A DNA stretch of 64,000 bases. Origin: a virus. The DNA lies in IMG/VR virus record IMGVR_UViG_3300013114_000447, positions 124,001 through 188,000 of that record; one strand, written 5' to 3'. The notes below the pieces were generated by a model, which ran no database searches, was not told the origin of the DNA, and saw only the letters and a program-made list of their open reading frames with translations. Position 1 is the stretch's first letter. Every line of letters starts with the position of its first letter. This document shows, in pieces, positions 1 to 64,000 of the stretch. The translations under genes were made by a program, and so were the position numbers.

Positions 1-1050
1 TATAGTGACCAGCAACAACGCGTTGCAACCTGGAGAACCTTTTTAAACGAAGGTTCTTTTCTGCAACGCTTGCGAAAAAAAAGCGCTCCCGGCCTGGAAG
101 ACATGTCGGATGCCGAACTTCGTGGAGTATTTGCGACCGACCCGGATCCAGCAAACCAGCGTCAAGCAGCATACCTCTATATTAGACGTGCAAGCAACAC
201 TGAAGAGCAACAAAGCCGCACAGAAGAATTAATGGACATTGCCAAGTCTAAAGATCCTACACCCACATCGCGTACTGGGACGACTGCCTTGGGTGAACCG
301 GTCCCCCCCATCCCAGATGAGCCCTCACGACTTAGCACACGCATGCCCACCACTACTCCGGCACCAGTCGAAGACGAAGAGATGGTCGTTTGGGCAAAAA
401 AAAGCGCACCTCCACTAAAAAAGGCTCTTGAAAGTGGGGGTTCCAAAGATGTAGCAGAGGCGCGCACTTGGATCGCACGCCGGACGGAGGAAGAAAAAAA
501 CGCTCTGATAAACGCTCTGGCAGATATCGGACACACTTTTGTAGAAGACGATTCCGCAGATGAGAGCCCTGGTTCAGAAGAGACAGATATACCGGAACCT
601 CTTCTTAATAGCGACGACCACACTTTAACTGTGATTCATTTTCTTGGATTGGATGACGCACCTTTGGATTCTATTCATTACCCAACAGACGAAGCCTGGA
701 TGAATGCATCGGAGAGGCAGAAGCGAATCTGGTATCGTTATTACGCGGATGTTATACAGGATCGCGGCCAGGATTCGGACGGTGAAGATCCTTTATATAG
801 ATCATTTCACAGCTTTTTCTTGAAGCCCGAGACGGATCTCTTTCTCCCAGAAGCGTTTCGCCAGTGGCTCGCTTGGGAAATTGAGAATCCTGAAAAAACA
901 CCTGAAGTAAAAGCTTGGTGCGGCGAAAAAGAATGCACCCCGGCCGACATTGAGAGCAAACGCGAGTCACTTAAAGAGCTTTATATATTGGAAGAATCTC
1001 AAATGAGACGGTGGCACCAATTAGCAGGAATTAACCCGAGAGTATTATGA
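1..1050 (+). CDS. Probable virion-interior protein, 5' end outside window
   Basis: The reading frame is open from the first base, so the start lies upstream; about 349 residues are visible. No enzyme family is recognised. The first visible residues include W-R-T-F-L-N-E-G, a Leu-x-Glu-Gly site like those near the N-termini of four other proteins in this window and like T4 gp21 prohead-protease sites. The middle is acidic and proline-rich, as in a low-complexity linker. The C-terminus has a helical region with W-C-G-E-K-E-C and ends near R-W-H-Q-L-A-G-I, similar to the K-R-L-A-G-I end of the scaffold at 8996. The stop overlaps the next ATG (ATGA). A core or portal-associated virion protein is inferred from position and the cleavage-like site. 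Confidence 0.7.
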   Translation, partial: YSDQQQRVATWRTFLNEGSFLQRLRKKSAPGLEDMSDAELRGVFATDPDPANQRQAAYLYIRRASNTEEQQSRTEELMDIAKSKDPTPTSRTGTTALGEPVPPIPDEPSRLSTRMPTTTPAPVEDEEMVVWAKKSAPPLKKALESGGSKDVAEARTWIARRTEEEKNALINALADIGHTFVEDDSADESPGSEETDIPEPLLNSDDHTLTVIHFLGLDDAPLDSIHYPTDEAWMNASERQKRIWYRYYADVIQDRGQDSDGEDPLYRSFHSFFLKPETDLFLPEAFRQWLAWEIENPEKTPEVKAWCGEKECTPADIESKRESLKELYILEESQMRRWHQLAGINPRVL

Positions 1051-1466
1051 AAAAATCAGACCTTAAACAATTAATCAAGCCACTTGTCAAAGAGTGTATT
1101 CATGAAGTCCTCCTTGAAGAAGGGCTTTTATCCAATGTGGTTTCCGAAGTGGCGAAAGGGCTCCAGACGACCCCGCTTGTGGAAGTGCAGCAGTCTTCGA
1201 ATCAGGGACCAACACCATCAGTCGGCATTCAGACGACCGAACAAGACGTGGCGTCACGGGCTCAGTTAAAAGAATATAGAAAAAAGATGATGGAAGTTGT
1301 AGGAAAAGATGCGTATCAGGGAGTGGACTTATTTGAGAATACAGCCCCACTCTCAAATCACATTCCAGAACAAGGAAGCGCAGACTTAGGAGATCCCAGT
1401 GACGCTGGAGTGGACATTAGCTCTTTAGTAGGAAATTCCTCTAAAATTTGGCAGGCATTAAAGTAG
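1047..1466 (+). CDS. Small probable prohead-interior protein
   Basis: 139 residues, translationally coupled to the gene before it by an ATGA overlap. The N-terminus is a basic amphipathic helix (K-K-S-D-L-K-Q-L-I-K) leading to L-L-E-E-G at residues 22-26. Short helices of this kind ending in an acidic L-x-E site are common on aquatic T4-like phage proteins and resemble capsid-targeting sequences. The rest is polar and low in complexity, with no domain I recognise. The virion role is inferred from the helix, the site and its position next to structural genes. Confidence 0.65.
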   Translation: MKKSDLKQLIKPLVKECIHEVLLEEGLLSNVVSEVAKGLQTTPLVEVQQSSNQGPTPSVGIQTTEQDVASRAQLKEYRKKMMEVVGKDAYQGVDLFENTAPLSNHIPEQGSADLGDPSDAGVDISSLVGNSSKIWQALK

Positions 1467-1470
1467 ACTT

Positions 1471-1713
1471 ATGGCCCGAGCAACCCACATTAAAGTAACT
1501 GCACGCGAGTGTCACGGAAACACCGAGCGCATGATCCGACGTTTTATTAAGAAAGTAAAAAAAGAACGTATTATTGAGAGCGTTAAGGACAAAAGACACT
1601 ACAAAAAACCTTCTGTTGCAAAGAAGGAAAAACGCATTCGTGCGGCTCGGCAAAGGATCCGAGACGAACAAAAACGAAAGAGAGCGCAACAAAGGCGCGC
1701 TAGAAATATTTAG
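1471..1713 (+). CDS. rpsU: Ribosomal protein bS21 homologue
   Basis: 80 residues, extremely basic. The order I-K-V near the N-terminus, R-R-F-I-K-K-V-K-K-E around residues 23-32, then an aromatic residue plus K-P-S and a long Arg/Lys helix is the layout of small-subunit protein bS21 (about 70 residues in bacteria). bS21 lies near the 3' end of 16S rRNA, where the Shine-Dalgarno helix forms, and phage copies are known from aquatic phages. A role in steering host ribosomes to phage messages is inference. The gene starts 4 bases after the previous stop and ends just before the first ACTATTTA motif. A generic basic nucleic-acid-binding protein is the alternative. Confidence 0.75.
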   Translation: MARATHIKVTARECHGNTERMIRRFIKKVKKERIIESVKDKRHYKKPSVAKKEKRIRAARQRIRDEQKRKRAQQRRARNI

Positions 1714-1715
1714 GC

Positions 1716-1723
1716 ACTATTTA
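1716..1723 (+). promoter_or_regulatory. Candidate late promoter, site 1 (ACTATTTA)
   Basis: ACTATTTA starts 39 bases before the ATG at 1755, inside a dyad reading CACTAT-TT-ATAGTG. It is one of nine intergenic copies, each upstream of a structural-type gene. That it works as a phage late promoter is inferred from placement. Confidence 0.6.
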
Positions 1724-1754
1724 TAGTGTATATTAAAAATTTAGGAGATTTATA

Positions 1755-2186
1755 ATGGCAAATTGGAATCCATCATGGAAAACAGAAGTAGGTTTAAACC
1801 ATGTTGGGGCATATCAAGTTAGTGGGCAACCATACGCTTCTGGCAATCTTGACTGTGGAAATGCAAAACAAGTTGAGTTCCCCTATGTAACTCGATGGTT
1901 TCAGGTTATTAATCGAGAAGCCTTCCCCGTGCGTGTTGGGTTTTCTCAATTGGGAGTTTCTGGGAGTAATTATTTTACTTGCCCGCCCTCTGCATCGGCT
2001 GCCCCAAGTAGTACGGGAGTGCTGGAGGCAAAGGTTTCTGAAGTGTGGCTATATAGCCCGGGCAACCCTACTGCCAAGGCCGATGTTGTGGCTGGCTTAA
2101 CTAGTGTTCCGCGCGGAAGAACGACAGTTTCATCTTCCACCGATGGGCTTCTCCCATCATGGAGCGGTTCAGTAGGAGTAGGCTAG
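1755..2186 (+). CDS. Small virion/fibre-cluster protein
   Basis: 143 residues, with a good ribosome site (TTAGGAGA) 8 bases before the ATG. It is rich in Gly, Ser, Val and aromatic residues and looks all-beta, with no signal peptide or transmembrane segment. It is first in a unit that continues into two fibre-like genes (1 and 16 base gaps) and is preceded by a candidate late promoter. Function is not recognised; a fibre-associated or head-decoration protein is a reasonable guess. Confidence 0.6.
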   Translation: MANWNPSWKTEVGLNHVGAYQVSGQPYASGNLDCGNAKQVEFPYVTRWFQVINREAFPVRVGFSQLGVSGSNYFTCPPSASAAPSSTGVLEAKVSEVWLYSPGNPTAKADVVAGLTSVPRGRTTVSSSTDGLLPSWSGSVGVG

Positions 2187-2187
2187 A

Positions 2188-2958
2188 ATGGCCACTTTTG
2201 GATGGGCATATATAAACTGCGAAGACTCTGGTTCTGCTAGCACTGGAGGACAAGCTGATGGTCCCACCGGATCAATACAGTTTGTAACCGGCTCTAACGC
2301 GACCAGTGGTTCGGCTAACTTGTTGTGGTATACCGCATCGTATGGCGGCTATAATGCCAATACACTTGTATTAACAGGCGCATTGGTCGTCACCGGTGCG
2401 ATTAGTGCTAGTCACTTTCACATTGAAAACATAGCAGTTATCGATGCCACCGGCTCTACTTATTTTGGTAATAGCTCCGACGATTCGCACGTTAGAACGG
2501 GAAGTCTTTATATTTCGCAGAACACTATTCTTGGAAGCGATTATACAGCCGACCATAAAATCAGTGGCAGTCTTCAAATTTATGGCAGTAGTTCTGTCTC
2601 TGGTCCTGCTCTCGCTATCGAATATTCACAGTCGGCCGGAATTCTCACGGTCCCCGGCTTACGGGTTCAATATACACAAATTACAGAGACTGCCGGCACT
2701 ACGGGTTCGCAAGGCGACTATATTATTGGAATCCGCGCCGGCGATGCAAACACTAACTATCGGCTCCCCAGTGCCTCCTTAGCTGGAACGGGATCCTTGC
2801 GTGTCATTAAGGATGAGGTGGCATCGCGCTCAGGAACAAAAATTTATGTTTCCTCTTCGTCGCCCGATACCATTGATGGGCAAGCTAGCTATATATTGAC
2901 TGGCACAATGCCAGCTATTAATTTGTATTCTGACGGACACGATTGGTATATATTCTAG
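2188..2958 (+). CDS. Tail-fibre-like structural protein
   Basis: 256 residues of Ser/Gly/Thr-rich beta sequence. The N-terminal two thirds has short repeated hydrophobic turns typical of phage fibre shafts. The last 70 residues have a motif shared with the next four fibre genes: leucine-proline strand (Y-R-L-P-S-A-S), a Lys-Asp turn (V-I-K-D-E), T-I-D-G, and a final aromatic strand (H-D-W-Y-I-F). It starts 1 base after the previous stop. Host adhesion is inferred from the family type. Confidence 0.65.
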   Translation: MATFGWAYINCEDSGSASTGGQADGPTGSIQFVTGSNATSGSANLLWYTASYGGYNANTLVLTGALVVTGAISASHFHIENIAVIDATGSTYFGNSSDDSHVRTGSLYISQNTILGSDYTADHKISGSLQIYGSSSVSGPALAIEYSQSAGILTVPGLRVQYTQITETAGTTGSQGDYIIGIRAGDANTNYRLPSASLAGTGSLRVIKDEVASRSGTKIYVSSSSPDTIDGQASYILTGTMPAINLYSDGHDWYIF

Positions 2959-2974
2959 GAGGTAAAAGTATCGT

Positions 2975-3772
2975 ATGGGCTACAATACTTTATCAGGTAC
3001 CGTCCTTGCTCCACTAGAATTTATTCCTGGCGACTTAGTAGTTGGGAATATCCTATCTGGTAATTTAAGCACTTCGGATGGATCCTCTGTTATTAATGTT
3101 CCGCGGGTAACCAATCCTACCGATAATGCTATTCTCACCAACATAGGAGGAGACGCCAATAGTCTTACGTGTGAAACTAATCTCACTTTTGATGGCAGTG
3201 AATTAGTAATCACGGGGTATGTGACGGCCAGCATTGGATTGTCTGCCTCTTATTTGGAGGGAGACGGAAGCCGTCTTAGCGGTATTACAGGCGGCGGCGG
3301 CGGTGATGGCATCTTCACGATTATAGATGGCTCTCACGCATATGTCACCAGTAGTCTTAATGTTGGTGGACAGACATCACCCACTCATCAACTGGTGGTT
3401 AGCGGCACTGTTTCCTCTAGTGTTAATGTGTCTGCTTCAGCATTTTATGGATCGGCAATGATTTTAGCCGGCGGCTTATCCTTGAATCGAGTATCGGTGA
3501 GTGGTCATGTAACAGCTTCTAAAAACGATTATTATCTAGGCGTGGATTCTACCAATACAGCCATAGAAATTCGCCTCTTAAATGCTGCTCTATTGGACAG
3601 CGGCCAAACTTATGTGGTAAAGGACGAGAGTGGCAACGCTGATAACAACAATATAACGATTAGGACCAGCGGATCCCAGACTATTGATGGACAAAATGCA
3701 GTAGTTTTGATGTCCCCTCACGCATCAATCTCGATTTATTGTAATGGGTCCGATAAATACTTTATTTATTGA
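2975..3772 (+). CDS. Tail-fibre-like structural protein
   Basis: 265 residues, with a strong AGGAGG ribosome site at 2957-2962 that overlaps the previous stop. It has phage-fibre turns of the A-S-Y-L-E-G-D-G-S-R-L-S-G type near residue 92 and a Gly-rich hinge, then the shared C-terminal domain (V-V-K-D-E, then Q-T-I-D-G-Q, then an aromatic end). It is a paralogue of the gene before it. It is probably part of an array of short tail or collar fibres. Confidence 0.65.
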   Translation: MGYNTLSGTVLAPLEFIPGDLVVGNILSGNLSTSDGSSVINVPRVTNPTDNAILTNIGGDANSLTCETNLTFDGSELVITGYVTASIGLSASYLEGDGSRLSGITGGGGGDGIFTIIDGSHAYVTSSLNVGGQTSPTHQLVVSGTVSSSVNVSASAFYGSAMILAGGLSLNRVSVSGHVTASKNDYYLGVDSTNTAIEIRLLNAALLDSGQTYVVKDESGNADNNNITIRTSGSQTIDGQNAVVLMSPHASISIYCNGSDKYFIY

Positions 3773-3894
3773 GTTTTTATATACTGGCGCCAACTAATTA
3801 ATAGCGAGCCCACATGCAAATGTGGTGCTTGGGGTGCTTGCTGTATAACAAGCATCCTGCCTAAAAAAAACTATAATATGGAGGGTTTTTAAAA
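3773..3894 (+). other. Structured leader between fibre genes
   Basis: This 122-base gap holds two hairpins. One is a 6-bp stem closed by a GCAA tetraloop (3810-3825). The other is a 9-bp stem with an 8-base loop (3832-3857). They are followed by ACTATAAT at 3870-3877, a relaxed form of the late motif, and a GGAGG ribosome site at 3881-3885. Neither hairpin is followed by a T-run, so they look like leader RNA structure rather than terminators. Confidence 0.4.
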
Positions 3895-5478
3895 ATGGCT
3901 TATTTATTTCAATCGGGTAGTATGGAGGCACAGCTTTCGGGCGGTATGGACTTCAACTATTCTAATGTTGAAACTGACAAAATGATGGCGATCAATTCTG
4001 ATGCGACATCTCGCGCCGCAGCAGCAGGTGTATTCGGACTTGGTGCCGATGGATCGGCTGATGGTGCGTTATACTGGAATGGTTCAGAACTCGTGGTTGC
4101 GGCCGCGACGACGGATATTTTTGCGGTAGGCGCCAACGGCGTTAATCTTTCGCAAAGCGGAGATTACTACAGTATTCAAGGTACCAGCGTTCTTAACGCA
4201 ACTACTCTTGGTAGCGCAGTCGTCGCTTCGTCTCTGACGAGTCTTGGCACTCAAGGTGAAGCTCTGGATATGGGCGACAACAACATCTCTAATGTTGGGG
4301 ATATCGACTGTGATAGCATCAGTGTTGCTGATGCAGCAAATGGTCTTGATGTTATTTTCGGTGGTGACAGTGGCACTAATAAAATGTCACTTACTGACAA
4401 TCTGGCAATTGCGCTTGATGTTACACAAGGTGCGAATTCTTACCTCAAGTTTGTTACAACGGACGGGTCTGAACAAATTACTTTTGGAAAGAACAGTACA
4501 TTTAATGGCACAACTATTGCTGATCTCGGTACTGTCACGACTGCCGACATTAACGGTGGTTCTCTCGACGGCGTCACTATCGGTGCCGCTTCTGCAGGTG
4601 CTGGTACTTTTGCCGCTCTTATCGGAACGAGCTTAAGCGTTAGTGATGGCGACATCACAAACGTTGGAGTTCTGGAGGCCGACACTATTCAATCCGATGC
4701 AGATGCATCGGGTTTGAATATTAACTTTGATGGTAATACTGGCACCAACAAGATTACGATCAATGATGGTTTAGCTACCGGTCTGCTTGTTGAAGACTCC
4801 GGTGGCAATGATTTCATGATCTTTTCTACTGATGGCGATGATAACATTAAATTTAAAAAGGGTACTACATTTAATGGCACGACCATTGCTGATCTCGGTA
4901 CTGTCACGACTGCCACGTCTATTACGTCGACCGACTTAATTGGTACTAACATTGATGGTATTATCGGCGCCGACACTGCTCGCGCTGGTACTTTCACCAG
5001 TCTTGATTGTACCGATGGCGCATTCGCTGTCGCCAATCTTGACATCGACGGTGCAACTGACATTGGCGCTGCTCTGGTAGACGCTGACTTGTTCATTGTT
5101 GATGATGGTGCTGGTGGAACAAACCGTAAGAGTACTTTGTCTCGACTTAAGACTTACATCGGTGCTGGTAACGAGGCTGTGGAAGTTCACGGCGTACACG
5201 GCAATCAACTTCTGAGTGGTGGCATGAATGTTGCTACAGGAAGTTTCGCTGCAAATCGCACCTGGACTCTGCCGCGTTGCAGTAGCATTTCCGAAGGTGA
5301 GATCTATCGCGTCAAAGTAACGGGCTTGGACGGCAACACGCTGACCGTGGCTGTTAACGCTAATGATTCAATCGATGACTTGGCTGTAGATGTTGATCTC
5401 GAACTTAACTCAGACAATGGTTCTATCTCGCTTATGTGCGTCGATACTGACTCTGCTGGTAAGTGGAAGATCTTTTAA
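3895..5478 (+). CDS. Large tail-fibre-like protein with internal repeats
   Basis: 527 residues rich in Asp, Gly, Thr and Ala, almost wholly repetitive beta sequence. A block containing N-G-T-T-I-A-D-L-G-T-V-T-T-A occurs twice and is near-identical at DNA level. Other repeated units include D-G-N-T-G-T-N-K and G-T-F variants. The C-terminus has the shared fibre domain (T-W-T-L-P-R, V-K-V-T-G, a final K-W-K-I-F). It has its own ribosome site and leader, and a strong terminator follows. It is probably a trimeric fibre shaft. Confidence 0.65.
   Translation: MAYLFQSGSMEAQLSGGMDFNYSNVETDKMMAINSDATSRAAAAGVFGLGADGSADGALYWNGSELVVAAATTDIFAVGANGVNLSQSGDYYSIQGTSVLNATTLGSAVVASSLTSLGTQGEALDMGDNNISNVGDIDCDSISVADAANGLDVIFGGDSGTNKMSLTDNLAIALDVTQGANSYLKFVTTDGSEQITFGKNSTFNGTTIADLGTVTTADINGGSLDGVTIGAASAGAGTFAALIGTSLSVSDGDITNVGVLEADTIQSDADASGLNINFDGNTGTNKITINDGLATGLLVEDSGGNDFMIFSTDGDDNIKFKKGTTFNGTTIADLGTVTTATSITSTDLIGTNIDGIIGADTARAGTFTSLDCTDGAFAVANLDIDGATDIGAALVDADLFIVDDGAGGTNRKSTLSRLKTYIGAGNEAVEVHGVHGNQLLSGGMNVATGSFAANRTWTLPRCSSISEGEIYRVKVTGLDGNTLTVAVNANDSIDDLAVDVDLELNSDNGSISLMCVDTDSAGKWKIF
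4501..4545 (+). repeat. Direct repeat, copy 1
   Basis: A 45-base block beginning TTTAATGGCAC recurs at 4870-4914 with two mismatches. Both copies are in the same frame of the fibre gene at 3895. This level of DNA identity suggests recent duplication or gene conversion. Confidence 0.8.
4870..4914 (+). repeat. Direct repeat, copy 2
   Basis: Second copy of the 45-base block at 4501-4545, differing at two positions. It encodes the same N-G-T-T-I-A-D-L-G segment. Confidence 0.8.
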
Positions 5479-5525
5479 TCTCGAACTTGTTTCAGATGAA
5501 GAATTTCATTCTTTAAAATATTGGG

Positions 5526-5558
5526 CGCCCCTCCTTGTGGGGGGCGTCCTCTTTTTTA
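5526..5558 (+). terminator. Rho-independent terminator after fibre gene
   Basis: An 8-bp GC stem (CGCCCCTC pairing with a G-rich 3' arm) has a 5-base loop and is followed by TCCTCTTTTTT. It lies about 50 bases after the fibre stop codon and just before the next late motif. Confidence 0.85.
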
Positions 5559-5561
5559 TAA

Positions 5562-5569
5562 ACTATTTA
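5562..5569 (+). promoter_or_regulatory. Candidate late promoter, site 2 (ACTATTTA)
   Basis: ACTATTTA directly follows the terminator T-run and starts 53 bases before the ATG at 5615. A second partial copy, CTATTTA, is at 5593-5599, so this gap may hold two start sites. Confidence 0.6.
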
Positions 5570-5614
5570 TAGCAGATAAATAAAATAATATTCTATTTAC
5601 AATGGACCCTTCTT

Positions 5615-6679
5615 ATGGCTTATAATATTACTGCTACTAACGTAAAAGAAACTCAAGATTCTTTATCTCAAAATATGCTCGACAAAGAGTCGGATCAGGA
5701 GATTAGCGGCACCAAAACATTTTTAAATAACATTAGCGCTAAACAGTTTAAACTACTTGATGGAACACCATTAAGACCTACGGCCCTTGAGACTATTTCT
5801 AACAATACGCCCGGCGCCATTTTAATTTGTAACGGAAATACTACCGCAACTGGCGCGCCCAATCTTACATATAAGAATAGCACTCTCTCAGGGCAAGAGG
5901 CCGCCTTCGAGGTGTTCAATGGGTCTGCTAAGAAATTAACTGAGATCCCCGCCGCGGCCCTTGAAGGAACAGTTCCTGCCGCCACATTACCCCTCGGTAG
6001 TCGAGGAGGACTGTCAGTGCACAATAATCAACTCATCATTGACCCAACGACCCCCTTGTCTATTCGCACCCAAGGTCAAACATTGGCAGATCCAGATTTA
6101 TTATTGATATATGATGTCTCTAAAAATGAACTGCGCAAGACCACATTGCAAGTATTGCATGATGATTACTTACATTCTAAACTCAAGCACCCTGGGGGCC
6201 AAGTTAATAGCTTACAATTTAAGAAGGGGACTGGTTTTGGCGGAAGCGCTGGATTGACTTTTAACCCTACAAAGCAAATCCTAAATGTCGATGGTCATTG
6301 TGATATGATTTCATTGACGACGACCAATAGCTTAACAGTAGGTGGGTCGCTTCATCAGGACGGCGCGCTACATCAAGCGATAAAAACTATTAGTGGCGAC
6401 TATACTGTACAGCAAGACGATTACACGCTGTTAGCGGATGTTTCAAACACTAGTGCGTGTATCACACTACCCGATGCTACTCAAAATGAGGGAAGAATGA
6501 TCAACATTAAGGGCATTAACTCGACAAAGTATACCCTTCGGTCTCATAGTTTAATGATTAAAAGCGCCGGCGGCTCAATTGACAGGTTTGATAACGTCAC
6601 TCTTAAAATGAATGGCGCCTCACGCACGCTTCAATCAGATGGAATAAATTGGTGGATTATTGGATCTAGAGGAACTTGA
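5615..6679 (+). CDS. Tail-fibre-like structural protein
   Basis: 354 residues. The N-terminus is helical (K-E-T-Q-D-S-L-S-Q-N-M-L) and then turns to beta sequence. The C-terminal 80 residues match the shared fibre domain (I-T-L-P-D-A-T, I-N-I-K-G, final W-W-I-I-G). The ribosome site is weak (GGAC). The MAYN start resembles the MAYNTS start of the next gene, so the N-terminal attachment segments may also be related. Confidence 0.65.
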   Translation: MAYNITATNVKETQDSLSQNMLDKESDQEISGTKTFLNNISAKQFKLLDGTPLRPTALETISNNTPGAILICNGNTTATGAPNLTYKNSTLSGQEAAFEVFNGSAKKLTEIPAAALEGTVPAATLPLGSRGGLSVHNNQLIIDPTTPLSIRTQGQTLADPDLLLIYDVSKNELRKTTLQVLHDDYLHSKLKHPGGQVNSLQFKKGTGFGGSAGLTFNPTKQILNVDGHCDMISLTTTNSLTVGGSLHQDGALHQAIKTISGDYTVQQDDYTLLADVSNTSACITLPDATQNEGRMINIKGINSTKYTLRSHSLMIKSAGGSIDRFDNVTLKMNGASRTLQSDGINWWIIGSRGT

Positions 6680-6711
6680 TTTCTAGTTAGTAAAAATGGA
6701 GAACCTAATTA

Positions 6712-8895
6712 ATGGCTTATAACACCTCAAAGGGCCCCCGTGGACTAGGCGATATTCTCAACGAAGAGGATACCGATACTCAAATTGATTTCGGTAGCGA
6801 TGAGATTACCTTTAAAACTAATAACATAGGGCGCCTGACGATTGCTAATGCGCATGTATCTTGCTCTGTAAATGTCTCAGGCTCCGCTTTTTATGGCGAT
6901 GGCTCCAATCTTACGGGACTGACTCCCGCTGCAATCACGACCTACAATAGCGCCGCAGACAATCGTGTTATCACTTCGGTAAATAGTACTACTGTTCAAG
7001 GCGAAAGTGGTTTAACATACGACGGCGCCGATTTGGTTATAGTAGGGAATGCGTCTGCCTCTCTTGGTGTCACTGGCTCTGCTCTTTATACTGCCACAAC
7101 CACTATTGATAGCGCACATGTGTCAAGTTCTCTTAATGTCTCCGGAGCCGCTTTTTATGGCGATGGTTCTAATTTGAGTAATTTGCCACCATCAGGAATC
7201 GTATGGGATGGCTCTACTGCTAATGGTGTTGCGACATATAAAAACGGTGGCGAGGCAACTGTAGAGTCAAATCTAACTTTTGATGGAACAGACTTAGGTG
7301 TCTCTGACAAGATCGTTCATATAGGCGATACAGATACATTTATTAACTTTACAGAGGATGACATAAACTTTCAAGCCGGCGGCGTCAATTTTCTAGATCT
7401 CACCGAGGACACTCAAAACGAAGCAACTTTTAACGAAGGTGGTGTTGATGTTGACTTTAGGGTTGAGTCGGTTAACGACACACATATGATTTTTGTTGAC
7501 GCTGCAAATGATGCTGTTAGTATTGGTGTTTCCACCGATACGCCGGCCGCTGTGTTAGAGATTGCAGGTGACGCTGCTCAGGCGAAACCCACACTTACTA
7601 TTGATCACGCAGAAGATACCAACAATGCTGTTAATATCAACGCAGATTCCATAACAACAGCCAAAGCTTTGCGCATATCTGCTGACGCCTTAACGACGGG
7701 TAACGCTCTTTATATTGACGACGCTTCATCAAACACGGGAACAAGAAAAACCGCGCTCATAATTCAGAATAATGCTGCAGCAATTAACGCCCAAGCACTA
7801 GCAGTTCAGTCAGACGGTGGCACAACAGGAATAAAACTAGACAAGAATTACTCGGATCTCACTGAAGCCTCAATAACCGGCTTGCACATAGACTGGGATA
7901 AGACCGGCGCTTCCACGTCAGACAACACCATGTATGGTATCCAACTTGACATGGATAACACGACAGCCACCAACGGCAACAACTACATGTATGGCTTACA
8001 CGTCACCCCGACGCTTTCGCACGCTGCTGACGCCGGCGGAGCCTTTCTATACGGTGTGTTTATTAACGCGCAAGGCGGAACAAACGGCAGCAGCCTTGTC
8101 CAAGGGGCAAGAATCGAAGCTGGGGGCGGAGACGTCAACTACGGAATCCAACTTGATGTTGAGGACGGTGGTGTCGATCTTAGAATTGAAAGTTCAGCCG
8201 ATAGTGGCGATTACTTCCAGATTCAAACCACTACCCATGGCGCAACCACGATCTCAACAGTTGATGACAATGCTACTGCAGCCCATCTGGTATTTGATGT
8301 GGATGGAGATATTACTTTAGACCCCGCCGCTGGCACTGTTGATGTCGCCGGCACTCTCACAGCTTCGGTAAACATTTCAGCATCCGCATTCTATGGTGAC
8401 GGTGCGAACTTGACAAATGTAGCCACCGACGCTACGGGGTCCGGAGGCGCCGGCGATATTCAATTTTTGAGAAGCACCGATGGAAGCTTTATGTCAGATG
8501 GAGCTTTATCTTTTAGCACTGGTTCTTCGGGCGCCACGGGAACTGCATTAAGTTGTTCCAACTTGGTAGTAGGATATGGGCTGAAGCTCCCCTACGCAGT
8601 AAAAACTTCAAATTATAGTGTGGCGATTTCTGATAATATCATTTACATGAGCGGTTCACTGACTAACATTACCGCTTCGCTACCAGCTGCATCTACGGTC
8701 GATGGGAGTGTGTTTTATATTAAAAATATTAGCGCTCACCGTGAAGCAGAAGTGCGTCCCAACGGGAGCGAACTGATTGATAATGCTGCTTTACAATCTC
8801 TCGAAGCCACCGAAGGAATACGAATTCAGGCTCTAGCTGCGGGGGGAGGAGCTTATACTTGGGCCATTATTGGCGTGTCAATGCCGCTTCCATAG
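6712..8895 (+). CDS. Long tail fibre with LTGL-type repeats
   Basis: 727 residues. It carries at least three copies of a motif of the form S-A-x-A-F-Y-G-D-G-S-N-L-T-x-L (around residues 60, 150 and 560), a signature of phage tail fibres and many marine phage fibres. Between them is a long beta-helix-like region of Asn/Asp/Thr-rich strands. The shared domain closes the protein (S-L-P-A-A-S, Y-I-K-N-I-S, aromatic end). It is the largest fibre here and likely the main host-contact protein, which is an inference. Confidence 0.75.
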   Translation: MAYNTSKGPRGLGDILNEEDTDTQIDFGSDEITFKTNNIGRLTIANAHVSCSVNVSGSAFYGDGSNLTGLTPAAITTYNSAADNRVITSVNSTTVQGESGLTYDGADLVIVGNASASLGVTGSALYTATTTIDSAHVSSSLNVSGAAFYGDGSNLSNLPPSGIVWDGSTANGVATYKNGGEATVESNLTFDGTDLGVSDKIVHIGDTDTFINFTEDDINFQAGGVNFLDLTEDTQNEATFNEGGVDVDFRVESVNDTHMIFVDAANDAVSIGVSTDTPAAVLEIAGDAAQAKPTLTIDHAEDTNNAVNINADSITTAKALRISADALTTGNALYIDDASSNTGTRKTALIIQNNAAAINAQALAVQSDGGTTGIKLDKNYSDLTEASITGLHIDWDKTGASTSDNTMYGIQLDMDNTTATNGNNYMYGLHVTPTLSHAADAGGAFLYGVFINAQGGTNGSSLVQGARIEAGGGDVNYGIQLDVEDGGVDLRIESSADSGDYFQIQTTTHGATTISTVDDNATAAHLVFDVDGDITLDPAAGTVDVAGTLTASVNISASAFYGDGANLTNVATDATGSGGAGDIQFLRSTDGSFMSDGALSFSTGSSGATGTALSCSNLVVGYGLKLPYAVKTSNYSVAISDNIIYMSGSLTNITASLPAASTVDGSVFYIKNISAHREAEVRPNGSELIDNAALQSLEATEGIRIQALAAGGGAYTWAIIGVSMPLP

Positions 8896-8915
8896 TATAT
8901 CTAAGTGTTAACAGT

Positions 8916-8943
8916 GCCTCTCCTATATAAAAAGAGGTGTTTT
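8916..8943 (+). terminator. Weak hairpin terminator after fibre cluster
   Basis: CCTCT and AGAGG arms enclose an 11-base A/T-rich loop and are followed by TGTTTTA. The stem is short, so termination is probably partial. It is 20 bases after the fibre stop and just before the next late motif. Confidence 0.4.
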
Positions 8944-8955
8944 ACGATATAAAAT

Positions 8956-8963
8956 ACTATTTA
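8956..8963 (+). promoter_or_regulatory. Candidate late promoter, site 3 (ACTATTTA)
   Basis: ACTATTTA starts 40 bases before the scaffold ATG at 8996 and would drive the scaffold and major capsid genes. Confidence 0.65.
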
Positions 8964-8995
8964 TTTTGAATTAGTATCATTTTAGGAGTATATTA

Positions 8996-10174
8996 ATGTC
9001 CACTCTTTTGAAAGACGCCATCGTCGACGCTCAAAGCTTGCGTGAAGCAGCTTTAAAAAGCGCGGAAACTACCGTGATTGACAAATACGCAACAGAAGTT
9101 CGCGAAACCCTGACTAAGTTATTAGAACAGGATGAGATGGAAGATCCACTAGGCGCAGAATTAGAAGCGCCCCCCGCAATGGACCTAGGGGCCCCCGAAG
9201 GTGGTATGGATCCGATGGGCGCCGAAACTGACGCGGGCACTGGAGAACAAGTAGCCGCAAATATTCCCCTTGCCGCGACGGACAACCTTTCAGAGAACGA
9301 AGGCGAAAATTTAGAACGTCTTCCGCGTAGTGGAGAAGACGTCGAGATAGAGATTAACCTTGATGCTCTGCAAGAAGCAGTTCGAACTCTCCACGATGAA
9401 CAAGAGATCAACCTCAATGAACAAACACTGGTAGAACTCCTGTCAGAAGACGAAGAGGATCTTGAGGAAGTGCAATCACCCGGTGTCTCGGCAGCAGCCG
9501 AAGCCGAAGCAGACGATGATCAAATGAATAGTCTCCTGAACCCCGGCTCGAAGAAAGAAGATGATGAAAACGTCGATGCCGCAGAGATGTCAGCCGAAGG
9601 CTTAGAAATCACTGATGAATTAATTGAGGATATCGTCGAAAGATTGACGGTAGACATGGGCGCCACCTTAAAAGGTTGGGCCGGCCGCTCCTCAGAAGAT
9701 ATGAAATATGAATTGGAGAGAGCGCTAGCACATCGTCGCAGCACTGATTTCCAAGATGAATTAGATACTTTAAAGAAGGCTCAAGAAGAGTTAGTTTTCG
9801 AAAATAAACAACTTAACGAGTCCCTTGAACAATATAAGCAAGTAACTGGAGAATTACGACAAGGATTGAATGATGTCAACCTTTCTAATGCTCGCTTGCT
9901 TTACACGAACCGTGTGCTCAGAAATACCTCCTTAAATGAGCGGCAAAAAACAAAGATTGCCGACGCTATTTCGAAAGCTGGTTCAGTAACAGAAGCCAAG
10001 ACGATATATCATACGCTTGAAAACGCAACGCCGGCCGCACCACAGCGCGGCCCACAATCGTTGAGTGAAGCCATTACTCGCCGCAGCACTTCTGTTATTC
10101 GTGCTTCTCGTCAAGAGAGCACTCCATCCGATCCCATTGCGGAAAGGATGAAAAGACTAGCAGGCATCAAATGA
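8996..10174 (+). CDS. Prohead core/scaffold protein, gp22-like
   Basis: 392 residues. A helical N-terminus is followed by a very acidic low-complexity region (about residues 40-210), then a long coiled coil (about 240-310). The C-terminus is R-M-K-R-L-A-G-I-K, like gp22-type core proteins of T4 relatives. It sits directly before the major capsid gene, as gp22 does before gp23, with an AGGAG ribosome site at 8981. It should build the inner core on which the prohead assembles and then be degraded. Identification rests on composition and gene order. Confidence 0.75.
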   Translation: MSTLLKDAIVDAQSLREAALKSAETTVIDKYATEVRETLTKLLEQDEMEDPLGAELEAPPAMDLGAPEGGMDPMGAETDAGTGEQVAANIPLAATDNLSENEGENLERLPRSGEDVEIEINLDALQEAVRTLHDEQEINLNEQTLVELLSEDEEDLEEVQSPGVSAAAEAEADDDQMNSLLNPGSKKEDDENVDAAEMSAEGLEITDELIEDIVERLTVDMGATLKGWAGRSSEDMKYELERALAHRRSTDFQDELDTLKKAQEELVFENKQLNESLEQYKQVTGELRQGLNDVNLSNARLLYTNRVLRNTSLNERQKTKIADAISKAGSVTEAKTIYHTLENATPAAPQRGPQSLSEAITRRSTSVIRASRQESTPSDPIAERMKRLAGIK

Positions 10175-10212
10175 GATGCCAAAATACAATTATATAAGGA
10201 GATATTTTAAAA

Positions 10213-12003
10213 ATGGCTGGTATTATTGATAGGTTGACCGAAGGTGTTGTCAACCGTGATATGCGCGCAGAAGGTCACGCTTTGTTATCAAAGTGGGAGC
10301 GCACAGGACTTTTAGAGGGTCTTGATAATGACCGTAAGAAGCAGTCTATGGCTAGGTTACTTGAGAACCAAGCTAAAGAGCTTCTTCGTGAAAACTCTAC
10401 GATGTCTGGTGGTGATGTTGAAGGCTTTGCAGCCGTCGCGTTCCCCATCGTCCGTCGTGTTTTTGCAGGACTGATTGCTAACGATCTTGTTAGTGTTCAG
10501 CCGATGAGCTTACCCTCGGGTCTCATCTTCTTCCTGGACTTCGTGTTCTCGCCCAATTTGGGAGACAGTACGGGTCCACAAACCGACCGGTTTGGTAACC
10601 TTGCTGACAAGTCCATTTATGGTACGAATCAGGTTGGTTCACAAATCACTGGCGGTGTCGACTTGGTCAGCACTGATGGTAGTGGCTTCGGTGGTCCTCG
10701 GACCTCTGCCGCGCGCGGTTATGCATATGCATCCCCGAGTGGCTCCGTAACCAACACCACGGCTCAGTACGCAGTACGCGCTCAGTTCAACCTTAATGGT
10801 AGTGAAACGGACGCAAACAAGAAGTATATCGAGTATGATCCCGATCTTCTTGCGTTGTCTGGAAGTGGCTACAAGGTTAGTGTTTGGGACCTTACAAAGC
10901 AGCTGTTTATCAACCAAGACGCTGATTTCGACAACGTCGCAGCTTTCGAGGTAACAAGCACTGCATTGAACACTGCACTTTCGGGTGTTGTTGGTGACAG
11001 CTACGCGCTGGTACGTCGATTGACACGCGTTGTCACGGCTGCTGATTCCGCTCAATCTGTGGAGAGTGTACGCTTTACTGTCGTTTCTCTCTCTGCCTCG
11101 GTTGGACACATTGCCGAGTCCGGCAACTGGGTAACCCAGGTTCCGATCCGTGACAACTTCAATGCTGCAACCGCTATGGGTGCTGTCGTTGGTGCTGCGG
11201 TTTGGGGACTCGAAGGTAACCCTGAGATCCCCGAGATCGACATCAAGGTGGACAGTACGGCTGTTACCGCGATGACCAAGAAGCTCAAGGCCAAGTGGAC
11301 CCCGGAGTTAGGACAAGATCTTAACGCCTACCACAACCTTGATGCTGAGGTTGAGTTGACCAGCATTCTCTCTGAGCAAGTTGCTCTTGAGATTGACCGC
11401 GAGATCCTTGGTGACCTCGTTGGTGGTGCAACTGCCGGTACTTATTACTGGTCACGTTCACCCGGTTTGTTTGTCGATAAGACGAGTGGCGTGGAAATTG
11501 GAGCAGCTACTAAGGCTCCCGACTTCACCGGTACTGTGAGTGAGTGGTATGAGACCCTCATTGAAACTATCAATGATGTCTCCGCACAGATCCATCGCAA
11601 GACATTGCGTGGTGGTGCTAACTTCATCGTCTGCGGACCTGAAGTTGCCAACATTCTCGAATTCACGGCTGGTTTCCGTGCCTCTGTTACGGCAGATGAT
11701 GAAACCGGTACCGTGGGTGCTGTCAAGACTGGATCTCTTTCCAAGAAGTTTGACGTCATTGTTGACCCATACTTCCTGCGGAACGTGGTTCTGGTCGGAC
11801 GTCGTGGTTCCTCTTTCCTTGAAAGCGGATATGTATACGCACCTTATGTGCCGTTACAGACCACACCCACTATCTTTGGCCCTGAAGACTTCGTGCCCCG
11901 CAAGGGCGTGATGACTCGGTACGCCAAGAAGATGGTGCGTCCCGATATGTACGGTCTTGTTATCGTGCGCGGTCTCTTAGGTGAGTCCGGATCTGCTACC
12001 TAA
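10213..12003 (+). CDS. Major capsid protein, gp23-like
   Basis: 596 residues, somewhat longer than T4 gp23 (521). The N-terminal segment has L-L-S-K-W-E then L-L-E-G and L-L-E-N-Q, as in the gp23 propeptide. It is followed by the family hallmark P-I-V-R-R then L-I-A-N-D-L-V-S-V-Q-P-M. Near the C-terminus are Y-A-P-Y-V-P-L and M-T-R-Y-A-K-K. L-T-E-G (residues 8-11) and L-L-E-G (33-36) could be protease sites. It has a strong AGGAG site and a terminator after the stop. The HK97-like capsid fold is known for the family. Confidence 0.93.
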   Translation: MAGIIDRLTEGVVNRDMRAEGHALLSKWERTGLLEGLDNDRKKQSMARLLENQAKELLRENSTMSGGDVEGFAAVAFPIVRRVFAGLIANDLVSVQPMSLPSGLIFFLDFVFSPNLGDSTGPQTDRFGNLADKSIYGTNQVGSQITGGVDLVSTDGSGFGGPRTSAARGYAYASPSGSVTNTTAQYAVRAQFNLNGSETDANKKYIEYDPDLLALSGSGYKVSVWDLTKQLFINQDADFDNVAAFEVTSTALNTALSGVVGDSYALVRRLTRVVTAADSAQSVESVRFTVVSLSASVGHIAESGNWVTQVPIRDNFNAATAMGAVVGAAVWGLEGNPEIPEIDIKVDSTAVTAMTKKLKAKWTPELGQDLNAYHNLDAEVELTSILSEQVALEIDREILGDLVGGATAGTYYWSRSPGLFVDKTSGVEIGAATKAPDFTGTVSEWYETLIETINDVSAQIHRKTLRGGANFIVCGPEVANILEFTAGFRASVTADDETGTVGAVKTGSLSKKFDVIVDPYFLRNVVLVGRRGSSFLESGYVYAPYVPLQTTPTIFGPEDFVPRKGVMTRYAKKMVRPDMYGLVIVRGLLGESGSAT

Positions 12004-12027
12004 AATTAGCGGATAAATAAAACTTAG

Positions 12028-12060
12028 CCCCTTGGTCGAAAGACCGGGGGGTTTTGTTTT
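12028..12060 (+). terminator. Strong terminator after major capsid gene
   Basis: A 10-bp stem (GGTC/GACC extended through two G-T pairs to CCCC/GGGG) is closed by a GAAA tetraloop and followed by TTTTGTTTT. Confidence 0.92.
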
Positions 12061-12066
12061 GCCTAG

Positions 12067-12074
12067 ACTATTTA
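12067..12074 (+). promoter_or_regulatory. Candidate late promoter, site 4 (ACTATTTA)
   Basis: ACTATTTA is flanked by GCCTA and TAGGC inverted arms (12061-12082). It is 119 bases before the next ATG, the longest spacing of the nine copies. Confidence 0.55.
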
Positions 12075-12185
12075 GTGTAGGCGTTGTAGGAGGCGTCTAT
12101 AGTCTGTGCACAGCGCAGCTATTAGCTAGCAGGTTTATAACTTGCGCAGCACTACATAATTCAATATATAAGGAGGAATTTTGAA
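12075..12185 (+). other. Long leader of the 12186 gene
   Basis: About 110 bases separate the late motif from the ATG, against 21-55 elsewhere. The stretch contains nested inverted repeats (GCGCA with TGCGC enclosing AGCT-ATT-AGCT) and ends in an AAGGAGG ribosome site. No open frame or tRNA is seen. Confidence 0.35.
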
Positions 12186-12632
12186 ATGGCTGTTTCACAA
12201 AATATTGCAAGATTGCGTGCCCTCATGCAGGGACTTGCGGTGACCAATGTTAAAAGCATGGGTTTTCAATTAATGCAACTCGAATCCAAAGAATCGGTGG
12301 ATGGAGGACTCGACGATGGGGCTAATACCTCACCACAGGCTCTTTCTTTGACTACTTTACTTTCTCTTGTCACTACGGCAGCAGGCTCCGGAAGCGTTTC
12401 GCTTGCGGCTGGCAACACTACTGGACAAGTTAAGTATGTGGTATTAAAAGAGGTTGGAGGTTCCAAGAGTCTCACCCTTAGCTGTTCGGCAGGTGTTGGA
12501 GGTACGGCATTGACTGCGTCGATAAATCAGGCTCGACAAGCGCTTGGTTTAATTTATGATGGGCAGAACTGGCAAATTTTGCACACTGCGACAAGCGGTA
12601 GTGGAATCCAGGGCGGAGCCGGCGGAGTTTAG
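12186..12632 (+). CDS. Small capsid- or fibre-associated protein
   Basis: 148 residues with a strong AAGGAGG ribosome site. A short N-terminal helix (N-I-A-R-L-R-A-L-M-Q-G) is followed by a beta domain (V-V-L-K-E, then L-I-Y-D-G-Q-N-W-Q-I-L) resembling the C-terminal domain of the fibre genes at 2188-8895. The tail is Gly-rich. It is a monocistronic unit between terminators, next to the capsid gene. A head fibre or decoration protein is plausible. Confidence 0.6.
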   Translation: MAVSQNIARLRALMQGLAVTNVKSMGFQLMQLESKESVDGGLDDGANTSPQALSLTTLLSLVTTAAGSGSVSLAAGNTTGQVKYVVLKEVGGSKSLTLSCSAGVGGTALTASINQARQALGLIYDGQNWQILHTATSGSGIQGGAGGV

Positions 12633-12669
12633 TTTAAACTTTTATAAGAAACTATCTGTGTCTTTATTA

Positions 12670-12702
12670 AAGCCCCTCAATTTCGGTTGGGGGGCTTTTC
12701 TA
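12670..12702 (+). terminator. Terminator after 12186 gene
   Basis: A 10-bp stem (AGCCCCTCAA with its partner) has a 6-base loop (TTTCGG) and is followed by TTTTCTAT. Confidence 0.88.
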
Positions 12703-12813
12703 TCGAGACCAATAATCAAAAATGTCGATTTCCCAAATTTTTTCCCCGGTAAATTTTTGAGATTTTCGTTTTTATGTTTTAAAAAACTAATTAGAACAGC
12801 GGGAGTTTAATAT
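12703..12813 (+). other. A/T-rich gap before neck genes
   Basis: The gap is A/T-rich with T and A runs. No ACTATTTA is present. A TTGAGA with TTTAAA 15 bases later is a poor promoter match. It ends in a CGGGAG ribosome site. I see nothing else. Confidence 0.4.
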
Positions 12814-14085
12814 ATGCCAACCAACCTACAACCACGATCTGAAACAAGTGCTATAGTTTTGACGTCTACAGGAAGTGTAGACCTAGTATCTGGTTCTTTA
12901 CCCTTTGGAATCTACACAGGTTCTGCCGATTTCTTAAGTGGTGCAGCCCTTCAGGTAGCTTATACCTATAAGAAGCTCGGCGGAGATGTAATAGACATCG
13001 AACTGACGCCTTCAAACGTCTATGCGGCGTATGAAGAAGCGGTCTTAGAATATTCGTATATTATTAACCTTCACCAATCTAAAAATGCTCTATCCACCTT
13101 CCTAGGAAATGCAACAGGCACCTTCGATCACAAGGGAGATCGGAAAAGTGGTCCCTCTAATATCAATTTAAGATATCCAAGATTTACAACTGGATATTCT
13201 CGTCGCGTAGGTGACGGGGCGGCAGCAGCAGGCGGATTTGGGGGCACTGTGCCCGAATATTCGGCCTCCTTCCAACCTCAAACCAAAGTGCAGGACTATG
13301 ACCTTCAATCAATCATCCAGAGTGCTTCCGTATCAGGAGTGGATGATGCCGGCACTGGGATTGATTTCCAAAATAAAGTTGATAATAAACGTGTAATCAT
13401 CACAAAGGTGTTTTATAAGTCTCCCCGCGCAATGTGGCGTTTTTATGGCTACTACGGTGGGTTTGGCGTTGTTGGCAACATGTCAACTTATGGTCAGTTT
13501 GCCGATGATTCCACTTTTGAAATTATTCCCACATGGCAGAACAAAATGCAAGCCATTATGTATGAAGATTCGATCTACACTAGAACTTCGCATTATTCAT
13601 ACGAAATTATTAATGATCGCTTACGAATTTACCCAGAGCCCACTACGTGGAGCGATTCCCAGCTAGATCGTATTTGGGTAAGGTTCTATGTTGATATTGT
13701 GCCATGGCAGGAGGATGGAGATACTAAAACGGGGATTGAAGGCATTAATAATATGAATACGGTTCCTTTTGACAATATTCCCTATGCCAATATTAATGCT
13801 ATTGGAAAACAATGGATTAGAAAATATGCATTAGCCCTCTCTAAAGAGATGTTGGGGCAAATTCGTGGAAAATTTACCACTGTGCCCATTCCGGGAGAAA
13901 GCGTGACATTAAACTTTGCGGATTTGTTGTCGCAGGCCAAAGAAGAACAAACAGCACTTAAGGATAAACTTATGGAGATGTTGAAGGAGATGGAGTATCC
14001 CGCACTGGCTAAGTCGGATCAAGAACTGACTGACGCCGCAACTGAGGTATTAAAGATCACACCTCTTCCAATTTTTGTAGGATAA
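12814..14085 (+). CDS. Neck/head-completion protein, gp13-like
   Basis: 423 residues. A helical segment (V-Y-A-A-Y-E-E-A-V-L-E-Y) is followed by Leu-Gly-Asn-Ala-Thr-Gly and V-Q-D-Y-D-L-Q, a pattern I associate with neck proteins of aquatic T4-like phages. The C-terminus is a helical region (K-E-E-Q-T-A-L-K-D-K). Position between the capsid gene and the gp14/gp15-like genes supports a role in closing the packaged head. The gp13 label is inferred from gene order. Confidence 0.6.
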   Translation: MPTNLQPRSETSAIVLTSTGSVDLVSGSLPFGIYTGSADFLSGAALQVAYTYKKLGGDVIDIELTPSNVYAAYEEAVLEYSYIINLHQSKNALSTFLGNATGTFDHKGDRKSGPSNINLRYPRFTTGYSRRVGDGAAAAGGFGGTVPEYSASFQPQTKVQDYDLQSIIQSASVSGVDDAGTGIDFQNKVDNKRVIITKVFYKSPRAMWRFYGYYGGFGVVGNMSTYGQFADDSTFEIIPTWQNKMQAIMYEDSIYTRTSHYSYEIINDRLRIYPEPTTWSDSQLDRIWVRFYVDIVPWQEDGDTKTGIEGINNMNTVPFDNIPYANINAIGKQWIRKYALALSKEMLGQIRGKFTTVPIPGESVTLNFADLLSQAKEEQTALKDKLMEMLKEMEYPALAKSDQELTDAATEVLKITPLPIFVG

Positions 14086-14092
14086 TTAAATA

Positions 14093-14584
14093 ATGGCAGA
14101 TAATGAATGGGAAAGACCTAAAAATCCTCCTCCTCCTCTTTTCTTGGGGAAGAAAGAGCGCAATTTAGTCAAACAAGTTAATGACGAATTAATTGAAAAA
14201 GTCATTGGCCAACAGATCTTATATTATCCTATCGATTTAGAGACTACCAACTTTCACGAGCTTTACGGCGAGGCTATCAAAAAGACTTACTTACCTCCCC
14301 TCCGAGTTTATGCATTGGTAGAATTCTCCACCGAAGCTACTGAATATATGAAGAATTTCGGAGTAGACAAGACTTGGGAAATTGCAGTATATTTCCATAG
14401 ACGCCGCTTGACCGAAGATCAAGACTTATATGTGCGGGAAGGCGATTTTGTTCTATATGGCTCCAATTATTATGAAATTTTAAAAATTGAAGAGGAGCGG
14501 AAACTCTTTGGACAGGTTGATCACACCTTCCAGATAAAAGCAACGTGTAAGCGCGCGCGCAAGGGACTATTCGATGCTACCTGA
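14093..14584 (+). CDS. Neck protein, gp14-like
   Basis: 163 residues. It is acidic with a Pro-rich start (K-N-P-P-P-P-L-F), then helix and beta segments including I-L-Y-Y-P-I and V-L-Y-G-S-N-Y-Y-E-I. The last is typical of head-tail connector proteins with a small barrel. It overlaps the next gene by 11 bases. In T4 relatives gp14 completes the neck so that tails can join; the assignment rests on order and weak sequence resemblance. Confidence 0.6.
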   Translation: MADNEWERPKNPPPPLFLGKKERNLVKQVNDELIEKVIGQQILYYPIDLETTNFHELYGEAIKKTYLPPLRVYALVEFSTEATEYMKNFGVDKTWEIAVYFHRRRLTEDQDLYVREGDFVLYGSNYYEILKIEEERKLFGQVDHTFQIKATCKRARKGLFDAT

Positions 14585-15464
14585 TAATTTTGATTTTGCA
14601 ATGCTGCCTACAGGAAGCGTGGGCAATACCACCTTTACCTTAGAAGAGATAGGGATGCTGGCCTCCACTATTGAGAATATAGATTATTCTCTGGTATCGT
14701 GGGTAAAAGAAGACTTGAAACTCAGCACTGTTACCAATGAAGGCTTTAAAGAAGTCCCTGTATTGTGGCAAGTTCCTGAAAGGGCGTATCAGGTTAAAAA
14801 TGAAAAATCCTTGCGCGATGACAACGATGCGCTGAAATTACCTCTTATTAGCGTAGAAAGAACAGGGATTGTGAAAAACCCTCAAAATCGGGGATCGTTT
14901 CAAGCTCATTTGTATTCTAATAAGCACAACCAGCGCTCCGGCCGATTTGTTATTGCAAAGCGCATTGTTGAAGACAAGACCCGTAATTATGCCACCGCGG
15001 TCGGCACACGAACCAATGCCGGCGGCACCCTCCAGCGTAATTATCCCCGCATTAATAAGCAAGTAGTAGTACAGTTTTTATCAGTGCCTATCCCGGTATA
15101 TGTGGATCTGGAATATAAGATTATAATTAAAACAGAATATCAGCAACAGATGAACCAATTGGTATCCCCCTTCATTGGGCGAACAGGTCAAACCAATGTT
15201 TTTGTCATGAGGCGTAATGGACATCTTTACGAAGGCTTTATAGACCAAAACTTTACTCACAATAACACAGTAGCTGATTTAGCTGAAGATGCTCGCCTCT
15301 TTGAAACCGAAATCACTATTAAAGTCTTAGGGTATCTCATTGGGGAAGGCGAAAGCGATGATCGCCCCATTGTGACGATGGAAGAAAACATTGTAGAAGT
15401 TACATTTCCTAGCGAAGGACCGGTCCCAACCGGCAATCTTAATATCTTTGGTAAGACTTCCTGA
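14574..15464 (+). CDS. Tail completion/sheath stabiliser, gp15-like
   Basis: 296 residues. Central features are V-P-V-L-W-Q-V-P-E-R, L-P-L-I-S-V-E-R-T-G, and Y-V-D-L-E-Y-K-I-I-I-K-T-E followed by M-N-Q-L-V-S-P-F. The last pattern (a long strand, then a glutamine-rich helix ending in P-F) matches gp15-type tail terminator proteins. It lies just before the sheath gene. It should cap the tail tube and sheath and bind the neck. Confidence 0.72.
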   Translation: MLPDNFDFAMLPTGSVGNTTFTLEEIGMLASTIENIDYSLVSWVKEDLKLSTVTNEGFKEVPVLWQVPERAYQVKNEKSLRDDNDALKLPLISVERTGIVKNPQNRGSFQAHLYSNKHNQRSGRFVIAKRIVEDKTRNYATAVGTRTNAGGTLQRNYPRINKQVVVQFLSVPIPVYVDLEYKIIIKTEYQQQMNQLVSPFIGRTGQTNVFVMRRNGHLYEGFIDQNFTHNNTVADLAEDARLFETEITIKVLGYLIGEGESDDRPIVTMEENIVEVTFPSEGPVPTGNLNIFGKTS

Positions 15465-15515
15465 AGTAAACCCCCATTTTTCTTTGCAGTTCAGGAGCTT
15501 TTTGAGATCCCAAAT

Positions 15516-15523
15516 ACTATTTA
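15516..15523 (+). promoter_or_regulatory. Candidate late promoter, site 5 (ACTATTTA)
   Basis: ACTATTTA starts 63 bases before the sheath ATG at 15579, in a gap that otherwise holds only an AAAGGAA ribosome site. Confidence 0.6.
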
Positions 15524-15578
15524 ATTAATGATTACAGTGGCGTAATTTTAGCCCATTGTCTTAAAAGGAATCACAAAT

Positions 15579-18509
15579 ATGTCAGTAAAAAACTTTAAGT
15601 TTGTCTCTCCTGGTGTTTTTATCAATGAGATCGACAACTCTTTCATTCCCAAGTCAGCAGAAGAAATTGGACCTGTTGTTATTGGTCGTGCCTCTAGGGG
15701 CCCCGCTATGCAACCTGTTAAGGTCCGCTCTTACTCTGAATTTGTAGAAGTGTTCGGAGATACAGTACCCGGAGGTACCGGCGGCGATGTTTATCGCGAT
15801 GGCAACTACCAATCCGCAATGTACGGTACTTATGCCGCTAAAGCTTTTTTGCGTGCCAATGTGGCGCCCCTGACATATGTGCGCCTCTTAGGTGAGCAAC
15901 ACGCTAATAACACAGGCGCCTCTACCGCGCTCGCTGGTTGGAAAACAACTGAGAGCCCCGGGGCCACTTATGCTGCTAACGGAGGCGCCTACGGACTCTG
16001 GATCTGGCCGTCTGGCTCTGGTACCATAGTAGGTGGGACAGCCGGACTACAAGGCGTCCTGGCTGCTATTTGGTACGTAGATGATAATGCTTCAATTGCT
16101 TTAAGTGGGACGCTAATGCGCTCCACAGCTACGACTGCTTCTATTGGGCAGGTCATAGCTAACGATACTGCCACCGCCAATTCTTTTACGGTGGAGATTC
16201 GAAACAACGACTTAGCCAGCGAAAAAATTCGCTTTAATCTTGATGATAGTTCCGATCTCTTCATTCGCAAGCGTTTTAACACCAATCCTCAACTAGTGGC
16301 GGCTGCAGGAACATTTGCACCGGCCTCGTCGAAGAAAAACTATTGGCTTGGTGAGAGTTTCGAACAAGAAATTCGCGATGGTATCCATTCAAATCCCGCT
16401 CTCTTTACAGTGACGAGCGGAAGTTCTCTTACCTCTGCTGCTCTCCATGGATGTATCCTTCCTATAGCATTGAATAGCGCTAACACAACAGGGCCTCACA
16501 ATGTTCAGGGGGTTAGTGCAGACTCGGCCCTTGGTAAAGCCGGTTGGTTCATTGGTCAAGACCTTGGAACTCCCGCTTCCTTCCGTCCGGATCAGATGCA
16601 ACAGCTTTTCCGTCTTAAAGACCGCGGACACGGCGAGTGGCTCCAAAAGAACGTTAAGGTTTCTATTGAGAACATTCGTAAGTCCACCTCTACGGTAAGT
16701 GACTACGGAACATTCAGCGTGGTTCTTCGCGCTCTGTCAGATACCGATAGTAATGTTCAAGTGATGGAACGGTTTGATAACTGTACGCTCGATCCCACTT
16801 CCCCCAATTTCCTTTCTCGCAAGATTGGAGATCAGTATACATCTTGGGATACCACTAGTCGTCGATTGAAGACTTATGGAGAATATGCAAACCAATCTAA
16901 GTTCGTGTATGTGGAAATGAATGCGACTGTAGAAGCCGGCGGCACTGACGCCGAATTGCTTCCCTTCGGATATTATGGGCCGCCCCGGTTTACGAGCGGA
17001 ATCTCTGTTAGTTCTTCAGTCGACTTGACTGACCAGAATTTGATGATCTTTAATACCCCAACACTTCTGAGTGGTTCAACACTCTTGTCCAGCGTTGGTC
17101 TCGCCGGACAAGCGCTGGCCCTGACTGCGAGTCTCGGATTCCCCGTTGCACAGACTCGCTTGTCGGCATCTGATGGCGGCTTAGCAGATAATACTGATGC
17201 CTACTTTGGATTCCAAAGCACGCGTTCGTCGACTAGCACCCGCTGGGATCCGAGCGTGGCCTCAATGCATCGTTTCTGGACTGCAACATCTGTTGACGAT
17301 CCAGTAAACAGCACCGCGGTTGCCGGTATTGAATCTTATGCGTATATTTTCACTCTTGATAATGTGCTCTCTTGCAGTTCCGGCGGATACTATTATGAAT
17401 CCGGATCTCGCGCCTCCTCTAAGTCTGTAACGAGTGCCTCCTACGGCGATATCTTAGACCTCGGATACAGCCAATTCACCGCTCCTATTTGGGGTGGCTT
17501 CGATGGCTGGGATATCACAAAGCCCGATCCTCTATATAACACTGGAATGACAGACATTAGCAGTGTAGATGATCGCAATAGCTATGCTTATAACACGATT
17601 AAGCGCGCTGTTGATACAGTAGCCGACCCTGAGTCTCTTAATATGAATCTCTTGGCCGCACCCGGCGTAACGGTTCCGGGCCTGACTACACATATGGTAA
17701 ACGTTTGTGAAGAGCGCGCAGATGCGATGTCTCTCATTGACCTGCCTAATGTATACCTCCCTGCTTCTGAAGGATCTTATTCTTCTCGCAGCACAAAGGC
17801 TTCCCGTATCGCCACAACCCCCCAGCAAGCAGCCACAACCCTTCGGAATCGTCGAATTGACTCCAGTTATGGCGCAACTTTCTATCCGTGGGTCCAGACA
17901 GTAGACGACCGAACAGGCCGCATGCTGTGGATTCCGCCTTCCGTCGCAATGATGGGAGTGCTGGCATCTTCACAAGCTTCGTCTGAATTGTGGTTCGCTC
18001 CTGCGGGCTTCAATCGCGGCGGTCTTAGTGATGGCGCAGCAGGTATTCCAGTTACTTCTGTGACTGAGAGACTGACATCTAAAGAGCGCGACACTCTTTA
18101 CGATGCGCGCATTAATCCGATTGCCTCGTTCCCCTCTAGCGGAATTGTGGTGTTTGGGCAGAAGACGCTTCAAGAGCGCCAAAGTGCCTTGGACCGTATT
18201 AATGTACGCCGACTCGTTATCTACTTGAAGAAGCAGATTTCTATTCTCTCCACTCAAATTCTGTTTGAGCAAAACGTACAAGCGACGTGGGCGAGATTTA
18301 AGGGACTTGTCGAGCCCTTCCTGCAGAACGCAGTCGTGAGATTGGGACTTACCGAATATAGACTGGTCCTGGACGAATCTACTACAACCCCAGATTTGAT
18401 TGACCAGAATATTATGTATGCCAAGATTATGGTTAAACCTGCACGCTCTATTGAGTTCATTGCGATTGATTTTGTGATTGCCTCGACGGGAGCATCTTTT
18501 GATGACTAA
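15579..18509 (+). CDS. Tail sheath protein, gp18-like
   Basis: 976 residues, well above T4 gp18 (659). The N-terminus carries the sheath signature S-P-G-V-F-I-N-E-I-D, then P-V-V-I-G-R-A-S-R-G-P and a F-V-E-V-F-G-D segment. The C-terminal 300 residues have the conserved core that inserts into the tube and neighbouring sheath (W-V-Q-T-V-D-D, P-P-S-V-A-M-M-G, R-R-L-V-I-Y-L-K-K-Q-I, V-K-P-A-R-S-I-E-F-I). The extra length lies in the middle, likely surface domains. The protein contracts to drive the tube through the envelope. Confidence 0.93.
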   Translation: MSVKNFKFVSPGVFINEIDNSFIPKSAEEIGPVVIGRASRGPAMQPVKVRSYSEFVEVFGDTVPGGTGGDVYRDGNYQSAMYGTYAAKAFLRANVAPLTYVRLLGEQHANNTGASTALAGWKTTESPGATYAANGGAYGLWIWPSGSGTIVGGTAGLQGVLAAIWYVDDNASIALSGTLMRSTATTASIGQVIANDTATANSFTVEIRNNDLASEKIRFNLDDSSDLFIRKRFNTNPQLVAAAGTFAPASSKKNYWLGESFEQEIRDGIHSNPALFTVTSGSSLTSAALHGCILPIALNSANTTGPHNVQGVSADSALGKAGWFIGQDLGTPASFRPDQMQQLFRLKDRGHGEWLQKNVKVSIENIRKSTSTVSDYGTFSVVLRALSDTDSNVQVMERFDNCTLDPTSPNFLSRKIGDQYTSWDTTSRRLKTYGEYANQSKFVYVEMNATVEAGGTDAELLPFGYYGPPRFTSGISVSSSVDLTDQNLMIFNTPTLLSGSTLLSSVGLAGQALALTASLGFPVAQTRLSASDGGLADNTDAYFGFQSTRSSTSTRWDPSVASMHRFWTATSVDDPVNSTAVAGIESYAYIFTLDNVLSCSSGGYYYESGSRASSKSVTSASYGDILDLGYSQFTAPIWGGFDGWDITKPDPLYNTGMTDISSVDDRNSYAYNTIKRAVDTVADPESLNMNLLAAPGVTVPGLTTHMVNVCEERADAMSLIDLPNVYLPASEGSYSSRSTKASRIATTPQQAATTLRNRRIDSSYGATFYPWVQTVDDRTGRMLWIPPSVAMMGVLASSQASSELWFAPAGFNRGGLSDGAAGIPVTSVTERLTSKERDTLYDARINPIASFPSSGIVVFGQKTLQERQSALDRINVRRLVIYLKKQISILSTQILFEQNVQATWARFKGLVEPFLQNAVVRLGLTEYRLVLDESTTTPDLIDQNIMYAKIMVKPARSIEFIAIDFVIASTGASFDD

Positions 18510-18535
18510 AGATACGGGAGTTTTTCCTTCCGTTG

Positions 18536-18543
18536 ACTATTTA
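18536..18543 (+). promoter_or_regulatory. Candidate late promoter, site 6 (ACTATTTA)
   Basis: ACTATTTA starts 38 bases before the tail-tube ATG at 18574, separating tube from sheath transcription. Confidence 0.6.
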
Positions 18544-18573
18544 ATTTTGAAACCTTATAGGAGTACCTAAATC

Positions 18574-19170
18574 ATGCCATTCTGGTCAACCAATCATTCT
18601 AACAACCCCGCGCTAAACGATCCCAAAAGGTCATTTAGATTTGTAGTGCGCTTTAACGGACTTAGCGATAACACGCTTTGGTACGCAAAAACCGCTACAA
18701 AGCCTTCTTTTCAAATCGCTTCGACAGAGCACAAGTATTTGAATCACACCTTTTATTATCCTGGCGCTGTTACGTGGCAGGATGTATCGGTAACATTGGT
18801 CGACCCAGTCGATCCTGACATGGCAGCATCCTTGACAGACATCGTTCAAGCCGGCGGATATAAAATTCCTACCCCGGGCGACAACAGCACGATGACAAAG
18901 GCTAGCGCTTCGACGGCGCTGGGTGTTGTGACGGTCGAGCAGATCGATTCTAACGGAGTCGCCCTCGAAACCTGGACGCTTAACAATGCTTTCATTACTG
19001 AAATTAAGTACGGTGACTTAGAATACGGAAAAGATGATTTAACGGTATTGACGGTTACGATGAAGTACGATTGGGCAACTCTGGAAGCCCGAGGAAAGAG
19101 CATTCGCGATAAGACGACAGCCACTGGCGAGAAGAATAAGTTCTGGTCTGTCGGCGGCGGCAACAGCTAA
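18574..19170 (+). CDS. Tail tube protein, gp19-like
   Basis: 198 residues. The sequence has R-F-V-V-R-F-N-G-L, W-Y-A-K-T-A-T-K-P-S-F, and Y-P-G-A-V-T-W-Q-D-V-S-V-T-L, the typical order for gp19-family tube monomers. The T-L-N-N-A-F-I-T-E-I-K-Y-G-D-L segment late in the protein is also typical. It forms stacked hexamers inside the sheath. It follows the sheath gene, as in T4, and has an AGGAG ribosome site. Confidence 0.92.
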   Translation: MPFWSTNHSNNPALNDPKRSFRFVVRFNGLSDNTLWYAKTATKPSFQIASTEHKYLNHTFYYPGAVTWQDVSVTLVDPVDPDMAASLTDIVQAGGYKIPTPGDNSTMTKASASTALGVVTVEQIDSNGVALETWTLNNAFITEIKYGDLEYGKDDLTVLTVTMKYDWATLEARGKSIRDKTTATGEKNKFWSVGGGNS

Positions 19171-19199
19171 GAATTTTAACAAAGAACAAGAGGTGAATA

Positions 19200-20060
19200 T
19201 TGTCACGCAATAAAGATCGCTTGGGCATGGGTGACACCACCCCAGATAACAGTGGACCCCCACCCCAAGCGTTACAACAAGAAACATCGGGATTCTCATT
19301 TGTGATCCCAACTGAATATGTAGAACTCCCCTCCCAGGGGCGATTCTATCCTGAAGACCACCCATTGCATGGGCAGGAAAGTATTGAGATTAAACAAATG
19401 ACCGCCAAAGAGGAAGATATTTTAACTTCCCGGACACTCCTTAAAAAGGGGGTAGCTCTAGATCGAGTCATTCAGAACTTAATAATGGATAATCGGATCA
19501 ACGCCGATAATGTATTAGTAGGCGACAGAAATGCGATTCTTATTGCTATCCGTTCATCTGCGTATGGAAATATTTATACGACGAAAGTGACGTGTCCTGC
19601 ATGCGAAGCTTCGCAAGATTATTCTTTTGATCTAAACGAGGCGAATGTCTTTGATGGCACCACGGGGGAAACCGATCTGGATATTGTTAACCACGGCGAT
19701 GGGACGTTTGAAACGATCCTTCCCAGTACTCAAGTTACTGCTACTTTTCGACTTTTAATTGGCCGAGATGAAAAGGCCATTTTGAAAGGCGCCCGCAACA
19801 AGCAAAAGAGTTCTTACGAGAAAGCAGTTACAACTCAACTCCGCAATATGATTGTGGCTGTTAATGGTGATGATTCGACCCAGGCCTGTAACTATTTGGT
19901 GGAAAACATTCCGTCTATAGATGCTCGCCATTTGCGACTCGCTTATAAGATGGTAGCTCCCAATATCGATTTAAACCAAGAGTTTAGCTGTGGCGAATGT
20001 GGCCATGATCAGGAAATGGAGGTTCCGCTGACCGCGGACTTTTTTTGGCCTGACCGATGA
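19200..20060 (+). CDS. Baseplate hub protein, gp26-like
   Basis: 286 residues from a TTG start with an AGAGGTG ribosome site at 19188-19194. It matches the T4 gp26-type baseplate family: V-E-L-P-S-Q-G-R-F-Y near the start and I-E-I-K-Q-M-T-A-K-E-E-D-I-L after it. Two cysteine pairs, C-P-A-C at about 131-134 and C-G-E-C at about 263-266, could bind a zinc ion together. It is coupled to the gp51-like gene. Confidence 0.75.
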   Translation: MSRNKDRLGMGDTTPDNSGPPPQALQQETSGFSFVIPTEYVELPSQGRFYPEDHPLHGQESIEIKQMTAKEEDILTSRTLLKKGVALDRVIQNLIMDNRINADNVLVGDRNAILIAIRSSAYGNIYTTKVTCPACEASQDYSFDLNEANVFDGTTGETDLDIVNHGDGTFETILPSTQVTATFRLLIGRDEKAILKGARNKQKSSYEKAVTTQLRNMIVAVNGDDSTQACNYLVENIPSIDARHLRLAYKMVAPNIDLNQEFSCGECGHDQEMEVPLTADFFWPDR

Positions 20061-20064
20061 ATAT

Positions 20065-20292
20065 GTGGAGAACGTGTATGAGCAGTTCTTCTTCTTAAAA
20101 TATTCAGGCGGTTGGTCATTTACGGAAGCTTATAATCTTCCCGTAGGTCTTAGGACGTGGTTCGTAGAACGTCTCGTAAGACAGCTTGAGGCAGAATCGG
20201 ACGCAATCGAAAAAGCTTCTCAGGGCGGCAAAGGCTCCAATATCCAGACTTTAACGCCTTTTAACCAGCCCACTGCACCTACGAAGTATTAA
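20065..20292 (+). CDS. Baseplate hub assembly protein, gp51-like
   Basis: 75 residues from GTG at 20065 (GTG at 20074 is also possible). The core F-F-L-K-Y-S-G-G-W-S-F-T-E-A-Y-N-L-P and R-T-W-F-V-E-R-L is the conserved gp51-type motif. It starts 4 bases after the gp26-like stop, so coupling probably replaces a clear ribosome site. T4 gp51 is needed for hub assembly. A good terminator follows immediately. Confidence 0.72.
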   Translation: MENVYEQFFFLKYSGGWSFTEAYNLPVGLRTWFVERLVRQLEAESDAIEKASQGGKGSNIQTLTPFNQPTAPTKY

Positions 20293-20293
20293 G

Positions 20294-20319
20294 AGACAGG
20301 CATGCCCTGTCTTTTTTTT
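20294..20319 (+). terminator. Terminator after gp51-like gene
   Basis: AGACAGG and CCTGTCT arms have a 5-base loop (CATGC) and are followed by a run of seven T residues. Confidence 0.88.
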
Positions 20320-20325
20320 ATGCAA

Positions 20326-20333
20326 ACTATTTA
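20326..20333 (+). promoter_or_regulatory. Candidate late promoter, site 7 (ACTATTTA)
   Basis: ACTATTTA lies just after the terminator and starts 39 bases before the tape-measure ATG at 20365. Confidence 0.62.
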
Positions 20334-20364
20334 CTGAAGACGCTAGATCCCGGGAACTTAATAT

Positions 20365-23103
20365 ATGGCCGCGCCCACCAAGGAAGAACTACGAAGACAA
20401 CAGGAGGCTGTTGAACTTGCCAGAGAAGAACTTGAGCTTCTTAAAGCAAAGAAAGCCGCCGGCGATGATGTTGAAAGACAACTCCGGGACGCTCAAGGGG
20501 TCCTGACACAGAACCTCGATAAGGTGCGCGCAACTCAAGAGGCGCGCCGAAAGGAATCAACCGCCATCGAGGAACAAATTGATCTCCTTAAGCAACAGGA
20601 AGACCAGATCAGGACCTTGGGGCGAAGCCTTGAAAACAATCAGATGCTGCATGAGAATCAAATCGAACAGCAGCAGAAAATAATCGAGAAAGCACGCGAA
20701 CAAATTTCTCTTCAAGACAAAAACACAGAGGCCGGCAAGAAGGCGATTCGCGTCCAGGAGTCGGCCATCAAAAACGCCCAGGAAAGACTAGAGCTAGCGC
20801 AAGAGCAAAACGCGGCCGCCGGTCGAGCCAATGATCTTATCAAGTCGCAACTGGGAGGAACAACCCAGCTAACCAACGCTATGGAGGAATATGCGGAAGC
20901 CAGCAAAGCTGGACAAGGAAGCATGTATTTGCTGGCGAAAGCTACCGAGAAATCTGCAGGTGCATTTAACTTTATGCTTAGTTCTATTAAGAGCATGGTA
21001 ATGGGCGCCCACATTGCCGAAAAGCAATTTGAAAAAACTTTCCAACTTCCTGCAGAATATACCACACGTTTGCATGAGAATTATAAAGCTTTAAATGAGT
21101 ATGGCGTATCTGCTGAAGAAGCAGCAACAGCAACCGGAGATCTTGTAACGAATGTGACCGAATTCACAATGGCCAGCGGAACCCAGCAAGACTCACTCGT
21201 AAAGACCACCGCACTTCTCGCCGAAACCGGCATTGCATCCGCCGATGTGGCAAAGGGTGTTCAAACGTCTATGAAGATGTTTGGACAGTCGATTAAAGGC
21301 GCAGAAACCACAGCCTTAGAATTAGCTGCTGTTGCACGCGAACTTCAAGTGGTGCCCGGAGAAATGGCTGCGCAGTATGCCGCTATGGGACCACAACTGG
21401 CCAAATTCGGCCAGGAGGGTATTTCTACATTCAAAGAACTCTCCCGTATCCAAAAGCTGACAGGCATGGAAATGGGCAAAGTCCTGCAAATCGCCAACAA
21501 ATTCGATACGTTCGAAGATGCTGCTACAGCGACTGGAAAGCTCAATGCTGCATTAGGTGGTAACTTTGTTAACGCGATGGATATGATGATGGACACCGAT
21601 CCGGCCTCTCGTTTCGAGACCATTCGCGGCGCCATCGAGCAAGCAGGACTTTCGTTTGATACGATGTCTTATTATCAAAAGCAATTTTATACTGACGCGT
21701 TGGGCTTGTCGGATGTAGGCGATTTAGCTTTAATGTTGAGCGGCCGCACCGATTTAATGACCGACGCCACAAACGCATCTGCCGAGTCCTATGAGCAACA
21801 AGCGGAAAGGGCGAAATCAGTTCAAAATATCCAAGAACAGCTTCAAAACATTTTGGCAGACAATGCGGATGAATTTTTGAAACTGGCCACTATGGCCGCC
21901 AAGTTCTTACACTTCCTTAGTGATAATATGTGGATAGTAAAAACGTTTACAGCGGTGTTAGGGGCCCTGAAAGTAATGCAAGTTGCATCTGCTATAACCA
22001 CTGGCGCATTGTCAGTAGCCAACTTTCTGATGAAGGAATCTATGAGCAAGTCCAAAAAGGAGGCAATTCAATCAGGAGTTGCCCTAGGTGTTTTTGCCTT
22101 GGCTCTCGGTCTCATCGCCGCCGCAATGTTCATGAAGTCACCCTCTCTTCTGGTTATAGAACTCGTTGCTCTTGCAGGAGCCCTTTGGTTAACCTCTAAA
22201 ATCTTGAGTAAAGCAACCCCCGCAATGACGGCCGCCGGCGCCGGCATGGCCGCTTTTGGAGTTGGTTTGTGGGCGGTTATACCGCCTATCGCAATTCTTA
22301 TTGTGTCTGTGGCAATATTGGCCGCTGGAATTGGCTATATGGCCTCCAGTTTTGGCGAAATGTTTAATGCGCTGAGCCCGGAAAAAATGGCACTCGTAAC
22401 CACATTTCTTTTATCATTTGGGTTAGGAGCTATAGGAATGGTAGCTGCAGGCGTCGGACTTATAGCATTTGCGATAGGAATGGGCGCCCTCGCATTTGCT
22501 CTAAAATTTATTGCCACAGATGATTTGACAGCTATTGCCACAATCATGGAATCTATCGGAGAAATTCCTACTGGAGGGATGGGTGATTCCGCTAGCGGTA
22601 TTCGCGGTATTGCTACGGCTATTGATGAGATTTCTATAGATAGTTTGAGCGCCCTTGAAAAAACGGCGGCAGCTTTTAGCAGCTTAGGAAGCGCTGTTAG
22701 AGGCGCCCTGGTCCCCCTGCAAAGCTTAATGACTAGCATGTCCGCCCTACAAACAGACAACATTGCCGGCTTATCCACAGCACTACAAGGGACTGCAGAC
22801 GCGATCAGTGATATCCCCGTAATGAAAACAATGGTTTTGACGCTAGGCTTTGGAGCGATGGCTTTAGCTGCCACATCTCTGAAACCGATTGCCCTAGCCT
22901 TTGCTGCGGGAGGAGGCGGCGCCGCCGCTGGTCGCGCTTCGACCGCAGCCGCTCGCCCTGCTACCGGTGCACCCGGCGCAGGCGGAGGAACTTCCGCACA
23001 AAATATTACAGTTCGTCTTGAATTAGACGGCAAACTTTTGGAAGAGAAAGTAGTTAAGATAATGGGCGATCAGTACAAGCCTATTTTTGCAGGACAAGGA
23101 TAA
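20365..23103 (+). CDS. Tail tape measure protein
   Basis: 912 residues. The first 150 are coiled coil rich in Glu, Gln and Arg. Residues 160-500 are helical (tape-measure-like A-E-T-G and V-A-K-G-V-Q segments). From about residue 520 to 720 there are four hydrophobic segments, including A-I-G-M-V-A-A-G-V-G-L-I-A-F, that would cross or fuse with the host membrane after ejection. The C-terminus is Gly/Ala-rich, then a short beta segment. The protein sets tail length. Position between tube/hub genes and baseplate genes agrees. Confidence 0.85.
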   Translation: MAAPTKEELRRQQEAVELAREELELLKAKKAAGDDVERQLRDAQGVLTQNLDKVRATQEARRKESTAIEEQIDLLKQQEDQIRTLGRSLENNQMLHENQIEQQQKIIEKAREQISLQDKNTEAGKKAIRVQESAIKNAQERLELAQEQNAAAGRANDLIKSQLGGTTQLTNAMEEYAEASKAGQGSMYLLAKATEKSAGAFNFMLSSIKSMVMGAHIAEKQFEKTFQLPAEYTTRLHENYKALNEYGVSAEEAATATGDLVTNVTEFTMASGTQQDSLVKTTALLAETGIASADVAKGVQTSMKMFGQSIKGAETTALELAAVARELQVVPGEMAAQYAAMGPQLAKFGQEGISTFKELSRIQKLTGMEMGKVLQIANKFDTFEDAATATGKLNAALGGNFVNAMDMMMDTDPASRFETIRGAIEQAGLSFDTMSYYQKQFYTDALGLSDVGDLALMLSGRTDLMTDATNASAESYEQQAERAKSVQNIQEQLQNILADNADEFLKLATMAAKFLHFLSDNMWIVKTFTAVLGALKVMQVASAITTGALSVANFLMKESMSKSKKEAIQSGVALGVFALALGLIAAAMFMKSPSLLVIELVALAGALWLTSKILSKATPAMTAAGAGMAAFGVGLWAVIPPIAILIVSVAILAAGIGYMASSFGEMFNALSPEKMALVTTFLLSFGLGAIGMVAAGVGLIAFAIGMGALAFALKFIATDDLTAIATIMESIGEIPTGGMGDSASGIRGIATAIDEISIDSLSALEKTAAAFSSLGSAVRGALVPLQSLMTSMSALQTDNIAGLSTALQGTADAISDIPVMKTMVLTLGFGAMALAATSLKPIALAFAAGGGGAAAGRASTAAARPATGAPGAGGGTSAQNITVRLELDGKLLEEKVVKIMGDQYKPIFAGQG

Positions 23104-23109
23104 TAATTA

Positions 23110-24231
23110 ATGTCTAGTGGCAACAACGATAACAACAACGATAAGCCTATTGGCTCCCACTGGTTTAGCAGTACTAAATTAAAGAGGAATGGTGGTGGAG
23201 TTGATCGCACATTCCCTCCGGACGAACTATATCAAAACAGGAGTGTTTATGGACCCGATGGCTCCGATATGCTCGCCAACAAAGGGTTTGTCATTGATAT
23301 TAAACATGTTCCCAGCGGCCGCAGCTTGTTTTTTAAAGCTTTTATTGAAAATTACGTCGAAACTTATTCTCCGGACTGGAACTCAGAAACGGTTTATGGG
23401 CGCATGGATCCCATTTATCAGTTTAAGAACACGACACGTACTATTTCTCTGGCGTTAAAGATCCCTGCTGCCACCCAGAGCGAAGCTTACGAAAATCTCG
23501 CCAAGGTACAAGCGTTGGCACAATTTTTATATCCCACATATTTGGAACGAGGATCTGCTACCACTATCGCCCAATCGCCTCTTTTGAGATTGGGGGTGAT
23601 GAACTTGGCCAGAGCCCAGGCCCCAGGCGCCGGCCCAGAAACTTATTCTAACCCTCAAGCATATCATACTTCTAAAGATGGGTTATTGGGGATCTTAAAA
23701 TCGCTTACCATTAATCATAATTTGTCCGGCGAAGCCGGTGTTATCGAGAGAGGTCCCACTGGAGGCAATCTTTTGCCAAAACTTATCGAGATTAATTTTG
23801 ACTTTGATGTGATCCACGAGCACTCATTAGGGTGGGATAGGGAAAACAATTTCCACCAACCTGCATTCCCATATGGGCTTGACTTTGAGGGCTCTTCCCC
23901 TATAAGTAAGGACGCTAACGACGAGCGCACCCTAAACATGACGGTCATGGTCGCGAATTTGGAGGCAGAAGACGACTTAAAGTCCGACTATTACATGTCC
24001 CCCGATCAACTTACAGCGAACGCCGAAGCACGCTATGCGGCGTTGGTGCCTAGACCCACTATTACACGCATTGAGGGCTCCAATATAGATGCTGAAGGAG
24101 CCCCCAAAATGTACGAATACGAGAGCGACGTGGGAAGAGCAGCGACAGAATTGGCACTGCACACAGGCGAATATGATAAATCTGGATTCGACTCTACCAC
24201 TTTCGATAAATCTTGGGAACCAGGAGAATAA
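23110..24231 (+). CDS. Baseplate tail-tube junction protein, gp48/gp54-like
   Basis: 373 residues. Central features are V-E-T-Y-S-P-D-W-N and V-Y-G-R-M-D-P-I-Y-Q-F, then R-T-I-S-L-A-L-K-I-P and L-A-Q-F-L-Y-P-T-Y. I associate these with proteins of T4-like phages that cap the baseplate and start tube polymerisation. The last 120 residues include a strand-rich region and a polar tail. It starts 6 bases after the tape-measure stop. Whether it equals gp48 or gp54 is not resolved. Confidence 0.6.
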   Translation: MSSGNNDNNNDKPIGSHWFSSTKLKRNGGGVDRTFPPDELYQNRSVYGPDGSDMLANKGFVIDIKHVPSGRSLFFKAFIENYVETYSPDWNSETVYGRMDPIYQFKNTTRTISLALKIPAATQSEAYENLAKVQALAQFLYPTYLERGSATTIAQSPLLRLGVMNLARAQAPGAGPETYSNPQAYHTSKDGLLGILKSLTINHNLSGEAGVIERGPTGGNLLPKLIEINFDFDVIHEHSLGWDRENNFHQPAFPYGLDFEGSSPISKDANDERTLNMTVMVANLEAEDDLKSDYYMSPDQLTANAEARYAALVPRPTITRIEGSNIDAEGAPKMYEYESDVGRAATELALHTGEYDKSGFDSTTFDKSWEPGE

Positions 24232-24240
24232 CATTAACCT

Positions 24241-24582
24241 ATGGCATCACGATACTCAAAATACAGAATTATTAATAACGGCTTTAGCGGTTATGAATTC
24301 TTGCGCAAAGAACGCGGGATCAAAAACATCCGCCAATACGAGACCCCCTATATTTATAACCCCACCGCAGCAGAACGCGGCACCCTACAGACCACCAATC
24401 ATATGTGGAAATACGGAGATCGTTTATATCGCTTAGCCGATCAATACTATCAAGATACTCGCTACTGGTGGGTCATTGCACTCTATAATGGTTATGCCAC
24501 CGAAGCCGACATTAGGATCGGCAGCACATTAACCATTCCGCTTGATATCGAAGCAGCGCTTAAAGTCATGAGGGCTTACTGA
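24241..24582 (+). CDS. Baseplate wedge protein, gp53/LysM-like
   Basis: 113 residues. The sequence has W-K-Y-G-D-R-L-Y-R-L-A-D-Q-Y-Y, then W-W-V-I-A-L-Y-N-G, then G-S-T-L-T-I-P-L, which is the order of a LysM fold with a final I-P-L strand. T4 gp53 has a LysM-like domain and joins wedges to the hub; this version is reduced to that domain plus a short arm. It starts 9 bases after the previous stop. Confidence 0.72.
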   Translation: MASRYSKYRIINNGFSGYEFLRKERGIKNIRQYETPYIYNPTAAERGTLQTTNHMWKYGDRLYRLADQYYQDTRYWWVIALYNGYATEADIRIGSTLTIPLDIEAALKVMRAY

Positions 24583-24583
24583 A

Positions 24584-27500
24584 ATGGCTGGCGGAGGAGG
24601 CGATTTTTCGGACATCACCGGCGGCCCGGCAACGGAAGACCAGAGCATGAGCGAGTGGGAAAGATGGCAACGCGACAACAGGAATGCGAGCGCAATAGAA
24701 AAAAAGCGCGCCTTCTTACGGATCGAGGGAAATCTGGACGACGATGAAGTCGATCAGGCGCTAGCTGCCGTCGATGCACACATTCGCGCTGCGACTCTTT
24801 ATTATGATGAGGTCGAGAAGTGTGTACGGCAAATCAAATTAAATGAAGAAAAAGCTTGTGAATCTTACCAAAAACTTAAAGTTATCTGGGATAAGAATTT
24901 TACCGATACTGATAATCCACGCGGCCATGATGAAGCCTGGACGTCCGAGGCTGGCGCCTTCAATATTACGCTGGAGGCCGCGGACTCTTCGGCGCCGTTC
25001 ACCCGCCATGGCGAAGAGGTGTCGGCGGCAAATAGATTAGCTATTTCTCTAAAAAATAGTTCTGTTGATAGCCAAATGGCGGCACAATTTTTTGGGGGTG
25101 TTTATTTTTATGCTCGTTCAATGGCTGAAAATTCTGCATTTTGTGCAGACTCTCATCGTTCTGGCACGCCGGGCAATATCGCGCGGGGAGAACGCCTTAA
25201 GTGGCACCATTACGTCACCGGCGAGAGCGACGCTGGTGAGCTTGGACAGAGCGAATATGATTCTGGCACGCTCACCCTCAAAACCGGCCAAGTGATGCCG
25301 AATGCTCTCAAAGAGGAGTATCAAAGAACCGATGTCACCAACGAACAGCGCAAAGGCATTAAAACTCTCATCCAGCACGCTGGAACCTTCCACGCACACG
25401 CGCATCAAGCTTTTTGGGCTCAACTGGGCGCCCAGGAGGTCGAACAAAGAGAGGGTTCGGCCTGGGAGCGCGCGGTACAGCTTTCTTATTACTTTACCTC
25501 GGGCGCCGGCGCGCGCGATCAGGTTGCCGCATTTGCCGATGATAGCTATGCCCAAGGACTCTCCCAGGCGCAGGCAACAGATCCCAGCGTCACAGTCCCG
25601 CGCGGCGCACGATCATGGAAGAATGGCACACTTGCCGAAATGGCTAGTCAGGCAAGGGCTGCCTTGCGGAGGCTCATCGCGGCCGATATTAATAGAGCAG
25701 CCAACGAAGAACTTCTTAACGATCTTGGGGGACTCCTGGGTCAGTTCTCTCTCTTCGCCAGGAACATAGCCGCGGGCTATGGGTGTTGGTCGGAGCAATC
25801 CCGGATCTTTGCCAATGCTCAGCAAGATTATAACGAGGCGATAGTAGCGCTAGCCGGCGGCGGTCAGGGGCCCCTTGCATATGCCGCGGCTCTGGTCCGC
25901 GGCGACGGATGGGACGGTCTTAATGATTCTCTGATCGACATGCTTGACGATAGCCATAGTGCCTCTACCTATGCTGCGATGGATCGCCAGCGAACTATTT
26001 TTAATGAGCAATGCTTTTTACTTTCTTATATTTCCGATATTGCTGATCACAAAAAACGTCGGGACAGCACTGCGCCGCGTTCTGGCTCCATAGCAGCTAG
26101 CTGCGGTACCGGCGCGACTCCCGGCAAGGGAGTGCCTTATTTAGGGGAAGCCGGCAACTCTACTTTATTAGTTGATGGAGACTCTTATGGGTTTCTTAAC
26201 AAGCTCACGCAGACTGGTGATCAAAAAGTTTTCTTTAATATGAAAAGTGATGTCCTTAATCACTTGCAGCCAATGATTCGGCTGTTTAAAGTAGCCTACG
26301 ACAGTGATAACGAAACCACAGAACAAGAGTTTATTTTTAAGTCTTGGGGCGCGCCAAATCTTCAAGAAGTGTTGAAAAGAAAAGAACAACGCGGCTTTGG
26401 AGTGGGAGTAAAAAGCTTTGATTTTTCGTATGAAGGAAATAATCCTTTTGCTGTTAAAAAGAGCATTAAAGCCACTTTAAAGATCTTTGCTAATAGTATG
26501 TCTGAATTATTTGATGTGCACAATGGGATTAGTTATAGTGATTTAGCTCTCAAGACCACACAACCTACTCAGAGCAACAATGATTGCGCGACTATTGCTG
26601 CTGGAGGTTTTGTCACCGCCATAGGGCAACATTCGGCGCTTGAAGAAGCCAATTTAGATAAATTAAACTTTAGGCTTAAGGCCGTTGTTGGCTGGGCGCG
26701 CCCCTCTGGTCAAGGTCCTTGGAGCACGATGAGCAGTCTCACGAGCGATCCAAATCGTAATAGTAACAACTTACGAGATGCCATTTATCAATCTTACACT
26801 ACTTTAAACTTAACGCCTACCGTTCATAATTTTGAATTTGATGATATGGGGCGTGTCATCTTTACTATTGAATATCTGGCATTTGTAGACGATTATTACG
26901 ATAGCCCGGCATTTAATATTTTTGCCGGCACTGACACAACCATCGAACAAATTATAAGAAATTTACAAATAGAGTTCTATAATCGCAATTGCAAATCCGA
27001 AGAAGCAAGCAACGTTAAAAAAACTCTCGCTGACAGGGCTGCAGCAGAAAAAAGCCAAGCGCTTACTTCTTTAATAGAAAACCTAAAAGGCAAAAAACGA
27101 ATTTATTATATAAAACTTCCGTGGTCCGAAGTGGCAGAGTTTAACTCGGCCGGCCCTTTCTACAATTGGAATGCGGGGGAGGGTGCTGGAGAAGCTTTTC
27201 AAATACAAAGCGATAGTGAAAATGATGCTAGCCTAGCGGCCGAAATGGCGACTGCCTTTGACTCTTATAATTTTGCAGATGCGGGAGTCGGCTCTGAGAG
27301 TGAAGAGGCGAATGTTTTTAAGGCATCCCTTCTTGTAGAGAATCCAGAAACAATAAACCTTTCCTTCTTCTATATAAGCGATTTGATCGATACGATTTTA
27401 GAATCACTCGAAAAGGAGCTTTCAACGTTGGGCGACCGTCTTTCGGATCGACTGTCAACGGAAGGCTCAGATATTACGCGTTGTCAAGTTACAATGGCAG

Positions 27501-28558
27501 TTGATAAATATACTCGGGCTTATAAGAATTTTAAAAAATTAAGAATTTTATTAGGCCCGGTGGAGTTTGTGAATCAAGGCGATCAAGGTACACGAGTCTT
27601 AGGAGGCGCGAGTGCGATGGTAAACTTCGGTGACATACCTATTTCAGTTCGGTATTTTCTGGAATATCTTGCGGACCAGATGTTGAAAAAAGAGAGAAGC
27701 ACGTATACTCTTACGAGTTTTCTTAATGACTTGTTTAACAAGCTCATAAGAGACTTCTTAAACGATGAAACTTGTTTTGATTGGAGTATTAAACAAAGAG
27801 TACGGGTTAATCAAGCAGTTATAACGAGTTATCCGCAACAAGCCGATGGGCTTGATGAAATCGCTGCTAGTATGAAAGCCGCGGGTAAAGCTCGGATCTC
27901 CTTATCGACCTTATCGATGCCCATTTTAAACATCTCCGGCCGCGGCCCAATCTCTTCGCCCGACGTTGCGGACGAAGTCAACTATTTTGTTTATTTTGCA
28001 GGACGTACTGCACCCGCAGAGCGCATGCAAGGAAACAAGCGAGATGATGAAAATGCCGGAATCTTTCACTATCAACTTGGCCGCGGCGAAGGACTCATTA
28101 AAAACATTAAACTCAGTAAAACTGATTCGCGTGGTTTGGCAGAGGTTAGATTCGAACAAGATGGCTATGACGGCTTAAAACAATTGCGTGTCGTGTACGA
28201 TACCGAAATCGATTCTTATTCTAATGTTAAAACCTATCCAGGGACTTACATATATGTGGATCCGCGCGGCTTTGCGCCCGATATGAGAGCGGGAGGAACT
28301 GCTACAGAATTTGGCTTGACAGACTTAGGTATTGGCGGTTATTATATGATAGTAAAATCTTCGCATACTTTTGCAGCAGGTCAAGCTGAATCTAAAATTT
28401 ATGCTAAGTGGGTCAATGCCATAGAAAACTCCGCAATTCAAGCTGAAAGAGCTACAGCTACAGGGAACCCGGATGCAGCCACAACAGGGCCGGCACAATG
28501 TCACAGCGCCTTAGCCAATCGAAATGACAATGCCGAGGAAGAGGTGGTGAATCCTTAA
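24584..28558 (+). CDS. Very large baseplate/tail structural protein
   Basis: 1324 residues, the longest gene of the tail cluster, starting 1 base after the gp53-like stop. The first 500 residues are acidic and helical (for example residues 55-120 and 350-430). Residues 540-700 contain a beta region with V-K-S-F-D-F-S-Y-E-G-N-N-P-F and K-A-T-L-K-I-F-A, as in baseplate proteins that pack on the tube. The last 350 are beta-rich with G-T-Y-I-Y-V-D-P-R-G-F and Y-Y-M-I-V-K-S-S-H, resembling hub proteins of contractile tails. The exact baseplate identity is not recognised. Confidence 0.6.
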   Translation: MAGGGGDFSDITGGPATEDQSMSEWERWQRDNRNASAIEKKRAFLRIEGNLDDDEVDQALAAVDAHIRAATLYYDEVEKCVRQIKLNEEKACESYQKLKVIWDKNFTDTDNPRGHDEAWTSEAGAFNITLEAADSSAPFTRHGEEVSAANRLAISLKNSSVDSQMAAQFFGGVYFYARSMAENSAFCADSHRSGTPGNIARGERLKWHHYVTGESDAGELGQSEYDSGTLTLKTGQVMPNALKEEYQRTDVTNEQRKGIKTLIQHAGTFHAHAHQAFWAQLGAQEVEQREGSAWERAVQLSYYFTSGAGARDQVAAFADDSYAQGLSQAQATDPSVTVPRGARSWKNGTLAEMASQARAALRRLIAADINRAANEELLNDLGGLLGQFSLFARNIAAGYGCWSEQSRIFANAQQDYNEAIVALAGGGQGPLAYAAALVRGDGWDGLNDSLIDMLDDSHSASTYAAMDRQRTIFNEQCFLLSYISDIADHKKRRDSTAPRSGSIAASCGTGATPGKGVPYLGEAGNSTLLVDGDSYGFLNKLTQTGDQKVFFNMKSDVLNHLQPMIRLFKVAYDSDNETTEQEFIFKSWGAPNLQEVLKRKEQRGFGVGVKSFDFSYEGNNPFAVKKSIKATLKIFANSMSELFDVHNGISYSDLALKTTQPTQSNNDCATIAAGGFVTAIGQHSALEEANLDKLNFRLKAVVGWARPSGQGPWSTMSSLTSDPNRNSNNLRDAIYQSYTTLNLTPTVHNFEFDDMGRVIFTIEYLAFVDDYYDSPAFNIFAGTDTTIEQIIRNLQIEFYNRNCKSEEASNVKKTLADRAAAEKSQALTSLIENLKGKKRIYYIKLPWSEVAEFNSAGPFYNWNAGEGAGEAFQIQSDSENDASLAAEMATAFDSYNFADAGVGSESEEANVFKASLLVENPETINLSFFYISDLIDTILESLEKELSTLGDRLSDRLSTEGSDITRCQVTMAVDKYTRAYKNFKKLRILLGPVEFVNQGDQGTRVLGGASAMVNFGDIPISVRYFLEYLADQMLKKERSTYTLTSFLNDLFNKLIRDFLNDETCFDWSIKQRVRVNQAVITSYPQQADGLDEIAASMKAAGKARISLSTLSMPILNISGRGPISSPDVADEVNYFVYFAGRTAPAERMQGNKRDDENAGIFHYQLGRGEGLIKNIKLSKTDSRGLAEVRFEQDGYDGLKQLRVVYDTEIDSYSNVKTYPGTYIYVDPRGFAPDMRAGGTATEFGLTDLGIGGYYMIVKSSHTFAAGQAESKIYAKWVNAIENSAIQAERATATGNPDAATTGPAQCHSALANRNDNAEEEVVNP

Positions 28559-28567
28559 GGAATAGAA

Positions 28568-29863
28568 ATGAGCAAATACGTTAAAAAAACCACCATTCCT
28601 TTGAAATCGCTGTTTTATAAGCGAACTAAATATTATAGAAAATCTATTACTGCTCGCACTGAGGGGGCTGTCTCACACAATAATTTAATAAACTATCATC
28701 TGGCAGAGCTTAATATGTATGGAAAAGTTGATCAACAATATGTTCCGATGATCGTAAGACAAAGCGCTCTCCAGAAATTTAATTCTAAAGTTTTAGTTAA
28801 TCCGGATGAAACGCATCAAGCAGTTGATTTTGTGGTCGATCTCTTTGAGCAGATGGCCCAACAATTTGAAAAATGTGCAATGATCGGAAAGATCAACCCC
28901 AACGATCCATTCCTTTCTAATTTAAAAGTTTATAAAGCCTATACCAATCCTACTATACGATATGACCAATATTTTGGATTAATGGCCAACACCTTAAAGA
29001 CACAGCTTAGAAAACGAGGTATTGTTATTTTAACAATGGATGATTTTATGTCAGCCCTTCTTCAAGTTCTCCCAGACGCAGCGCTGCAGGCACCATTCAC
29101 TCAAGTGGCTTGGACTAAAAGTAAATATTGTCCATCACGCGTTAGCGGCCTCGTTGTTGAAATTGCAGATTTAGGATATAACAACGATCAAGAGAAGATT
29201 GATCTTTTTTATAACAGCCTTAATTGGGACTTTTATGTAAAGACGTGTAATTCTTATGGTTTTATTGTAGATTCGTCGGCGCCTTGGCGCCTCTTAGCTG
29301 ACCTGGACTCCAAGATAATGATGGACGCTCAATCACGTGCCGGCCACGCCTCTGGTGTCACAGGAACGCTAGGGTCCATTTTTCGTAGTGTGCCAGTCGC
29401 CTATATAAGCCGTTTTGAAAAAGATCTATATAATCTTTTTCTGGTTGTGCGCTCCCCGCATACGACGACCCCAGCTATCTGTGCTTATAGTAATGAGCTT
29501 TCGCCTCTGGTAACTTACGCACCCTCCTATACGTTTGGAGAGTTTAATTCTCTTAAAAGTGCTGAATATTATATTAAAACATATTGTCAGATAAGGTTTT
29601 TGGAAGAGGAAAGTCATTTCACCCCAGCAGAACAACTACGGCTCATAGATGACTGTATTGGTGTGATGCGCACAGGGCAAATTAATGTAGCTATTAAAAA
29701 TTTTGAGTATGTTCTCAATAAACCATTTGACTATATTGGCTCAGTGAGTTATAATAATAAATATGCAAGAGCAAAAGATGAGTACGAGCGAAAACACGGC
29801 GGAGATTGGCGTGAGACCGAACGCGAGGTCCACCGGATTAAAGCCCGTAGAAATCTTAAATAA
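28568..29863 (+). CDS. Uncharacterised probable structural protein
   Basis: 431 residues with a clear AAGGAA ribosome site, last in the tail cluster. It is mixed alpha/beta, with features such as L-V-V-E-I-A-D-L-G-Y and L-L-A-D-L-D-S-K-I-M. The C-terminus is very basic and charged (K-H-G-G-D-W-R-E-T-E-R). There are no membrane segments. Its order after the baseplate protein suggests a virion or assembly role, but I do not recognise it. Confidence 0.55.
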   Translation: MSKYVKKTTIPLKSLFYKRTKYYRKSITARTEGAVSHNNLINYHLAELNMYGKVDQQYVPMIVRQSALQKFNSKVLVNPDETHQAVDFVVDLFEQMAQQFEKCAMIGKINPNDPFLSNLKVYKAYTNPTIRYDQYFGLMANTLKTQLRKRGIVILTMDDFMSALLQVLPDAALQAPFTQVAWTKSKYCPSRVSGLVVEIADLGYNNDQEKIDLFYNSLNWDFYVKTCNSYGFIVDSSAPWRLLADLDSKIMMDAQSRAGHASGVTGTLGSIFRSVPVAYISRFEKDLYNLFLVVRSPHTTTPAICAYSNELSPLVTYAPSYTFGEFNSLKSAEYYIKTYCQIRFLEEESHFTPAEQLRLIDDCIGVMRTGQINVAIKNFEYVLNKPFDYIGSVSYNNKYARAKDEYERKHGGDWRETEREVHRIKARRNLK

Positions 29864-29874
29864 ACGAGCAGACG

Positions 29875-31059
29875 GTGATATTTCAGACGTTAGATGATAA
29901 AAGTGAATGTGTAGGTGTTTATTGTGAGGGTAAGCTTTATTATGAAGATTTCCCCACCGAACTCACCCATACATGGAAGTATTCGGGTGGACTAGAGAAT
30001 AGAGATATAGAGTATGCTTCTTTATACTGCGCAGGTCTTTCCTTGGCTGAAGCATGCCCGGCCAAACATCTTGAAGAACTCAAGGCGGCCCAAAAAAGAT
30101 TCCGAGCTTATCTAAAATCTTTTGAATTGGCCAAGGTTAATATGCGCGACCATTGTATTTTTGATTTGGTACCCCAAGATTTTCTTAAAAAGTTTTGCGA
30201 GATTAAAAATAAAGTGACAGCTCATGTCATAGAGAACTATTCCAAACCCGAGTGCTATGATCATCTAAAGAATGTATCGGCACTCCTACACGATCTTAAG
30301 TATCGGCACCTTCATCTAACGAACGAGGGGTGTAAAAAGTTGCACTATTCTTCCTCAAATTCTATGCGAATTAAGAGGCTGCTAAGTGGTCCTACTCATG
30401 TTGATTACAATTTATTCGGAACAGTCACAGGACGCCTTACAACGCGAGCAAATTCGTTTCCTATACTGACCCTTCAAAAGGAATTTAGGAAGCTTGTAAA
30501 ACCCCATAACGACTGGCTATTGTCACTTGACTATAACGCTGCCGAGGTACGAACGTTCATTGCGCTAGCCGGCGAAGACCAGCCTCAAGAAGACGTGCAC
30601 GAATGGCACATTAAGAATTTAATCCGAGAGGAAATATCTCGGCAAGAAGCAAAGGTAAAGTTTTTTGCGTGGATATATAACAGCGATGCACCAGCCAATG
30701 AGTTTGAAAGCTATAAGAGAGAAGAGGTGCTCGACAAGTGGTATGACGAAGAATTTGTACACACTCCATTTAAAAGAAAAATAAAGGTTGACAAACGCAA
30801 AGCTTTGAATTATATTATACAGAGTACCACAGCAGATTTGGTATTAGATCGAGCGGTAGCAATCGATAAATACTTGGAAGATAAAAAATCTTTTATTGCC
30901 TTTGTTGTGCATGATGAAATTGTGATTGATTTAGCTAATGAAGACAGGCATTTAGTACCGGAGATAAAGAAAATGTTCTCGACGAACAAACTAGACCAGT
31001 TCTTAGTTAATTTAAAATGCGGTAAAGATTATGGCAGCATAGAGGAGTTAAAGTTATGA
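29875..31059 (+). CDS. polA: Compact family A DNA polymerase
   Basis: 394 residues from a GTG start. The C-terminal two thirds has all polymerase motifs: G-T-V-T-G-R-L-T-T (residues 182-190), motif A L-D-Y-N-A-A-E-V-R with Asp219, motif B R-Q-E-A-K-V-K-F-F-A-W-I-Y-N (256-269), and motif C V-H-D-E-I-V with His346/Asp347. The N-terminus is short and has neither a 5'-3' nor a recognisable 3'-5' exonuclease domain; the former function is encoded apart at 36526. Bacterial Pol I is more than twice as long. It overlaps the next gene by 4 bases. Confidence 0.9.
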   Translation: MIFQTLDDKSECVGVYCEGKLYYEDFPTELTHTWKYSGGLENRDIEYASLYCAGLSLAEACPAKHLEELKAAQKRFRAYLKSFELAKVNMRDHCIFDLVPQDFLKKFCEIKNKVTAHVIENYSKPECYDHLKNVSALLHDLKYRHLHLTNEGCKKLHYSSSNSMRIKRLLSGPTHVDYNLFGTVTGRLTTRANSFPILTLQKEFRKLVKPHNDWLLSLDYNAAEVRTFIALAGEDQPQEDVHEWHIKNLIREEISRQEAKVKFFAWIYNSDAPANEFESYKREEVLDKWYDEEFVHTPFKRKIKVDKRKALNYIIQSTTADLVLDRAVAIDKYLEDKKSFIAFVVHDEIVIDLANEDRHLVPEIKKMFSTNKLDQFLVNLKCGKDYGSIEELKL

Positions 31060-31907
31060 TTTCAATTATCGGTATCGGGAACGTCGGTTCTGCTATTGTA
31101 GAAAAGTTTGAAGATATTAGCAATTATGAAGTATATGCTTTAAACAATAAAGTTAAAAGAAATACTAAAAATAAATTTAAGCTAAAACATTTTGAAGACC
31201 CAGATCAATATGAGCAGAATGTACCCGATCTCACAGAGTTTTTTAAAAATGTTCGCGAACGAACACAAGTATTTATTACGGGAGCCTCTCTTAGCTCTAA
31301 TTATGGACTAGGCATCTTAGAACAAATTAGGCACACTCGAATAGACCTCTTTTATATTCAGCCCGATACGGAGTTGTTGACCGGCGCCCCCAAAACAAAT
31401 GAGAAGATTACTTTTGCAGTACTGCAAGAATATGCGCGCTCTGGGTTATTTAATTCGATCACGATTATTTCCAACGCCCTTCTAGAAAAGGTAATAGGAG
31501 AAATACCTATTAAGACCTATTATGATACCCTGAATAACACGATTTTCTCGATGGTCCATTACTTAAATTTCTTTGAGTTTACAGAGCCCGAGATTGGTGT
31601 AGTATCGACCCCGGCCGCCACAAGTCGCATTCGCGCCATAGCTGCGCTGGATGTAGAAAAACTTGAAGAAAAATGGTTTTTTGAGCTTGACGCCCCGCGA
31701 GAAGTGTGTTATTATATATGTATAAACGACAAAAGATTAGCGAGTGAGGGAGGCCTTCACAAAAAGCTGGTTGATTTGCTCAAGGAAAAACCAAAGAATG
31801 CTTTCAAAAAGATTTCATATGCCATTTATGAAACCGAGCACGATGATTTTGGGTTCTGCGTTGCCCACACAAACGTAGTACAAGAACAAAAAACACTTGA
31901 CTCTTAA
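31056..31907 (+). CDS. FtsZ/tubulin-like protein (putative)
   Basis: 283 residues. The start, I-S-I-I-G-I-G-N-V-G-S-A-I-V, is a Gly-rich nucleotide loop, then V-Y-A-L-N-N where FtsZ has its A-I-N-T-D segment. V-F-I-T-G-A-S-L-S-S-N-Y-G aligns with the FtsZ/tubulin GGGTGTG loop but lacks its glycines. A-V-L-Q-E-Y-A-R-S-G-L then I-T-I-I-S-N-A-L-L-E-K-V matches the helix and D-x-L-I-V-I-P-N-x-x-L-L region of FtsZ. It is shorter than FtsZ (about 380). An NAD-binding Rossmann protein is the main alternative. It is coupled to polA by a 4-base overlap. Confidence 0.5.
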   Translation: MISIIGIGNVGSAIVEKFEDISNYEVYALNNKVKRNTKNKFKLKHFEDPDQYEQNVPDLTEFFKNVRERTQVFITGASLSSNYGLGILEQIRHTRIDLFYIQPDTELLTGAPKTNEKITFAVLQEYARSGLFNSITIISNALLEKVIGEIPIKTYYDTLNNTIFSMVHYLNFFEFTEPEIGVVSTPAATSRIRAIAALDVEKLEEKWFFELDAPREVCYYICINDKRLASEGGLHKKLVDLLKEKPKNAFKKISYAIYETEHDDFGFCVAHTNVVQEQKTLDS

Positions 31908-31925
31908 AGTTGGGTGTGTTATACT
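31897..31925 (+). promoter_or_regulatory. Sigma70-type promoter for SSB gene
   Basis: TTGACT at 31897-31902 and TATACT at 31920-31925 are 17 bases apart. The -35 box lies inside the end of the previous gene. An AAAGGAG ribosome site follows. Confidence 0.8.
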
Positions 31926-31951
31926 TTATTCACAAAAGGAGAAATTGAATA

Positions 31952-32719
31952 ATGTCAATTGATATGGAGCTTATGCGCCGCAAGCTCGCAACTTTGCGCG
32001 GTGAAAACAAAGGTGATTCTACTTCTGTTTGGTTTAAACCAGACGAGGGCGACACCGACATTCGGATCATTCCAACTAACGACGGAGATCCACTGAAGGA
32101 AATGTTCTTTCATTATAACGTAGGAGACCACAGGGGCGGAATCTTGTGTCCTAAGCGTAATTTTAGTGAGGCATGTCCTATCTGCGAATTCGCTTCTTCG
32201 CTTTGGCGAGAAGGAAGCGAGAAAAACGACGAGGAGAGCAAAAAGCTTGCAAAGTCACTCTTTGTGCGCACCCGCTATTTCAGCCCCGTCGTTGTTCGTG
32301 GTCGAGAAGATGAAGGGATTAAGGTATACGGCTACGGTAAGACCGCATACGAACTCCTTCTCGGCTACATCCTTGACCCCGAGTACGGTGATGTTACGGA
32401 CGCGACCGAGGGTACTGATATTACTCTCACGTATACGAAGCCCACTAAGCCGGGAGCATACCCCCAGACGAGCCTGAAAATGCGTCGTAATACCTCAACT
32501 TTGCTTGAGGATACCGAGGCCATCCCCGCCCTCCTTGATGGCATGCCCGACTTTGACTCTCTCTTTGAGCGTCTTAGCCCCGAGCAGGTAGACGCTATTC
32601 TCGATGAACAACTTGCCGGAGACGGATCCGCTGAGTCGCGTTCACGCGAGACTGCCAAGTACAGCACAACCGAAGCTACTGACGTCGACCGTGCATTTAA
32701 TGAACTGGTAGCAGGCTAG
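31952..32719 (+). CDS. Single-stranded DNA-binding protein, gp32-like
   Basis: 255 residues. The zinc pattern H54-x11-C66-x8-C75-x2-C78 closely copies T4 gp32 (H-x12-C-x9-C-x2-C). Around it are V-W-F-K-P and L-F-V-R-T-R-Y-F-S-P, as in gp32 core domains. The C-terminus is acidic, as expected for partner binding. It has its own sigma70 promoter and a terminator, which suits an abundant, early-expressed protein. It coats ssDNA at the fork and in recombination with the UvsX-like protein. Confidence 0.88.
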   Translation: MSIDMELMRRKLATLRGENKGDSTSVWFKPDEGDTDIRIIPTNDGDPLKEMFFHYNVGDHRGGILCPKRNFSEACPICEFASSLWREGSEKNDEESKKLAKSLFVRTRYFSPVVVRGREDEGIKVYGYGKTAYELLLGYILDPEYGDVTDATEGTDITLTYTKPTKPGAYPQTSLKMRRNTSTLLEDTEAIPALLDGMPDFDSLFERLSPEQVDAILDEQLAGDGSAESRSRETAKYSTTEATDVDRAFNELVAG

Positions 32720-32731
32720 GCTCGCCCCGCT

Positions 32732-32761
32732 GGCAGACCGGGGAATGTCTGCCACCTTTTT
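32732..32761 (+). terminator. Terminator after SSB gene
   Basis: GGCAGAC and GTCTGCC form a 7-bp stem with an 8-base loop, followed by ACCTTTTTAA. A competing pairing of upstream CCCCG (from 32725) with loop CGGGG is possible. Confidence 0.8.
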
Positions 32762-32879
32762 AATTAGTATCCAGAGTGGTCAAGGATATAAATAAAAAGA
32801 CCACATTTAACCCAAAAGTGCAATTGTTATGGCTATCGCACTTTCCATTAACAGGCCATTGGCCAAAGGAATATATAAA
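32762..32879 (+). other. Gap before ParB-like gene
   Basis: It holds a 6-bp inverted repeat (GTGGTC/GACCAC) around the octamer TATAAATA at 32787-32794, identical to the T4 late -10 box. The real start of the next gene is at 32880, with an AAAGGA site at 32865-32870. Confidence 0.35.
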
Positions 32880-33983
32880 ATGGACACAAACACAGCGAAT
32901 ACCGGCGCCAATACCGGTATCCTCGATGTCAACAATCTTAATGGTGTTGATAATCACCCTAATAACCCGCTCGTTCGCGTGGGCTTTAACGACCAAGGAA
33001 CTATCAATCTAGATGACCTAGAGAGAATCATTAAACTTCAGTTCAATGATGCGAAGTTCTCACACTTCGACTGGTTAGATTTAGATGAGATCGATCTCAA
33101 TTCCTCTAACTGGAAGAACATTGGAATCCGGGATGACTTCGACGAGACTACTCGTATTGAGAGTTTCCGAGTTTCTTTCCGCCGACATGGATATGACATG
33201 TCGGAATTCCCACCATGTATCGATACTGATGGTGATGTAATGGAAGGACGTACCCGCATTAAAGGAGCTATCCTGAACGGGTATCGCTACATGCCAGTTG
33301 CAGTCTACACTCGTAGTGTCAAGACAGAACGCAACACCGTCACTAACGGACTGCTTGCCAATCAGAAGAAGCCAGTCTTTATGGCCAGCTTCAACGATTA
33401 TGTTGGAGCGGGAGTCAACTTGATTGCCAAGGGACAGCTTAAAGCTACGTCTACGGCTGTTGATGACTGGCTCAATCATGAAGTCAAGATTGGCCAAGTT
33501 ATTGATAACGGTATCAATGGAATGGTCACTAAGATTCGCAATGCGATCTTGAACCGCGCCTCGACGCGCGCAGGACTTGTCTGGCGCGTAACTAAATCTG
33601 AGGCTGAGAAGTGGATCAAGACAAATCTTGGTTTGGCTAAGGCTGACTTTGTTCTGATCAACATGGCAGACAACGAGACATATGCGGAGCGCGCATGGCG
33701 ACAAATCCGAGATGCCCTCAAAAACGGCCGCGAGCCGGTGAACCTGATCTTCTACACCACAGACGACGACCCTAACGCTGCACGCGCTGGTCTGAAGAAG
33801 TCTATGGAATATGTAGAAAACTTGTACTGCGATTCGTGGGAAGTGGTTATGAGTCAGTTGCCCGAAGGCATCTCTTTGACAATTCCTCCGCACCGCCCCT
33901 TTGTTTTTAAGGGAGCGCTGCCGCAGCTTGTTCAGCGTCACAACATCAACAGCAGCAACTTGGTTTCGGTCAATAACTACTGA
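32880..33983 (+). CDS. ParB/sulfiredoxin-fold protein (putative)
   Basis: 367 residues. I chose ATG 32880 over the longer frame from 32829 because AAAGGA lies 9 bases upstream. Residues about 75-140 contain F-R-V-S-F-R-R-H-G-Y-D-M then D-G-D-V-M-E-G-R-T-R-I-K-G-A and M-P-V-A-V-Y. This is the order of the ParB/Srx nuclease-like domain (G-x-x-x-P then D-G-x-x-R then A-x-x-x-G-x-x-x-V-P-V). The C-terminal half is helical and then alpha/beta and unfamiliar. It lies between SSB and methyltransferase genes, suggesting a role on DNA. Confidence 0.5.
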   Translation: MDTNTANTGANTGILDVNNLNGVDNHPNNPLVRVGFNDQGTINLDDLERIIKLQFNDAKFSHFDWLDLDEIDLNSSNWKNIGIRDDFDETTRIESFRVSFRRHGYDMSEFPPCIDTDGDVMEGRTRIKGAILNGYRYMPVAVYTRSVKTERNTVTNGLLANQKKPVFMASFNDYVGAGVNLIAKGQLKATSTAVDDWLNHEVKIGQVIDNGINGMVTKIRNAILNRASTRAGLVWRVTKSEAEKWIKTNLGLAKADFVLINMADNETYAERAWRQIRDALKNGREPVNLIFYTTDDDPNAARAGLKKSMEYVENLYCDSWEVVMSQLPEGISLTIPPHRPFVFKGALPQLVQRHNINSSNLVSVNNY

Positions 33984-35095
33984 TGAAGACGCCATTACGA
34001 TACCCCGGCGGCAAATCCCGCGCCGTAAATGTAATCTTACCTCTCATCCCAGAAGACTGTGGGGAGCTTTGCTCCCCCTTTCTTGGGGGAGGATCGATTG
34101 AGATTGCAGCGGCCGAACGCGGGATGACTGTTCACGGGTATGATTTGTTTGCTCCCTTGGTATGGTTTTGGGAAGAGATATTAACTCGACCGGACAAGGT
34201 ATCGAAACGCGCCCGCACTTATAGTGAAAATGTTGCGAATTACACGCCGCTTGAATACTGGGTAGACCGATGGAATCATTTCGCTGTTACTGCACCACTG
34301 TGTAAGAAAAACTGTCGCGTGCACAATAAAGAGAGCACGGTGTGGTGTAACGATCATGATAAATTGGAGAAATTGATTCGAGGCAATTTAATCGGCATTT
34401 CGGAAGACACCTTCAGAAAGTGTCAAGCGCATTTAAAATCTATAATGAATACGAAGGGAAAGTCCACTATCGATAAGGCAGCACAACTTTTCGTAGTCAA
34501 CAAGGCCGGCCGGTCGGGAGCCACTTTAAGTGGCGGCTATTCCTGGCGCGCCTCTTGGGATCGCTATAACGAATTACAACTACAAAGACTCTCAGAGTTT
34601 AAATTAGCAAACTTTAATGTGGGGCGCGCGGATTTTGACATTTCGATACGCAATCACCCTGCGGCCTTTTTATATCTCGATCCCCCTTATTATCTGGAGG
34701 AAAAAAAGAATAAACTTTACGGGACAAACGGAAGTCTTCATGAGGGGTTTGATCATATACGACTGTATCAGGCTTTAAAATCAGTTGACAACCCCTTCAT
34801 TATGTCGTATAATCAAAGTAGCTTCATTAGAGCACTTTATGAAGAAATTGGTGCGACGTGCATCAACTTAGAAGATGCTTGGGCATATGGAATGAACACT
34901 TCCAAAAAGTCTGATGAAATGATTGTAACAAACTTACCGGATGCGCAAATCAGAGCGCAGATAGAAGAAACACTTAACAAAGAAAAAGGAGAGCAAAATG
35001 CCGAGAAAGGCAAAACAAACGAAAGCAGGTCGTGTATCCATGCAGGAACTCATGACCCTAGTAAACAAGAAAGCGGGCCGCAATGTCGCCCATGA
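33983..35095 (+). CDS. dam: DNA adenine methyltransferase, D12 class
   Basis: 370 residues. R-Y-P-G-G-K-S near the start and F-L-G-G-G-S-I-E at 33-40 are the SAM-binding motifs; D-P-P-Y-Y at about 233 is the catalytic motif of N6-adenine methylases. Family target is usually GATC-like, but specificity cannot be read. It overlaps the previous stop by 1 base and runs 98 bases into the recombinase gene. The last 30 residues look out of character, so the core probably ends earlier. Confidence 0.88.
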   Translation: MKTPLRYPGGKSRAVNVILPLIPEDCGELCSPFLGGGSIEIAAAERGMTVHGYDLFAPLVWFWEEILTRPDKVSKRARTYSENVANYTPLEYWVDRWNHFAVTAPLCKKNCRVHNKESTVWCNDHDKLEKLIRGNLIGISEDTFRKCQAHLKSIMNTKGKSTIDKAAQLFVVNKAGRSGATLSGGYSWRASWDRYNELQLQRLSEFKLANFNVGRADFDISIRNHPAAFLYLDPPYYLEEKKNKLYGTNGSLHEGFDHIRLYQALKSVDNPFIMSYNQSSFIRALYEEIGATCINLEDAWAYGMNTSKKSDEMIVTNLPDAQIRAQIEETLNKEKGEQNAEKGKTNESRSCIHAGTHDPSKQESGPQCRP

Positions 35096-36146
35096 TCTAA
35101 CGGGGGAGAACCCTACCGAAGTCAAGGAATGGATTCCCACAGGATCGCGCTGGCTTGACAGTATTATATGCAAAGGACACATTGGCGGCATCCCTGTAGG
35201 GAAGGTCACAGAAATTGCAGGACTTACCTCCACAGGTAAATCTTATATGGCTGCGCAGATTGCAGCCAACGCCCAGAAAATGGACAAGCTCGTCGTATAT
35301 TTTGATTCCGAGTCAGCCATTGACCCTGCTTTTTTGGAGGCAGCAGGTTGCGACCTAGAGCGCTTAATGTACGTTCAGGCATCGTCTGTCGAGTTTGTTC
35401 TTGAGACAATTGAAGAACTTCTAGGAGCAACCGACGAGAAGCTGCTATTGATTTGGGATTCTCTCGCATTCACTCCCGCAGTGTCGGATGTCGAAGGCGA
35501 CTTTAATCCTCAATCCTCCATGGCAATGAAGGCACGCATCCTGGCGAAGGGAATGTCAAAGCTGACACTTCCTATTGCCGACAAGCAAGCAACCTTCTTG
35601 GTTCTTAATCAGCTTAAGACCAACATTACTAGTGGGCCGATGGCACATATCACAGCCATGACTACTCCCTACATGACACCCGGCGGAAAGGCAATGCATT
35701 ATTCTTATTCGCTGCGCATCTGGCTCACCGGACGCAAAGCTAAGAGCGCTTTCGTGATGGACGATAAAGGTTTCCGCATCGGCTCCGAAGTTAAAGTTCG
35801 ACTAGAGAAGTCACGCTTTGGAACTCAAGGAAGAAACTGCGCTTTCCGCATTATGTGGGGCACCGATGAGGTTGGTATCCGTGATGAAGAAAGCTGGTTC
35901 GATGCTATTAAGACATCCGAATGTCTAACGTCTAAGGGGGCATGGTACACGCTAACCACACCAGACGGCTATAGCAAAAAGTTCCAGCCTTCAAAGTGGG
36001 CCGAGATCATTAAAACAGATAATGAATTTAGAGAGCAGGTCATCCGTCTAATGGATGAAGAAGTCATTCAACGATTTGATCGCCGCGAAGGAACCGCCGA
36101 CGATTTTTACGAACCTTATGAAGAACAGGAGATTTCAAATGAATAA
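34998..36146 (+). CDS. uvsX: RecA/UvsX-type recombinase
   Basis: 382 residues. The ATG at 34998 has AAAGGAGAG 8 bases upstream. Walker A is G-L-T-S-T-G-K-S at 75-82; Y-F-D-S-E-S and L-L-I-W-D-S-L-A follow as the catalytic Glu and Walker B regions. Loop regions and a polar C-terminus resemble phage recombinases of the RecA family. It forms filaments on SSB-coated DNA for recombination-dependent replication. It overlaps the Dam gene by 98 bases. Confidence 0.9.
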   Translation: MPRKAKQTKAGRVSMQELMTLVNKKAGRNVAHDLTGENPTEVKEWIPTGSRWLDSIICKGHIGGIPVGKVTEIAGLTSTGKSYMAAQIAANAQKMDKLVVYFDSESAIDPAFLEAAGCDLERLMYVQASSVEFVLETIEELLGATDEKLLLIWDSLAFTPAVSDVEGDFNPQSSMAMKARILAKGMSKLTLPIADKQATFLVLNQLKTNITSGPMAHITAMTTPYMTPGGKAMHYSYSLRIWLTGRKAKSAFVMDDKGFRIGSEVKVRLEKSRFGTQGRNCAFRIMWGTDEVGIRDEESWFDAIKTSECLTSKGAWYTLTTPDGYSKKFQPSKWAEIIKTDNEFREQVIRLMDEEVIQRFDRREGTADDFYEPYEEQEISNE

Positions 36147-36462
36147 GATTATGATAGCAACCATGGCATGGTTGAGTAGCGCTTGCGTAGTGCATTCGCA
36201 TCCCCATCCGCCACCCAAAGCGGCACCCCCGGCAGTCCACCGCCCAGCACCACCACCTCCTCGGGCCCACCAACCTCAACCGGTAAAGGTGAAGGCTTGG
36301 GTATGGGTCAAAGGACACCATAATGCACGCGGCGCGTGGGTTCATGGATATTGGGAGTTGCGCACTGTGCCGCGGCATATGATTAATCGCCACCCGCACA
36401 CTTACGTGCGCCATGTCAAAGGCCGCGGCAGACCGGTGCCGCCTGCACGCAGATATCGTTAA
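36139..36462 (+). CDS. Exported WXXGXW-repeat protein (putative)
   Basis: 107 residues. The start M-N-K-I-M-I-A-T-M-A-W-L-S-S-A-C looks like a signal peptide, with Cys15 a possible but non-ideal lipobox. A His/Pro-rich linker (about 20-50) follows. The C-terminal part has A-W-V-W-V-K-G-H and G-A-W-V-H-G-Y-W-E, matching the W-x-x-G-x-W repeat family of bacterial secreted proteins. It overlaps the recombinase stop by 8 bases. It is odd among replication genes. A spanin-like or envelope-modifying role is possible. Confidence 0.6.
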   Translation: MNKIMIATMAWLSSACVVHSHPHPPPKAAPPAVHRPAPPPPRAHQPQPVKVKAWVWVKGHHNARGAWVHGYWELRTVPRHMINRHPHTYVRHVKGRGRPVPPARRYR

Positions 36463-36471
36463 AAAAACTAC

Positions 36472-36500
36472 TTGACACCGAGAGCCTTCTATGTTATGTT
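36472..36500 (+). promoter_or_regulatory. Sigma70-type promoter for exonuclease
   Basis: TTGACA at 36472-36477 and TATGTT at 36495-36500 are 17 bases apart. A 12-base palindrome GTTATATATAAC (36498-36509) overlaps the -10 end and could be an operator. Confidence 0.75.
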
Positions 36501-36525
36501 ATATATAACAGGAGGGCTTTCTTGT

Positions 36526-37506
36526 ATGAAGAGAGTATTGATTATTGATGCGTTAAATGCTTATTTGCGCGCATATATTGTAGACCCCAGCATTTCCACT
36601 AATGGAGAACCCATTGGGGGGATCAAGGGTTTTATTAAGATCTTGCAACGACATGTGCGCGAGACGAAACCCGATCAGATCGTGATCGTATGGGATGGTC
36701 CCAACGGCTCGAAGAAGCGCAAGAGCACTGACAAAAACTATAAGGCCGGCCGCAAGCCTATTCGCTTAAATCGGGCTTTCCACAATCTTACGGATGATGA
36801 AGAATTGCACAACAAGATGTGGCAGCAAAGTCGTGTGATTGAATACTTTAATCAAATGCCTATTGTACAGTTTATGATCCCTGAGATTGAAGCTGATGAT
36901 GTGATTGCTTATCTTACACATATGCATTATTACAAGGGATGGCAGAAGATTATTATTTCTAATGATCGTGACTTTATGCAGCTATGCGATGATGAAACGG
37001 TGTTGCTGCGACCCACCAAGAACGAGCTACTTAACAAGTCACGCATCATTGAACAGACCGGCATTCATCCGACTAACATGGCGTTGGCCCGAGCCATCGC
37101 TGGTGATGCCTCGGACAACCTCCCTGGTATCAAAGGCGCCGGATTGGCGACAGTAGGCAAAAGATTAAACTTTTTGAGCGATAGTAAATCTTACACCATT
37201 GATGAGGTGGTAGAATATTGCGGCAAAAGCAAAGCCAAGCTTAAGTTCTTCACCAACATCGCAGAGAACCAAAGTTTGATCGAACACAACTACAAGATGA
37301 TGCAACTGTATGCTCCGCAGATGTCAGTGCAGTCTAAACAACACGTTCAACACACTATTGAAAACTTTGAGTGCGAATTTAATAAAACTGAGATTATTGG
37401 TATGATGCGCGCCGATGGATTCGGCGAGTTAAATTGGGAAGTTCTTAAGGAAAACTTAAACAAGATCAATAAGGACTGTGTTGACGTCAACAAAGAAATA
37501 TTTTAA
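36526..37506 (+). CDS. 5'-3' exonuclease/flap endonuclease
   Basis: 326 residues from ATG 36526 with AGGAGGG upstream. V-L-I-I-D-A-L-N-A-Y near the start, V-W-D-G-P-N-G-S-K-K-R, E-I-E-A-D-D-V-I and I-I-S-N-D-R-D-F are the metal-binding motifs of the PolA-type 5'-nuclease/RNase H family. G-D-A-S-D-N-L-P-G-I-K-G is the helix-3-turn-helix DNA grip. It should remove RNA primers and complements the exonuclease-less PolA at 29875. It has its own sigma70 promoter. Confidence 0.9.
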   Translation: MKRVLIIDALNAYLRAYIVDPSISTNGEPIGGIKGFIKILQRHVRETKPDQIVIVWDGPNGSKKRKSTDKNYKAGRKPIRLNRAFHNLTDDEELHNKMWQQSRVIEYFNQMPIVQFMIPEIEADDVIAYLTHMHYYKGWQKIIISNDRDFMQLCDDETVLLRPTKNELLNKSRIIEQTGIHPTNMALARAIAGDASDNLPGIKGAGLATVGKRLNFLSDSKSYTIDEVVEYCGKSKAKLKFFTNIAENQSLIEHNYKMMQLYAPQMSVQSKQHVQHTIENFECEFNKTEIIGMMRADGFGELNWEVLKENLNKINKDCVDVNKEIF

Positions 37507-37513
37507 AATTGAT

Positions 37514-37541
37514 TTGACTTTAGCGCTCAATCAGTTATACT
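37514..37541 (+). promoter_or_regulatory. Sigma70-type promoter for helicase
   Basis: TTGACT at 37514-37519 and TATACT at 37536-37541 are 16 bases apart. An overlapping TATAAT follows at 37542-37547. Confidence 0.7.
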
Positions 37542-37567
37542 TATAATACACCATCGAGAGGGAATGA

Positions 37568-38944
37568 ATGCTCACTGAAAATGTGAATTTTGGAAGGTAC
37601 GGAAAAGCCTTCCAAGAGGGACTAGTACAACTTATTTTTGAAGACAGGCCGTTTGCGGATCAGATTACTGAAGTCCTCGATACACAGTTTTTAGAACTTG
37701 AATATTTACGCACATTTGTCTCAAAAGTAATAGATTATCGCACTAGATATAGCACCCACCCATCAGTAGAAGCTATGCTGACTATTCTGCGTACTGAGAT
37801 GGATGGTGAAGACGAAGTACTCCAGAACCAAGTGCGGGAATATTTTGCACGTATTCATACGCGCGAGATGTCAGATATTGAATATATCAAAGAGACTTCT
37901 CTTGATTTTTGCCGCAAGCAAAACCTTAAAGAAGCCATGATGAAATCGGTAGGGCTCTTGCAGAACTGTTCGTTTGATGAGATCTCTACCGTTATTAATG
38001 ATGCCCTTAAGCTTGGTTCGGAAAACAACTTTGGTTATGATTATCTCGCAGATTTTGAGGAGCGCTTTAAACTGAAGCACCGCGCTCCTGTTACCACTGG
38101 TTGGAAAGAGATTGATACCATTACTGGAGGTGGACTAGGCAAAAGCGAGCTAGGCGTCGTTATTGCGCCGACAGGTGCAGGAAAGTCTATGGCCCTTGTA
38201 CACTTGGGCTCCCAAGCGATCAAAGAAGGAAAGACTGTTGTTCATTATACTTTAGAACTGCAGGATACTGTTATCGGCACTCGCTATGATAGCTGTATTA
38301 CTGGTTATCCTCTTTCTGATATCCGTAATTTTAAAGACGATATCTATGAAGAGATCAAGGAACTCGATGGGGCGTTGATTGTAAAGGAATATCCTACTAA
38401 ATCAGCTACGACCAATACTATACGCTCTCACCTTGCACGACTTATTAAAAGAGATATCAAGCCCGGGCTTATCATTGTAGACTATGCGGATCTGCTTAAG
38501 CCCGTAACCGTGCGCAAAGAAAAGCGCAACGAACTCGAATCAATTTATGAAGAGCTTCGCGCTCTCGCCACAGAATTCAAATGTCCGATTTGGACAGCTT
38601 CACAGACTAATCGTTCTGGACTTAACGCTGAAGTCATAACGATGGAACAGATTTCCGAAGCCTTTAACAAGTGTTTCGTTGCTGATTTTATCTTTTCGAT
38701 CTCGCGCACTATTGAAGATAAACAAAACAACCAAGGCAAAATCTTTATTGCCAAAAACCGTAATGGACCGGATGGCATTATTTATCCTATTTTTATGGAT
38801 ACTTCCAATGTCAAGATTCAAATCCTCCCCAAAGCACAGATGCCGACAATGGCCACCGGAGTTGCAACAAGCCCGGTCGCGTTGGGAGTAAAACAACAAC
38901 AACAATTGTTGCGAGAAAAATATACAAAATTAAAAAGGAAATAA
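37568..38944 (+). CDS. dnaB: Replicative DNA helicase, DnaB/gp41-like
   Basis: 458 residues. The N-terminal domain is helical. The RecA-like core begins near residue 175 (T-G-W-K-E-I-D) and has Walker A A-P-T-G-A-G-K-S at about 200-208. It continues with L-I-I-V-D-Y-A-D-L-L (Walker B) and I-W-T-A-S-Q-T-N-R-S-G. These are the hexameric helicase motifs of DnaB and T4 gp41. No primase domain is fused and none is visible in the window. It has a sigma70 promoter and is 4 bases from the reductase gene. Confidence 0.9.
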   Translation: MLTENVNFGRYGKAFQEGLVQLIFEDRPFADQITEVLDTQFLELEYLRTFVSKVIDYRTRYSTHPSVEAMLTILRTEMDGEDEVLQNQVREYFARIHTREMSDIEYIKETSLDFCRKQNLKEAMMKSVGLLQNCSFDEISTVINDALKLGSENNFGYDYLADFEERFKLKHRAPVTTGWKEIDTITGGGLGKSELGVVIAPTGAGKSMALVHLGSQAIKEGKTVVHYTLELQDTVIGTRYDSCITGYPLSDIRNFKDDIYEEIKELDGALIVKEYPTKSATTNTIRSHLARLIKRDIKPGLIIVDYADLLKPVTVRKEKRNELESIYEELRALATEFKCPIWTASQTNRSGLNAEVITMEQISEAFNKCFVADFIFSISRTIEDKQNNQGKIFIAKNRNGPDGIIYPIFMDTSNVKIQILPKAQMPTMATGVATSPVALGVKQQQQLLREKYTKLKRK

Positions 38945-38948
38945 ACAA

Positions 38949-40913
38949 ATGAGAACCGCCGCTAACATCCGCAGATTTAGATTATCCGATGCATTCCTGG
39001 AGCCTTATAAAACTAAAGAGGTTCCATGGGGACCTATTGGTTATGTGACTTATAAACGCACCTATTCTCGCCGGCTCAATGAATTTGATCCAGAGTCCAC
39101 AGGCTCTGAGGAGTGGTGGCAGACATGCAAAAGAGTTATTGAAGGAATGTTTGACATGCAGAAGCAGCACGTATTCTTGCTGGGTCTCGAATGGAACGAT
39201 GGCAAAGCCCAGCGTACCGCCAAGGACGCCTATGACCGCCTCTTCAGTCTGAAATGGACACCCCCGGGCCGCGGCTTGTGGATGATGGGTACCAAGTTTG
39301 TAGAAGAGAAGACTGCCGCAGGACTTTTTAACTGCGCTTTCCGTTCTACTAAAGACCTCTCGCACAAGGGTGGTTATCTCTTTGCGTGGATGATGGATGC
39401 ATTGATGCTTGGAATTGGTGTAGGGTTCGACACCGAAGGAGCCGGTAGCTTGACGGTCCACGAACCGAGCTATACTAATGATAAGCTCGTTATTGACGAT
39501 TCTCGTGAAGGATGGGTGGACTCGGTTCATCTATTGCTGGATGGATTTTTCTTTGGCAGCAAAGTACCGAAGTTTGATTATTCGGCTATTCGCCCAGAAG
39601 GAGCACTCATCGCTGGTTTCGGTGGTACCTCTAGTGGTGCGGCGCCCCTTAAAGAATTACACCAAAGTTTGATTGAACACTATACCGAGCGGATTGGAGA
39701 GCCTATCACATCCGTTGATATTGTAGACACCGAAAACCTCATCGGTCGATGTGTGGTATCGGGCAACGTGCGCCGTTCGGCTGCGCTAGCAATGGGGCGT
39801 CACGATGACAGATTATACTTGGAGATGAAAAACGATCAAGAAAAACTGTACCACCATCGATGGGGCTCAAACAACTCTTTTAATGCTGTAGTCGGCATGG
39901 ACTATAGCTGGCACGCAGAACAAAGTCAGAAGAACGGAGAGCCTGGATATATTTGGCTCGATAATGCTCGTACTCGTGGAAGATTTAAAGACGGCGAGCG
40001 ACTTGATGACATTAACGTTGCCGGCTTTAACCCATGCGTGGAACAACAACTAGAAGATGCAGAGTTGTGTTGCTTGGTCGAGACATTCCCAGCGATGCAT
40101 GATAATTTAGAAGACTACTTACGCACATTAAAGATTGCATATTTATACGGAAAGACGATTACTCTTTCAAACACACACTGGCCTGAGACAAACGCCAAGA
40201 TGCTGAAGAACCGCCGTATTGGCTTGTCCCAATCAGGGGTTGTGCAGGCTTTTAACAAACACGGCCGCCGGCAAATGTATGAATGGTGTGACCGTGGTTA
40301 CGAATACGTCAGCGAACTAGATGAAGAATATTCCAACTGGCTGTGTATTCCTAAGTCAATTCGTACCACTTCTATTAAGCCCTCTGGAACAGTGTCTCTT
40401 CTTAATGGATCGACCCCGGGCATTCATTTTCCGGAGAGCGAACATTATATTCGACGCATTCGCTTTTCTCACACCTCTCAAGTCTTAGACAGACTTAAAG
40501 CAGCCGGGTATCATATCGAAGAGGATGCTTACTCTCCCAACACAATGGTTGTGGAGTTTCCCGTGCACGAACCTTATTTTACAAAGAGCAAAAAAGAGGT
40601 TACGATGTGGGAGCAGCTTGAAATCGCAGCCCAATACCAACATTATTGGGCCGACAATTCAGTCTCCGTAACTGTGACCTTTAATGAAGAAGAGTCCCTG
40701 CAGCTTAAGGATGCTCTGGAAATGTATGAAACGCGCTTGAAAGCGGTTTCATTTTTGAAATATAGTGAAACCGGTTATAAGCAAGCCCCTTATGAATCGA
40801 TTACTAAAGAAAAATACGAGAAAATGATTAAGAAAATTAAGCCTCTCCAACGCATGGATACCGAGGGAGGCGCAGGAACCAAGTTTTGTACAAATGACAC
40901 ATGTGAAATTTAA
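38949..40913 (+). CDS. nrdJ: Class II (B12-dependent) ribonucleotide reductase
   Basis: 654 residues, near the monomeric Lactobacillus-type enzyme (739). R-G-L-W-M-M-G-T and C-A-F-R-S-T-K-D lie early; N-P-C-V-E is the radical-chemistry Asn/Cys/Glu motif; K-P-S-G-T-V-S-L-L-N-G-S-T-P-G-I-H is the family hallmark. The tail ends in C-T-N-D-T-C-E-I, the redox pair that is reduced by thioredoxin. It makes deoxynucleotides without oxygen or a separate small subunit but needs adenosylcobalamin from the host. It is 4 bases after the helicase. Confidence 0.9.
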   Translation: MRTAANIRRFRLSDAFLEPYKTKEVPWGPIGYVTYKRTYSRRLNEFDPESTGSEEWWQTCKRVIEGMFDMQKQHVFLLGLEWNDGKAQRTAKDAYDRLFSLKWTPPGRGLWMMGTKFVEEKTAAGLFNCAFRSTKDLSHKGGYLFAWMMDALMLGIGVGFDTEGAGSLTVHEPSYTNDKLVIDDSREGWVDSVHLLLDGFFFGSKVPKFDYSAIRPEGALIAGFGGTSSGAAPLKELHQSLIEHYTERIGEPITSVDIVDTENLIGRCVVSGNVRRSAALAMGRHDDRLYLEMKNDQEKLYHHRWGSNNSFNAVVGMDYSWHAEQSQKNGEPGYIWLDNARTRGRFKDGERLDDINVAGFNPCVEQQLEDAELCCLVETFPAMHDNLEDYLRTLKIAYLYGKTITLSNTHWPETNAKMLKNRRIGLSQSGVVQAFNKHGRRQMYEWCDRGYEYVSELDEEYSNWLCIPKSIRTTSIKPSGTVSLLNGSTPGIHFPESEHYIRRIRFSHTSQVLDRLKAAGYHIEEDAYSPNTMVVEFPVHEPYFTKSKKEVTMWEQLEIAAQYQHYWADNSVSVTVTFNEEESLQLKDALEMYETRLKAVSFLKYSETGYKQAPYESITKEKYEKMIKKIKPLQRMDTEGGAGTKFCTNDTCEI

Positions 40914-40925
40914 AGTGGAGGATAT

Positions 40926-41204
40926 GTGATAAAACCCGTTAATAGATATATTCAGATTACACAGCCTGAATTAGAAACCCAAGCAGAATCTCAGATTTTG
41001 TTACCGGCAGACTTTAAGCCGGAAGAAGAACGCTACAAGGTAGTAACCATTGAATCTTGGGCGCCCGATGTTCGCTTCGCCGATCAACTAGAAATACAGT
41101 GTCGGGCTGTTGTGGACGCTTCAATGATAGAAGAAATAAAGGTGCAAAATGGACGAATTACTGTTGTTCAAGATAATTATGTTATAGCAATTTTAACTGA
41201 ATGA
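40926..41204 (+). CDS. GroES-like co-chaperonin
   Basis: 92 residues from a GTG start with GGAGG upstream. I-K-P-V-N-R-Y-I-Q-I near the start and E-E-E-R-Y-K-V in the middle fit the roof and barrel of the co-chaperonin fold. D-N-Y-V-I-A-I-L at the end resembles the E-x-I-L-A-I-V end of GroES. T4 uses a co-chaperonin (gp31) to fold gp23. The GroEL partner lies 15 kb away at 55892. Confidence 0.65.
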   Translation: MIKPVNRYIQITQPELETQAESQILLPADFKPEEERYKVVTIESWAPDVRFADQLEIQCRAVVDASMIEEIKVQNGRITVVQDNYVIAILTE

Positions 41205-41220
41205 CAGGAAACACACTTAT

Positions 41221-42177
41221 ATGCCCATTGACAAAAACTTTTATAATCAGTCGTCTGCAGCCAATTTGGGGTGGGATCCCTCGTGGTTTACTGAAAAATA
41301 CTACGATGATAAATTGGTTCGAGCCGTTAAAAAATGGCAAAAGGAGCGAGGTCTCACGCCTGATGGCTTAGTGGGTCCAATGACATTTCGTCGTATTTGG
41401 ACGGAAAGACAATCAAATATTGATGAGCATAAGCCATCGACGCCAAGCTATTCTAATTATATTGTTTATAATGGAAACTTTATTCCTATTGACTGGGATA
41501 AGGTAGTATTGTGGTCGGAGAATGGGGGACTGAAGGCAAAGCCAGGGAGCCACTACGATTACAGTGGTCGACCCGGCCGAGCAATTCGCTATTTTGTTAA
41601 TCATTGGGATGTCTGCTTAAATTCTCGCGCCTGCCAACAGGTGCTAGACAATCGAGGAATTTCAGTTCATTTTCTAATTGATAATGACGGGACGATTTAC
41701 CAGACTATTGATATGCAACATGGTTGCTGGCATGCGGGAAGCGAGAGGGCCAACCGGGCGTCGGTGGGGGTAGAGATTTCTAATGCTTATTACCCTAAAT
41801 ATCAAGAGTGGTATGTGCGGAATGGCTACGGAGAACGTCCGATGCTCGAAGGGGTAAGATGCCAAGGAGAGGAGTTGGATTCTTTTATGGGGTTCTACCC
41901 AGCCCAAATTAGGGCGCTTAAGCAATTGTGGAAAGCCATTCATCATGGGCTGAACATTCCTTATACTGCGCCCCAGAACCAGTTCAATAATACAGCGAGC
42001 AAGTATGTACAGGATGTTAAGTACGGAGATTTTCGTGGCTTTGTAAGTCACTACCACGTTTCTAAGAACAAGATTGATTGTGCAGGCTTAGATATCAAGA
42101 CTATTCTTGAAGAGGTTGAAGAAGAGGAAGCAACTGGATATAATAGTGCCAGCGCCGTGTGTGAAGATCGTTCATGA
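41221..42177 (+). CDS. Endolysin: N-acetylmuramoyl-L-alanine amidase
   Basis: 318 residues with an AGGAAA site upstream. Residues 15-60 hold a peptidoglycan-binding domain (W-Q-K-E-R-G-L-T-P-D-G, V-G-P-M-T-F). Residues about 115-290 are an amidase_2 domain: Y-F-V-N-H-W-D, then G-C-W-H-A-G-S and V-G-V-E-I-S-N, and near the end H-Y-H-V-S-K-N-K-I-D-C. The first His, that later His and the final Cys match the T7-lysozyme zinc ligands. It cuts the stem peptide from glycan and lyses the host. No holin is adjacent. Confidence 0.88.
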   Translation: MPIDKNFYNQSSAANLGWDPSWFTEKYYDDKLVRAVKKWQKERGLTPDGLVGPMTFRRIWTERQSNIDEHKPSTPSYSNYIVYNGNFIPIDWDKVVLWSENGGLKAKPGSHYDYSGRPGRAIRYFVNHWDVCLNSRACQQVLDNRGISVHFLIDNDGTIYQTIDMQHGCWHAGSERANRASVGVEISNAYYPKYQEWYVRNGYGERPMLEGVRCQGEELDSFMGFYPAQIRALKQLWKAIHHGLNIPYTAPQNQFNNTASKYVQDVKYGDFRGFVSHYHVSKNKIDCAGLDIKTILEEVEEEEATGYNSASAVCEDRS

Positions 42178-43048
42178 ATATGAAGAAATAGTAATTGGGA
42201 GTAATTTAACCGCAGTTTTATATGCCTTTAGCAATAAGTTGCCCCTTTTTTTCACTCGTCTGCAACAGCCTTTTCGCTTTGATTATTTAGACACGCACCT
42301 AGATATCGCTTGTGTGGGAATGGAAAATCGTACTCGCGAGCTTCTTACTCACCATGGCAAGATTAACGTTGGGCTGCCCAAAAAATTGCTTTGGGAGCGA
42401 TTGTTGTTTATAATTTCCCTGGCAGGCAGGGCGCCCCTAAGCACTCTTTGTCAGAGCATTAGACATAATGGCGAATCTCTGATTTGTTCTAACGAGTACT
42501 CAAAAATAGCTGAAGTTAAATTTCAAAAAGCTTATTATTTTGGAGACGATAATTGTTCTGGCTTAGTTAATGAAAAAAGAGTTGCCAATCCTTCATATAT
42601 GTGCTATGATTGGATAGCATTCAATCGTGGAGGAAAGCATGAAATCGATCTTATCGAAACCACAGACAGCTTTGTCAAGCAAATCTGGTTTTATCCTACA
42701 GATCGCGTTGATGGCAACTCTCCTATCAAGGATGCTTGCTTAGTTTCCACGCTCACCAAAGAAGAACTACTAGATTTTGATTACTCCCAAACGATGGCGA
42801 GATTTAAGATGATAGCAGAGATGAGAGACAGAGAAATGAGAGGACCGTTTAATGGCTATTCCCCTGCGGGCAATCCGAAATATTATAATTTTAGAACTTC
42901 TATCATCGGCCGCGAGACAAGCAAGAAATCGGCGCGCCCACGAGCCTCCCTCTCTACGGTTGAGGTTTCAACCATTCAAGAAGAAACTTTGCTCGAAGAT
43001 TTACCACAGGCTTGTGTGGGATACGATAGACTTTTAGAGAACTTATGA
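42158..43048 (+). CDS. Unknown protein with nucleotide-binding-like start
   Basis: About 296 residues. The frame opens earlier (TTG 42107), but I prefer GTG 42158, giving M-K-I-V-H-E-Y-E-E-I-V-I-G-S-N-L, a natural start for this type; no good ribosome site is seen for either. The I-V-I-G-S-N-L-T-A-V-L-Y-A-F segment looks like a flavin/NAD-binding beta-alpha start. The rest has D-Y-L-D-T-H-L-D and a polar, basic C-terminus. The sequence overlaps the endolysin by 20 bases and the next gene by 4. Function is not recognised. Confidence 0.5.
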   Translation, partial: CVKIVHEYEEIVIGSNLTAVLYAFSNKLPLFFTRLQQPFRFDYLDTHLDIACVGMENRTRELLTHHGKINVGLPKKLLWERLLFIISLAGRAPLSTLCQSIRHNGESLICSNEYSKIAEVKFQKAYYFGDDNCSGLVNEKRVANPSYMCYDWIAFNRGGKHEIDLIETTDSFVKQIWFYPTDRVDGNSPIKDACLVSTLTKEELLDFDYSQTMARFKMIAEMRDREMRGPFNGYSPAGNPKYYNFRTSIIGRETSKKSARPRASLSTVEVSTIQEETLLEDLPQACVGYDRLLENL

Positions 43049-43947
43049 GCGATGGGCGGCACACACATCTAGCCGGTATTATACCGCTAGCTAACCTGAC
43101 TACTGATTTTGATCTCCCCACTCCGGAGTGCCTCACGCCTGTGGATCCTGGCTTCACCGCCATCCAAAAAGCAGTGTTTGAATGTGCTGTCGCAGGATGT
43201 CAGACCATATGGATTGTGGCCAACGACGATTTGGCACCTTTAGTAAAGAAAGTGGTTGGAGAGTGGACATATGATCCCGTTTATTACTCGCGCTCTCACA
43301 GCATCTTTCCCAGCGAGCATCGTAAAGAGATCCCTATATATTATGTGCCTATCCACCCCAAAGATCGCGACCGCCGCGATTCTTATGGATGGTCAGTGCT
43401 GCATGGCATTAATTCTGCGTGGAGGGTAGCTAATATTATTTCGCGGTGGGTCGTTCCCGATAAGTATTTTGTCACATTTCCAATGAGTGCGTATAATGTC
43501 TATGCCCTCAGAAATTTCCGGGCAAAAATTTCAGATTTTGAAAATAACTTTTTTTTAACTCACAATGGCAAAACTGTAAAGGATAATGAACACTTGGCGT
43601 TTACTATGTTTAGTGAAGACTTCATTCACTGCCGTCGCCATGTGAACAAAACTACGACAAGAGAATACTTAAATCCTGGGCCCGATGAAAAATACCCCCA
43701 AGAAAAACTACCACTCGCAAAAAGGTGGTCTGCCAGAGGGTTTGACTTCGCTACTATTTTTGAGAAGATTAATGAAAAGAATTCATACAAAATGGACATA
43801 GATTGGTATTATGACATTTCCAAATGGTCAGAATATCAAGCCTTTATGGGTTCAGAAAATTTCATACAAAAACCATCAAATAGCTTGACAAAGGCGCATA
43901 CACATGTTAAATTACCATATAGAGAGGGAGAAATAGATGACGATTAA
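43045..43947 (+). CDS. Nucleotidyltransferase-like protein (putative)
   Basis: 300 residues. The start, A-G-I-I-P-L-A-N-L, then P-E-C-L-T-P-V and T-A-I-Q-K-A-V-F-E-C-A-V-A-G-C, then I-W-I-V-A-N-D-D, follow the GT-A-fold sugar-nucleotide transferase order. The usual G-x-G-T-R-L signature is missing. The end is acidic. It overlaps its neighbours by 4 and 11 bases. Catalysis is uncertain; a repurposed fold is possible. Confidence 0.5.
   Translation: MSDGRHTHLAGIIPLANLTTDFDLPTPECLTPVDPGFTAIQKAVFECAVAGCQTIWIVANDDLAPLVKKVVGEWTYDPVYYSRSHSIFPSEHRKEIPIYYVPIHPKDRDRRDSYGWSVLHGINSAWRVANIISRWVVPDKYFVTFPMSAYNVYALRNFRAKISDFENNFFLTHNGKTVKDNEHLAFTMFSEDFIHCRRHVNKTTTREYLNPGPDEKYPQEKLPLAKRWSARGFDFATIFEKINEKNSYKMDIDWYYDISKWSEYQAFMGSENFIQKPSNSLTKAHTHVKLPYREGEIDDD
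43885..43913 (+). promoter_or_regulatory. Possible sigma70 promoter for dnaE
   Basis: TTGACA at 43885-43890 and TAAATT at 43908-43913 are 17 bases apart, inside the end of the preceding gene. The -10 matches only 4 of 6, so this is weak. Confidence 0.35.
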
Positions 43948-46900
43948 ATTCGTGGGGCTTCACGCCCACAGTGTGGCAGGATCTATCTTTGATGCAATCG
44001 GATACCCCGATGCTCATATGGATTTTGCTTTTGAGAACGGGAGCGATGCGTTAGCGCTCACGGACCATGGAAACATGAACGGACTAGCGGGACAGGTTTT
44101 GCATGCCAAGAAGATGCAGGCAGAGGGCAAAGACTTTAAACCGATTTTCGGCGTCGAGGCTTACTTCATTCCTTCCATTGAAGAATGGCGAGAAGAATAT
44201 GAAGCAGCCATGGCCGACAAGAAACGTGCTCGAAGCGCAAAGAAAGACGCAGCTTCGGGTGCAACAGTAGAAGACGAGACCGATAGCAAGAAGGTGCAAG
44301 GCTTATTGCGCCGACGTCGCCATCTCATTCTATTGGCTCAAAATCAAACCGGACTTAATAATCTCTTTAAGCTGGTTTCTGAAAGCTATAAGAGCGAGAA
44401 CTTTTATCGGTATCCGCGCATGGACTACGCACTATTAGAGAAGTATGGTGAAGGCGTTATTGCTGCATCGGCTTGTCTCGGTGGAGTGTATGCCGGAAAC
44501 TACTGGGAGAATGGTATTTATGATGAAGAGGGCAATCGCACCGGCGTAAACCGCGAAGGAGCGCTCGATGATATGCGCGAGACTACCCGTCGTATGCAAG
44601 CAGTCTTTGGAGATCGCTGGTATGGCGAGCTACAGTGGAACAACATTAAAGAACAGCATGAACTTAACCAGCTCATTATTCAGATTTCGGAAGAGTTTGA
44701 TATGAAGCTGATTTCCACAGCCGACAGCCACTACCCGAACCAGACCGCATGGAAGGATAGGGAGTTATACAAGCGCCTAGGCTGGCTTGGAAAAGGAACT
44801 CCATCCTGGGGTGAGGGTGCGGAATTCCCCGAGGGTGTAGAAGAGATTGGATACGAACTGTATCCCAAGAATGGCGATCAAATGTGGGAGAGCTATCAGA
44901 ACTATTGCAAGAGCAGCGGTTTTGAATATGATGATGCATTAGTGATGAACAGCATCACAGAAACCTACCACATCGCCCACGACCGCATTGAAAGCTTCTT
45001 TCCAGATACAACCGTGCGGCTTCCTGACTTTGTGGTGCCGGCTGGTACAACAGCCACCCAGGCTCTGGTCAACTATGCGCTTGAAGGCTTGCGTCTTAAG
45101 GGATTACAAAACAACAAAGAATATTTAGCGCGCCTGCGCCGCGAACTTGATGTCATTGATGACCGAGGCTTCTCCAAATATTTCTTGACGATGAAAGCTA
45201 TCGCTGATGAGGCCACCAAGCAGATGCTTGCTGGTCCTGGGCGAGGGTCAGCCGCTGGTTCGCTGGTTGCCTACGCACTCGGAATTACACAGGTCGATCC
45301 GATCAAGTATAACCTTCTGTTCTCGCGCTTTCTGCGTTCAGATGCAACCGACTATCCTGATATCGATTATGATGTATCGGACAGTATGGAATTGAAAGAG
45401 AAGTTAGTTGAGATGTGGGGTGAAGATTGTGTAGCCCCGATCTCCAACTGGAACACTTTGCAGTTGAGATCTCTTATCAAAGACATCTCAAAGCTTTATG
45501 GTATCCCCTTTACAGAGGTTAACAATGTCACTAGTGTGATGATGAGAGAGGCCACACCCGAGGCCAAGAAGAAGCATGGCATCAAAGCCGGCATCTATGC
45601 GCCCACCTGGGAAGAGGTGATGGAGTTTTCCGTCACGCTCCAAGCCTTTCTCCAGAAGTATCCGGAGGTCAAAGCTCGTGTTGAAGGTCTTGTGGGACAA
45701 GTACGCTCCTGCTCTCGACATGCAGGTGGTGTTGTCATCGCTGAAGATCTCGACCGTCACATGCCATTGATTAACTCTGGTGGTGTCCGTCAATCTCCCT
45801 GGAGTGAGGGGCAGAACGTGCGGCATCTAGAACCGATGGGATTCATTAAATTTGATTTGCTCGGACTCTCGACATTAAAGATGATGGAAGGGTGCATCGA
45901 ACATATCTTGCGGCGCCATCATGGTGTTGAGGAGCCGACTTTCGATGATATTTTAGACTATTATAATAAGACCATCCATCCCGATGTGATTGACTTTGAT
46001 GATCTTGAGGTATATAAGAATATCTTTCACCAAGGCAAGTGGGCAGGCGTCTTTCAGTTCACCGAGCAAGGAGCGCAGAGTTTCTGTACGAGAGTAAAGC
46101 CAACCAACATCATTGATGTTTCGGCTATTACTTCTATCTTTCGTCCAGGTCCGCTGTCGGCTGGTGTTGACGTTGATTACGTTGAAGCCAAGAACCACCC
46201 ACAGTATGTATCGTATCTCTCTGATGAGGCTCAAGAAATTACTGAAGAAACTTTTGGCTTTCTTATCTTTCAAGAACAGATTGCGTTGCTAGCTCATAAA
46301 TTAGGTGGACTTACTCTTGACGAAGGCAATATGCTGCGCAAGGTGCTGACCAAGAAGGGCACCGGCAAGAACAGTGTCAAGGCTAAGCTGCACACCAAGT
46401 TTATCAAGGGATGCGCGGCCAAGAAAATTCACCGAGACAAGGCTGAAGATCTCTGGAACAAGTTTGAGTATTTCTCTGGCTATGGTTTCAACAAGTCGCA
46501 CGCAGTTAGTTATAGCATTATCTCTTATCAGTGTGCGTGGCTGTGGAATTATTATCCTTCTGAGTGGATGGCTGCGTTCTTGGACAAAGAGCCTGAGACC
46601 AGAAAAGAAAAGGCAATCAACATCGCCAAGAAATATGGTTTTAAGATTGCACCACTGGATATCAACAAGTCCGGCACAGTATGGGAGATCAGTGACGATG
46701 GTAAGACTCTTATTCAGCCTCTGACTTCTATCAAGGGTCTAGGCATGGCCGCCATCGAACAGATTCTTGACCATCGACCCTTTAAGAACGCGGAAGATCT
46801 CTTGTTCCGAGAAGGTATATCATACAGCAAATTCAACAAGAAAGCTTTGGATGCGCTAGCACGAGGTGGAGCTTTAGATGATATTATCGATGATAGATTC

Positions 46901-47377
46901 ACAGGACGCAAGCATTTTTGGTCTGCATGTGTGGTAGAGCGCCCCAAGAACCTGAAGAAGCTGCTAGAGAACATCGAAACCTATCGACCCGAAGGCGATT
47001 TCAGCGAAGAGGAGATCATTCAGTTTAAAACAGAGCTTACGGGAGTGTTCCCCATTAACCTTGTGATTAAAGCGGAGACAGTCGAGAAGCTCCAAGAAAA
47101 GTTTATCCCACCAATCTCCGAGTTTGATACAGCTTTAGAAGTGTGTTGGTTTATTCCACGCAAAATCATTCCTAAGAAAACAAAAAATGGAAAACTTTAT
47201 TGGATTGTGGAAACAATTGATTCGAATAATGAACTCACAAAGATCCGGTGTTGGGGCGTAAAACCCGAGAAAGATACTATCTTTTTGAACAGACCGTATA
47301 TGGCCAAATTGCGCTATGATGAACAATGGGGATTTTCTACTTACGCAATTGGGAAGACTTTCAGATTGTTGGGCTAG
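43937..47377 (+). CDS. dnaE: DNA polymerase III alpha subunit, DnaE-type
   Basis: 1146 residues, like bacterial DnaE (about 1160). The N-terminal PHP domain keeps all nine metal ligands of active PHP exonucleases: H9, H11, D19, H44, E74, H129, C180, D263, H265. The palm has P-G-R-G-S-A-A-G-S-L and Y-P-D-I-D-Y-D with Asp475/Asp477. The fingers include Y-G-F-N-K-S-H-A-V-S-Y. The C-terminus carries an OB-like region. It is the likely main replicase with built-in proofreading. AGAGGGAG precedes the ATG. Confidence 0.92.
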   Translation: MTIKFVGLHAHSVAGSIFDAIGYPDAHMDFAFENGSDALALTDHGNMNGLAGQVLHAKKMQAEGKDFKPIFGVEAYFIPSIEEWREEYEAAMADKKRARSAKKDAASGATVEDETDSKKVQGLLRRRRHLILLAQNQTGLNNLFKLVSESYKSENFYRYPRMDYALLEKYGEGVIAASACLGGVYAGNYWENGIYDEEGNRTGVNREGALDDMRETTRRMQAVFGDRWYGELQWNNIKEQHELNQLIIQISEEFDMKLISTADSHYPNQTAWKDRELYKRLGWLGKGTPSWGEGAEFPEGVEEIGYELYPKNGDQMWESYQNYCKSSGFEYDDALVMNSITETYHIAHDRIESFFPDTTVRLPDFVVPAGTTATQALVNYALEGLRLKGLQNNKEYLARLRRELDVIDDRGFSKYFLTMKAIADEATKQMLAGPGRGSAAGSLVAYALGITQVDPIKYNLLFSRFLRSDATDYPDIDYDVSDSMELKEKLVEMWGEDCVAPISNWNTLQLRSLIKDISKLYGIPFTEVNNVTSVMMREATPEAKKKHGIKAGIYAPTWEEVMEFSVTLQAFLQKYPEVKARVEGLVGQVRSCSRHAGGVVIAEDLDRHMPLINSGGVRQSPWSEGQNVRHLEPMGFIKFDLLGLSTLKMMEGCIEHILRRHHGVEEPTFDDILDYYNKTIHPDVIDFDDLEVYKNIFHQGKWAGVFQFTEQGAQSFCTRVKPTNIIDVSAITSIFRPGPLSAGVDVDYVEAKNHPQYVSYLSDEAQEITEETFGFLIFQEQIALLAHKLGGLTLDEGNMLRKVLTKKGTGKNSVKAKLHTKFIKGCAAKKIHRDKAEDLWNKFEYFSGYGFNKSHAVSYSIISYQCAWLWNYYPSEWMAAFLDKEPETRKEKAINIAKKYGFKIAPLDINKSGTVWEISDDGKTLIQPLTSIKGLGMAAIEQILDHRPFKNAEDLLFREGISYSKFNKKALDALARGGALDDIIDDRFTGRKHFWSACVVERPKNLKKLLENIETYRPEGDFSEEEIIQFKTELTGVFPINLVIKAETVEKLQEKFIPPISEFDTALEVCWFIPRKIIPKKTKNGKLYWIVETIDSNNELTKIRCWGVKPEKDTIFLNRPYMAKLRYDEQWGFSTYAIGKTFRLLG

Positions 47378-47385
47378 TTAGTAAT

Positions 47386-47991
47386 ATGAACGTCATCAAA
47401 AACTTCAGTCCTCTTCTTAAAGACAAAGAGTTTATTGAGGATTTGCCTGTTGTCATTCGCGTGAGAAAGTTTGACGAAGCCGCCGCCAAAGAATTTTCAG
47501 CGGCAGTATCTAAAGCTCAAAATACCGGACAACCCATATTGCCGGTCGTAATTGATAGTTATGGTGGACAAGTATACAGTTTGATGTCGATGATTTCAGA
47601 TATTAGTGCCTCTCGGATCCCGGTGGCTACGATTGTGCAGGGGAAAGCCATGTCGTGCGGAGCTATTCTCTTTAGCTTTGGTGCCCAAGGTCACCGCTAT
47701 ATGGACCCGGACGCAACAATAATGATTCATGATGTAAGCTCGATGAGTTGGGGCAAAGTAGAAGAGATTAAAGCTTCTGCTGAAGAAACCGAGAGATTAA
47801 ATCAAAAGGTTTATAAGATGATGGCCATGAATTGTGGACATCACCAGGATTACTTTCTCGACATTATTCATGAAAAAGGCCATGCCGACTGGTTTCTAGA
47901 AGCAGACGAATGCCTCAAACATAATTTAACTAATCACACTCATGTGCCCGAATTAAGAATCGAAGCACGCGTCAAATTTAAATTTGAGTAG
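47386..47991 (+). CDS. ClpP-like serine protease 1
   Basis: 201 residues from ATG 47386, 8 bases after dnaE. V-V-I-D-S-Y-G-G is the strand before the oxyanion turn; Ser90 lies in G-K-A-M-S-C-G-A, His115 in I-M-I-H-D-V-S, and Asp168 in A-D-W-F-L-E-A. That is the ClpP triad in the ClpP order. There is no Clp ATPase near. Phage ClpP-like enzymes can be prohead proteases or host-directed. The second copy at 53504 is distantly related. Confidence 0.85.
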   Translation: MNVIKNFSPLLKDKEFIEDLPVVIRVRKFDEAAAKEFSAAVSKAQNTGQPILPVVIDSYGGQVYSLMSMISDISASRIPVATIVQGKAMSCGAILFSFGAQGHRYMDPDATIMIHDVSSMSWGKVEEIKASAEETERLNQKVYKMMAMNCGHHQDYFLDIIHEKGHADWFLEADECLKHNLTNHTHVPELRIEARVKFKFE

Positions 47992-48026
47992 GAACACCCG
48001 ACTACTTATAGACGGAGGTGCTTGAT

Positions 48027-48722
48027 GTGTCCACTAGTCATGTCGAATGGAAGAGGCAGGTTAATACTTTACGCTTTTTATATCGAGAATTAGAATTAGT
48101 CGAAGAGATGATCGAGGAAGCAACCCCGGCTTTTTTACAATACTATCGGGATTTTTGCAAGAGACACCATATTACACCCGAGAATGGACCTCCCGGGACG
48201 GAGCCCGCTCCCGAAAATCCAGAAGAAATTATGGGCGCTCTCGCGCCTATATCCGGCTCTATGACACCTCCTAAAGAATATTTTAATGATGAATTTGGAA
48301 ACTGGCACTTAAAAGAAACGCCCCAAAAGCCGGAAGAGGCTGAAGCGCACAAGGTGTTTACCAAGATTTTTAAAAAAATTGCTTACCATCTACATCCTGA
48401 TCGTGCACCACCCACTTTAAGTGCAGCAGAAGAAGAAAGACGCTTGAAAATGTTTAAAAAGACATTAGAAGCTTTAGAAAATAAACAATATTTTCGACTG
48501 ATGATTATCGCTGAAAAGTTCGATATCGAAACTCCAGAGCTAAACGAAGAACAGCAAAAGTGGCTCAAGCACGAAATTGTAACGGCGCGTGCCAGTCTTG
48601 GGAGCCTCCAAGGCACCTATAATTATCACTTTTCTCAATGTAAAACTGACGACCAAAAAGAACAACTAATGAAAAGCTTTGTCTCACAAAATTTTGGCAT
48701 TCAGGTAGAAAAAAACACTTGA
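48027..48722 (+). CDS. J-domain-like protein
   Basis: 231 residues from GTG 48027, 8 bases after GGAGG. Residues 110-165 have K-I-A-Y-H-L-H-P-D-R (HPD at 123-125) and a following helix, the core of a J domain that stimulates Hsp70. The N-terminus is helical with a Pro-rich linker (55-80). The C-terminal 60 residues are helical and charged. It should recruit host DnaK; the target is unknown. Confidence 0.7.
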   Translation: MSTSHVEWKRQVNTLRFLYRELELVEEMIEEATPAFLQYYRDFCKRHHITPENGPPGTEPAPENPEEIMGALAPISGSMTPPKEYFNDEFGNWHLKETPQKPEEAEAHKVFTKIFKKIAYHLHPDRAPPTLSAAEEERRLKMFKKTLEALENKQYFRLMIIAEKFDIETPELNEEQQKWLKHEIVTARASLGSLQGTYNYHFSQCKTDDQKEQLMKSFVSQNFGIQVEKNT

Positions 48723-48747
48723 CGTACTCAATTGGATCTGTTATATT
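48719..48747 (+). promoter_or_regulatory. Sigma70-type promoter for 48772 operon
   Basis: TTGACG at 48719-48724 and TATATT at 48742-48747 are 17 bases apart. It drives a compact row of small genes from 48772. Confidence 0.75.
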
Positions 48748-48771
48748 ATATAAGTAACACAGGAGGTAAGT

Positions 48772-49029
48772 GTGGCCAATTCACACGAAGAGAAGAAGAG
48801 ATATGTCAAGGAGTATATTCGCTCCCTGGCAGCAATTGAAGAGGCGATGGAACCCTACAAGGATCAACGCCGCGATCTGCGGGCAGAGTACCGCGAGAAC
48901 AGTTGGTTGAATACCGACGAGATTAGAGCAGCAGTAAAGGCATACCGTCTTTATAAAGGAAAGTTTAACATCGATGAAGTGGTGGAGAATTTTGAAATGA
49001 TTAGTGGAGGGTCAAGAGCTAATGAATAA
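48772..49029 (+). CDS. Small helical protein, unknown
   Basis: 85 residues from GTG with AGGAGG upstream. It is almost all helix, with charged stretches (E-E-A-M-E-P-Y-K-D-Q-R-R-D-L-R). It may form a small helical DNA- or RNA-binding dimer, but I see no named family. It overlaps the next gene by 8 bases and is the first gene after a sigma70 promoter. Confidence 0.65.
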   Translation: MANSHEEKKRYVKEYIRSLAAIEEAMEPYKDQRRDLRAEYRENSWLNTDEIRAAVKAYRLYKGKFNIDEVVENFEMISGGSRANE

Positions 49030-49507
49030 AACAGTACAAAAAGTAATGTTCTCTAGTAAAACAGGAGACTGGTCAACCCCTCAAGATTTTTTTGACAAAC
49101 TAAATTGGAGATTTGGGCCTTTTGATTTGGACCCTTGCGCCACCCCCCACAATACAAAGTGCGCTAATTTCTATACCCCCACGGAGAACGGACTGGAAAA
49201 GAGTTGGCAAGGACATACAGTGTTTGTTAACCCCCCTTATGGCCGTGGTATTGAAGCGTGGATTAAGAAGGGCTATGAAGAAGCGCAAGACACCGACACC
49301 AAAGTAGTAATGTTGATTCCTGCGCGCACCGATACAAAATATTGGCACGACTATGTAATGAAGGCAGAAATGGTCTTCTTCATTAAAGGGCGCCTTAAGT
49401 TTGGAGACAGTGAAAACAGCGCACCATTTCCTTCAGCGGTCGTAGTCTTTAGCAGGCGCCCTAAAGGATGGGGATGTACACCGGGAATGGGGGCGCTCAC
49501 CCGATGA
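49022..49507 (+). CDS. Phage N6-adenine DNA methyltransferase
   Basis: 161 residues, ATG at 49022 with GGAGG upstream. S-T-P-Q-D-F-F near residue 18, F-D-L-D-P-C-A, N-F-Y-T, and the catalytic N-P-P-Y-G at 70-74 fit the small phage N6-adenine methyltransferase family. It is not homologous in layout to the D12 enzyme at 33983, so two methylases protect the DNA. It overlaps the next gene by 4 bases. Confidence 0.87.
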   Translation: MNKTVQKVMFSSKTGDWSTPQDFFDKLNWRFGPFDLDPCATPHNTKCANFYTPTENGLEKSWQGHTVFVNPPYGRGIEAWIKKGYEEAQDTDTKVVMLIPARTDTKYWHDYVMKAEMVFFIKGRLKFGDSENSAPFPSAVVVFSRRPKGWGCTPGMGALTR

Positions 49508-49797
49508 ATAGAAAGCAGCGCCGCCGCAAGGAAAAGATGAAGAAAAAGTTATCTCCAGAAGAACAAAATCTTTCGGAAAAAATTTCTCTTTTCAATCAGC
49601 TTGCCGAAGAGTGTTTAGCTTGCACTAAGCCGTTTGACAAGCAGGATAAGGCTATGGTACAATCATGGAATGTCGTAGTGCGAGAAGACAAAGACCCACC
49701 CGTCCGTCTTTATTGTCCCGATTGTTGGGAGAGAGCCCAAACTATTGCTAAACAATATTTAGAAGAACACAAGGAGCAAGCAAATGAGAGTGACTAG
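49504..49797 (+). CDS. Small zinc-ribbon-like protein
   Basis: 97 residues. A very basic start (R-K-Q-R-R-R-K-E-K-M) is followed by C-L-A-C and, 40 residues later, C-P-D-C, a zinc-ribbon spacing. A nucleic-acid-binding or ribosome-associated role fits but is not shown. It overlaps both neighbours. Confidence 0.6.
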   Translation: MNRKQRRRKEKMKKKLSPEEQNLSEKISLFNQLAEECLACTKPFDKQDKAMVQSWNVVVREDKDPPVRLYCPDCWERAQTIAKQYLEEHKEQANESD

Positions 49798-50149
49798 GTT
49801 ATCAAAGGGAGCACTTACTAATCTTTTACAGGGTAAAACTTCTGTCCCTACTACATGTGTGGTTAAGTTTTATTCGAATGGGTGTCATTACTGCCACAAG
49901 CTTAAAGAGTATTACGAGAAAATCGCGGAAGAACATGGAGATTTGCATTTTTTTGCATTCAATATTCAAGATGCAACAGGCATTGAAAATGAATTGGGCT
50001 TCAAAGGAGTGCCGACTATAATTAAAGTTAACACCAATAGTGGCACGCCACAAATTGAGATTATTGATGAGCCTCATACTCCTAATGAGTATACTTATTA
50101 TACGTCTACGGACATTAAAAACTTTATCAACGGAGAACACCCAGAATGA
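49784..50149 (+). CDS. Thioredoxin-like protein
   Basis: 121 residues with AAGGAG upstream. V-V-K-F-Y-S-N-G-C-H-Y-C places the redox pair at C34-x-x-C37, and G-V-P-T-I-I gives the cis-proline loop, so the thioredoxin fold is clear. The C-H-Y-C variant differs from the usual C-G-P-C. It may reduce the class II reductase, whose C-terminal cysteines need such a partner (inference). It overlaps the next gene by 4 bases. Confidence 0.8.
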   Translation: MRVTRLSKGALTNLLQGKTSVPTTCVVKFYSNGCHYCHKLKEYYEKIAEEHGDLHFFAFNIQDATGIENELGFKGVPTIIKVNTNSGTPQIEIIDEPHTPNEYTYYTSTDIKNFINGEHPE

Positions 50150-50574
50150 ATAAATCTATTTACCAAGCTTTATGGTACAACGTAGTAGCAGAAGCCTCAA
50201 CAGTGGAGTCGGCCCTCGCCTATCGCATGCGCGCAGAAGAGATAAGCTCTGAAACAGTTCAAGAGTGCAAAGAAATGCTAATGCACTTAGTTAATTTAAA
50301 GGCGGCACGTCACGAAATAGAGACAACATATAAGCCTCAATACCTGGCACCGACGCCGCAAGAGGCAACCAAGGCGCAGACTGACGCTCAATGGGAACAA
50401 TTGATTACCAAGGTAAACAAAATTGAAGCACACCTCGACCCCCGCGCTTCCAAGCGTACAGATCCGCCGACTCACGACGAATTAATGGAGCGCTCCACTT
50501 CTTATCGAGAGAGTCAAGGCGCCATCGCTATGGGAACTGTAGTTGAGGCAAAAGAGGAATTTGATGAAGAATAA
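50146..50574 (+). CDS. Unknown helical protein
   Basis: 142 residues, mostly helical, with a Gln/Ala/Glu-rich region and a polar tail. The ATG overlaps the thioredoxin stop, and its own stop runs into the next gene by 11 bases. No motif is recognised. It is probably expressed with its neighbours from the promoter at 48719. Confidence 0.6.
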   Translation: MNKSIYQALWYNVVAEASTVESALAYRMRAEEISSETVQECKEMLMHLVNLKAARHEIETTYKPQYLAPTPQEATKAQTDAQWEQLITKVNKIEAHLDPRASKRTDPPTHDELMERSTSYRESQGAIAMGTVVEAKEEFDEE

Positions 50575-51592
50575 AGAAGCGCTTTCCTATGATGATGTAT
50601 TGCTTAAACCGCAATATTCTGATATCACGTCACGAACCGAAATTGATTTAAGCAGCGATTTAAAAGACGGATTCATATTACGGACCCCTATATTGGGCGC
50701 GCCAATGGATACTATTTCGCAAGCTGCCATGGCGACAGCATTAGGAAGAGAGGGCGCTAGCGCCGTTATTCATCGCTATAACCCTATTGAAGCTCAAGCA
50801 CGTTTTGTGCGAATGGCGCGCGACGTAGGAGGGGACATTAACGTTGGCGCCGCGGTAGGGGTAACTGGAGATTATCTTGAACGGGCAGCGACAGTAGTAG
50901 AACACGGCGCCACCTATTTATGTGTGGACGTTGCACATGGCCACCATTGCTTAATGAAAGGCGCGCTGCATGCACTGAGAGAAAAATTTCCCGACTTGCA
51001 TATTATGGCGGGCAACATCGCGACTCTTGAGGGGCTTAATGATTTAGCTGACTGGGGTGCGAGTTCTGTTCGATGTAACATTGGTGGGGGCTCTATCTGC
51101 TCCACGCGCATTCAAACCGGGCATGGCATGCCGGGTCTTCAAACCATTTTTGACTGCGCTCAAACCGACAGGGACGTGGCAATCATTGCCGATGGAGGCA
51201 TTCGCAACTCAGGCGATATTGTTAAAGCACTAGCCGCCGGAGCAGACGCAGTGATGTGTGGCTCTCTCTTAGCCGGCACCACGGAGGCCCCAGGCCAAGT
51301 ATTGCGTGATTCCGATGGAAGCGTTTGGAAATCCTATCGAGGAATGGCCAGCAAAGAGGCCCAAACAGAATGGAAAGGAAAGTATGCATCCTTTGAGGGA
51401 GTCGCCACGCGTGTACCCTACCAAGGAAAAGTGGCCGATGTGCTAGCAGACTTAACACGAGGAATACGCTCCGGACTATCTTATAGTGGTGCAAGATCAA
51501 TCGAAGAACTTCAGGCTAAAGCAGAGTTTATATTGCAGACTTCATCTGGAGTATCTGAAAGCGGTACTCATATTTTAACGAGGAAATGGTAA
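50564..51592 (+). CDS. IMP dehydrogenase/GMP reductase family enzyme
   Basis: 342 residues from ATG 50564 (AGAGGA upstream). The family loop G-G-G-S-I-C-S-T-R places the catalytic Cys at 179; [10 protein letters not shown] and Y-R-G-M-A-S are also conserved. The (beta/alpha)8 barrel has no CBS insert, so the length fits GMP reductase or a reduced IMP dehydrogenase. It uses NAD(P) in purine nucleotide supply. Whether it acts on IMP or GMP cannot be read. It overlaps the next gene by 1 base. Confidence 0.85.
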
Positions 51593-51711
51593 TGCCTAAT
51601 ATCTCAAAAGAAGAAGTTAAAGAAATAGCTTTGTCAATGGTGCGCCCTGTTTTCTGGCTCCTGGTTGGGGTCTTAGCATATGCAGGGCTCGTCCAATGGG
51701 TTGGAGGATAA
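51592..51711 (+). CDS. 39-residue single-pass membrane protein
   Basis: This is a short gene between two packed genes. It starts by overlapping the enzyme stop (TAATG) and ends directly before the next ATG. Residues 20-37 (V-F-W-L-L-V-G-V-L-A-Y-A-G-L-V) form one transmembrane helix after a charged start. Tight packing on both sides supports it. Function is unknown; a small holin-like or membrane-regulator role is possible. Confidence 0.55.
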   Translation: MPNISKEEVKEIALSMVRPVFWLLVGVLAYAGLVQWVGG

Positions 51712-52032
51712 ATGGCAATCGATTATGGCAATTTGACAAAGCGTGTGGTCTTCACAGAAAACGATCATCGTCACGCAAAGTTATTGTTGCGGCTGCAGCA
51801 AGACGGATTAACTCAAGCTGCATTCTTTCGTCACCTTATCACTGCCTATATCGAAGGCGACGAGCGCATCGTAGATTATATTGATAATGTAAAGAATCAA
51901 TCTAAGGCGCGCAAGGTCAAAACTAAAAGGTTGCGAGAACAAGGAAAACAACTACTGACCGATGCCGGATTTTCCGACCAGCAATTGCACGACCTTTTCG
52001 ACATCATTGCTGAAGAGCATCCAGACCTATAA
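51712..52032 (+). CDS. Small DNA-binding-like protein, unknown
   Basis: 106 residues. The start V-V-F-T-E-N-D-H-R-H-A-K-L-L-L-R-L-Q-Q-D-G-L is compatible with a short strand and two helices (ribbon-helix-helix order), then a basic region (K-A-R-K-V-K-T-K-R). The resemblance is loose. It ends the operon. An 81-base gap with a late motif follows. Confidence 0.5.
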   Translation: MAIDYGNLTKRVVFTENDHRHAKLLLRLQQDGLTQAAFFRHLITAYIEGDERIVDYIDNVKNQSKARKVKTKRLREQGKQLLTDAGFSDQQLHDLFDIIAEEHPDL

Positions 52033-52066
52033 AAAGTCGTTTTTTTGGACTTTATCTCAACACACA

Positions 52067-52074
52067 ACTATTTA
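52067..52074 (+). promoter_or_regulatory. Candidate late promoter, site 8 (ACTATTTA)
   Basis: ACTATTTA starts 47 bases before the ATG at 52114, 40 kb from the structural cluster. A 14-base palindrome (AGCATATATATGCT, 52085-52098) lies between it and the AAGGAG ribosome site. Confidence 0.62.
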
Positions 52075-52113
52075 TTTTTGAGTTAGCATATATATGCTCA
52101 AGGAGAAAACTAA

Positions 52114-53019
52114 ATGGCTCGTAAAAAACTGTTAACAGAAGGCGAGGTTAGGCAATTTATGAAGCTTGCTAACCTTGGACCTTTAAGTGAGAATTATTTC
52201 TCAAATAACCCTCTCGAAGAAGAGGAACTGGAAGATGAGTTAGAAGCTACCGAAGATGAACTCGGTGCTGAAGATCATTTTGCCGACGAAGAAGCTGACG
52301 AATTGGATGCTCTTGGTGACGAAGGCGGTGACGCAGATAATGAAGCGTTACTGGCTCGCGTTGTTCAAGCTGTAGCAGCTGAATTAGGAGTGGAAGTAGA
52401 TGTTGAAGGCGCCGACGCTGAAGGGGGTGAAGAACTCGAAGTCGACGCAGAATTAGAAGAGCCCCTCCCCGGTGGCGATGAACTTGAAATGGGCGCGGAA
52501 GAGGAACTAGAACTTCCCGGTGGCCGTGACATGTATCAAGAAACGCAAGGCGCCGATGACCGCGAAGATGAGCACCTTGGAGCCGAAGACGGCGCCGAGA
52601 GCGGCAAGAAGCAAAGCGAGAAGGATCGCCGCAAGGAAATGCGTGGCGCCCGTCGAGCAGCCGGTGAGTCTGGAGACCCTGTAGCCACCCAAGAAGGCCA
52701 AGAAGTCGACGAGGCCATGGCTTCCGGAGGTTCCGGCGGTGCTTTCAAGAGCCAACGTGCGCAGAGTACACGACAACGCCATGGCGGCGGACTTGGTCGC
52801 GACAAATGCTATGACGCCGATGGAAATCGTGTTGAATGTGACGGTTCTCAGGGTGAAGTTGCTAAGCGCCAAGCTGCAGAAGCGGTTGAAATCGACCAAG
52901 ATGCCATCGTGGCAGAGGTCGCCCGTCGAGTGGCAGAGCGCTTAAGCGCAGCTAAGAAGAATGAAGAGATGGCCGATCAGTTAGCTGAGCGTATCTTTCA
53001 ACGCTTGACCGCAAAATAG
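52114..53019 (+). CDS. Acidic probable prohead-core protein
   Basis: 301 residues. M-A-R-K-K-L-L-T-E-G gives an L-T-E-G site at residues 7-10. The first half is extremely acidic (Glu/Asp repeats, about 35-170), then there is a basic patch, and a helical C-terminus ends in R-L-T-A-K. Acidic core proteins trimmed by the prohead protease look like this in T4 relatives. It sits among metabolic genes but has its own late motif. Packaging into the head is inferred. Confidence 0.65.
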   Translation: MARKKLLTEGEVRQFMKLANLGPLSENYFSNNPLEEEELEDELEATEDELGAEDHFADEEADELDALGDEGGDADNEALLARVVQAVAAELGVEVDVEGADAEGGEELEVDAELEEPLPGGDELEMGAEEELELPGGRDMYQETQGADDREDEHLGAEDGAESGKKQSEKDRRKEMRGARRAAGESGDPVATQEGQEVDEAMASGGSGGAFKSQRAQSTRQRHGGGLGRDKCYDADGNRVECDGSQGEVAKRQAAEAVEIDQDAIVAEVARRVAERLSAAKKNEEMADQLAERIFQRLTAK

Positions 53020-53022
53020 TAC

Positions 53023-53051
53023 TTGACAAAAACCTTACGAGCAGTTATATT
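53023..53051 (+). promoter_or_regulatory. Sigma70-type promoter for 53104-55835 operon
   Basis: TTGACA at 53023-53028 and TATATT at 53046-53051 are 17 bases apart, just after the acidic protein's stop. Confidence 0.78.
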
Positions 53052-53085
53052 AACCACTGAGACCACAAAAGGTTTTAGTGGTTAA
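53050..53085 (+). repeat. Inverted repeat over the promoter start
   Basis: TTAACCACT and AGTGGTTAA form 9-base perfect arms around an 18-base centre. The left arm overlaps the -10 box, so it could be a repressor site, or it could fold in RNA. Confidence 0.55.
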
Positions 53086-53103
53086 TTTACTTAGGAGCAC
53101 TGT

Positions 53104-53511
53104 GTGGAATGGGCGCTGTTTACATTAATGTTTATCTTCGGGTATATTACTTGTAAGATATTCTATTTTATCAAAGCTACGCGCGCATCCGTGTTATTGT
53201 TGAAAGCGGCGCAGTTAGTATCGTTAGGTCTTCTTGCACGTGCAATGGAAGATTTTTATTACGCTAAAATCTATCGAATGGAAAAGATGATCGAGTCCCA
53301 AGAGTCTGATCACAATATTAGCGCCTTCTCTTATCGGATGGAAGAAGAGCTAGCTGCCTATAAAAAGAAATCGGTTCAAGGACTTGTTGAGCTTCATCCC
53401 TCTTTTTTTAAAGAAATTGTAGAGTTTGATGATTGGGCGTCTGGAATGGAGTATCTTAAAAAGAATGAAGAAGTAGTTCGCGCATTTTTTAGTAGGAGAG
53501 AAGATGATTAA
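53104..53511 (+). CDS. Membrane protein of unknown function
   Basis: 135 residues from GTG with AGGAG upstream. One transmembrane helix at residues 3-25 (A-L-F-T-L-M-F-I-F-G-Y-I) and a second hydrophobic stretch (about 30-50) are followed by a charged helical domain. It overlaps the ClpP-like gene by 8 bases, so the two may work together at the membrane. Confidence 0.6.
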   Translation: MEWALFTLMFIFGYITCKIFYFIKATRASVLLLKAAQLVSLGLLARAMEDFYYAKIYRMEKMIESQESDHNISAFSYRMEEELAAYKKKSVQGLVELHPSFFKEIVEFDDWASGMEYLKKNEEVVRAFFSRREDD

Positions 53512-54160
53512 TCGTATTAAAGAAGCTATTGGAGCTTTTGTAACCGAAGAAGAAAAACCGGAAGAAGACGCAGCACGCATCGTAATTGTAGATCCTGCCG
53601 CTTTGCAGGCTGCAGCCAAGGAAGATGAACCAGCGGCTCATTTGTTAGGGCTTTTCGCTGCCGTAGAAGAAGAAAAAATTGCAGAAGTAATCCATGCTCT
53701 CTTGGTAGTAGTGGAAAATGAACACAAGAAAGAAAAAGAAGCCCGCATCCCTGTAGATTTTTATCTTTCTACTTATGGCGGATCCGCTGACGATATGTTT
53801 GCCCTCTATGATATAATGCGGCTTGTACGTGATGACATCACTATTCGGACGGTAGGAGTAGGGAAGGTTATGTCCGCGGGAGTACTCCTTCTGGCGGCCG
53901 GCACAAAAGGACAACGAAGTATCGCTAAGAACTGTCGTATTATGATTCATTCCGTAATCGGAGGCAACCAAGGCGACCTTCATAATATGTTGAATGAGAT
54001 GGAGGCTATTGAACAACTACAACAAATGTTCATAGATTGTTTAGTAACGGAAACAAAAATGACAAAAACTAGGTTGAAAAAAATGCTAGATCGTAAAGTT
54101 AATGTCTATTTATCAGCAGAAGAAGCAGTCGAATTGGGTATTGCTGACGTCATTATTTAA
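53504..54160 (+). CDS. ClpP-like serine protease 2
   Basis: 218 residues with GGAG upstream. Y-L-S-T-Y-G-G-S is the oxyanion strand; Ser124 in V-G-K-V-M-S-A-G, His149 in I-M-I-H-S-V, and Asp196 in L-D-R-K-V complete the triad. A 30-residue acidic leader precedes the domain. It is more distant from ClpP1 than usual paralogues, so they probably have separate roles. It lies between a core-like protein and a nuclease-like protein. Confidence 0.85.
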   Translation: MINRIKEAIGAFVTEEEKPEEDAARIVIVDPAALQAAAKEDEPAAHLLGLFAAVEEEKIAEVIHALLVVVENEHKKEKEARIPVDFYLSTYGGSADDMFALYDIMRLVRDDITIRTVGVGKVMSAGVLLLAAGTKGQRSIAKNCRIMIHSVIGGNQGDLHNMLNEMEAIEQLQQMFIDCLVTETKMTKTRLKKMLDRKVNVYLSAEEAVELGIADVII

Positions 54161-54173
54161 GGAAACATACATT

Positions 54174-55835
54174 ATGGATTTGCGCGAGATCTTAAGAGAA
54201 GAATACGAAAAGAATATAAAAGAGCTTATGGATCCCAGTGCACTTTTGAAATTAATTGAAGAAGCAATGGAAACGTCGTTTCAACTGGATGAAAAAGCCG
54301 AAGCTGCAGCCGGCGTTTCCTTTGACCCCCAACAGATGTTGCTTCGAATGATTCCAGATATCGCAGTATCCGAAATTGGGTGGTCGGACGTGCGCTCTGT
54401 AGAGGATGAAGCAGGACACGCCGAAGTAGTATCAGGACCACAGCGTAAGCTGCTGGAAGATTATCTTGCGAATATCGCCGGCGGCAGCTTTGAAGAGCGG
54501 ATCGCCTCTATCTCTAGCTTTTATGAGAGAGGATCGGCAGAGTTGCAGGAAGGAACTAATGACCGTATTCAACTTATTACTAATGCAATCTCTTATTTGG
54601 TATTCTACAAAACTCTAACGAAGATTGTTACCAACTTTAATGCCTCCTCTGCTGGCTTCAGCTTCGAATCCTTTTTAGCAACGTTGGTAAGCGGTGAGCA
54701 AGTGCCGGCCAATACCGGCACAATTGCCGATTACATTGACCGGTCAACAGGTAAAGATATTCCCGTGAGCTTAAAGCTCTACAAAGAAGGACAATTGGAA
54801 GTGGGAGGAAGCTATACCGATCTTGTCAATGACCTTGTTGATCCCACTAAGTGGCCGGGATTCCCAAGCAAGATGCGCTATGTTGTATGCACCAAAAACC
54901 TTCAAGGCGAAGGTCTAGAGCAACAGGGACAGATTAACGTTTATCAATGGGATTTTACACTCGACAACGTAATGGATATTCTTGCTATCACTAAAGACTC
55001 ATCCAGCAAGAACATTATGCTTCCCCGCCAAGTGGTGTCGGCCCTCTTAGCGGGGCAACAGAGTGGCACAGATGTGGAACTCCCCGAGCGTTCTCCTGCA
55101 CCTACCGCTGACGATCTTGGAAGGCTCTTCGTCGATTACCTTATAACTAATTTAGAGGAGATTGAGTATATTGAAAATGCTGCCGAGGTAGGGAAGGAAA
55201 TAGGTGATGCTCTCAACTGGGCCCAAGACGATGAACTTTTTAATAAGAATAAAACACGAGGAGTGGGTGGTCTTAATGCAGCTTACGTAAAAAATTGGGT
55301 GACGAAGAATATTACTAATGAAAAAGCCATTCGAGACCAGATCAAAAACGCCATTGTTAATGCGAACGTAGCTGTGGTAGCTTCTCAAAAAGCTAGTGCT
55401 CGGAAAGACGCGCGTAATATGGAAATCCAACGAATGCGAGAAGCAGGTGAGTTTTTAAATCCCGAAGAATCAGCGATTGAATATAAAAAGCTGGGCCCAC
55501 GCCAAAAAGCCATGGCGCTCAAGAATTCATATGGAGTATTGCAGACCGGACACTTTGCGCTTAACAACACCCAGTCTTTGATGTCCGAGCAGCCGGTCAA
55601 TGCAGAAGCCCTAGGCTCTATTAAGGTGGGTACCAAATATGTAGCCGAAGCGCTCAACCAAGTGCGAGACATTCTTAATGAAGAAGTATACGAAATCTTT
55701 GAATCATTAAAGATCTTGTCTGACAGCTTAAACTCGTTCTTTGCAAATGGGCTGAAAGATGACACCCTGGCCAAGACCTCCATTGATAATGCCGAGAACA
55801 TTCAAACAAAAGAAATCTTACAGCCCGATGAATAA
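54174..55835 (+). CDS. Unknown protein with a PD-(D/E)XK-like segment
   Basis: 553 residues from ATG 54174 (AAGGAAA upstream). The N-terminus is a charged helix (M-D-L-R-E-I-L-R-E-E). Residues 161-215 have F-S-F-E-S-F-L-A-T-L, then T-I-A-D-Y-I-D, then V-S-L-K-L-Y-K, so Glu165, Asp186 and Lys201 are spaced like a PD-(D/E)XK nuclease core. The C-terminal third is helical. A nuclease in a phage head or a modified restriction-type enzyme are options. No close relative is recognised. Confidence 0.5.
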   Translation: MDLREILREEYEKNIKELMDPSALLKLIEEAMETSFQLDEKAEAAAGVSFDPQQMLLRMIPDIAVSEIGWSDVRSVEDEAGHAEVVSGPQRKLLEDYLANIAGGSFEERIASISSFYERGSAELQEGTNDRIQLITNAISYLVFYKTLTKIVTNFNASSAGFSFESFLATLVSGEQVPANTGTIADYIDRSTGKDIPVSLKLYKEGQLEVGGSYTDLVNDLVDPTKWPGFPSKMRYVVCTKNLQGEGLEQQGQINVYQWDFTLDNVMDILAITKDSSSKNIMLPRQVVSALLAGQQSGTDVELPERSPAPTADDLGRLFVDYLITNLEEIEYIENAAEVGKEIGDALNWAQDDELFNKNKTRGVGGLNAAYVKNWVTKNITNEKAIRDQIKNAIVNANVAVVASQKASARKDARNMEIQRMREAGEFLNPEESAIEYKKLGPRQKAMALKNSYGVLQTGHFALNNTQSLMSEQPVNAEALGSIKVGTKYVAEALNQVRDILNEEVYEIFESLKILSDSLNSFFANGLKDDTLAKTSIDNAENIQTKEILQPDE

Positions 55836-55840
55836 AAAGC

Positions 55841-55869
55841 TTGACATCGCATACGTAGGCGGTTATAAT
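55841..55869 (+). promoter_or_regulatory. Consensus sigma70 promoter for GroEL
   Basis: TTGACA at 55841-55846 and TATAAT at 55864-55869 are exactly 17 bases apart. It is the best match to the host housekeeping consensus in the window. Confidence 0.9.
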
Positions 55870-55891
55870 ATAAATAAAGCAGAGGTGCACA

Positions 55892-57466
55892 TTGAGCAGA
55901 GCTTATGATAGCCAGCGAGAATTACAACAGAAGATTATGAATGGCGTTAATACGCTAGCAGATAACGTGGCGTCGACGCTGGGGCCGCGCGGAAGAAATG
56001 TCCTTTTACAAGAAAAAGGTCAGATGCCTTTTATTACGAAAGACGGAGTAACAGTGGCTCATTTTGTAGCACTGGACGATCCATTCGAAAATGCCGCAGC
56101 CCAAGTTATCAAACAGGCTGCAATTCAAACTAACACAGATGCGGGGGATGGTACCACCACAGCTACCGTTCTGGCTCGCGCAATTTTACGAGAAGCCCAG
56201 CGCTATATTGCTACCGGCGTTTCTCCTATCGAACTACAAAGGGGGATTGAAATTGGTGTACGAGAAATTACAGAAAATCTTAGAGAGATGTCACGGCCAG
56301 TGGCCAGCACAGAAGATATTGCACACATTGCTACGATATCAGCCAACAATGATACTACAATTGGAGAGCTTATTGCTCTTGCTGTGGATCGGGTGGGGCA
56401 AGATGGGTCTATTACGATAGAAGAATCTCGCTCTTTGGAAACGTCACTAGATATCACCGAGGGGTTTCGCTTCACGTCGGGTTATTGTGCTAGCGCATTT
56501 GTGACCGACGAACGGCGCGCGATGCTGCAATATGAAGAGCCCTTGATCTTAGTGACTGATCATAAAATATCAGCAGTTGAATCAGTCCTTCCGTTGCTGG
56601 AACTAGTGGCACGGGAGGGTCGACCCCTCGTTATTATAGCTGAAGAAATAGAAGGACAGGCTCTCGCCGCGATGATTATGAACGCCATGCGCGGCACGCT
56701 TAAAATTGCTGCCGTCAAGGCGCCTGATTATGGGGAACAACGACGCAACACTTTGAGCGACTTGGCTCTTTCCATAGGAGCTACCTTTATCACCCGAGAA
56801 AGCGGCGTAAAACTTCCTGATGTTAAACTCCAACATTTAGGATCGGCTAGTTCCATTGAATGTACTAAATACAATACAACGGTTATTGGAGGGAATGCTA
56901 ATTTTGAAGAGGTGGAGGCTCGAATCGAAAGCCTTAAAGAACTAGTTAAGACGACCGAATCACTACAAGAAGCTGAAAGTATTCAGAGTAGAATAGTAAG
57001 ACTAGCTTCAGGGGTAGGGGTTATTCGTGTCGGAGGAGCCACAGAGGTTGATATGACTGAAAAGAAACATCGCATTGAAGATGCCTTAGAGGCGGTGAGA
57101 TCTGCACAAGAGGAAGGGATTGTGACAGGCGGGGGTACCGCGCTCCTCCGAGCTACCAAAACATTAAACTTTTCAGAACTGGACAATAGCGATCAAGCAC
57201 TTGGCATCGCCATTGTCAAGGAGGCATGCAAAGAGCCGATTCGACAAATGGCTTTAAATGCCGGCGCCTCTGCCGATCTAGTATTAGAACAGGTAAGCGC
57301 CACGGAAGGGAATCAAGGATGGGACTTTCGCCGCGGCGAATTAATAGACTTATATGAAAATGGAGTAATCGATCCCGTGAAGGTCACGCGCACTGCGTTG
57401 CAAAACGCCGCTAGCTGCGCGGGCACCTTAATCACTACTAATTTCGGGATCATACAAACGGAGTAA
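55892..57466 (+). CDS. groEL: GroEL-type chaperonin
   Basis: 524 residues from a TTG start with AGAGGTG upstream. G-D-G-T-T-T at 85-90, T-L-G-P-R-G-R-N near residue 30, and V-I-R-V-G-G-A-T-E-V then R-I-E-D-A-L (the catalytic Asp398 equivalent) are the ATPase signatures. It is slightly shorter than GroEL (548) and lacks the Gly-Gly-Met tail. It would fold the capsid protein, perhaps with the GroES-like protein at 40926. The consensus promoter suggests high, early expression. Confidence 0.93.
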   Translation: MSRAYDSQRELQQKIMNGVNTLADNVASTLGPRGRNVLLQEKGQMPFITKDGVTVAHFVALDDPFENAAAQVIKQAAIQTNTDAGDGTTTATVLARAILREAQRYIATGVSPIELQRGIEIGVREITENLREMSRPVASTEDIAHIATISANNDTTIGELIALAVDRVGQDGSITIEESRSLETSLDITEGFRFTSGYCASAFVTDERRAMLQYEEPLILVTDHKISAVESVLPLLELVAREGRPLVIIAEEIEGQALAAMIMNAMRGTLKIAAVKAPDYGEQRRNTLSDLALSIGATFITRESGVKLPDVKLQHLGSASSIECTKYNTTVIGGNANFEEVEARIESLKELVKTTESLQEAESIQSRIVRLASGVGVIRVGGATEVDMTEKKHRIEDALEAVRSAQEEGIVTGGGTALLRATKTLNFSELDNSDQALGIAIVKEACKEPIRQMALNAGASADLVLEQVSATEGNQGWDFRRGELIDLYENGVIDPVKVTRTALQNAASCAGTLITTNFGIIQTE

Positions 57467-57470
57467 AAAA

Positions 57471-57671
57471 ATGAAAGAAGGCGATTTATGTTACATACCA
57501 CAGGCGGTTCAGTTATTTGATCAACAAGACCCGTATGTTATAACAACACAAAAACCAATAGCAGCTATCTACCTGGGGGATAAGCATCCCCGCCATGCTT
57601 TGCTGTGGGTAAAGGGTCGAGAAATGTTAGCGCAGAGTCGACATGTTTATCCCATGGAGGAACGATGTTAA
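57471..57671 (+). CDS. Small unknown protein
   Basis: 66 residues, 4 bases after the GroEL stop, overlapping the next gene by 7 bases. The sequence has P-I-A-A-I-Y-L-G-D-K and a small beta character. No family is recognised. Tight packing after GroEL supports translation. Confidence 0.55.
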   Translation: MKEGDLCYIPQAVQLFDQQDPYVITTQKPIAAIYLGDKHPRHALLWVKGREMLAQSRHVYPMEERC

Positions 57672-57955
57672 TTAAACTCACGGAAGTGTGCGCCAATGGG
57701 GCCGTTACTACGAGCCAGCGTTATACATTGCGAGAAGTATTGGTGAACCCTGAACACGTTATTATGATTCGAGAAGAATCTTCTATGCGTCAACTGCACG
57801 AAGAGGGCTTGGTGCATGCTGGCTTGGACCGTAACCATAGATTTTCTAAACTTACAATTAATCGAGGTCATAACGGGACTGACATCGTAGTAATTGGAGC
57901 CCCAGAGTTTGTAGAAGAACAATTAAAATCTACCAAGCAATTATTAAGAGGATAA
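57665..57955 (+). CDS. Small unknown protein, FlbD-like layout
   Basis: 96 residues from ATG 57665 with GGAGG upstream. The order I-K-L-T-E-V, V-N-P-E-H-V-I-M-I, then G-T-D-I-V-V-I-G-A-P-E-F is shared by small phage proteins and loosely with FlbD-type proteins. It has five to six short strands. Role is unknown. Confidence 0.6.
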   Translation: MLIKLTEVCANGAVTTSQRYTLREVLVNPEHVIMIREESSMRQLHEEGLVHAGLDRNHRFSKLTINRGHNGTDIVVIGAPEFVEEQLKSTKQLLRG

Positions 57956-57956
57956 C

Positions 57957-58319
57957 ATGAGAGTTAATATACAATATTCGATTGACACGGAAGAACTGCC
58001 GGAAATAACTGGGACACTGATTAAAAAGGCAATTGAGTCTATAGATATGGACTCTCTAGAGAAATTAAGCCAGCCCTATGAATTGTTAAGTTTAGAAACT
58101 GCCGAAACTATTGATGCTTTGCGTCAAGCGTTGGCCACTACTGATGCTTTATTACAGGATGCTCACAATATTATTATGGGATGGGTAAGATATAAGAGTA
58201 CCCCTCCCGTTGCCGAGAATGACGCCCCTTCGGTCATCGCACCAGAAGAACTACAGGCCAAATTAGCCGCTTTTAAAACATCTTTAGATGCACAGCAGGC
58301 CAATGAAGCCGCTGATTAG
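57957..58319 (+). CDS. Small helical unknown protein
   Basis: 120 residues. A beta start (R-V-N-I-Q-Y-S-I-D) is followed by a helical region with heptad-like leucines, likely a coiled coil. It is 1 base after the previous gene and overlaps the next by 17 bases. Confidence 0.6.
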   Translation: MRVNIQYSIDTEELPEITGTLIKKAIESIDMDSLEKLSQPYELLSLETAETIDALRQALATTDALLQDAHNIIMGWVRYKSTPPVAENDAPSVIAPEELQAKLAAFKTSLDAQQANEAAD

Positions 58320-59067
58320 ATATAAAAATGGCAATTTTAAGTGCATCTCAGTAATTAAGGATTTAATCCCGCCGGGGAGCATTGTTCACTCCCATTTGTT
58401 ATACAATGGGCAGATTGAGCTAGCGCTAGCCAGCGAGATGCGTTTTGTATGCGCACATACTACCCAATACGTTGTATATGAATTTTGGAAATGCGCGATG
58501 GACAACCCACAGCGTATGCACGACATTATTACCGCCGGCACACTTAAATTTGATAATGAAAATATGCTGGCGCTGCTTCAGGAGTCGTGGACTTCTTTTG
58601 CCGATCCTTATGTGCGCGCCAGCTTATTTTTTATACTAAGTAAATGCACTGATGAAGGATTGATCTCTTCGGGGAAACTAACAAACCGGCGACTTAGCCC
58701 GCTGAGTCTTGCACATTTAAAAAAATTTCGTCCTACTAATTTTCACGTCTCTTTGGATTCTTCTTCCGGGCCTTTCGACAAGATACCGCCTGTTGAGGAT
58801 ACAGATTATCTCTTATGTCCGGTGGGACAATTTAATTATAATATGCTCGACGAGGCAAAAAGCTTGGGCCCCGAGACCACGTTAGTCAAGCATGTACAAT
58901 TGGCAGAATACTTACAAACTTTAGACCAGCGCTGGGTTGTGGTCTATAAATATCACCCTAGCCTTCTTGAGTTATACAAAGGCTCTCACATTATTCAGTG
59001 TGATCATTATGGAGAAAAAACAATGAGGCAAAAGAAGACAGCAGAGGTGATCTTTGCCAACTTTTAA
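58303..59067 (+). CDS. Degenerate D12 methyltransferase-like protein
   Basis: 254 residues from ATG 58303. The layout follows D12 adenine methylases: a start like R-Y-K-N-G-N-F (R-Y-P-G-G-K in the active enzyme), a helix with S-E-M-R-F-V-C near the normal SAM region, E-F-W-K-C-A, and A-S-L-F-F-I-L-S-K-C. The catalytic D-P-P-Y is absent. It may be an inactive paralogue with a regulatory or DNA-binding role. A start at 58288 cannot be excluded. Confidence 0.45.
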   Translation: MKPLIRYKNGNFKCISVIKDLIPPGSIVHSHLLYNGQIELALASEMRFVCAHTTQYVVYEFWKCAMDNPQRMHDIITAGTLKFDNENMLALLQESWTSFADPYVRASLFFILSKCTDEGLISSGKLTNRRLSPLSLAHLKKFRPTNFHVSLDSSSGPFDKIPPVEDTDYLLCPVGQFNYNMLDEAKSLGPETTLVKHVQLAEYLQTLDQRWVVVYKYHPSLLELYKGSHIIQCDHYGEKTMRQKKTAEVIFANF

Positions 59068-59404
59068 TATAATGGCAGGCATAGGACTCTTCATCCTGGG
59101 ACATATTTTTGCGTGGTTTCAGCTTAACTCTCAATTTGTGTGGGAGTGGTGGCGCGACAAGCCCTTAGTAGCTGTAGGGATTTATTCAATGCCCGTGGGA
59201 ACGTGCTTTTGGTATGCAACCAAATTAATTGTGGACGAAACAGGGGCCGCATGGTCGTCGCGATTTCTGGGCTTTGCTGCATCTTACTTTGTGTTTCCAT
59301 TATTAACCTATGCGCTCTTAAACGAAAGCATGTTCACACCGAAGACATTAACGTGTATCTTCTTGTCATGCCTAATTATAGCAGTCCAACTCTTTTGGAA
59401 GTAA
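59054..59404 (+). CDS. Four-helix membrane protein
   Basis: 116 residues. A TTG start at 59054 with AGAGGTGA upstream looks better than ATG 59072. Four hydrophobic segments are separated by short charged loops (G-L-F-I-L-G-H-I-F-A-W near the start; F-V-F-P-L-L-T-Y-A-L-L in the third). It may resemble small multidrug-resistance-type proteins in size. Holin-like function is possible but not shown. Confidence 0.6.
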   Translation: MPTFNIMAGIGLFILGHIFAWFQLNSQFVWEWWRDKPLVAVGIYSMPVGTCFWYATKLIVDETGAAWSSRFLGFAASYFVFPLLTYALLNESMFTPKTLTCIFLSCLIIAVQLFWK

Positions 59405-59417
59405 TGTAAAATAACCA

Positions 59418-59425
59418 ACTATTTA
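59418..59425 (+). promoter_or_regulatory. Candidate late promoter, site 9 (ACTATTTA)
   Basis: ACTATTTA starts 29 bases before the ATG at 59447, the closest of the nine. A GAGGT ribosome site lies between. Confidence 0.6.
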
Positions 59426-59446
59426 TAATGTTGAGGTAAAAATTAT

Positions 59447-62400
59447 ATGAGTTACGCAACCGATAAATGGTTCAACTATCTACGCAACGACGTATTAACA
59501 GAGGGCGTGCGGGACATCGGACTTCCCGAAGTGGTCATCGACCGCATCGAAAGCACCCTCCCAGACGTATCCGAGAAAACTAAAACTTGGATGGGACACC
59601 AGTGGAAGGACACGTCCGCCAACAACTTAAATCACTTCACAGGAATGGTACGCTTAACAAATCGAGAAGGCGTTGACCCCGAGGGGCGCGCCGTATCGGA
59701 CTTCATGGTTCGTCTCCTTAACATCCTTACGGACTATTCTAGTAAGGGTGAACCAGGGTGGAAAGAACTTTCCCCTGAAGAGGCCGAGGAGAACGCCAAG
59801 AAGGTACGTTATGTGCTGACCAACCTAGCAGGGCCCGAAGGGATCGTTGCTAAAAAGCCTTTCGGCGCATGGAAGCGAGGCTTTGATAAAGCACTTAAAA
59901 ATCTCAGCAAGTTAGGGGTTCATAGCGAAATAGTAGGAAAGGTTAAAACGCAATTGTATGCGCTCTTTACTCAAACCTTTGAGATGTTCTATCGTCAATA
60001 TAGCGACGTGTTCCAACTGCTTAATCTGGATCCCACCAACTTTGAATACATCAAGAGTGATACTATAGACGAAGCCGGCCGTACTGCTGTAGAATACCTT
60101 GAACAGCGCGAAGATCCCGACCAAATCCTTCACACGTTTGACGACGGCTCTTATTGGTATGATCTTCAAACCTCTAACTGCTCTATAGAAGCGGAGCGCA
60201 TGGCTCACTGTGGAGACGCAGACTATAATAATACGATGATTTCTCTTCGTAAGAAAGGGAAAAGACAAAAGCATTCTAAGTCTTATGTGACCGTAGAATA
60301 CGGAAACCATAGCGACACTATCTATCAGATTAAAGGACGTGCGAACTCTGTGCCCCCTGAAGAAACATGGCCCCACATCGCATGGCTGGTGGACAATCTC
60401 GGCGTGGACAGCATCGCAGAAAGCGGCGAGCATTCCAGCGAATACTTTGACGAATTGCTGGATTATCTGCGCAGCCACACTAATGCCACAATCGACGGCG
60501 GCTTTGAAGCCCGTCAGGAAGCAATGCAAGAAGAATTAGATGAGATTCTCCGCGCTCATGACGGCAATGAAGGTTATGACGTCTGGGCCGAGGTCTACGA
60601 TGAAGACATCGGAGAGGGCCAAGTTTATTATTCGGGCGGCGGTAGCATGTCCCTCCAGATTAATCTCGGTTGGCCCGCGATGAAAAGCGTCGAGGGCGAA
60701 TACGTGCCGATGGATCTGGAAGGAAACGAACTTTCAGATATTGAGCGCATCCCCACCGATAATAATTGGACCGCCGCCAATGACTTTCTTGCTGAAGCCG
60801 GCATTAAAGACTGGGGCTATGAATTGCCCGGAGAAGAAGAAGAATTTGAATACCGGGTAGAAATGTTAGAGGGGCACGATCCTGCTTGGGAGATGGGTGA
60901 TGATGACCCCCCGCGCACCGCACACATCACCATTGAAGTGCAGACGCGCCAGGAAACTTCTGACGACGCTAGCGCTTTCGATTACTTTGCTAGCGAAATG
61001 GAAGGCCATGCTGAAGAGATTAGCGCGACCCAACAGAAGCTACGCACTAAAATGGTGGAAGAAGGTTTCGCCGTCAAGAATGCTTTTGATGCAGGACGCA
61101 CCGAGATCGGAGAGCTTGAAGGAGAGCTACAGAACTGGCAGGTTTATAATGAAGGCGGGGAAATTGAATTCTGGTTTAACCCAGAGGTTAATGATGAGGG
61201 TGGGCGCTATACAATTATCCCCTCCGGTGTCGAGTTTCCCGTTGAGGTATTCTACTACACCGACCCGAGCTTCCGCGACGTGCGAAAGCAATTTCAATAT
61301 GTATGGCCGCATGCCCGAGGATCGCACGCAGGAATGGGGAAAGTAAACTTTAGCGGCGATAAGCTCAACCAAATGATGGCGCAACAGCTTGGTGCCCAAG
61401 ATGCTATGGGACAACGTGCGCAACAAAAAGGACAAACTCAATTAGATTTTGGCCCTGAATACGCATGGCAACCGACACCGTTAGAACTTGCTCGCGACAT
61501 GGAGTTTATAGTTATTCCGCAGGTTAATTATTTCAGCGACAGCCAGGGCATTAGCGACGTTACCATTTCCTATCGCCTCACCCTTCGCGTCGATCCTAAC
61601 GACAACGCAGAAGAGATCGGCAAAACAATAAACATGGTCAAGTATCTGAACAAAAACCCCGAGCAGGTTCAAGAGGCAGCCCACGAAATTATCCAGTTTT
61701 CGGTTGAGCCTACCCTTGAAAAGGCCGAGACGATGAAGAAAGATATGTTGGATGGCTCGCTAGCCACGACTCTGATAAGAGCCATTAATAGGCGATATGG
61801 GCAACAGGCCCACGATGGCAACAACGAAGCAGAGAAGGTGACACTGCTGGCAAGCTGGGCCCAGAAAAACTGGGGCGACATGACCGCCGTCGAGAGAACC
61901 GCTGTCATTAATACCTATCTTTATCCTGCTAGCCAAGGAGCTTTGAACCTTCACATTCTGGACCTTACAGATATGGACAATCTTTCTCATATCGATCAGC
62001 TTGGCATGCCTGCCGGTTGGGAAAGCGACGTAAGGGAAGAGTTGCGATATCGCGGCGCGGGCCAAATGGTGCGCAACAACTATAAGTGGGCCGGAGGCGC
62101 CATGGCACAAGATGTGGAAATCAACGAGCCCGAAGATCTGTCGGAAGAGTTGGCCCCTTGGATTGAAACCCCGGAGAGGTATGAAGAGAATCAACTTGGT
62201 CGAGTAGAAAAGTTACTAGAGAAATTGCGAGATCCTACCCACGATTTGCGCATCTATAATGTACGCGTCGGTTGCAACTTGATTGACCGCGTTGGTGGAA
62301 CAGATGCCGAAATTGCCGCTGAAATCCGGGGGATTGATGGGGTCACGACAGTGCGACCTATTGCCGACAGCAAGCGTGAGATCACACCAACAGAAACGTA

Positions 62401-63076
62401 TGTGTTGTTCGACATTAAGTTTGAACTGGTGGGAAGCCAGAGTCGCGTTGAATATAGAGAAGCGATTTTGATTCCGCAGATGCGCCTTATTGATGGTATA
62501 AAAATTATTAACTGGAGCGCTATTCACAAGACCAACATTCAAGGAACGGTGCGCACGGTACGAGAGGCAGCACAGAACCTCTCCGAATATGGATTTGGCG
62601 CTAATACAGGCGCTAGTTTTGGAGGCGTAGCTAAAAATTTGGGTAGCGTTCGCTTCAACCCTTCGGCGGCGCGCCCCACTCCGACGCCTACCTTGGATGT
62701 TATTGTGCAGGATTGGGCGGAAGGAGGAGTACAGGCATATGACTTTCCTACCAACACTAATGATATGCGTTATCATACTATGATGCCTGTATCAGAACTC
62801 TGGCATCATCGTTCCGGCTATAGTCGCCACCCCAAGGATATTTTTGATGTGAAATATGGTCATTTTAATGCGGTATATCAGCGCTTAAAGGATCAATTAG
62901 AAGATCCCAAAGCCTACCACGAGTTTATAAAAGATGGGGCCCATGGACCAGTTTATGTGGCTATTGGAAAGAATGGGAGAGTAAAGATAACTGGAAATGA
63001 GGATCTAGTGTGGTTCGCTAAAAAAGCGGGTCTTGAAGAGCTACCAGTTTTTCTTAGTTATCAACGACAAGTGTAG
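59447..63076 (+). CDS. Giant probable virion-interior protein
   Basis: 1209 residues. The start W-F-N-Y-L-R-N-D-V-L-T-E-G puts L-T-E-G at residues 17-20 and resembles the start of gene 1. Residues about 225-320 hold A-H-C-G, I-S-L-R-K-K, Y-V-T-V-E-Y and I-K-G-R-A-N, a pattern seen in some PcfJ-like phage and plasmid proteins (weak). The middle is acidic and charged; the last 300 residues alternate strands and helices. With its late motif it is probably packaged and injected. Enzyme activity is not recognised. Confidence 0.6.
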   Translation: MSYATDKWFNYLRNDVLTEGVRDIGLPEVVIDRIESTLPDVSEKTKTWMGHQWKDTSANNLNHFTGMVRLTNREGVDPEGRAVSDFMVRLLNILTDYSSKGEPGWKELSPEEAEENAKKVRYVLTNLAGPEGIVAKKPFGAWKRGFDKALKNLSKLGVHSEIVGKVKTQLYALFTQTFEMFYRQYSDVFQLLNLDPTNFEYIKSDTIDEAGRTAVEYLEQREDPDQILHTFDDGSYWYDLQTSNCSIEAERMAHCGDADYNNTMISLRKKGKRQKHSKSYVTVEYGNHSDTIYQIKGRANSVPPEETWPHIAWLVDNLGVDSIAESGEHSSEYFDELLDYLRSHTNATIDGGFEARQEAMQEELDEILRAHDGNEGYDVWAEVYDEDIGEGQVYYSGGGSMSLQINLGWPAMKSVEGEYVPMDLEGNELSDIERIPTDNNWTAANDFLAEAGIKDWGYELPGEEEEFEYRVEMLEGHDPAWEMGDDDPPRTAHITIEVQTRQETSDDASAFDYFASEMEGHAEEISATQQKLRTKMVEEGFAVKNAFDAGRTEIGELEGELQNWQVYNEGGEIEFWFNPEVNDEGGRYTIIPSGVEFPVEVFYYTDPSFRDVRKQFQYVWPHARGSHAGMGKVNFSGDKLNQMMAQQLGAQDAMGQRAQQKGQTQLDFGPEYAWQPTPLELARDMEFIVIPQVNYFSDSQGISDVTISYRLTLRVDPNDNAEEIGKTINMVKYLNKNPEQVQEAAHEIIQFSVEPTLEKAETMKKDMLDGSLATTLIRAINRRYGQQAHDGNNEAEKVTLLASWAQKNWGDMTAVERTAVINTYLYPASQGALNLHILDLTDMDNLSHIDQLGMPAGWESDVREELRYRGAGQMVRNNYKWAGGAMAQDVEINEPEDLSEELAPWIETPERYEENQLGRVEKLLEKLRDPTHDLRIYNVRVGCNLIDRVGGTDAEIAAEIRGIDGVTTVRPIADSKREITPTETYVLFDIKFELVGSQSRVEYREAILIPQMRLIDGIKIINWSAIHKTNIQGTVRTVREAAQNLSEYGFGANTGASFGGVAKNLGSVRFNPSAARPTPTPTLDVIVQDWAEGGVQAYDFPTNTNDMRYHTMMPVSELWHHRSGYSRHPKDIFDVKYGHFNAVYQRLKDQLEDPKAYHEFIKDGAHGPVYVAIGKNGRVKITGNEDLVWFAKKAGLEELPVFLSYQRQV

Positions 63077-63085
63077 GTCTTATTT

Positions 63086-63865
63086 ATGGTGCGTAAAATA
63101 TTACGACAAACAACAAAATTGATTCTTATAGCAGCCCTCACCATAGCTGCGATTATAGGAGCTTACACTAGCGCAACGAAATCTGTACAGTTTCCTACAG
63201 AAGAAGAAATTACCAGCCTCACCAATGTAGGCCGCTCACTTTCGGCGGGGGAATCGCTAGCGGTCGTTCGTTCTCGTCAAAGTGCAGTGCAGGTGATGTC
63301 ATTAGATTTAAATGACGGTGGCATTTCCGCTTCTAGCGGAACTTATGTTAAATATAAAGGAAAATACTTTGTTCTTACCACTTCCCACGGGGTAGGGGAA
63401 GCGTGCCCGCTTACCCAAATCATAGCAGACGATGTATTGTATGACTGTGTTGCGTATGCTTTGCGCGATCCTCAAACTGACTATATTATTATTCAGATAA
63501 ATAAGATACCAGGACGTCTCCCGGTAGAGTTACCTGTCCATGCTCCCCATTCTCACGAATGGCAACGAGATATATCCACTCAAACTACCACTTTCTATAC
63601 TGGATATCCCAACGAAGGTGGCCCTTATACTTTTGATGGAAAGATTGTAGGCTACAAGGAAGGAGAAGCGCTCTTTGTAGATTCTTATGGATGGAGTGGA
63701 TCTTCGGGATCAGGAGTTTTTTCGGACAATGGAAAGCTCATCGGATACGTTATGGCGTTGGAAGTGGGAGAGACTTATTTCGGAAGACAAGTTTTAGAGA
63801 ACTTTATCTGGGTTGTTCCACTATTTAAAGTAGATTGGATAGCAGCCGGAGCATTTGCGGATTAA
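63086..63865 (+). CDS. Membrane-anchored trypsin-like serine protease
   Basis: 259 residues. A basic start and a hydrophobic helix at about residues 11-27 form a signal anchor. The triad is visible: His101 in L-T-T-S-H-G-V-G, Asp132 in P-Q-T-D-Y-I-I, and Ser207 in S-G-S-S-G-S-G. It is of chymotrypsin type. It lies 9 bases after the giant protein. It could work at the host envelope or trim virion proteins; which one is unknown. Confidence 0.78.
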   Translation: MVRKILRQTTKLILIAALTIAAIIGAYTSATKSVQFPTEEEITSLTNVGRSLSAGESLAVVRSRQSAVQVMSLDLNDGGISASSGTYVKYKGKYFVLTTSHGVGEACPLTQIIADDVLYDCVAYALRDPQTDYIIIQINKIPGRLPVELPVHAPHSHEWQRDISTQTTTFYTGYPNEGGPYTFDGKIVGYKEGEALFVDSYGWSGSSGSGVFSDNGKLIGYVMALEVGETYFGRQVLENFIWVVPLFKVDWIAAGAFAD

Positions 63866-63869
63866 ACTT

Positions 63870-64000
63870 ATGACAAAAAAACGACAAGAGTGCTATTTAG
63901 GGATTTTTAACAAGATCGATTGTATTGAAGATCGTATTATAGAAATTAAAGAACAATTAGCTAATTTAAAAGAGGGTTTTTTAGGCTCTGACAACGCAGA
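63870..64000 (+). CDS. Truncated gene at window end
   Basis: A frame from ATG 63870 stays open to the last base (at least 43 residues). The start is basic (M-T-K-K-R-Q), then there is an amphipathic helix rich in Ile, Glu and Lys. It starts 4 bases after the protease stop. Product is not recognised. Confidence 0.45.
   Translation, partial: MTKKRQECYLGIFNKIDCIEDRIIEIKEQLANLKEGFLGSDNA

What the first reader, a model, noticed from the sequence alone, without database searches (positions are those of the whole stretch)
31056..31907. FtsZ/tubulin-like protein with a worn GTP loop
The order of a Gly-rich start, A-L-N-N strand, V-F-I-T-G loop, helix and I-T-I-I-S-N-A-L-L segment fits FtsZ/TubZ, but the GGGTGTG signature is replaced by G-A-S-L-S-S-N-Y-G. 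It is coupled to polA, unlike known phage tubulins. It might be a non-GTPase filament or scaffold positioning replicating DNA.
Basis: inference. Interest (0 to 1): 0.65.

Follow-up and report, generated by a model that had tools for sequence, protein, structure and literature searches.

The report
Phage tubulin-fold protein, GTP loop lost
A large, uncultivated, probably marine virus of bacteria carries, locked to a small DNA polymerase gene, a protein predicted to have the shape of FtsZ and tubulin but to have lost the parts that bind and split GTP, so an old filament protein has probably been reused as a structural part of the virus's replication machinery.

Summary
The 283-aa ORF (31056-31907) is intact, under strong purifying selection (dN/dS 0.06-0.10), and has at least 471 relatives in IMG/VR contigs but none detected in isolated phages or GTDB genomes. 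An AlphaFold model from 78 relatives (pLDDT 92.5) matches FtsZ/TubZ: all 50 listed PDB hits, best E 7e-14. In the viral library the first Rossmann enzyme comes ten orders of magnitude later. Sequence comparison alone does not reach significance.

The G-box is gone: 0 of 217 relatives have it. A rooted polA tree puts the window's GASLSSNYG type inside a grade with less worn loops. The T7 catalytic aspartates have no counterpart. Residues aligned with FtsZ's nucleoside side (T6 Asn, H7 aromatic and Asn) are near-invariant.

The gene overlaps a short, exonuclease-less polA by ATGA in 166 of about 196 loci and lies between polA and a gp32-like ssb, with conserved promoters before polA and before ssb. 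The same genome has a second FtsZ-like protein with intact GTP motifs, 42 kb upstream, but the two genes also occur apart.

Best reading: a GTPase-dead FtsZ/tubulin-fold accessory protein of the replisome. Fold well supported by prediction; replication role inferred.

The parts
29727..29755 (+). Sigma-70-like promoter (TTGACT-17-TATAAT) ahead of polA; proposed start of the polA-Z2 transcription unit
   Evidence: a similar promoter lies within 220 bases upstream of polA in 112 of 128 distinct relatives, 2.55 expected by shuffling
29875..31059 (+). Short family-A DNA polymerase (394 aa), polymerase domain only, motifs A, B and C kept
   Evidence: PF00476 58 bits, phrog_17; DYNAAEVR, RQEAKVKFFAWIYN and VHDEIVID conserved among relatives
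31056..31907 (+). Z2: FtsZ/tubulin-fold protein without GTPase signature (283 aa), start codon overlapping the polA stop (ATGA)
31059..31097 (+). T1-like glycine loop of Z2, residues 2-14 ISIIGIGNVGSAI; G6 and G8 invariant
   Evidence: 102 representatives
31278..31313 (+). T4 position of Z2, residues 75-86 TGASLSSNYGLG, where FtsZ has GGGTGTG
   Evidence: (profile alignment in register)
31473..31475 (+). T6 asparagine N140 of Z2 (98% conserved), aligned with the Asn of the FtsZ IPN(D/E) motif
31509..31577 (+). Predicted H7 core helix of Z2 (residues 152-174), with aromatic 156 (Y/F/H/W in 101 of 102) and N160 (100%)
31578..31628 (+). Region of Z2 that stands where FtsZ has T7 loop and helix H8 (residues 175-191); no helix predicted, no conserved Asp pair, R191 98%
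31897..31925 (+). Sigma-70-like promoter (TTGACT-17-TATACT) straddling the 3' end of Z2, ahead of ssb
   Evidence: conserved in 105 of 135 distinct loci, 1.1 expected by shuffling
31952..32719 (+). gp32-like single-stranded DNA binding protein (255 aa)
   Evidence: PF08804 59 bits, phrog_1192 E 7e-25; downstream of Z2 in 143 of 143 first-set loci with room

Best explanation
Z2 is a protein of the FtsZ/tubulin fold that has lost GTP phosphate binding and GTP hydrolysis. It is made together with a short family-A polymerase from one transcription unit and serves as a nucleotide-independent structural partner of that polymerase in the phage replisome. Well supported by prediction: the two-domain FtsZ/tubulin fold with core helix H7. 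Shown by sequence: loss of the G-box, no conserved T7 catalytic acids, family-wide polA-Z2-ssb order, ATGA overlap, flanking promoters. Inferred: that it binds at most a nucleoside or nucleotide through the conserved T6 and H7 residues without hydrolysing it; that it does not form GTP-driven filaments; that it contacts PolA, and possibly SSB or DNA.
For: Fold: AF2 pLDDT 92.5, pTM 0.91 from 78 relatives. Foldseek against PDB: all 50 listed hits FtsZ/TubZ, E 7e-14, TMq 0.71; in BFVD, FtsZ-named proteins first and Rossmann enzymes ten orders later. Weak but in-register sequence support: hhalign of a divergent Z2 subfamily to FtsZ aligns T4 to T4, T6 to T6 and H7 to H7 (E 0.0015, 16.5% probability); the sub-threshold Pfam Tubulin segments in five records all fall on Z2 by coordinates. 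Loop wear: divergent members read GGGATSG, GGGGNTPG or GGAGHISG at T4; 0 of 217 ORFs keep the G-box; in a rooted polA tree the window's type is a clade (support 1.0) inside the less worn grade. Purifying selection: dN/dS 0.06-0.10. Replication link: polA upstream 160/160, ssb downstream 143/143, same order in the divergent subfamily, ATGA overlap 166 of about 196 and promoter ahead of polA 112/128, separate ssb promoter 105/135.
Against: No biochemical data. Sequence similarity to FtsZ is not significant on its own. A sister lineage has a related short polA without Z2, so the polymerase does not need it in general. Co-transcription with polA does not prove physical contact. The retained T6 and H7 residues mean nucleotide binding cannot be excluded.
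Confidence: 0.55

Rival explanations
1. Z2 is a cytomotive filament like PhuZ or TubZ that positions replicating phage DNA, with GTP (or another nucleotide) held by an unusual loop.
For: FtsZ/TubZ fold; near-invariant T1, T6 and H7 residues; phage tubulins PhuZ/TubZ are known to centre or segregate DNA (PMC4244570, PMC3678025).
Against: No G-box in any of 217 relatives; no T7 acidic pair and no H8 helix where the catalytic and longitudinal contact lies. No PhuZ family match for Z2. No centromere-like iterons near it.
Confidence: 0.15
2. Z2 is the non-hydrolysing partner or cap of the second, canonical FtsZ-like protein Z1 of the same phage, as in heteropolymers with one silent site.
For: Z1 with intact GGGTGS and T7 Asp pair is in the same genome (invariant columns); all five long contigs of the window's clade in which the site could be seen have Z1.
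Against: Z2 occurs without detectable Z1 in contigs of 155, 159 and 106 kb, and Z1 occurs without Z2 in a 236-kb contig and relatives. The genes are 42 kb apart.
Confidence: 0.15
3. Z2 is a decoy that binds host FtsZ and blocks host division during infection.
For: FtsZ fold with a damaged bottom face could cap filaments (inference).
Against: About 11% identity to FtsZ in structural alignments; locked to polA and ssb rather than to host-takeover genes.
Confidence: 0.08
4. Z2 is an ordinary NAD(P)-binding Rossmann protein.
For: GxGxxG start; weak Pfam hits to dehydrogenase-type domains in single members (TrkA_N 8.6e-5, Shikimate_DH 0.006) and weak PDB profile hits to malate dehydrogenase (E 0.13).
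Against: The confident model matches FtsZ/TubZ at E 7e-14 over both domains, and Rossmann enzymes only at about 1e-3 in the viral library; a 23-residue core helix and C-terminal sheet follow as in FtsZ.
Confidence: 0.05

Closest known systems
FtsZ (bacterial cell division GTPase)
   Same: Predicted fold, order of strands and helices, Gly-rich T1, T6 Asn, H7 aromatic and Asn
   Different: No GGGTGTG, shortened region where T3 lies, no T7 Asp pair or H8, about 11% identity, phage gene in a replication operon
PhuZ / TubZ phage and plasmid tubulins (PMC3678025, PMC4244570)
   Same: FtsZ/tubulin fold encoded by large phages; possible link to phage DNA
   Different: PhuZ/TubZ keep a working GTPase site and form protofilaments; Z2 lacks the signature, has no PHROG PhuZ match, and is coupled to polA
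FtsZl1 family (Makarova and Koonin 2010, PMC2875224)
   Same: Highly diverged member of the superfamily for which conventional filament formation is doubtful
   Different: FtsZl1 is cellular, keeps its nucleotide loops T1-T4 and lacks recognisable T6-H7 and C-terminal parts; Z2 is the reverse: T4 worn, T6, H7 and C-terminal domain present
Z1, the second FtsZ-like protein of the same phage (375 aa, outside the window)
   Same: Same superfamily and same genome
   Different: Z1 keeps GGGTGS and T7 Asp pair and reaches Pfam Tubulin's cut-off; Z1 and Z2 do not align significantly

Membership tests
FtsZ/tubulin superfamily (fold) | GTPase-type N-terminal domain, core helix H7 and C-terminal activation domain | tested here: met
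   Predicted model pLDDT 92.5; all 50 listed PDB hits FtsZ/TubZ, E 7e-14
FtsZ/tubulin superfamily (fold) | Statistically significant sequence or profile similarity | tested here: inconclusive
   Pfam Tubulin E 0.03 in 4 of 24 divergent members; hhalign E 0.0015, 16.5% probability, in register; no PDB FtsZ hit
FtsZ / TubZ / PhuZ GTPases | T4 G-box signature GGGTG(T/S)G | tested here: not met
   0 of 217 Z2 ORFs (148 distinct); window has GASLSSNYG
FtsZ / TubZ / PhuZ GTPases | Catalytic acidic residues in T7/H8 | tested here: not met
   No conserved Asp pair; R191 98%; no helix predicted in H8's place. Z1 of the same phage does keep D262 and D265
FtsZ / TubZ / PhuZ GTPases | Residues on the nucleoside side: T1 glycines, T6 Asn, H7 aromatic and Asn | tested here: met
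   G6 and G8 100%, N140 98%, aromatic 156 in 101 of 102, N160 100%; position equivalence
FtsZ / TubZ / PhuZ GTPases | GTP binding, hydrolysis and polymerisation | not testable with these tools
   needs purified protein
PhuZ (phrog_4733) | Match to the PHROG family profile | tested here: not met
   no match for the window protein, 21 clade-A or 24 divergent members; Z1 matches weakly, E 0.005
NAD(P)-binding Rossmann enzymes | Best structural matches among dehydrogenases or epimerases | tested here: not met
   none among the 50 listed PDB hits; first in BFVD at E 1.5e-3

The most novel reading that the evidence does not exclude
A tubulin-superfamily protein that is a GTP-independent accessory subunit of a DNA polymerase (tether, clamp or assembly factor for an exonuclease-less family-A polymerase) in a widespread lineage of uncultivated phages, many of which also carry a separate, GTPase-competent FtsZ-like protein.
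Probability: 0.35. Interest if true: 0.8.

Novelty: new variant of a known kind. Interest (0 to 1): 0.63.

Why it matters
Members of the FtsZ/tubulin superfamily are generally understood as GTP-driven polymers; Makarova and Koonin (2010) wrote that all characterised ones form filaments. A family of at least 471 phage loci that keeps the fold under strong selection while losing the G-box, with a gradient of intermediate loops, allows a direct test of what the fold does without GTP hydrolysis. Its fixed, translation-coupled place behind a DNA polymerase points to replication rather than division or segregation. The family has no match in Pfam, PHROGs, isolated phages or GTDB genomes as searched here, so it is unannotated.

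Tried and rejected
Single-sequence AlphaFold run: pLDDT 42, not used. Sequence-only searches of Pfam, PHROGs, PDB, INPHARED phages and GTDB contigs gave no usable homologue. An obligate Z1-Z2 pair was considered after Z1 was found and dropped because each occurs without the other. Z2 as a recent duplicate of Z1 was tested by hhalign and not supported (E 0.0046, 7.6% probability). A polA-Z2 fusion was looked for and none found in 217 ORFs. TubZ-style centromere iterons were looked for near Z1 and Z2: none. A promoter-like match in the 3' part of polA (78 of 142) was set aside because it may reflect coding constraint.

Full report
Where and what. The window is bases 124001-188000 of a 203-kb linear virus record from IMG/VR. 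It contains phage genes such as a tail sheath, UvsX, DnaB, ribonucleotide reductase, endolysin, a DNA polymerase III alpha-type polymerase and a head maturation protease. The finding is the 283-aa ORF at 31056-31907 on the + strand, called Z2 here. Its ATG shares four bases (ATGA) with the stop of a 394-aa family-A DNA polymerase gene.

It is a real, widespread gene. tblastn-confirmed scans of IMG/VR gave 43 relatives from the single sequence and 471 from an alignment. Further scans with distant members extended the family to roughly 35-40% identity. No relative was found in 50,697 phage records or in GTDB species genomes. dN/dS is 0.06-0.10 in seven pairs. A marine origin is a guess from the kind of contigs matched; no sample data were read.

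Fold. A single-sequence AlphaFold run failed (pLDDT 42). With 78 diverse relatives (alignment A2) the model reached pLDDT 92.5 and pTM 0.91. Foldseek against the PDB gave FtsZ or TubZ in all 50 listed rows, E 7e-14 to 1e-11, TMq mostly 0.66-0.73, with two rows at 0.43. Against viral models the two top hits are named FtsZ or cell division proteins (E 4e-13 and 9e-10). Only six hits are below 1e-3, and NAD-type epimerases start at 1.5e-3. Predicted elements run S1-H1-S2 ... S4-H4-S5-H5-S6-H6-H7 (residues 152-174), then a reduced C-terminal domain of strands and one main helix. No helix stands in the place of H8 or H9 (compared with FtsZ topology from general knowledge).

Sequence evidence is weak but consistent. 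Pfam, PHROGs and PDB profile searches give nothing significant for Z2. Profile-profile comparison of a divergent Z2 subfamily with 31 bacterial FtsZ sequences gives E 0.0015 and only 16.5% probability, yet it lines up T4 with T4, T6 with T6 and H7 with H7. In five records (two of them, G126 and G127, look nearly identical here), the sub-threshold Pfam Tubulin segments not due to Z1 all fall inside the Z2 gene (coordinates). Membership in the superfamily therefore rests on the predicted fold, with sequence as minor support.

The worn GTP loop. At the T4 position the window has GASLSSNYG. In 102 representatives position 76 is Gly (99%) and position 85 Leu (100%), but no ORF of 217 (148 distinct) has the G-box, even in a loose form. 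Divergent members are closer to canonical: GGGATSG (L415), GGGGNTPG (L390), GGAGHISG (L398). A polA tree rooted on a Z2-less sister lineage makes the window's type a clade (support 1.0) nested within the grade carrying these less worn loops, L415 branching near the base. Deep nodes are modestly supported, so the direction (progressive wear) is likely, not proven. The T7 catalytic acids of FtsZ have no counterpart; the aligned stretch has an Arg at 191 in 98%. By contrast, residues that align with the nucleoside side of FtsZ are kept: T1 G6 and G8 (100%), T6 N140 (98%), an aromatic at 156 in H7 (101 of 102) and N160 (100%). That these contact the base in FtsZ is general knowledge, not tested here. 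The simplest reading is loss of phosphate binding and hydrolysis, with residual nucleoside or nucleotide binding possible.

Genome context. In the first set of loci polA is upstream in 160 of 160 and the gp32-like ssb downstream in 143 of 143 with room; in one of them the polA match lies 2.6 kb away. The same order holds in the divergent subfamily, with occasional insertions. The distance from polA stop to Z2 start is -4 (ATGA) in 166 of about 196 loci. A sigma-70-like promoter lies upstream of polA in 112 of 128 distinct loci (2.55 expected), and another straddles the 3' end of Z2 ahead of ssb in 105 of 135 (1.1 expected). In the window these are 29727-29755 and 31897-31925. This suggests a two-gene polA-Z2 transcription unit with ssb separately started; read-through is not excluded. 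The polymerase keeps motifs A, B and C but, at 394 aa, has no room for the usual exonuclease domains; a separate 5'-exonuclease-like gene is at 36526-37506.

A second FtsZ-like protein. A Pfam Tubulin search of the own record found a 375-aa protein (Z1) 42 kb upstream of Z2, outside the window, over the family cut-off. It has GVGGGGGK, AGGGGGTGS and SFDTKDLE. Its T4 glycines and both T7 aspartates (D262, D265) are invariant in 35 relatives. Its profile finds FtsZ, TubZ and CetZ-like structures in the PDB (best E 2.5e-9), and it has 77 loci in IMG/VR. Z1 is found in each of the five long contigs of the window's clade that reach its site. But Z2 occurs without detectable Z1 in contigs of 155, 159 and 106 kb, and Z1 occurs without Z2 in a 236-kb contig and relatives, whose polA is followed by a different gene of about 200 aa. 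The two proteins are thus not an obligate pair, and hhalign does not support a recent duplication. All these records are linear and may be fragments.

Mechanism. The best-supported explanation is a pseudo-GTPase: an FtsZ/tubulin fold reused as a nucleotide-independent part of the replisome, produced with the short PolA. Fold: about 0.93 likely. Loss of GTP hydrolysis: about 0.8. Partnership with PolA or replication: about 0.6, inferred from context only. Filament formation cannot be judged.

Compared with what is known. PhuZ and TubZ are phage and plasmid members with a working GTPase site that position or segregate DNA (PMC3678025, PMC4244570); Z2 fails the G-box and T7 tests, so it is not filed with them. 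FtsZl1 (PMC2875224) is a diverged cellular family lacking recognisable T6-H7; Z2 shows the opposite pattern. Jumbo-phage surveys describe tubulin/FtsZ homologues tied to nucleus formation or segregation (PMC7824862). The paper searches made here surfaced none tied to a DNA polymerase gene; the library holds open-licence papers only, so earlier description elsewhere is possible.

Noticed in passing
G000:C1:111914-113041 (L173:1318-2445, outside the window): A second FtsZ-like protein (375 aa) with intact T1, T4 (GGGGGTGS) and T7 Asp pair; 77 relatives in IMG/VR, none in isolated phages. It lies downstream of an SbcC/Rad50-like ATPase C-terminus and next to a protein with a DGHHRW motif.
   Followed up: partly
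window 31897-31925: Conserved sigma-70-like promoter ahead of ssb overlaps the last codons of Z2; its -35 box (TTGACT) encodes part of the conserved C-terminal TLDS tail of the window's clade.
   Followed up: yes
window, 8 sites (29727, 30788, 31897, 34785, 37514, 48719, 53023, 55841): TTGACN-16..18-TATANT occurs 8 times, all on the + strand, 0.38 expected: probably host-type promoters of the phage.
   Followed up: partly
window 43937-47377: A full-length DNA polymerase III alpha-type polymerase (1146 aa) beside the short polA in the same phage; division of labour unknown.
   Followed up: no
L263-L267 (sister lineage): Related phages have the short polA followed by a gene of about 200 aa (looks HD-domain-like by eye) in place of Z2, and keep Z1.
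   Followed up: partly
window 32829-33983: A 384-aa gene of unknown function (looks ParB-like by eye) and the following DNA methyltransferase are present in only some relatives between ssb and uvsX: a variable slot.
   Followed up: no
window 28568-29863 and 24584-28558: Two conserved genes of unknown function always near polA; the 1324-aa gene may be a structural protein.
   Followed up: no
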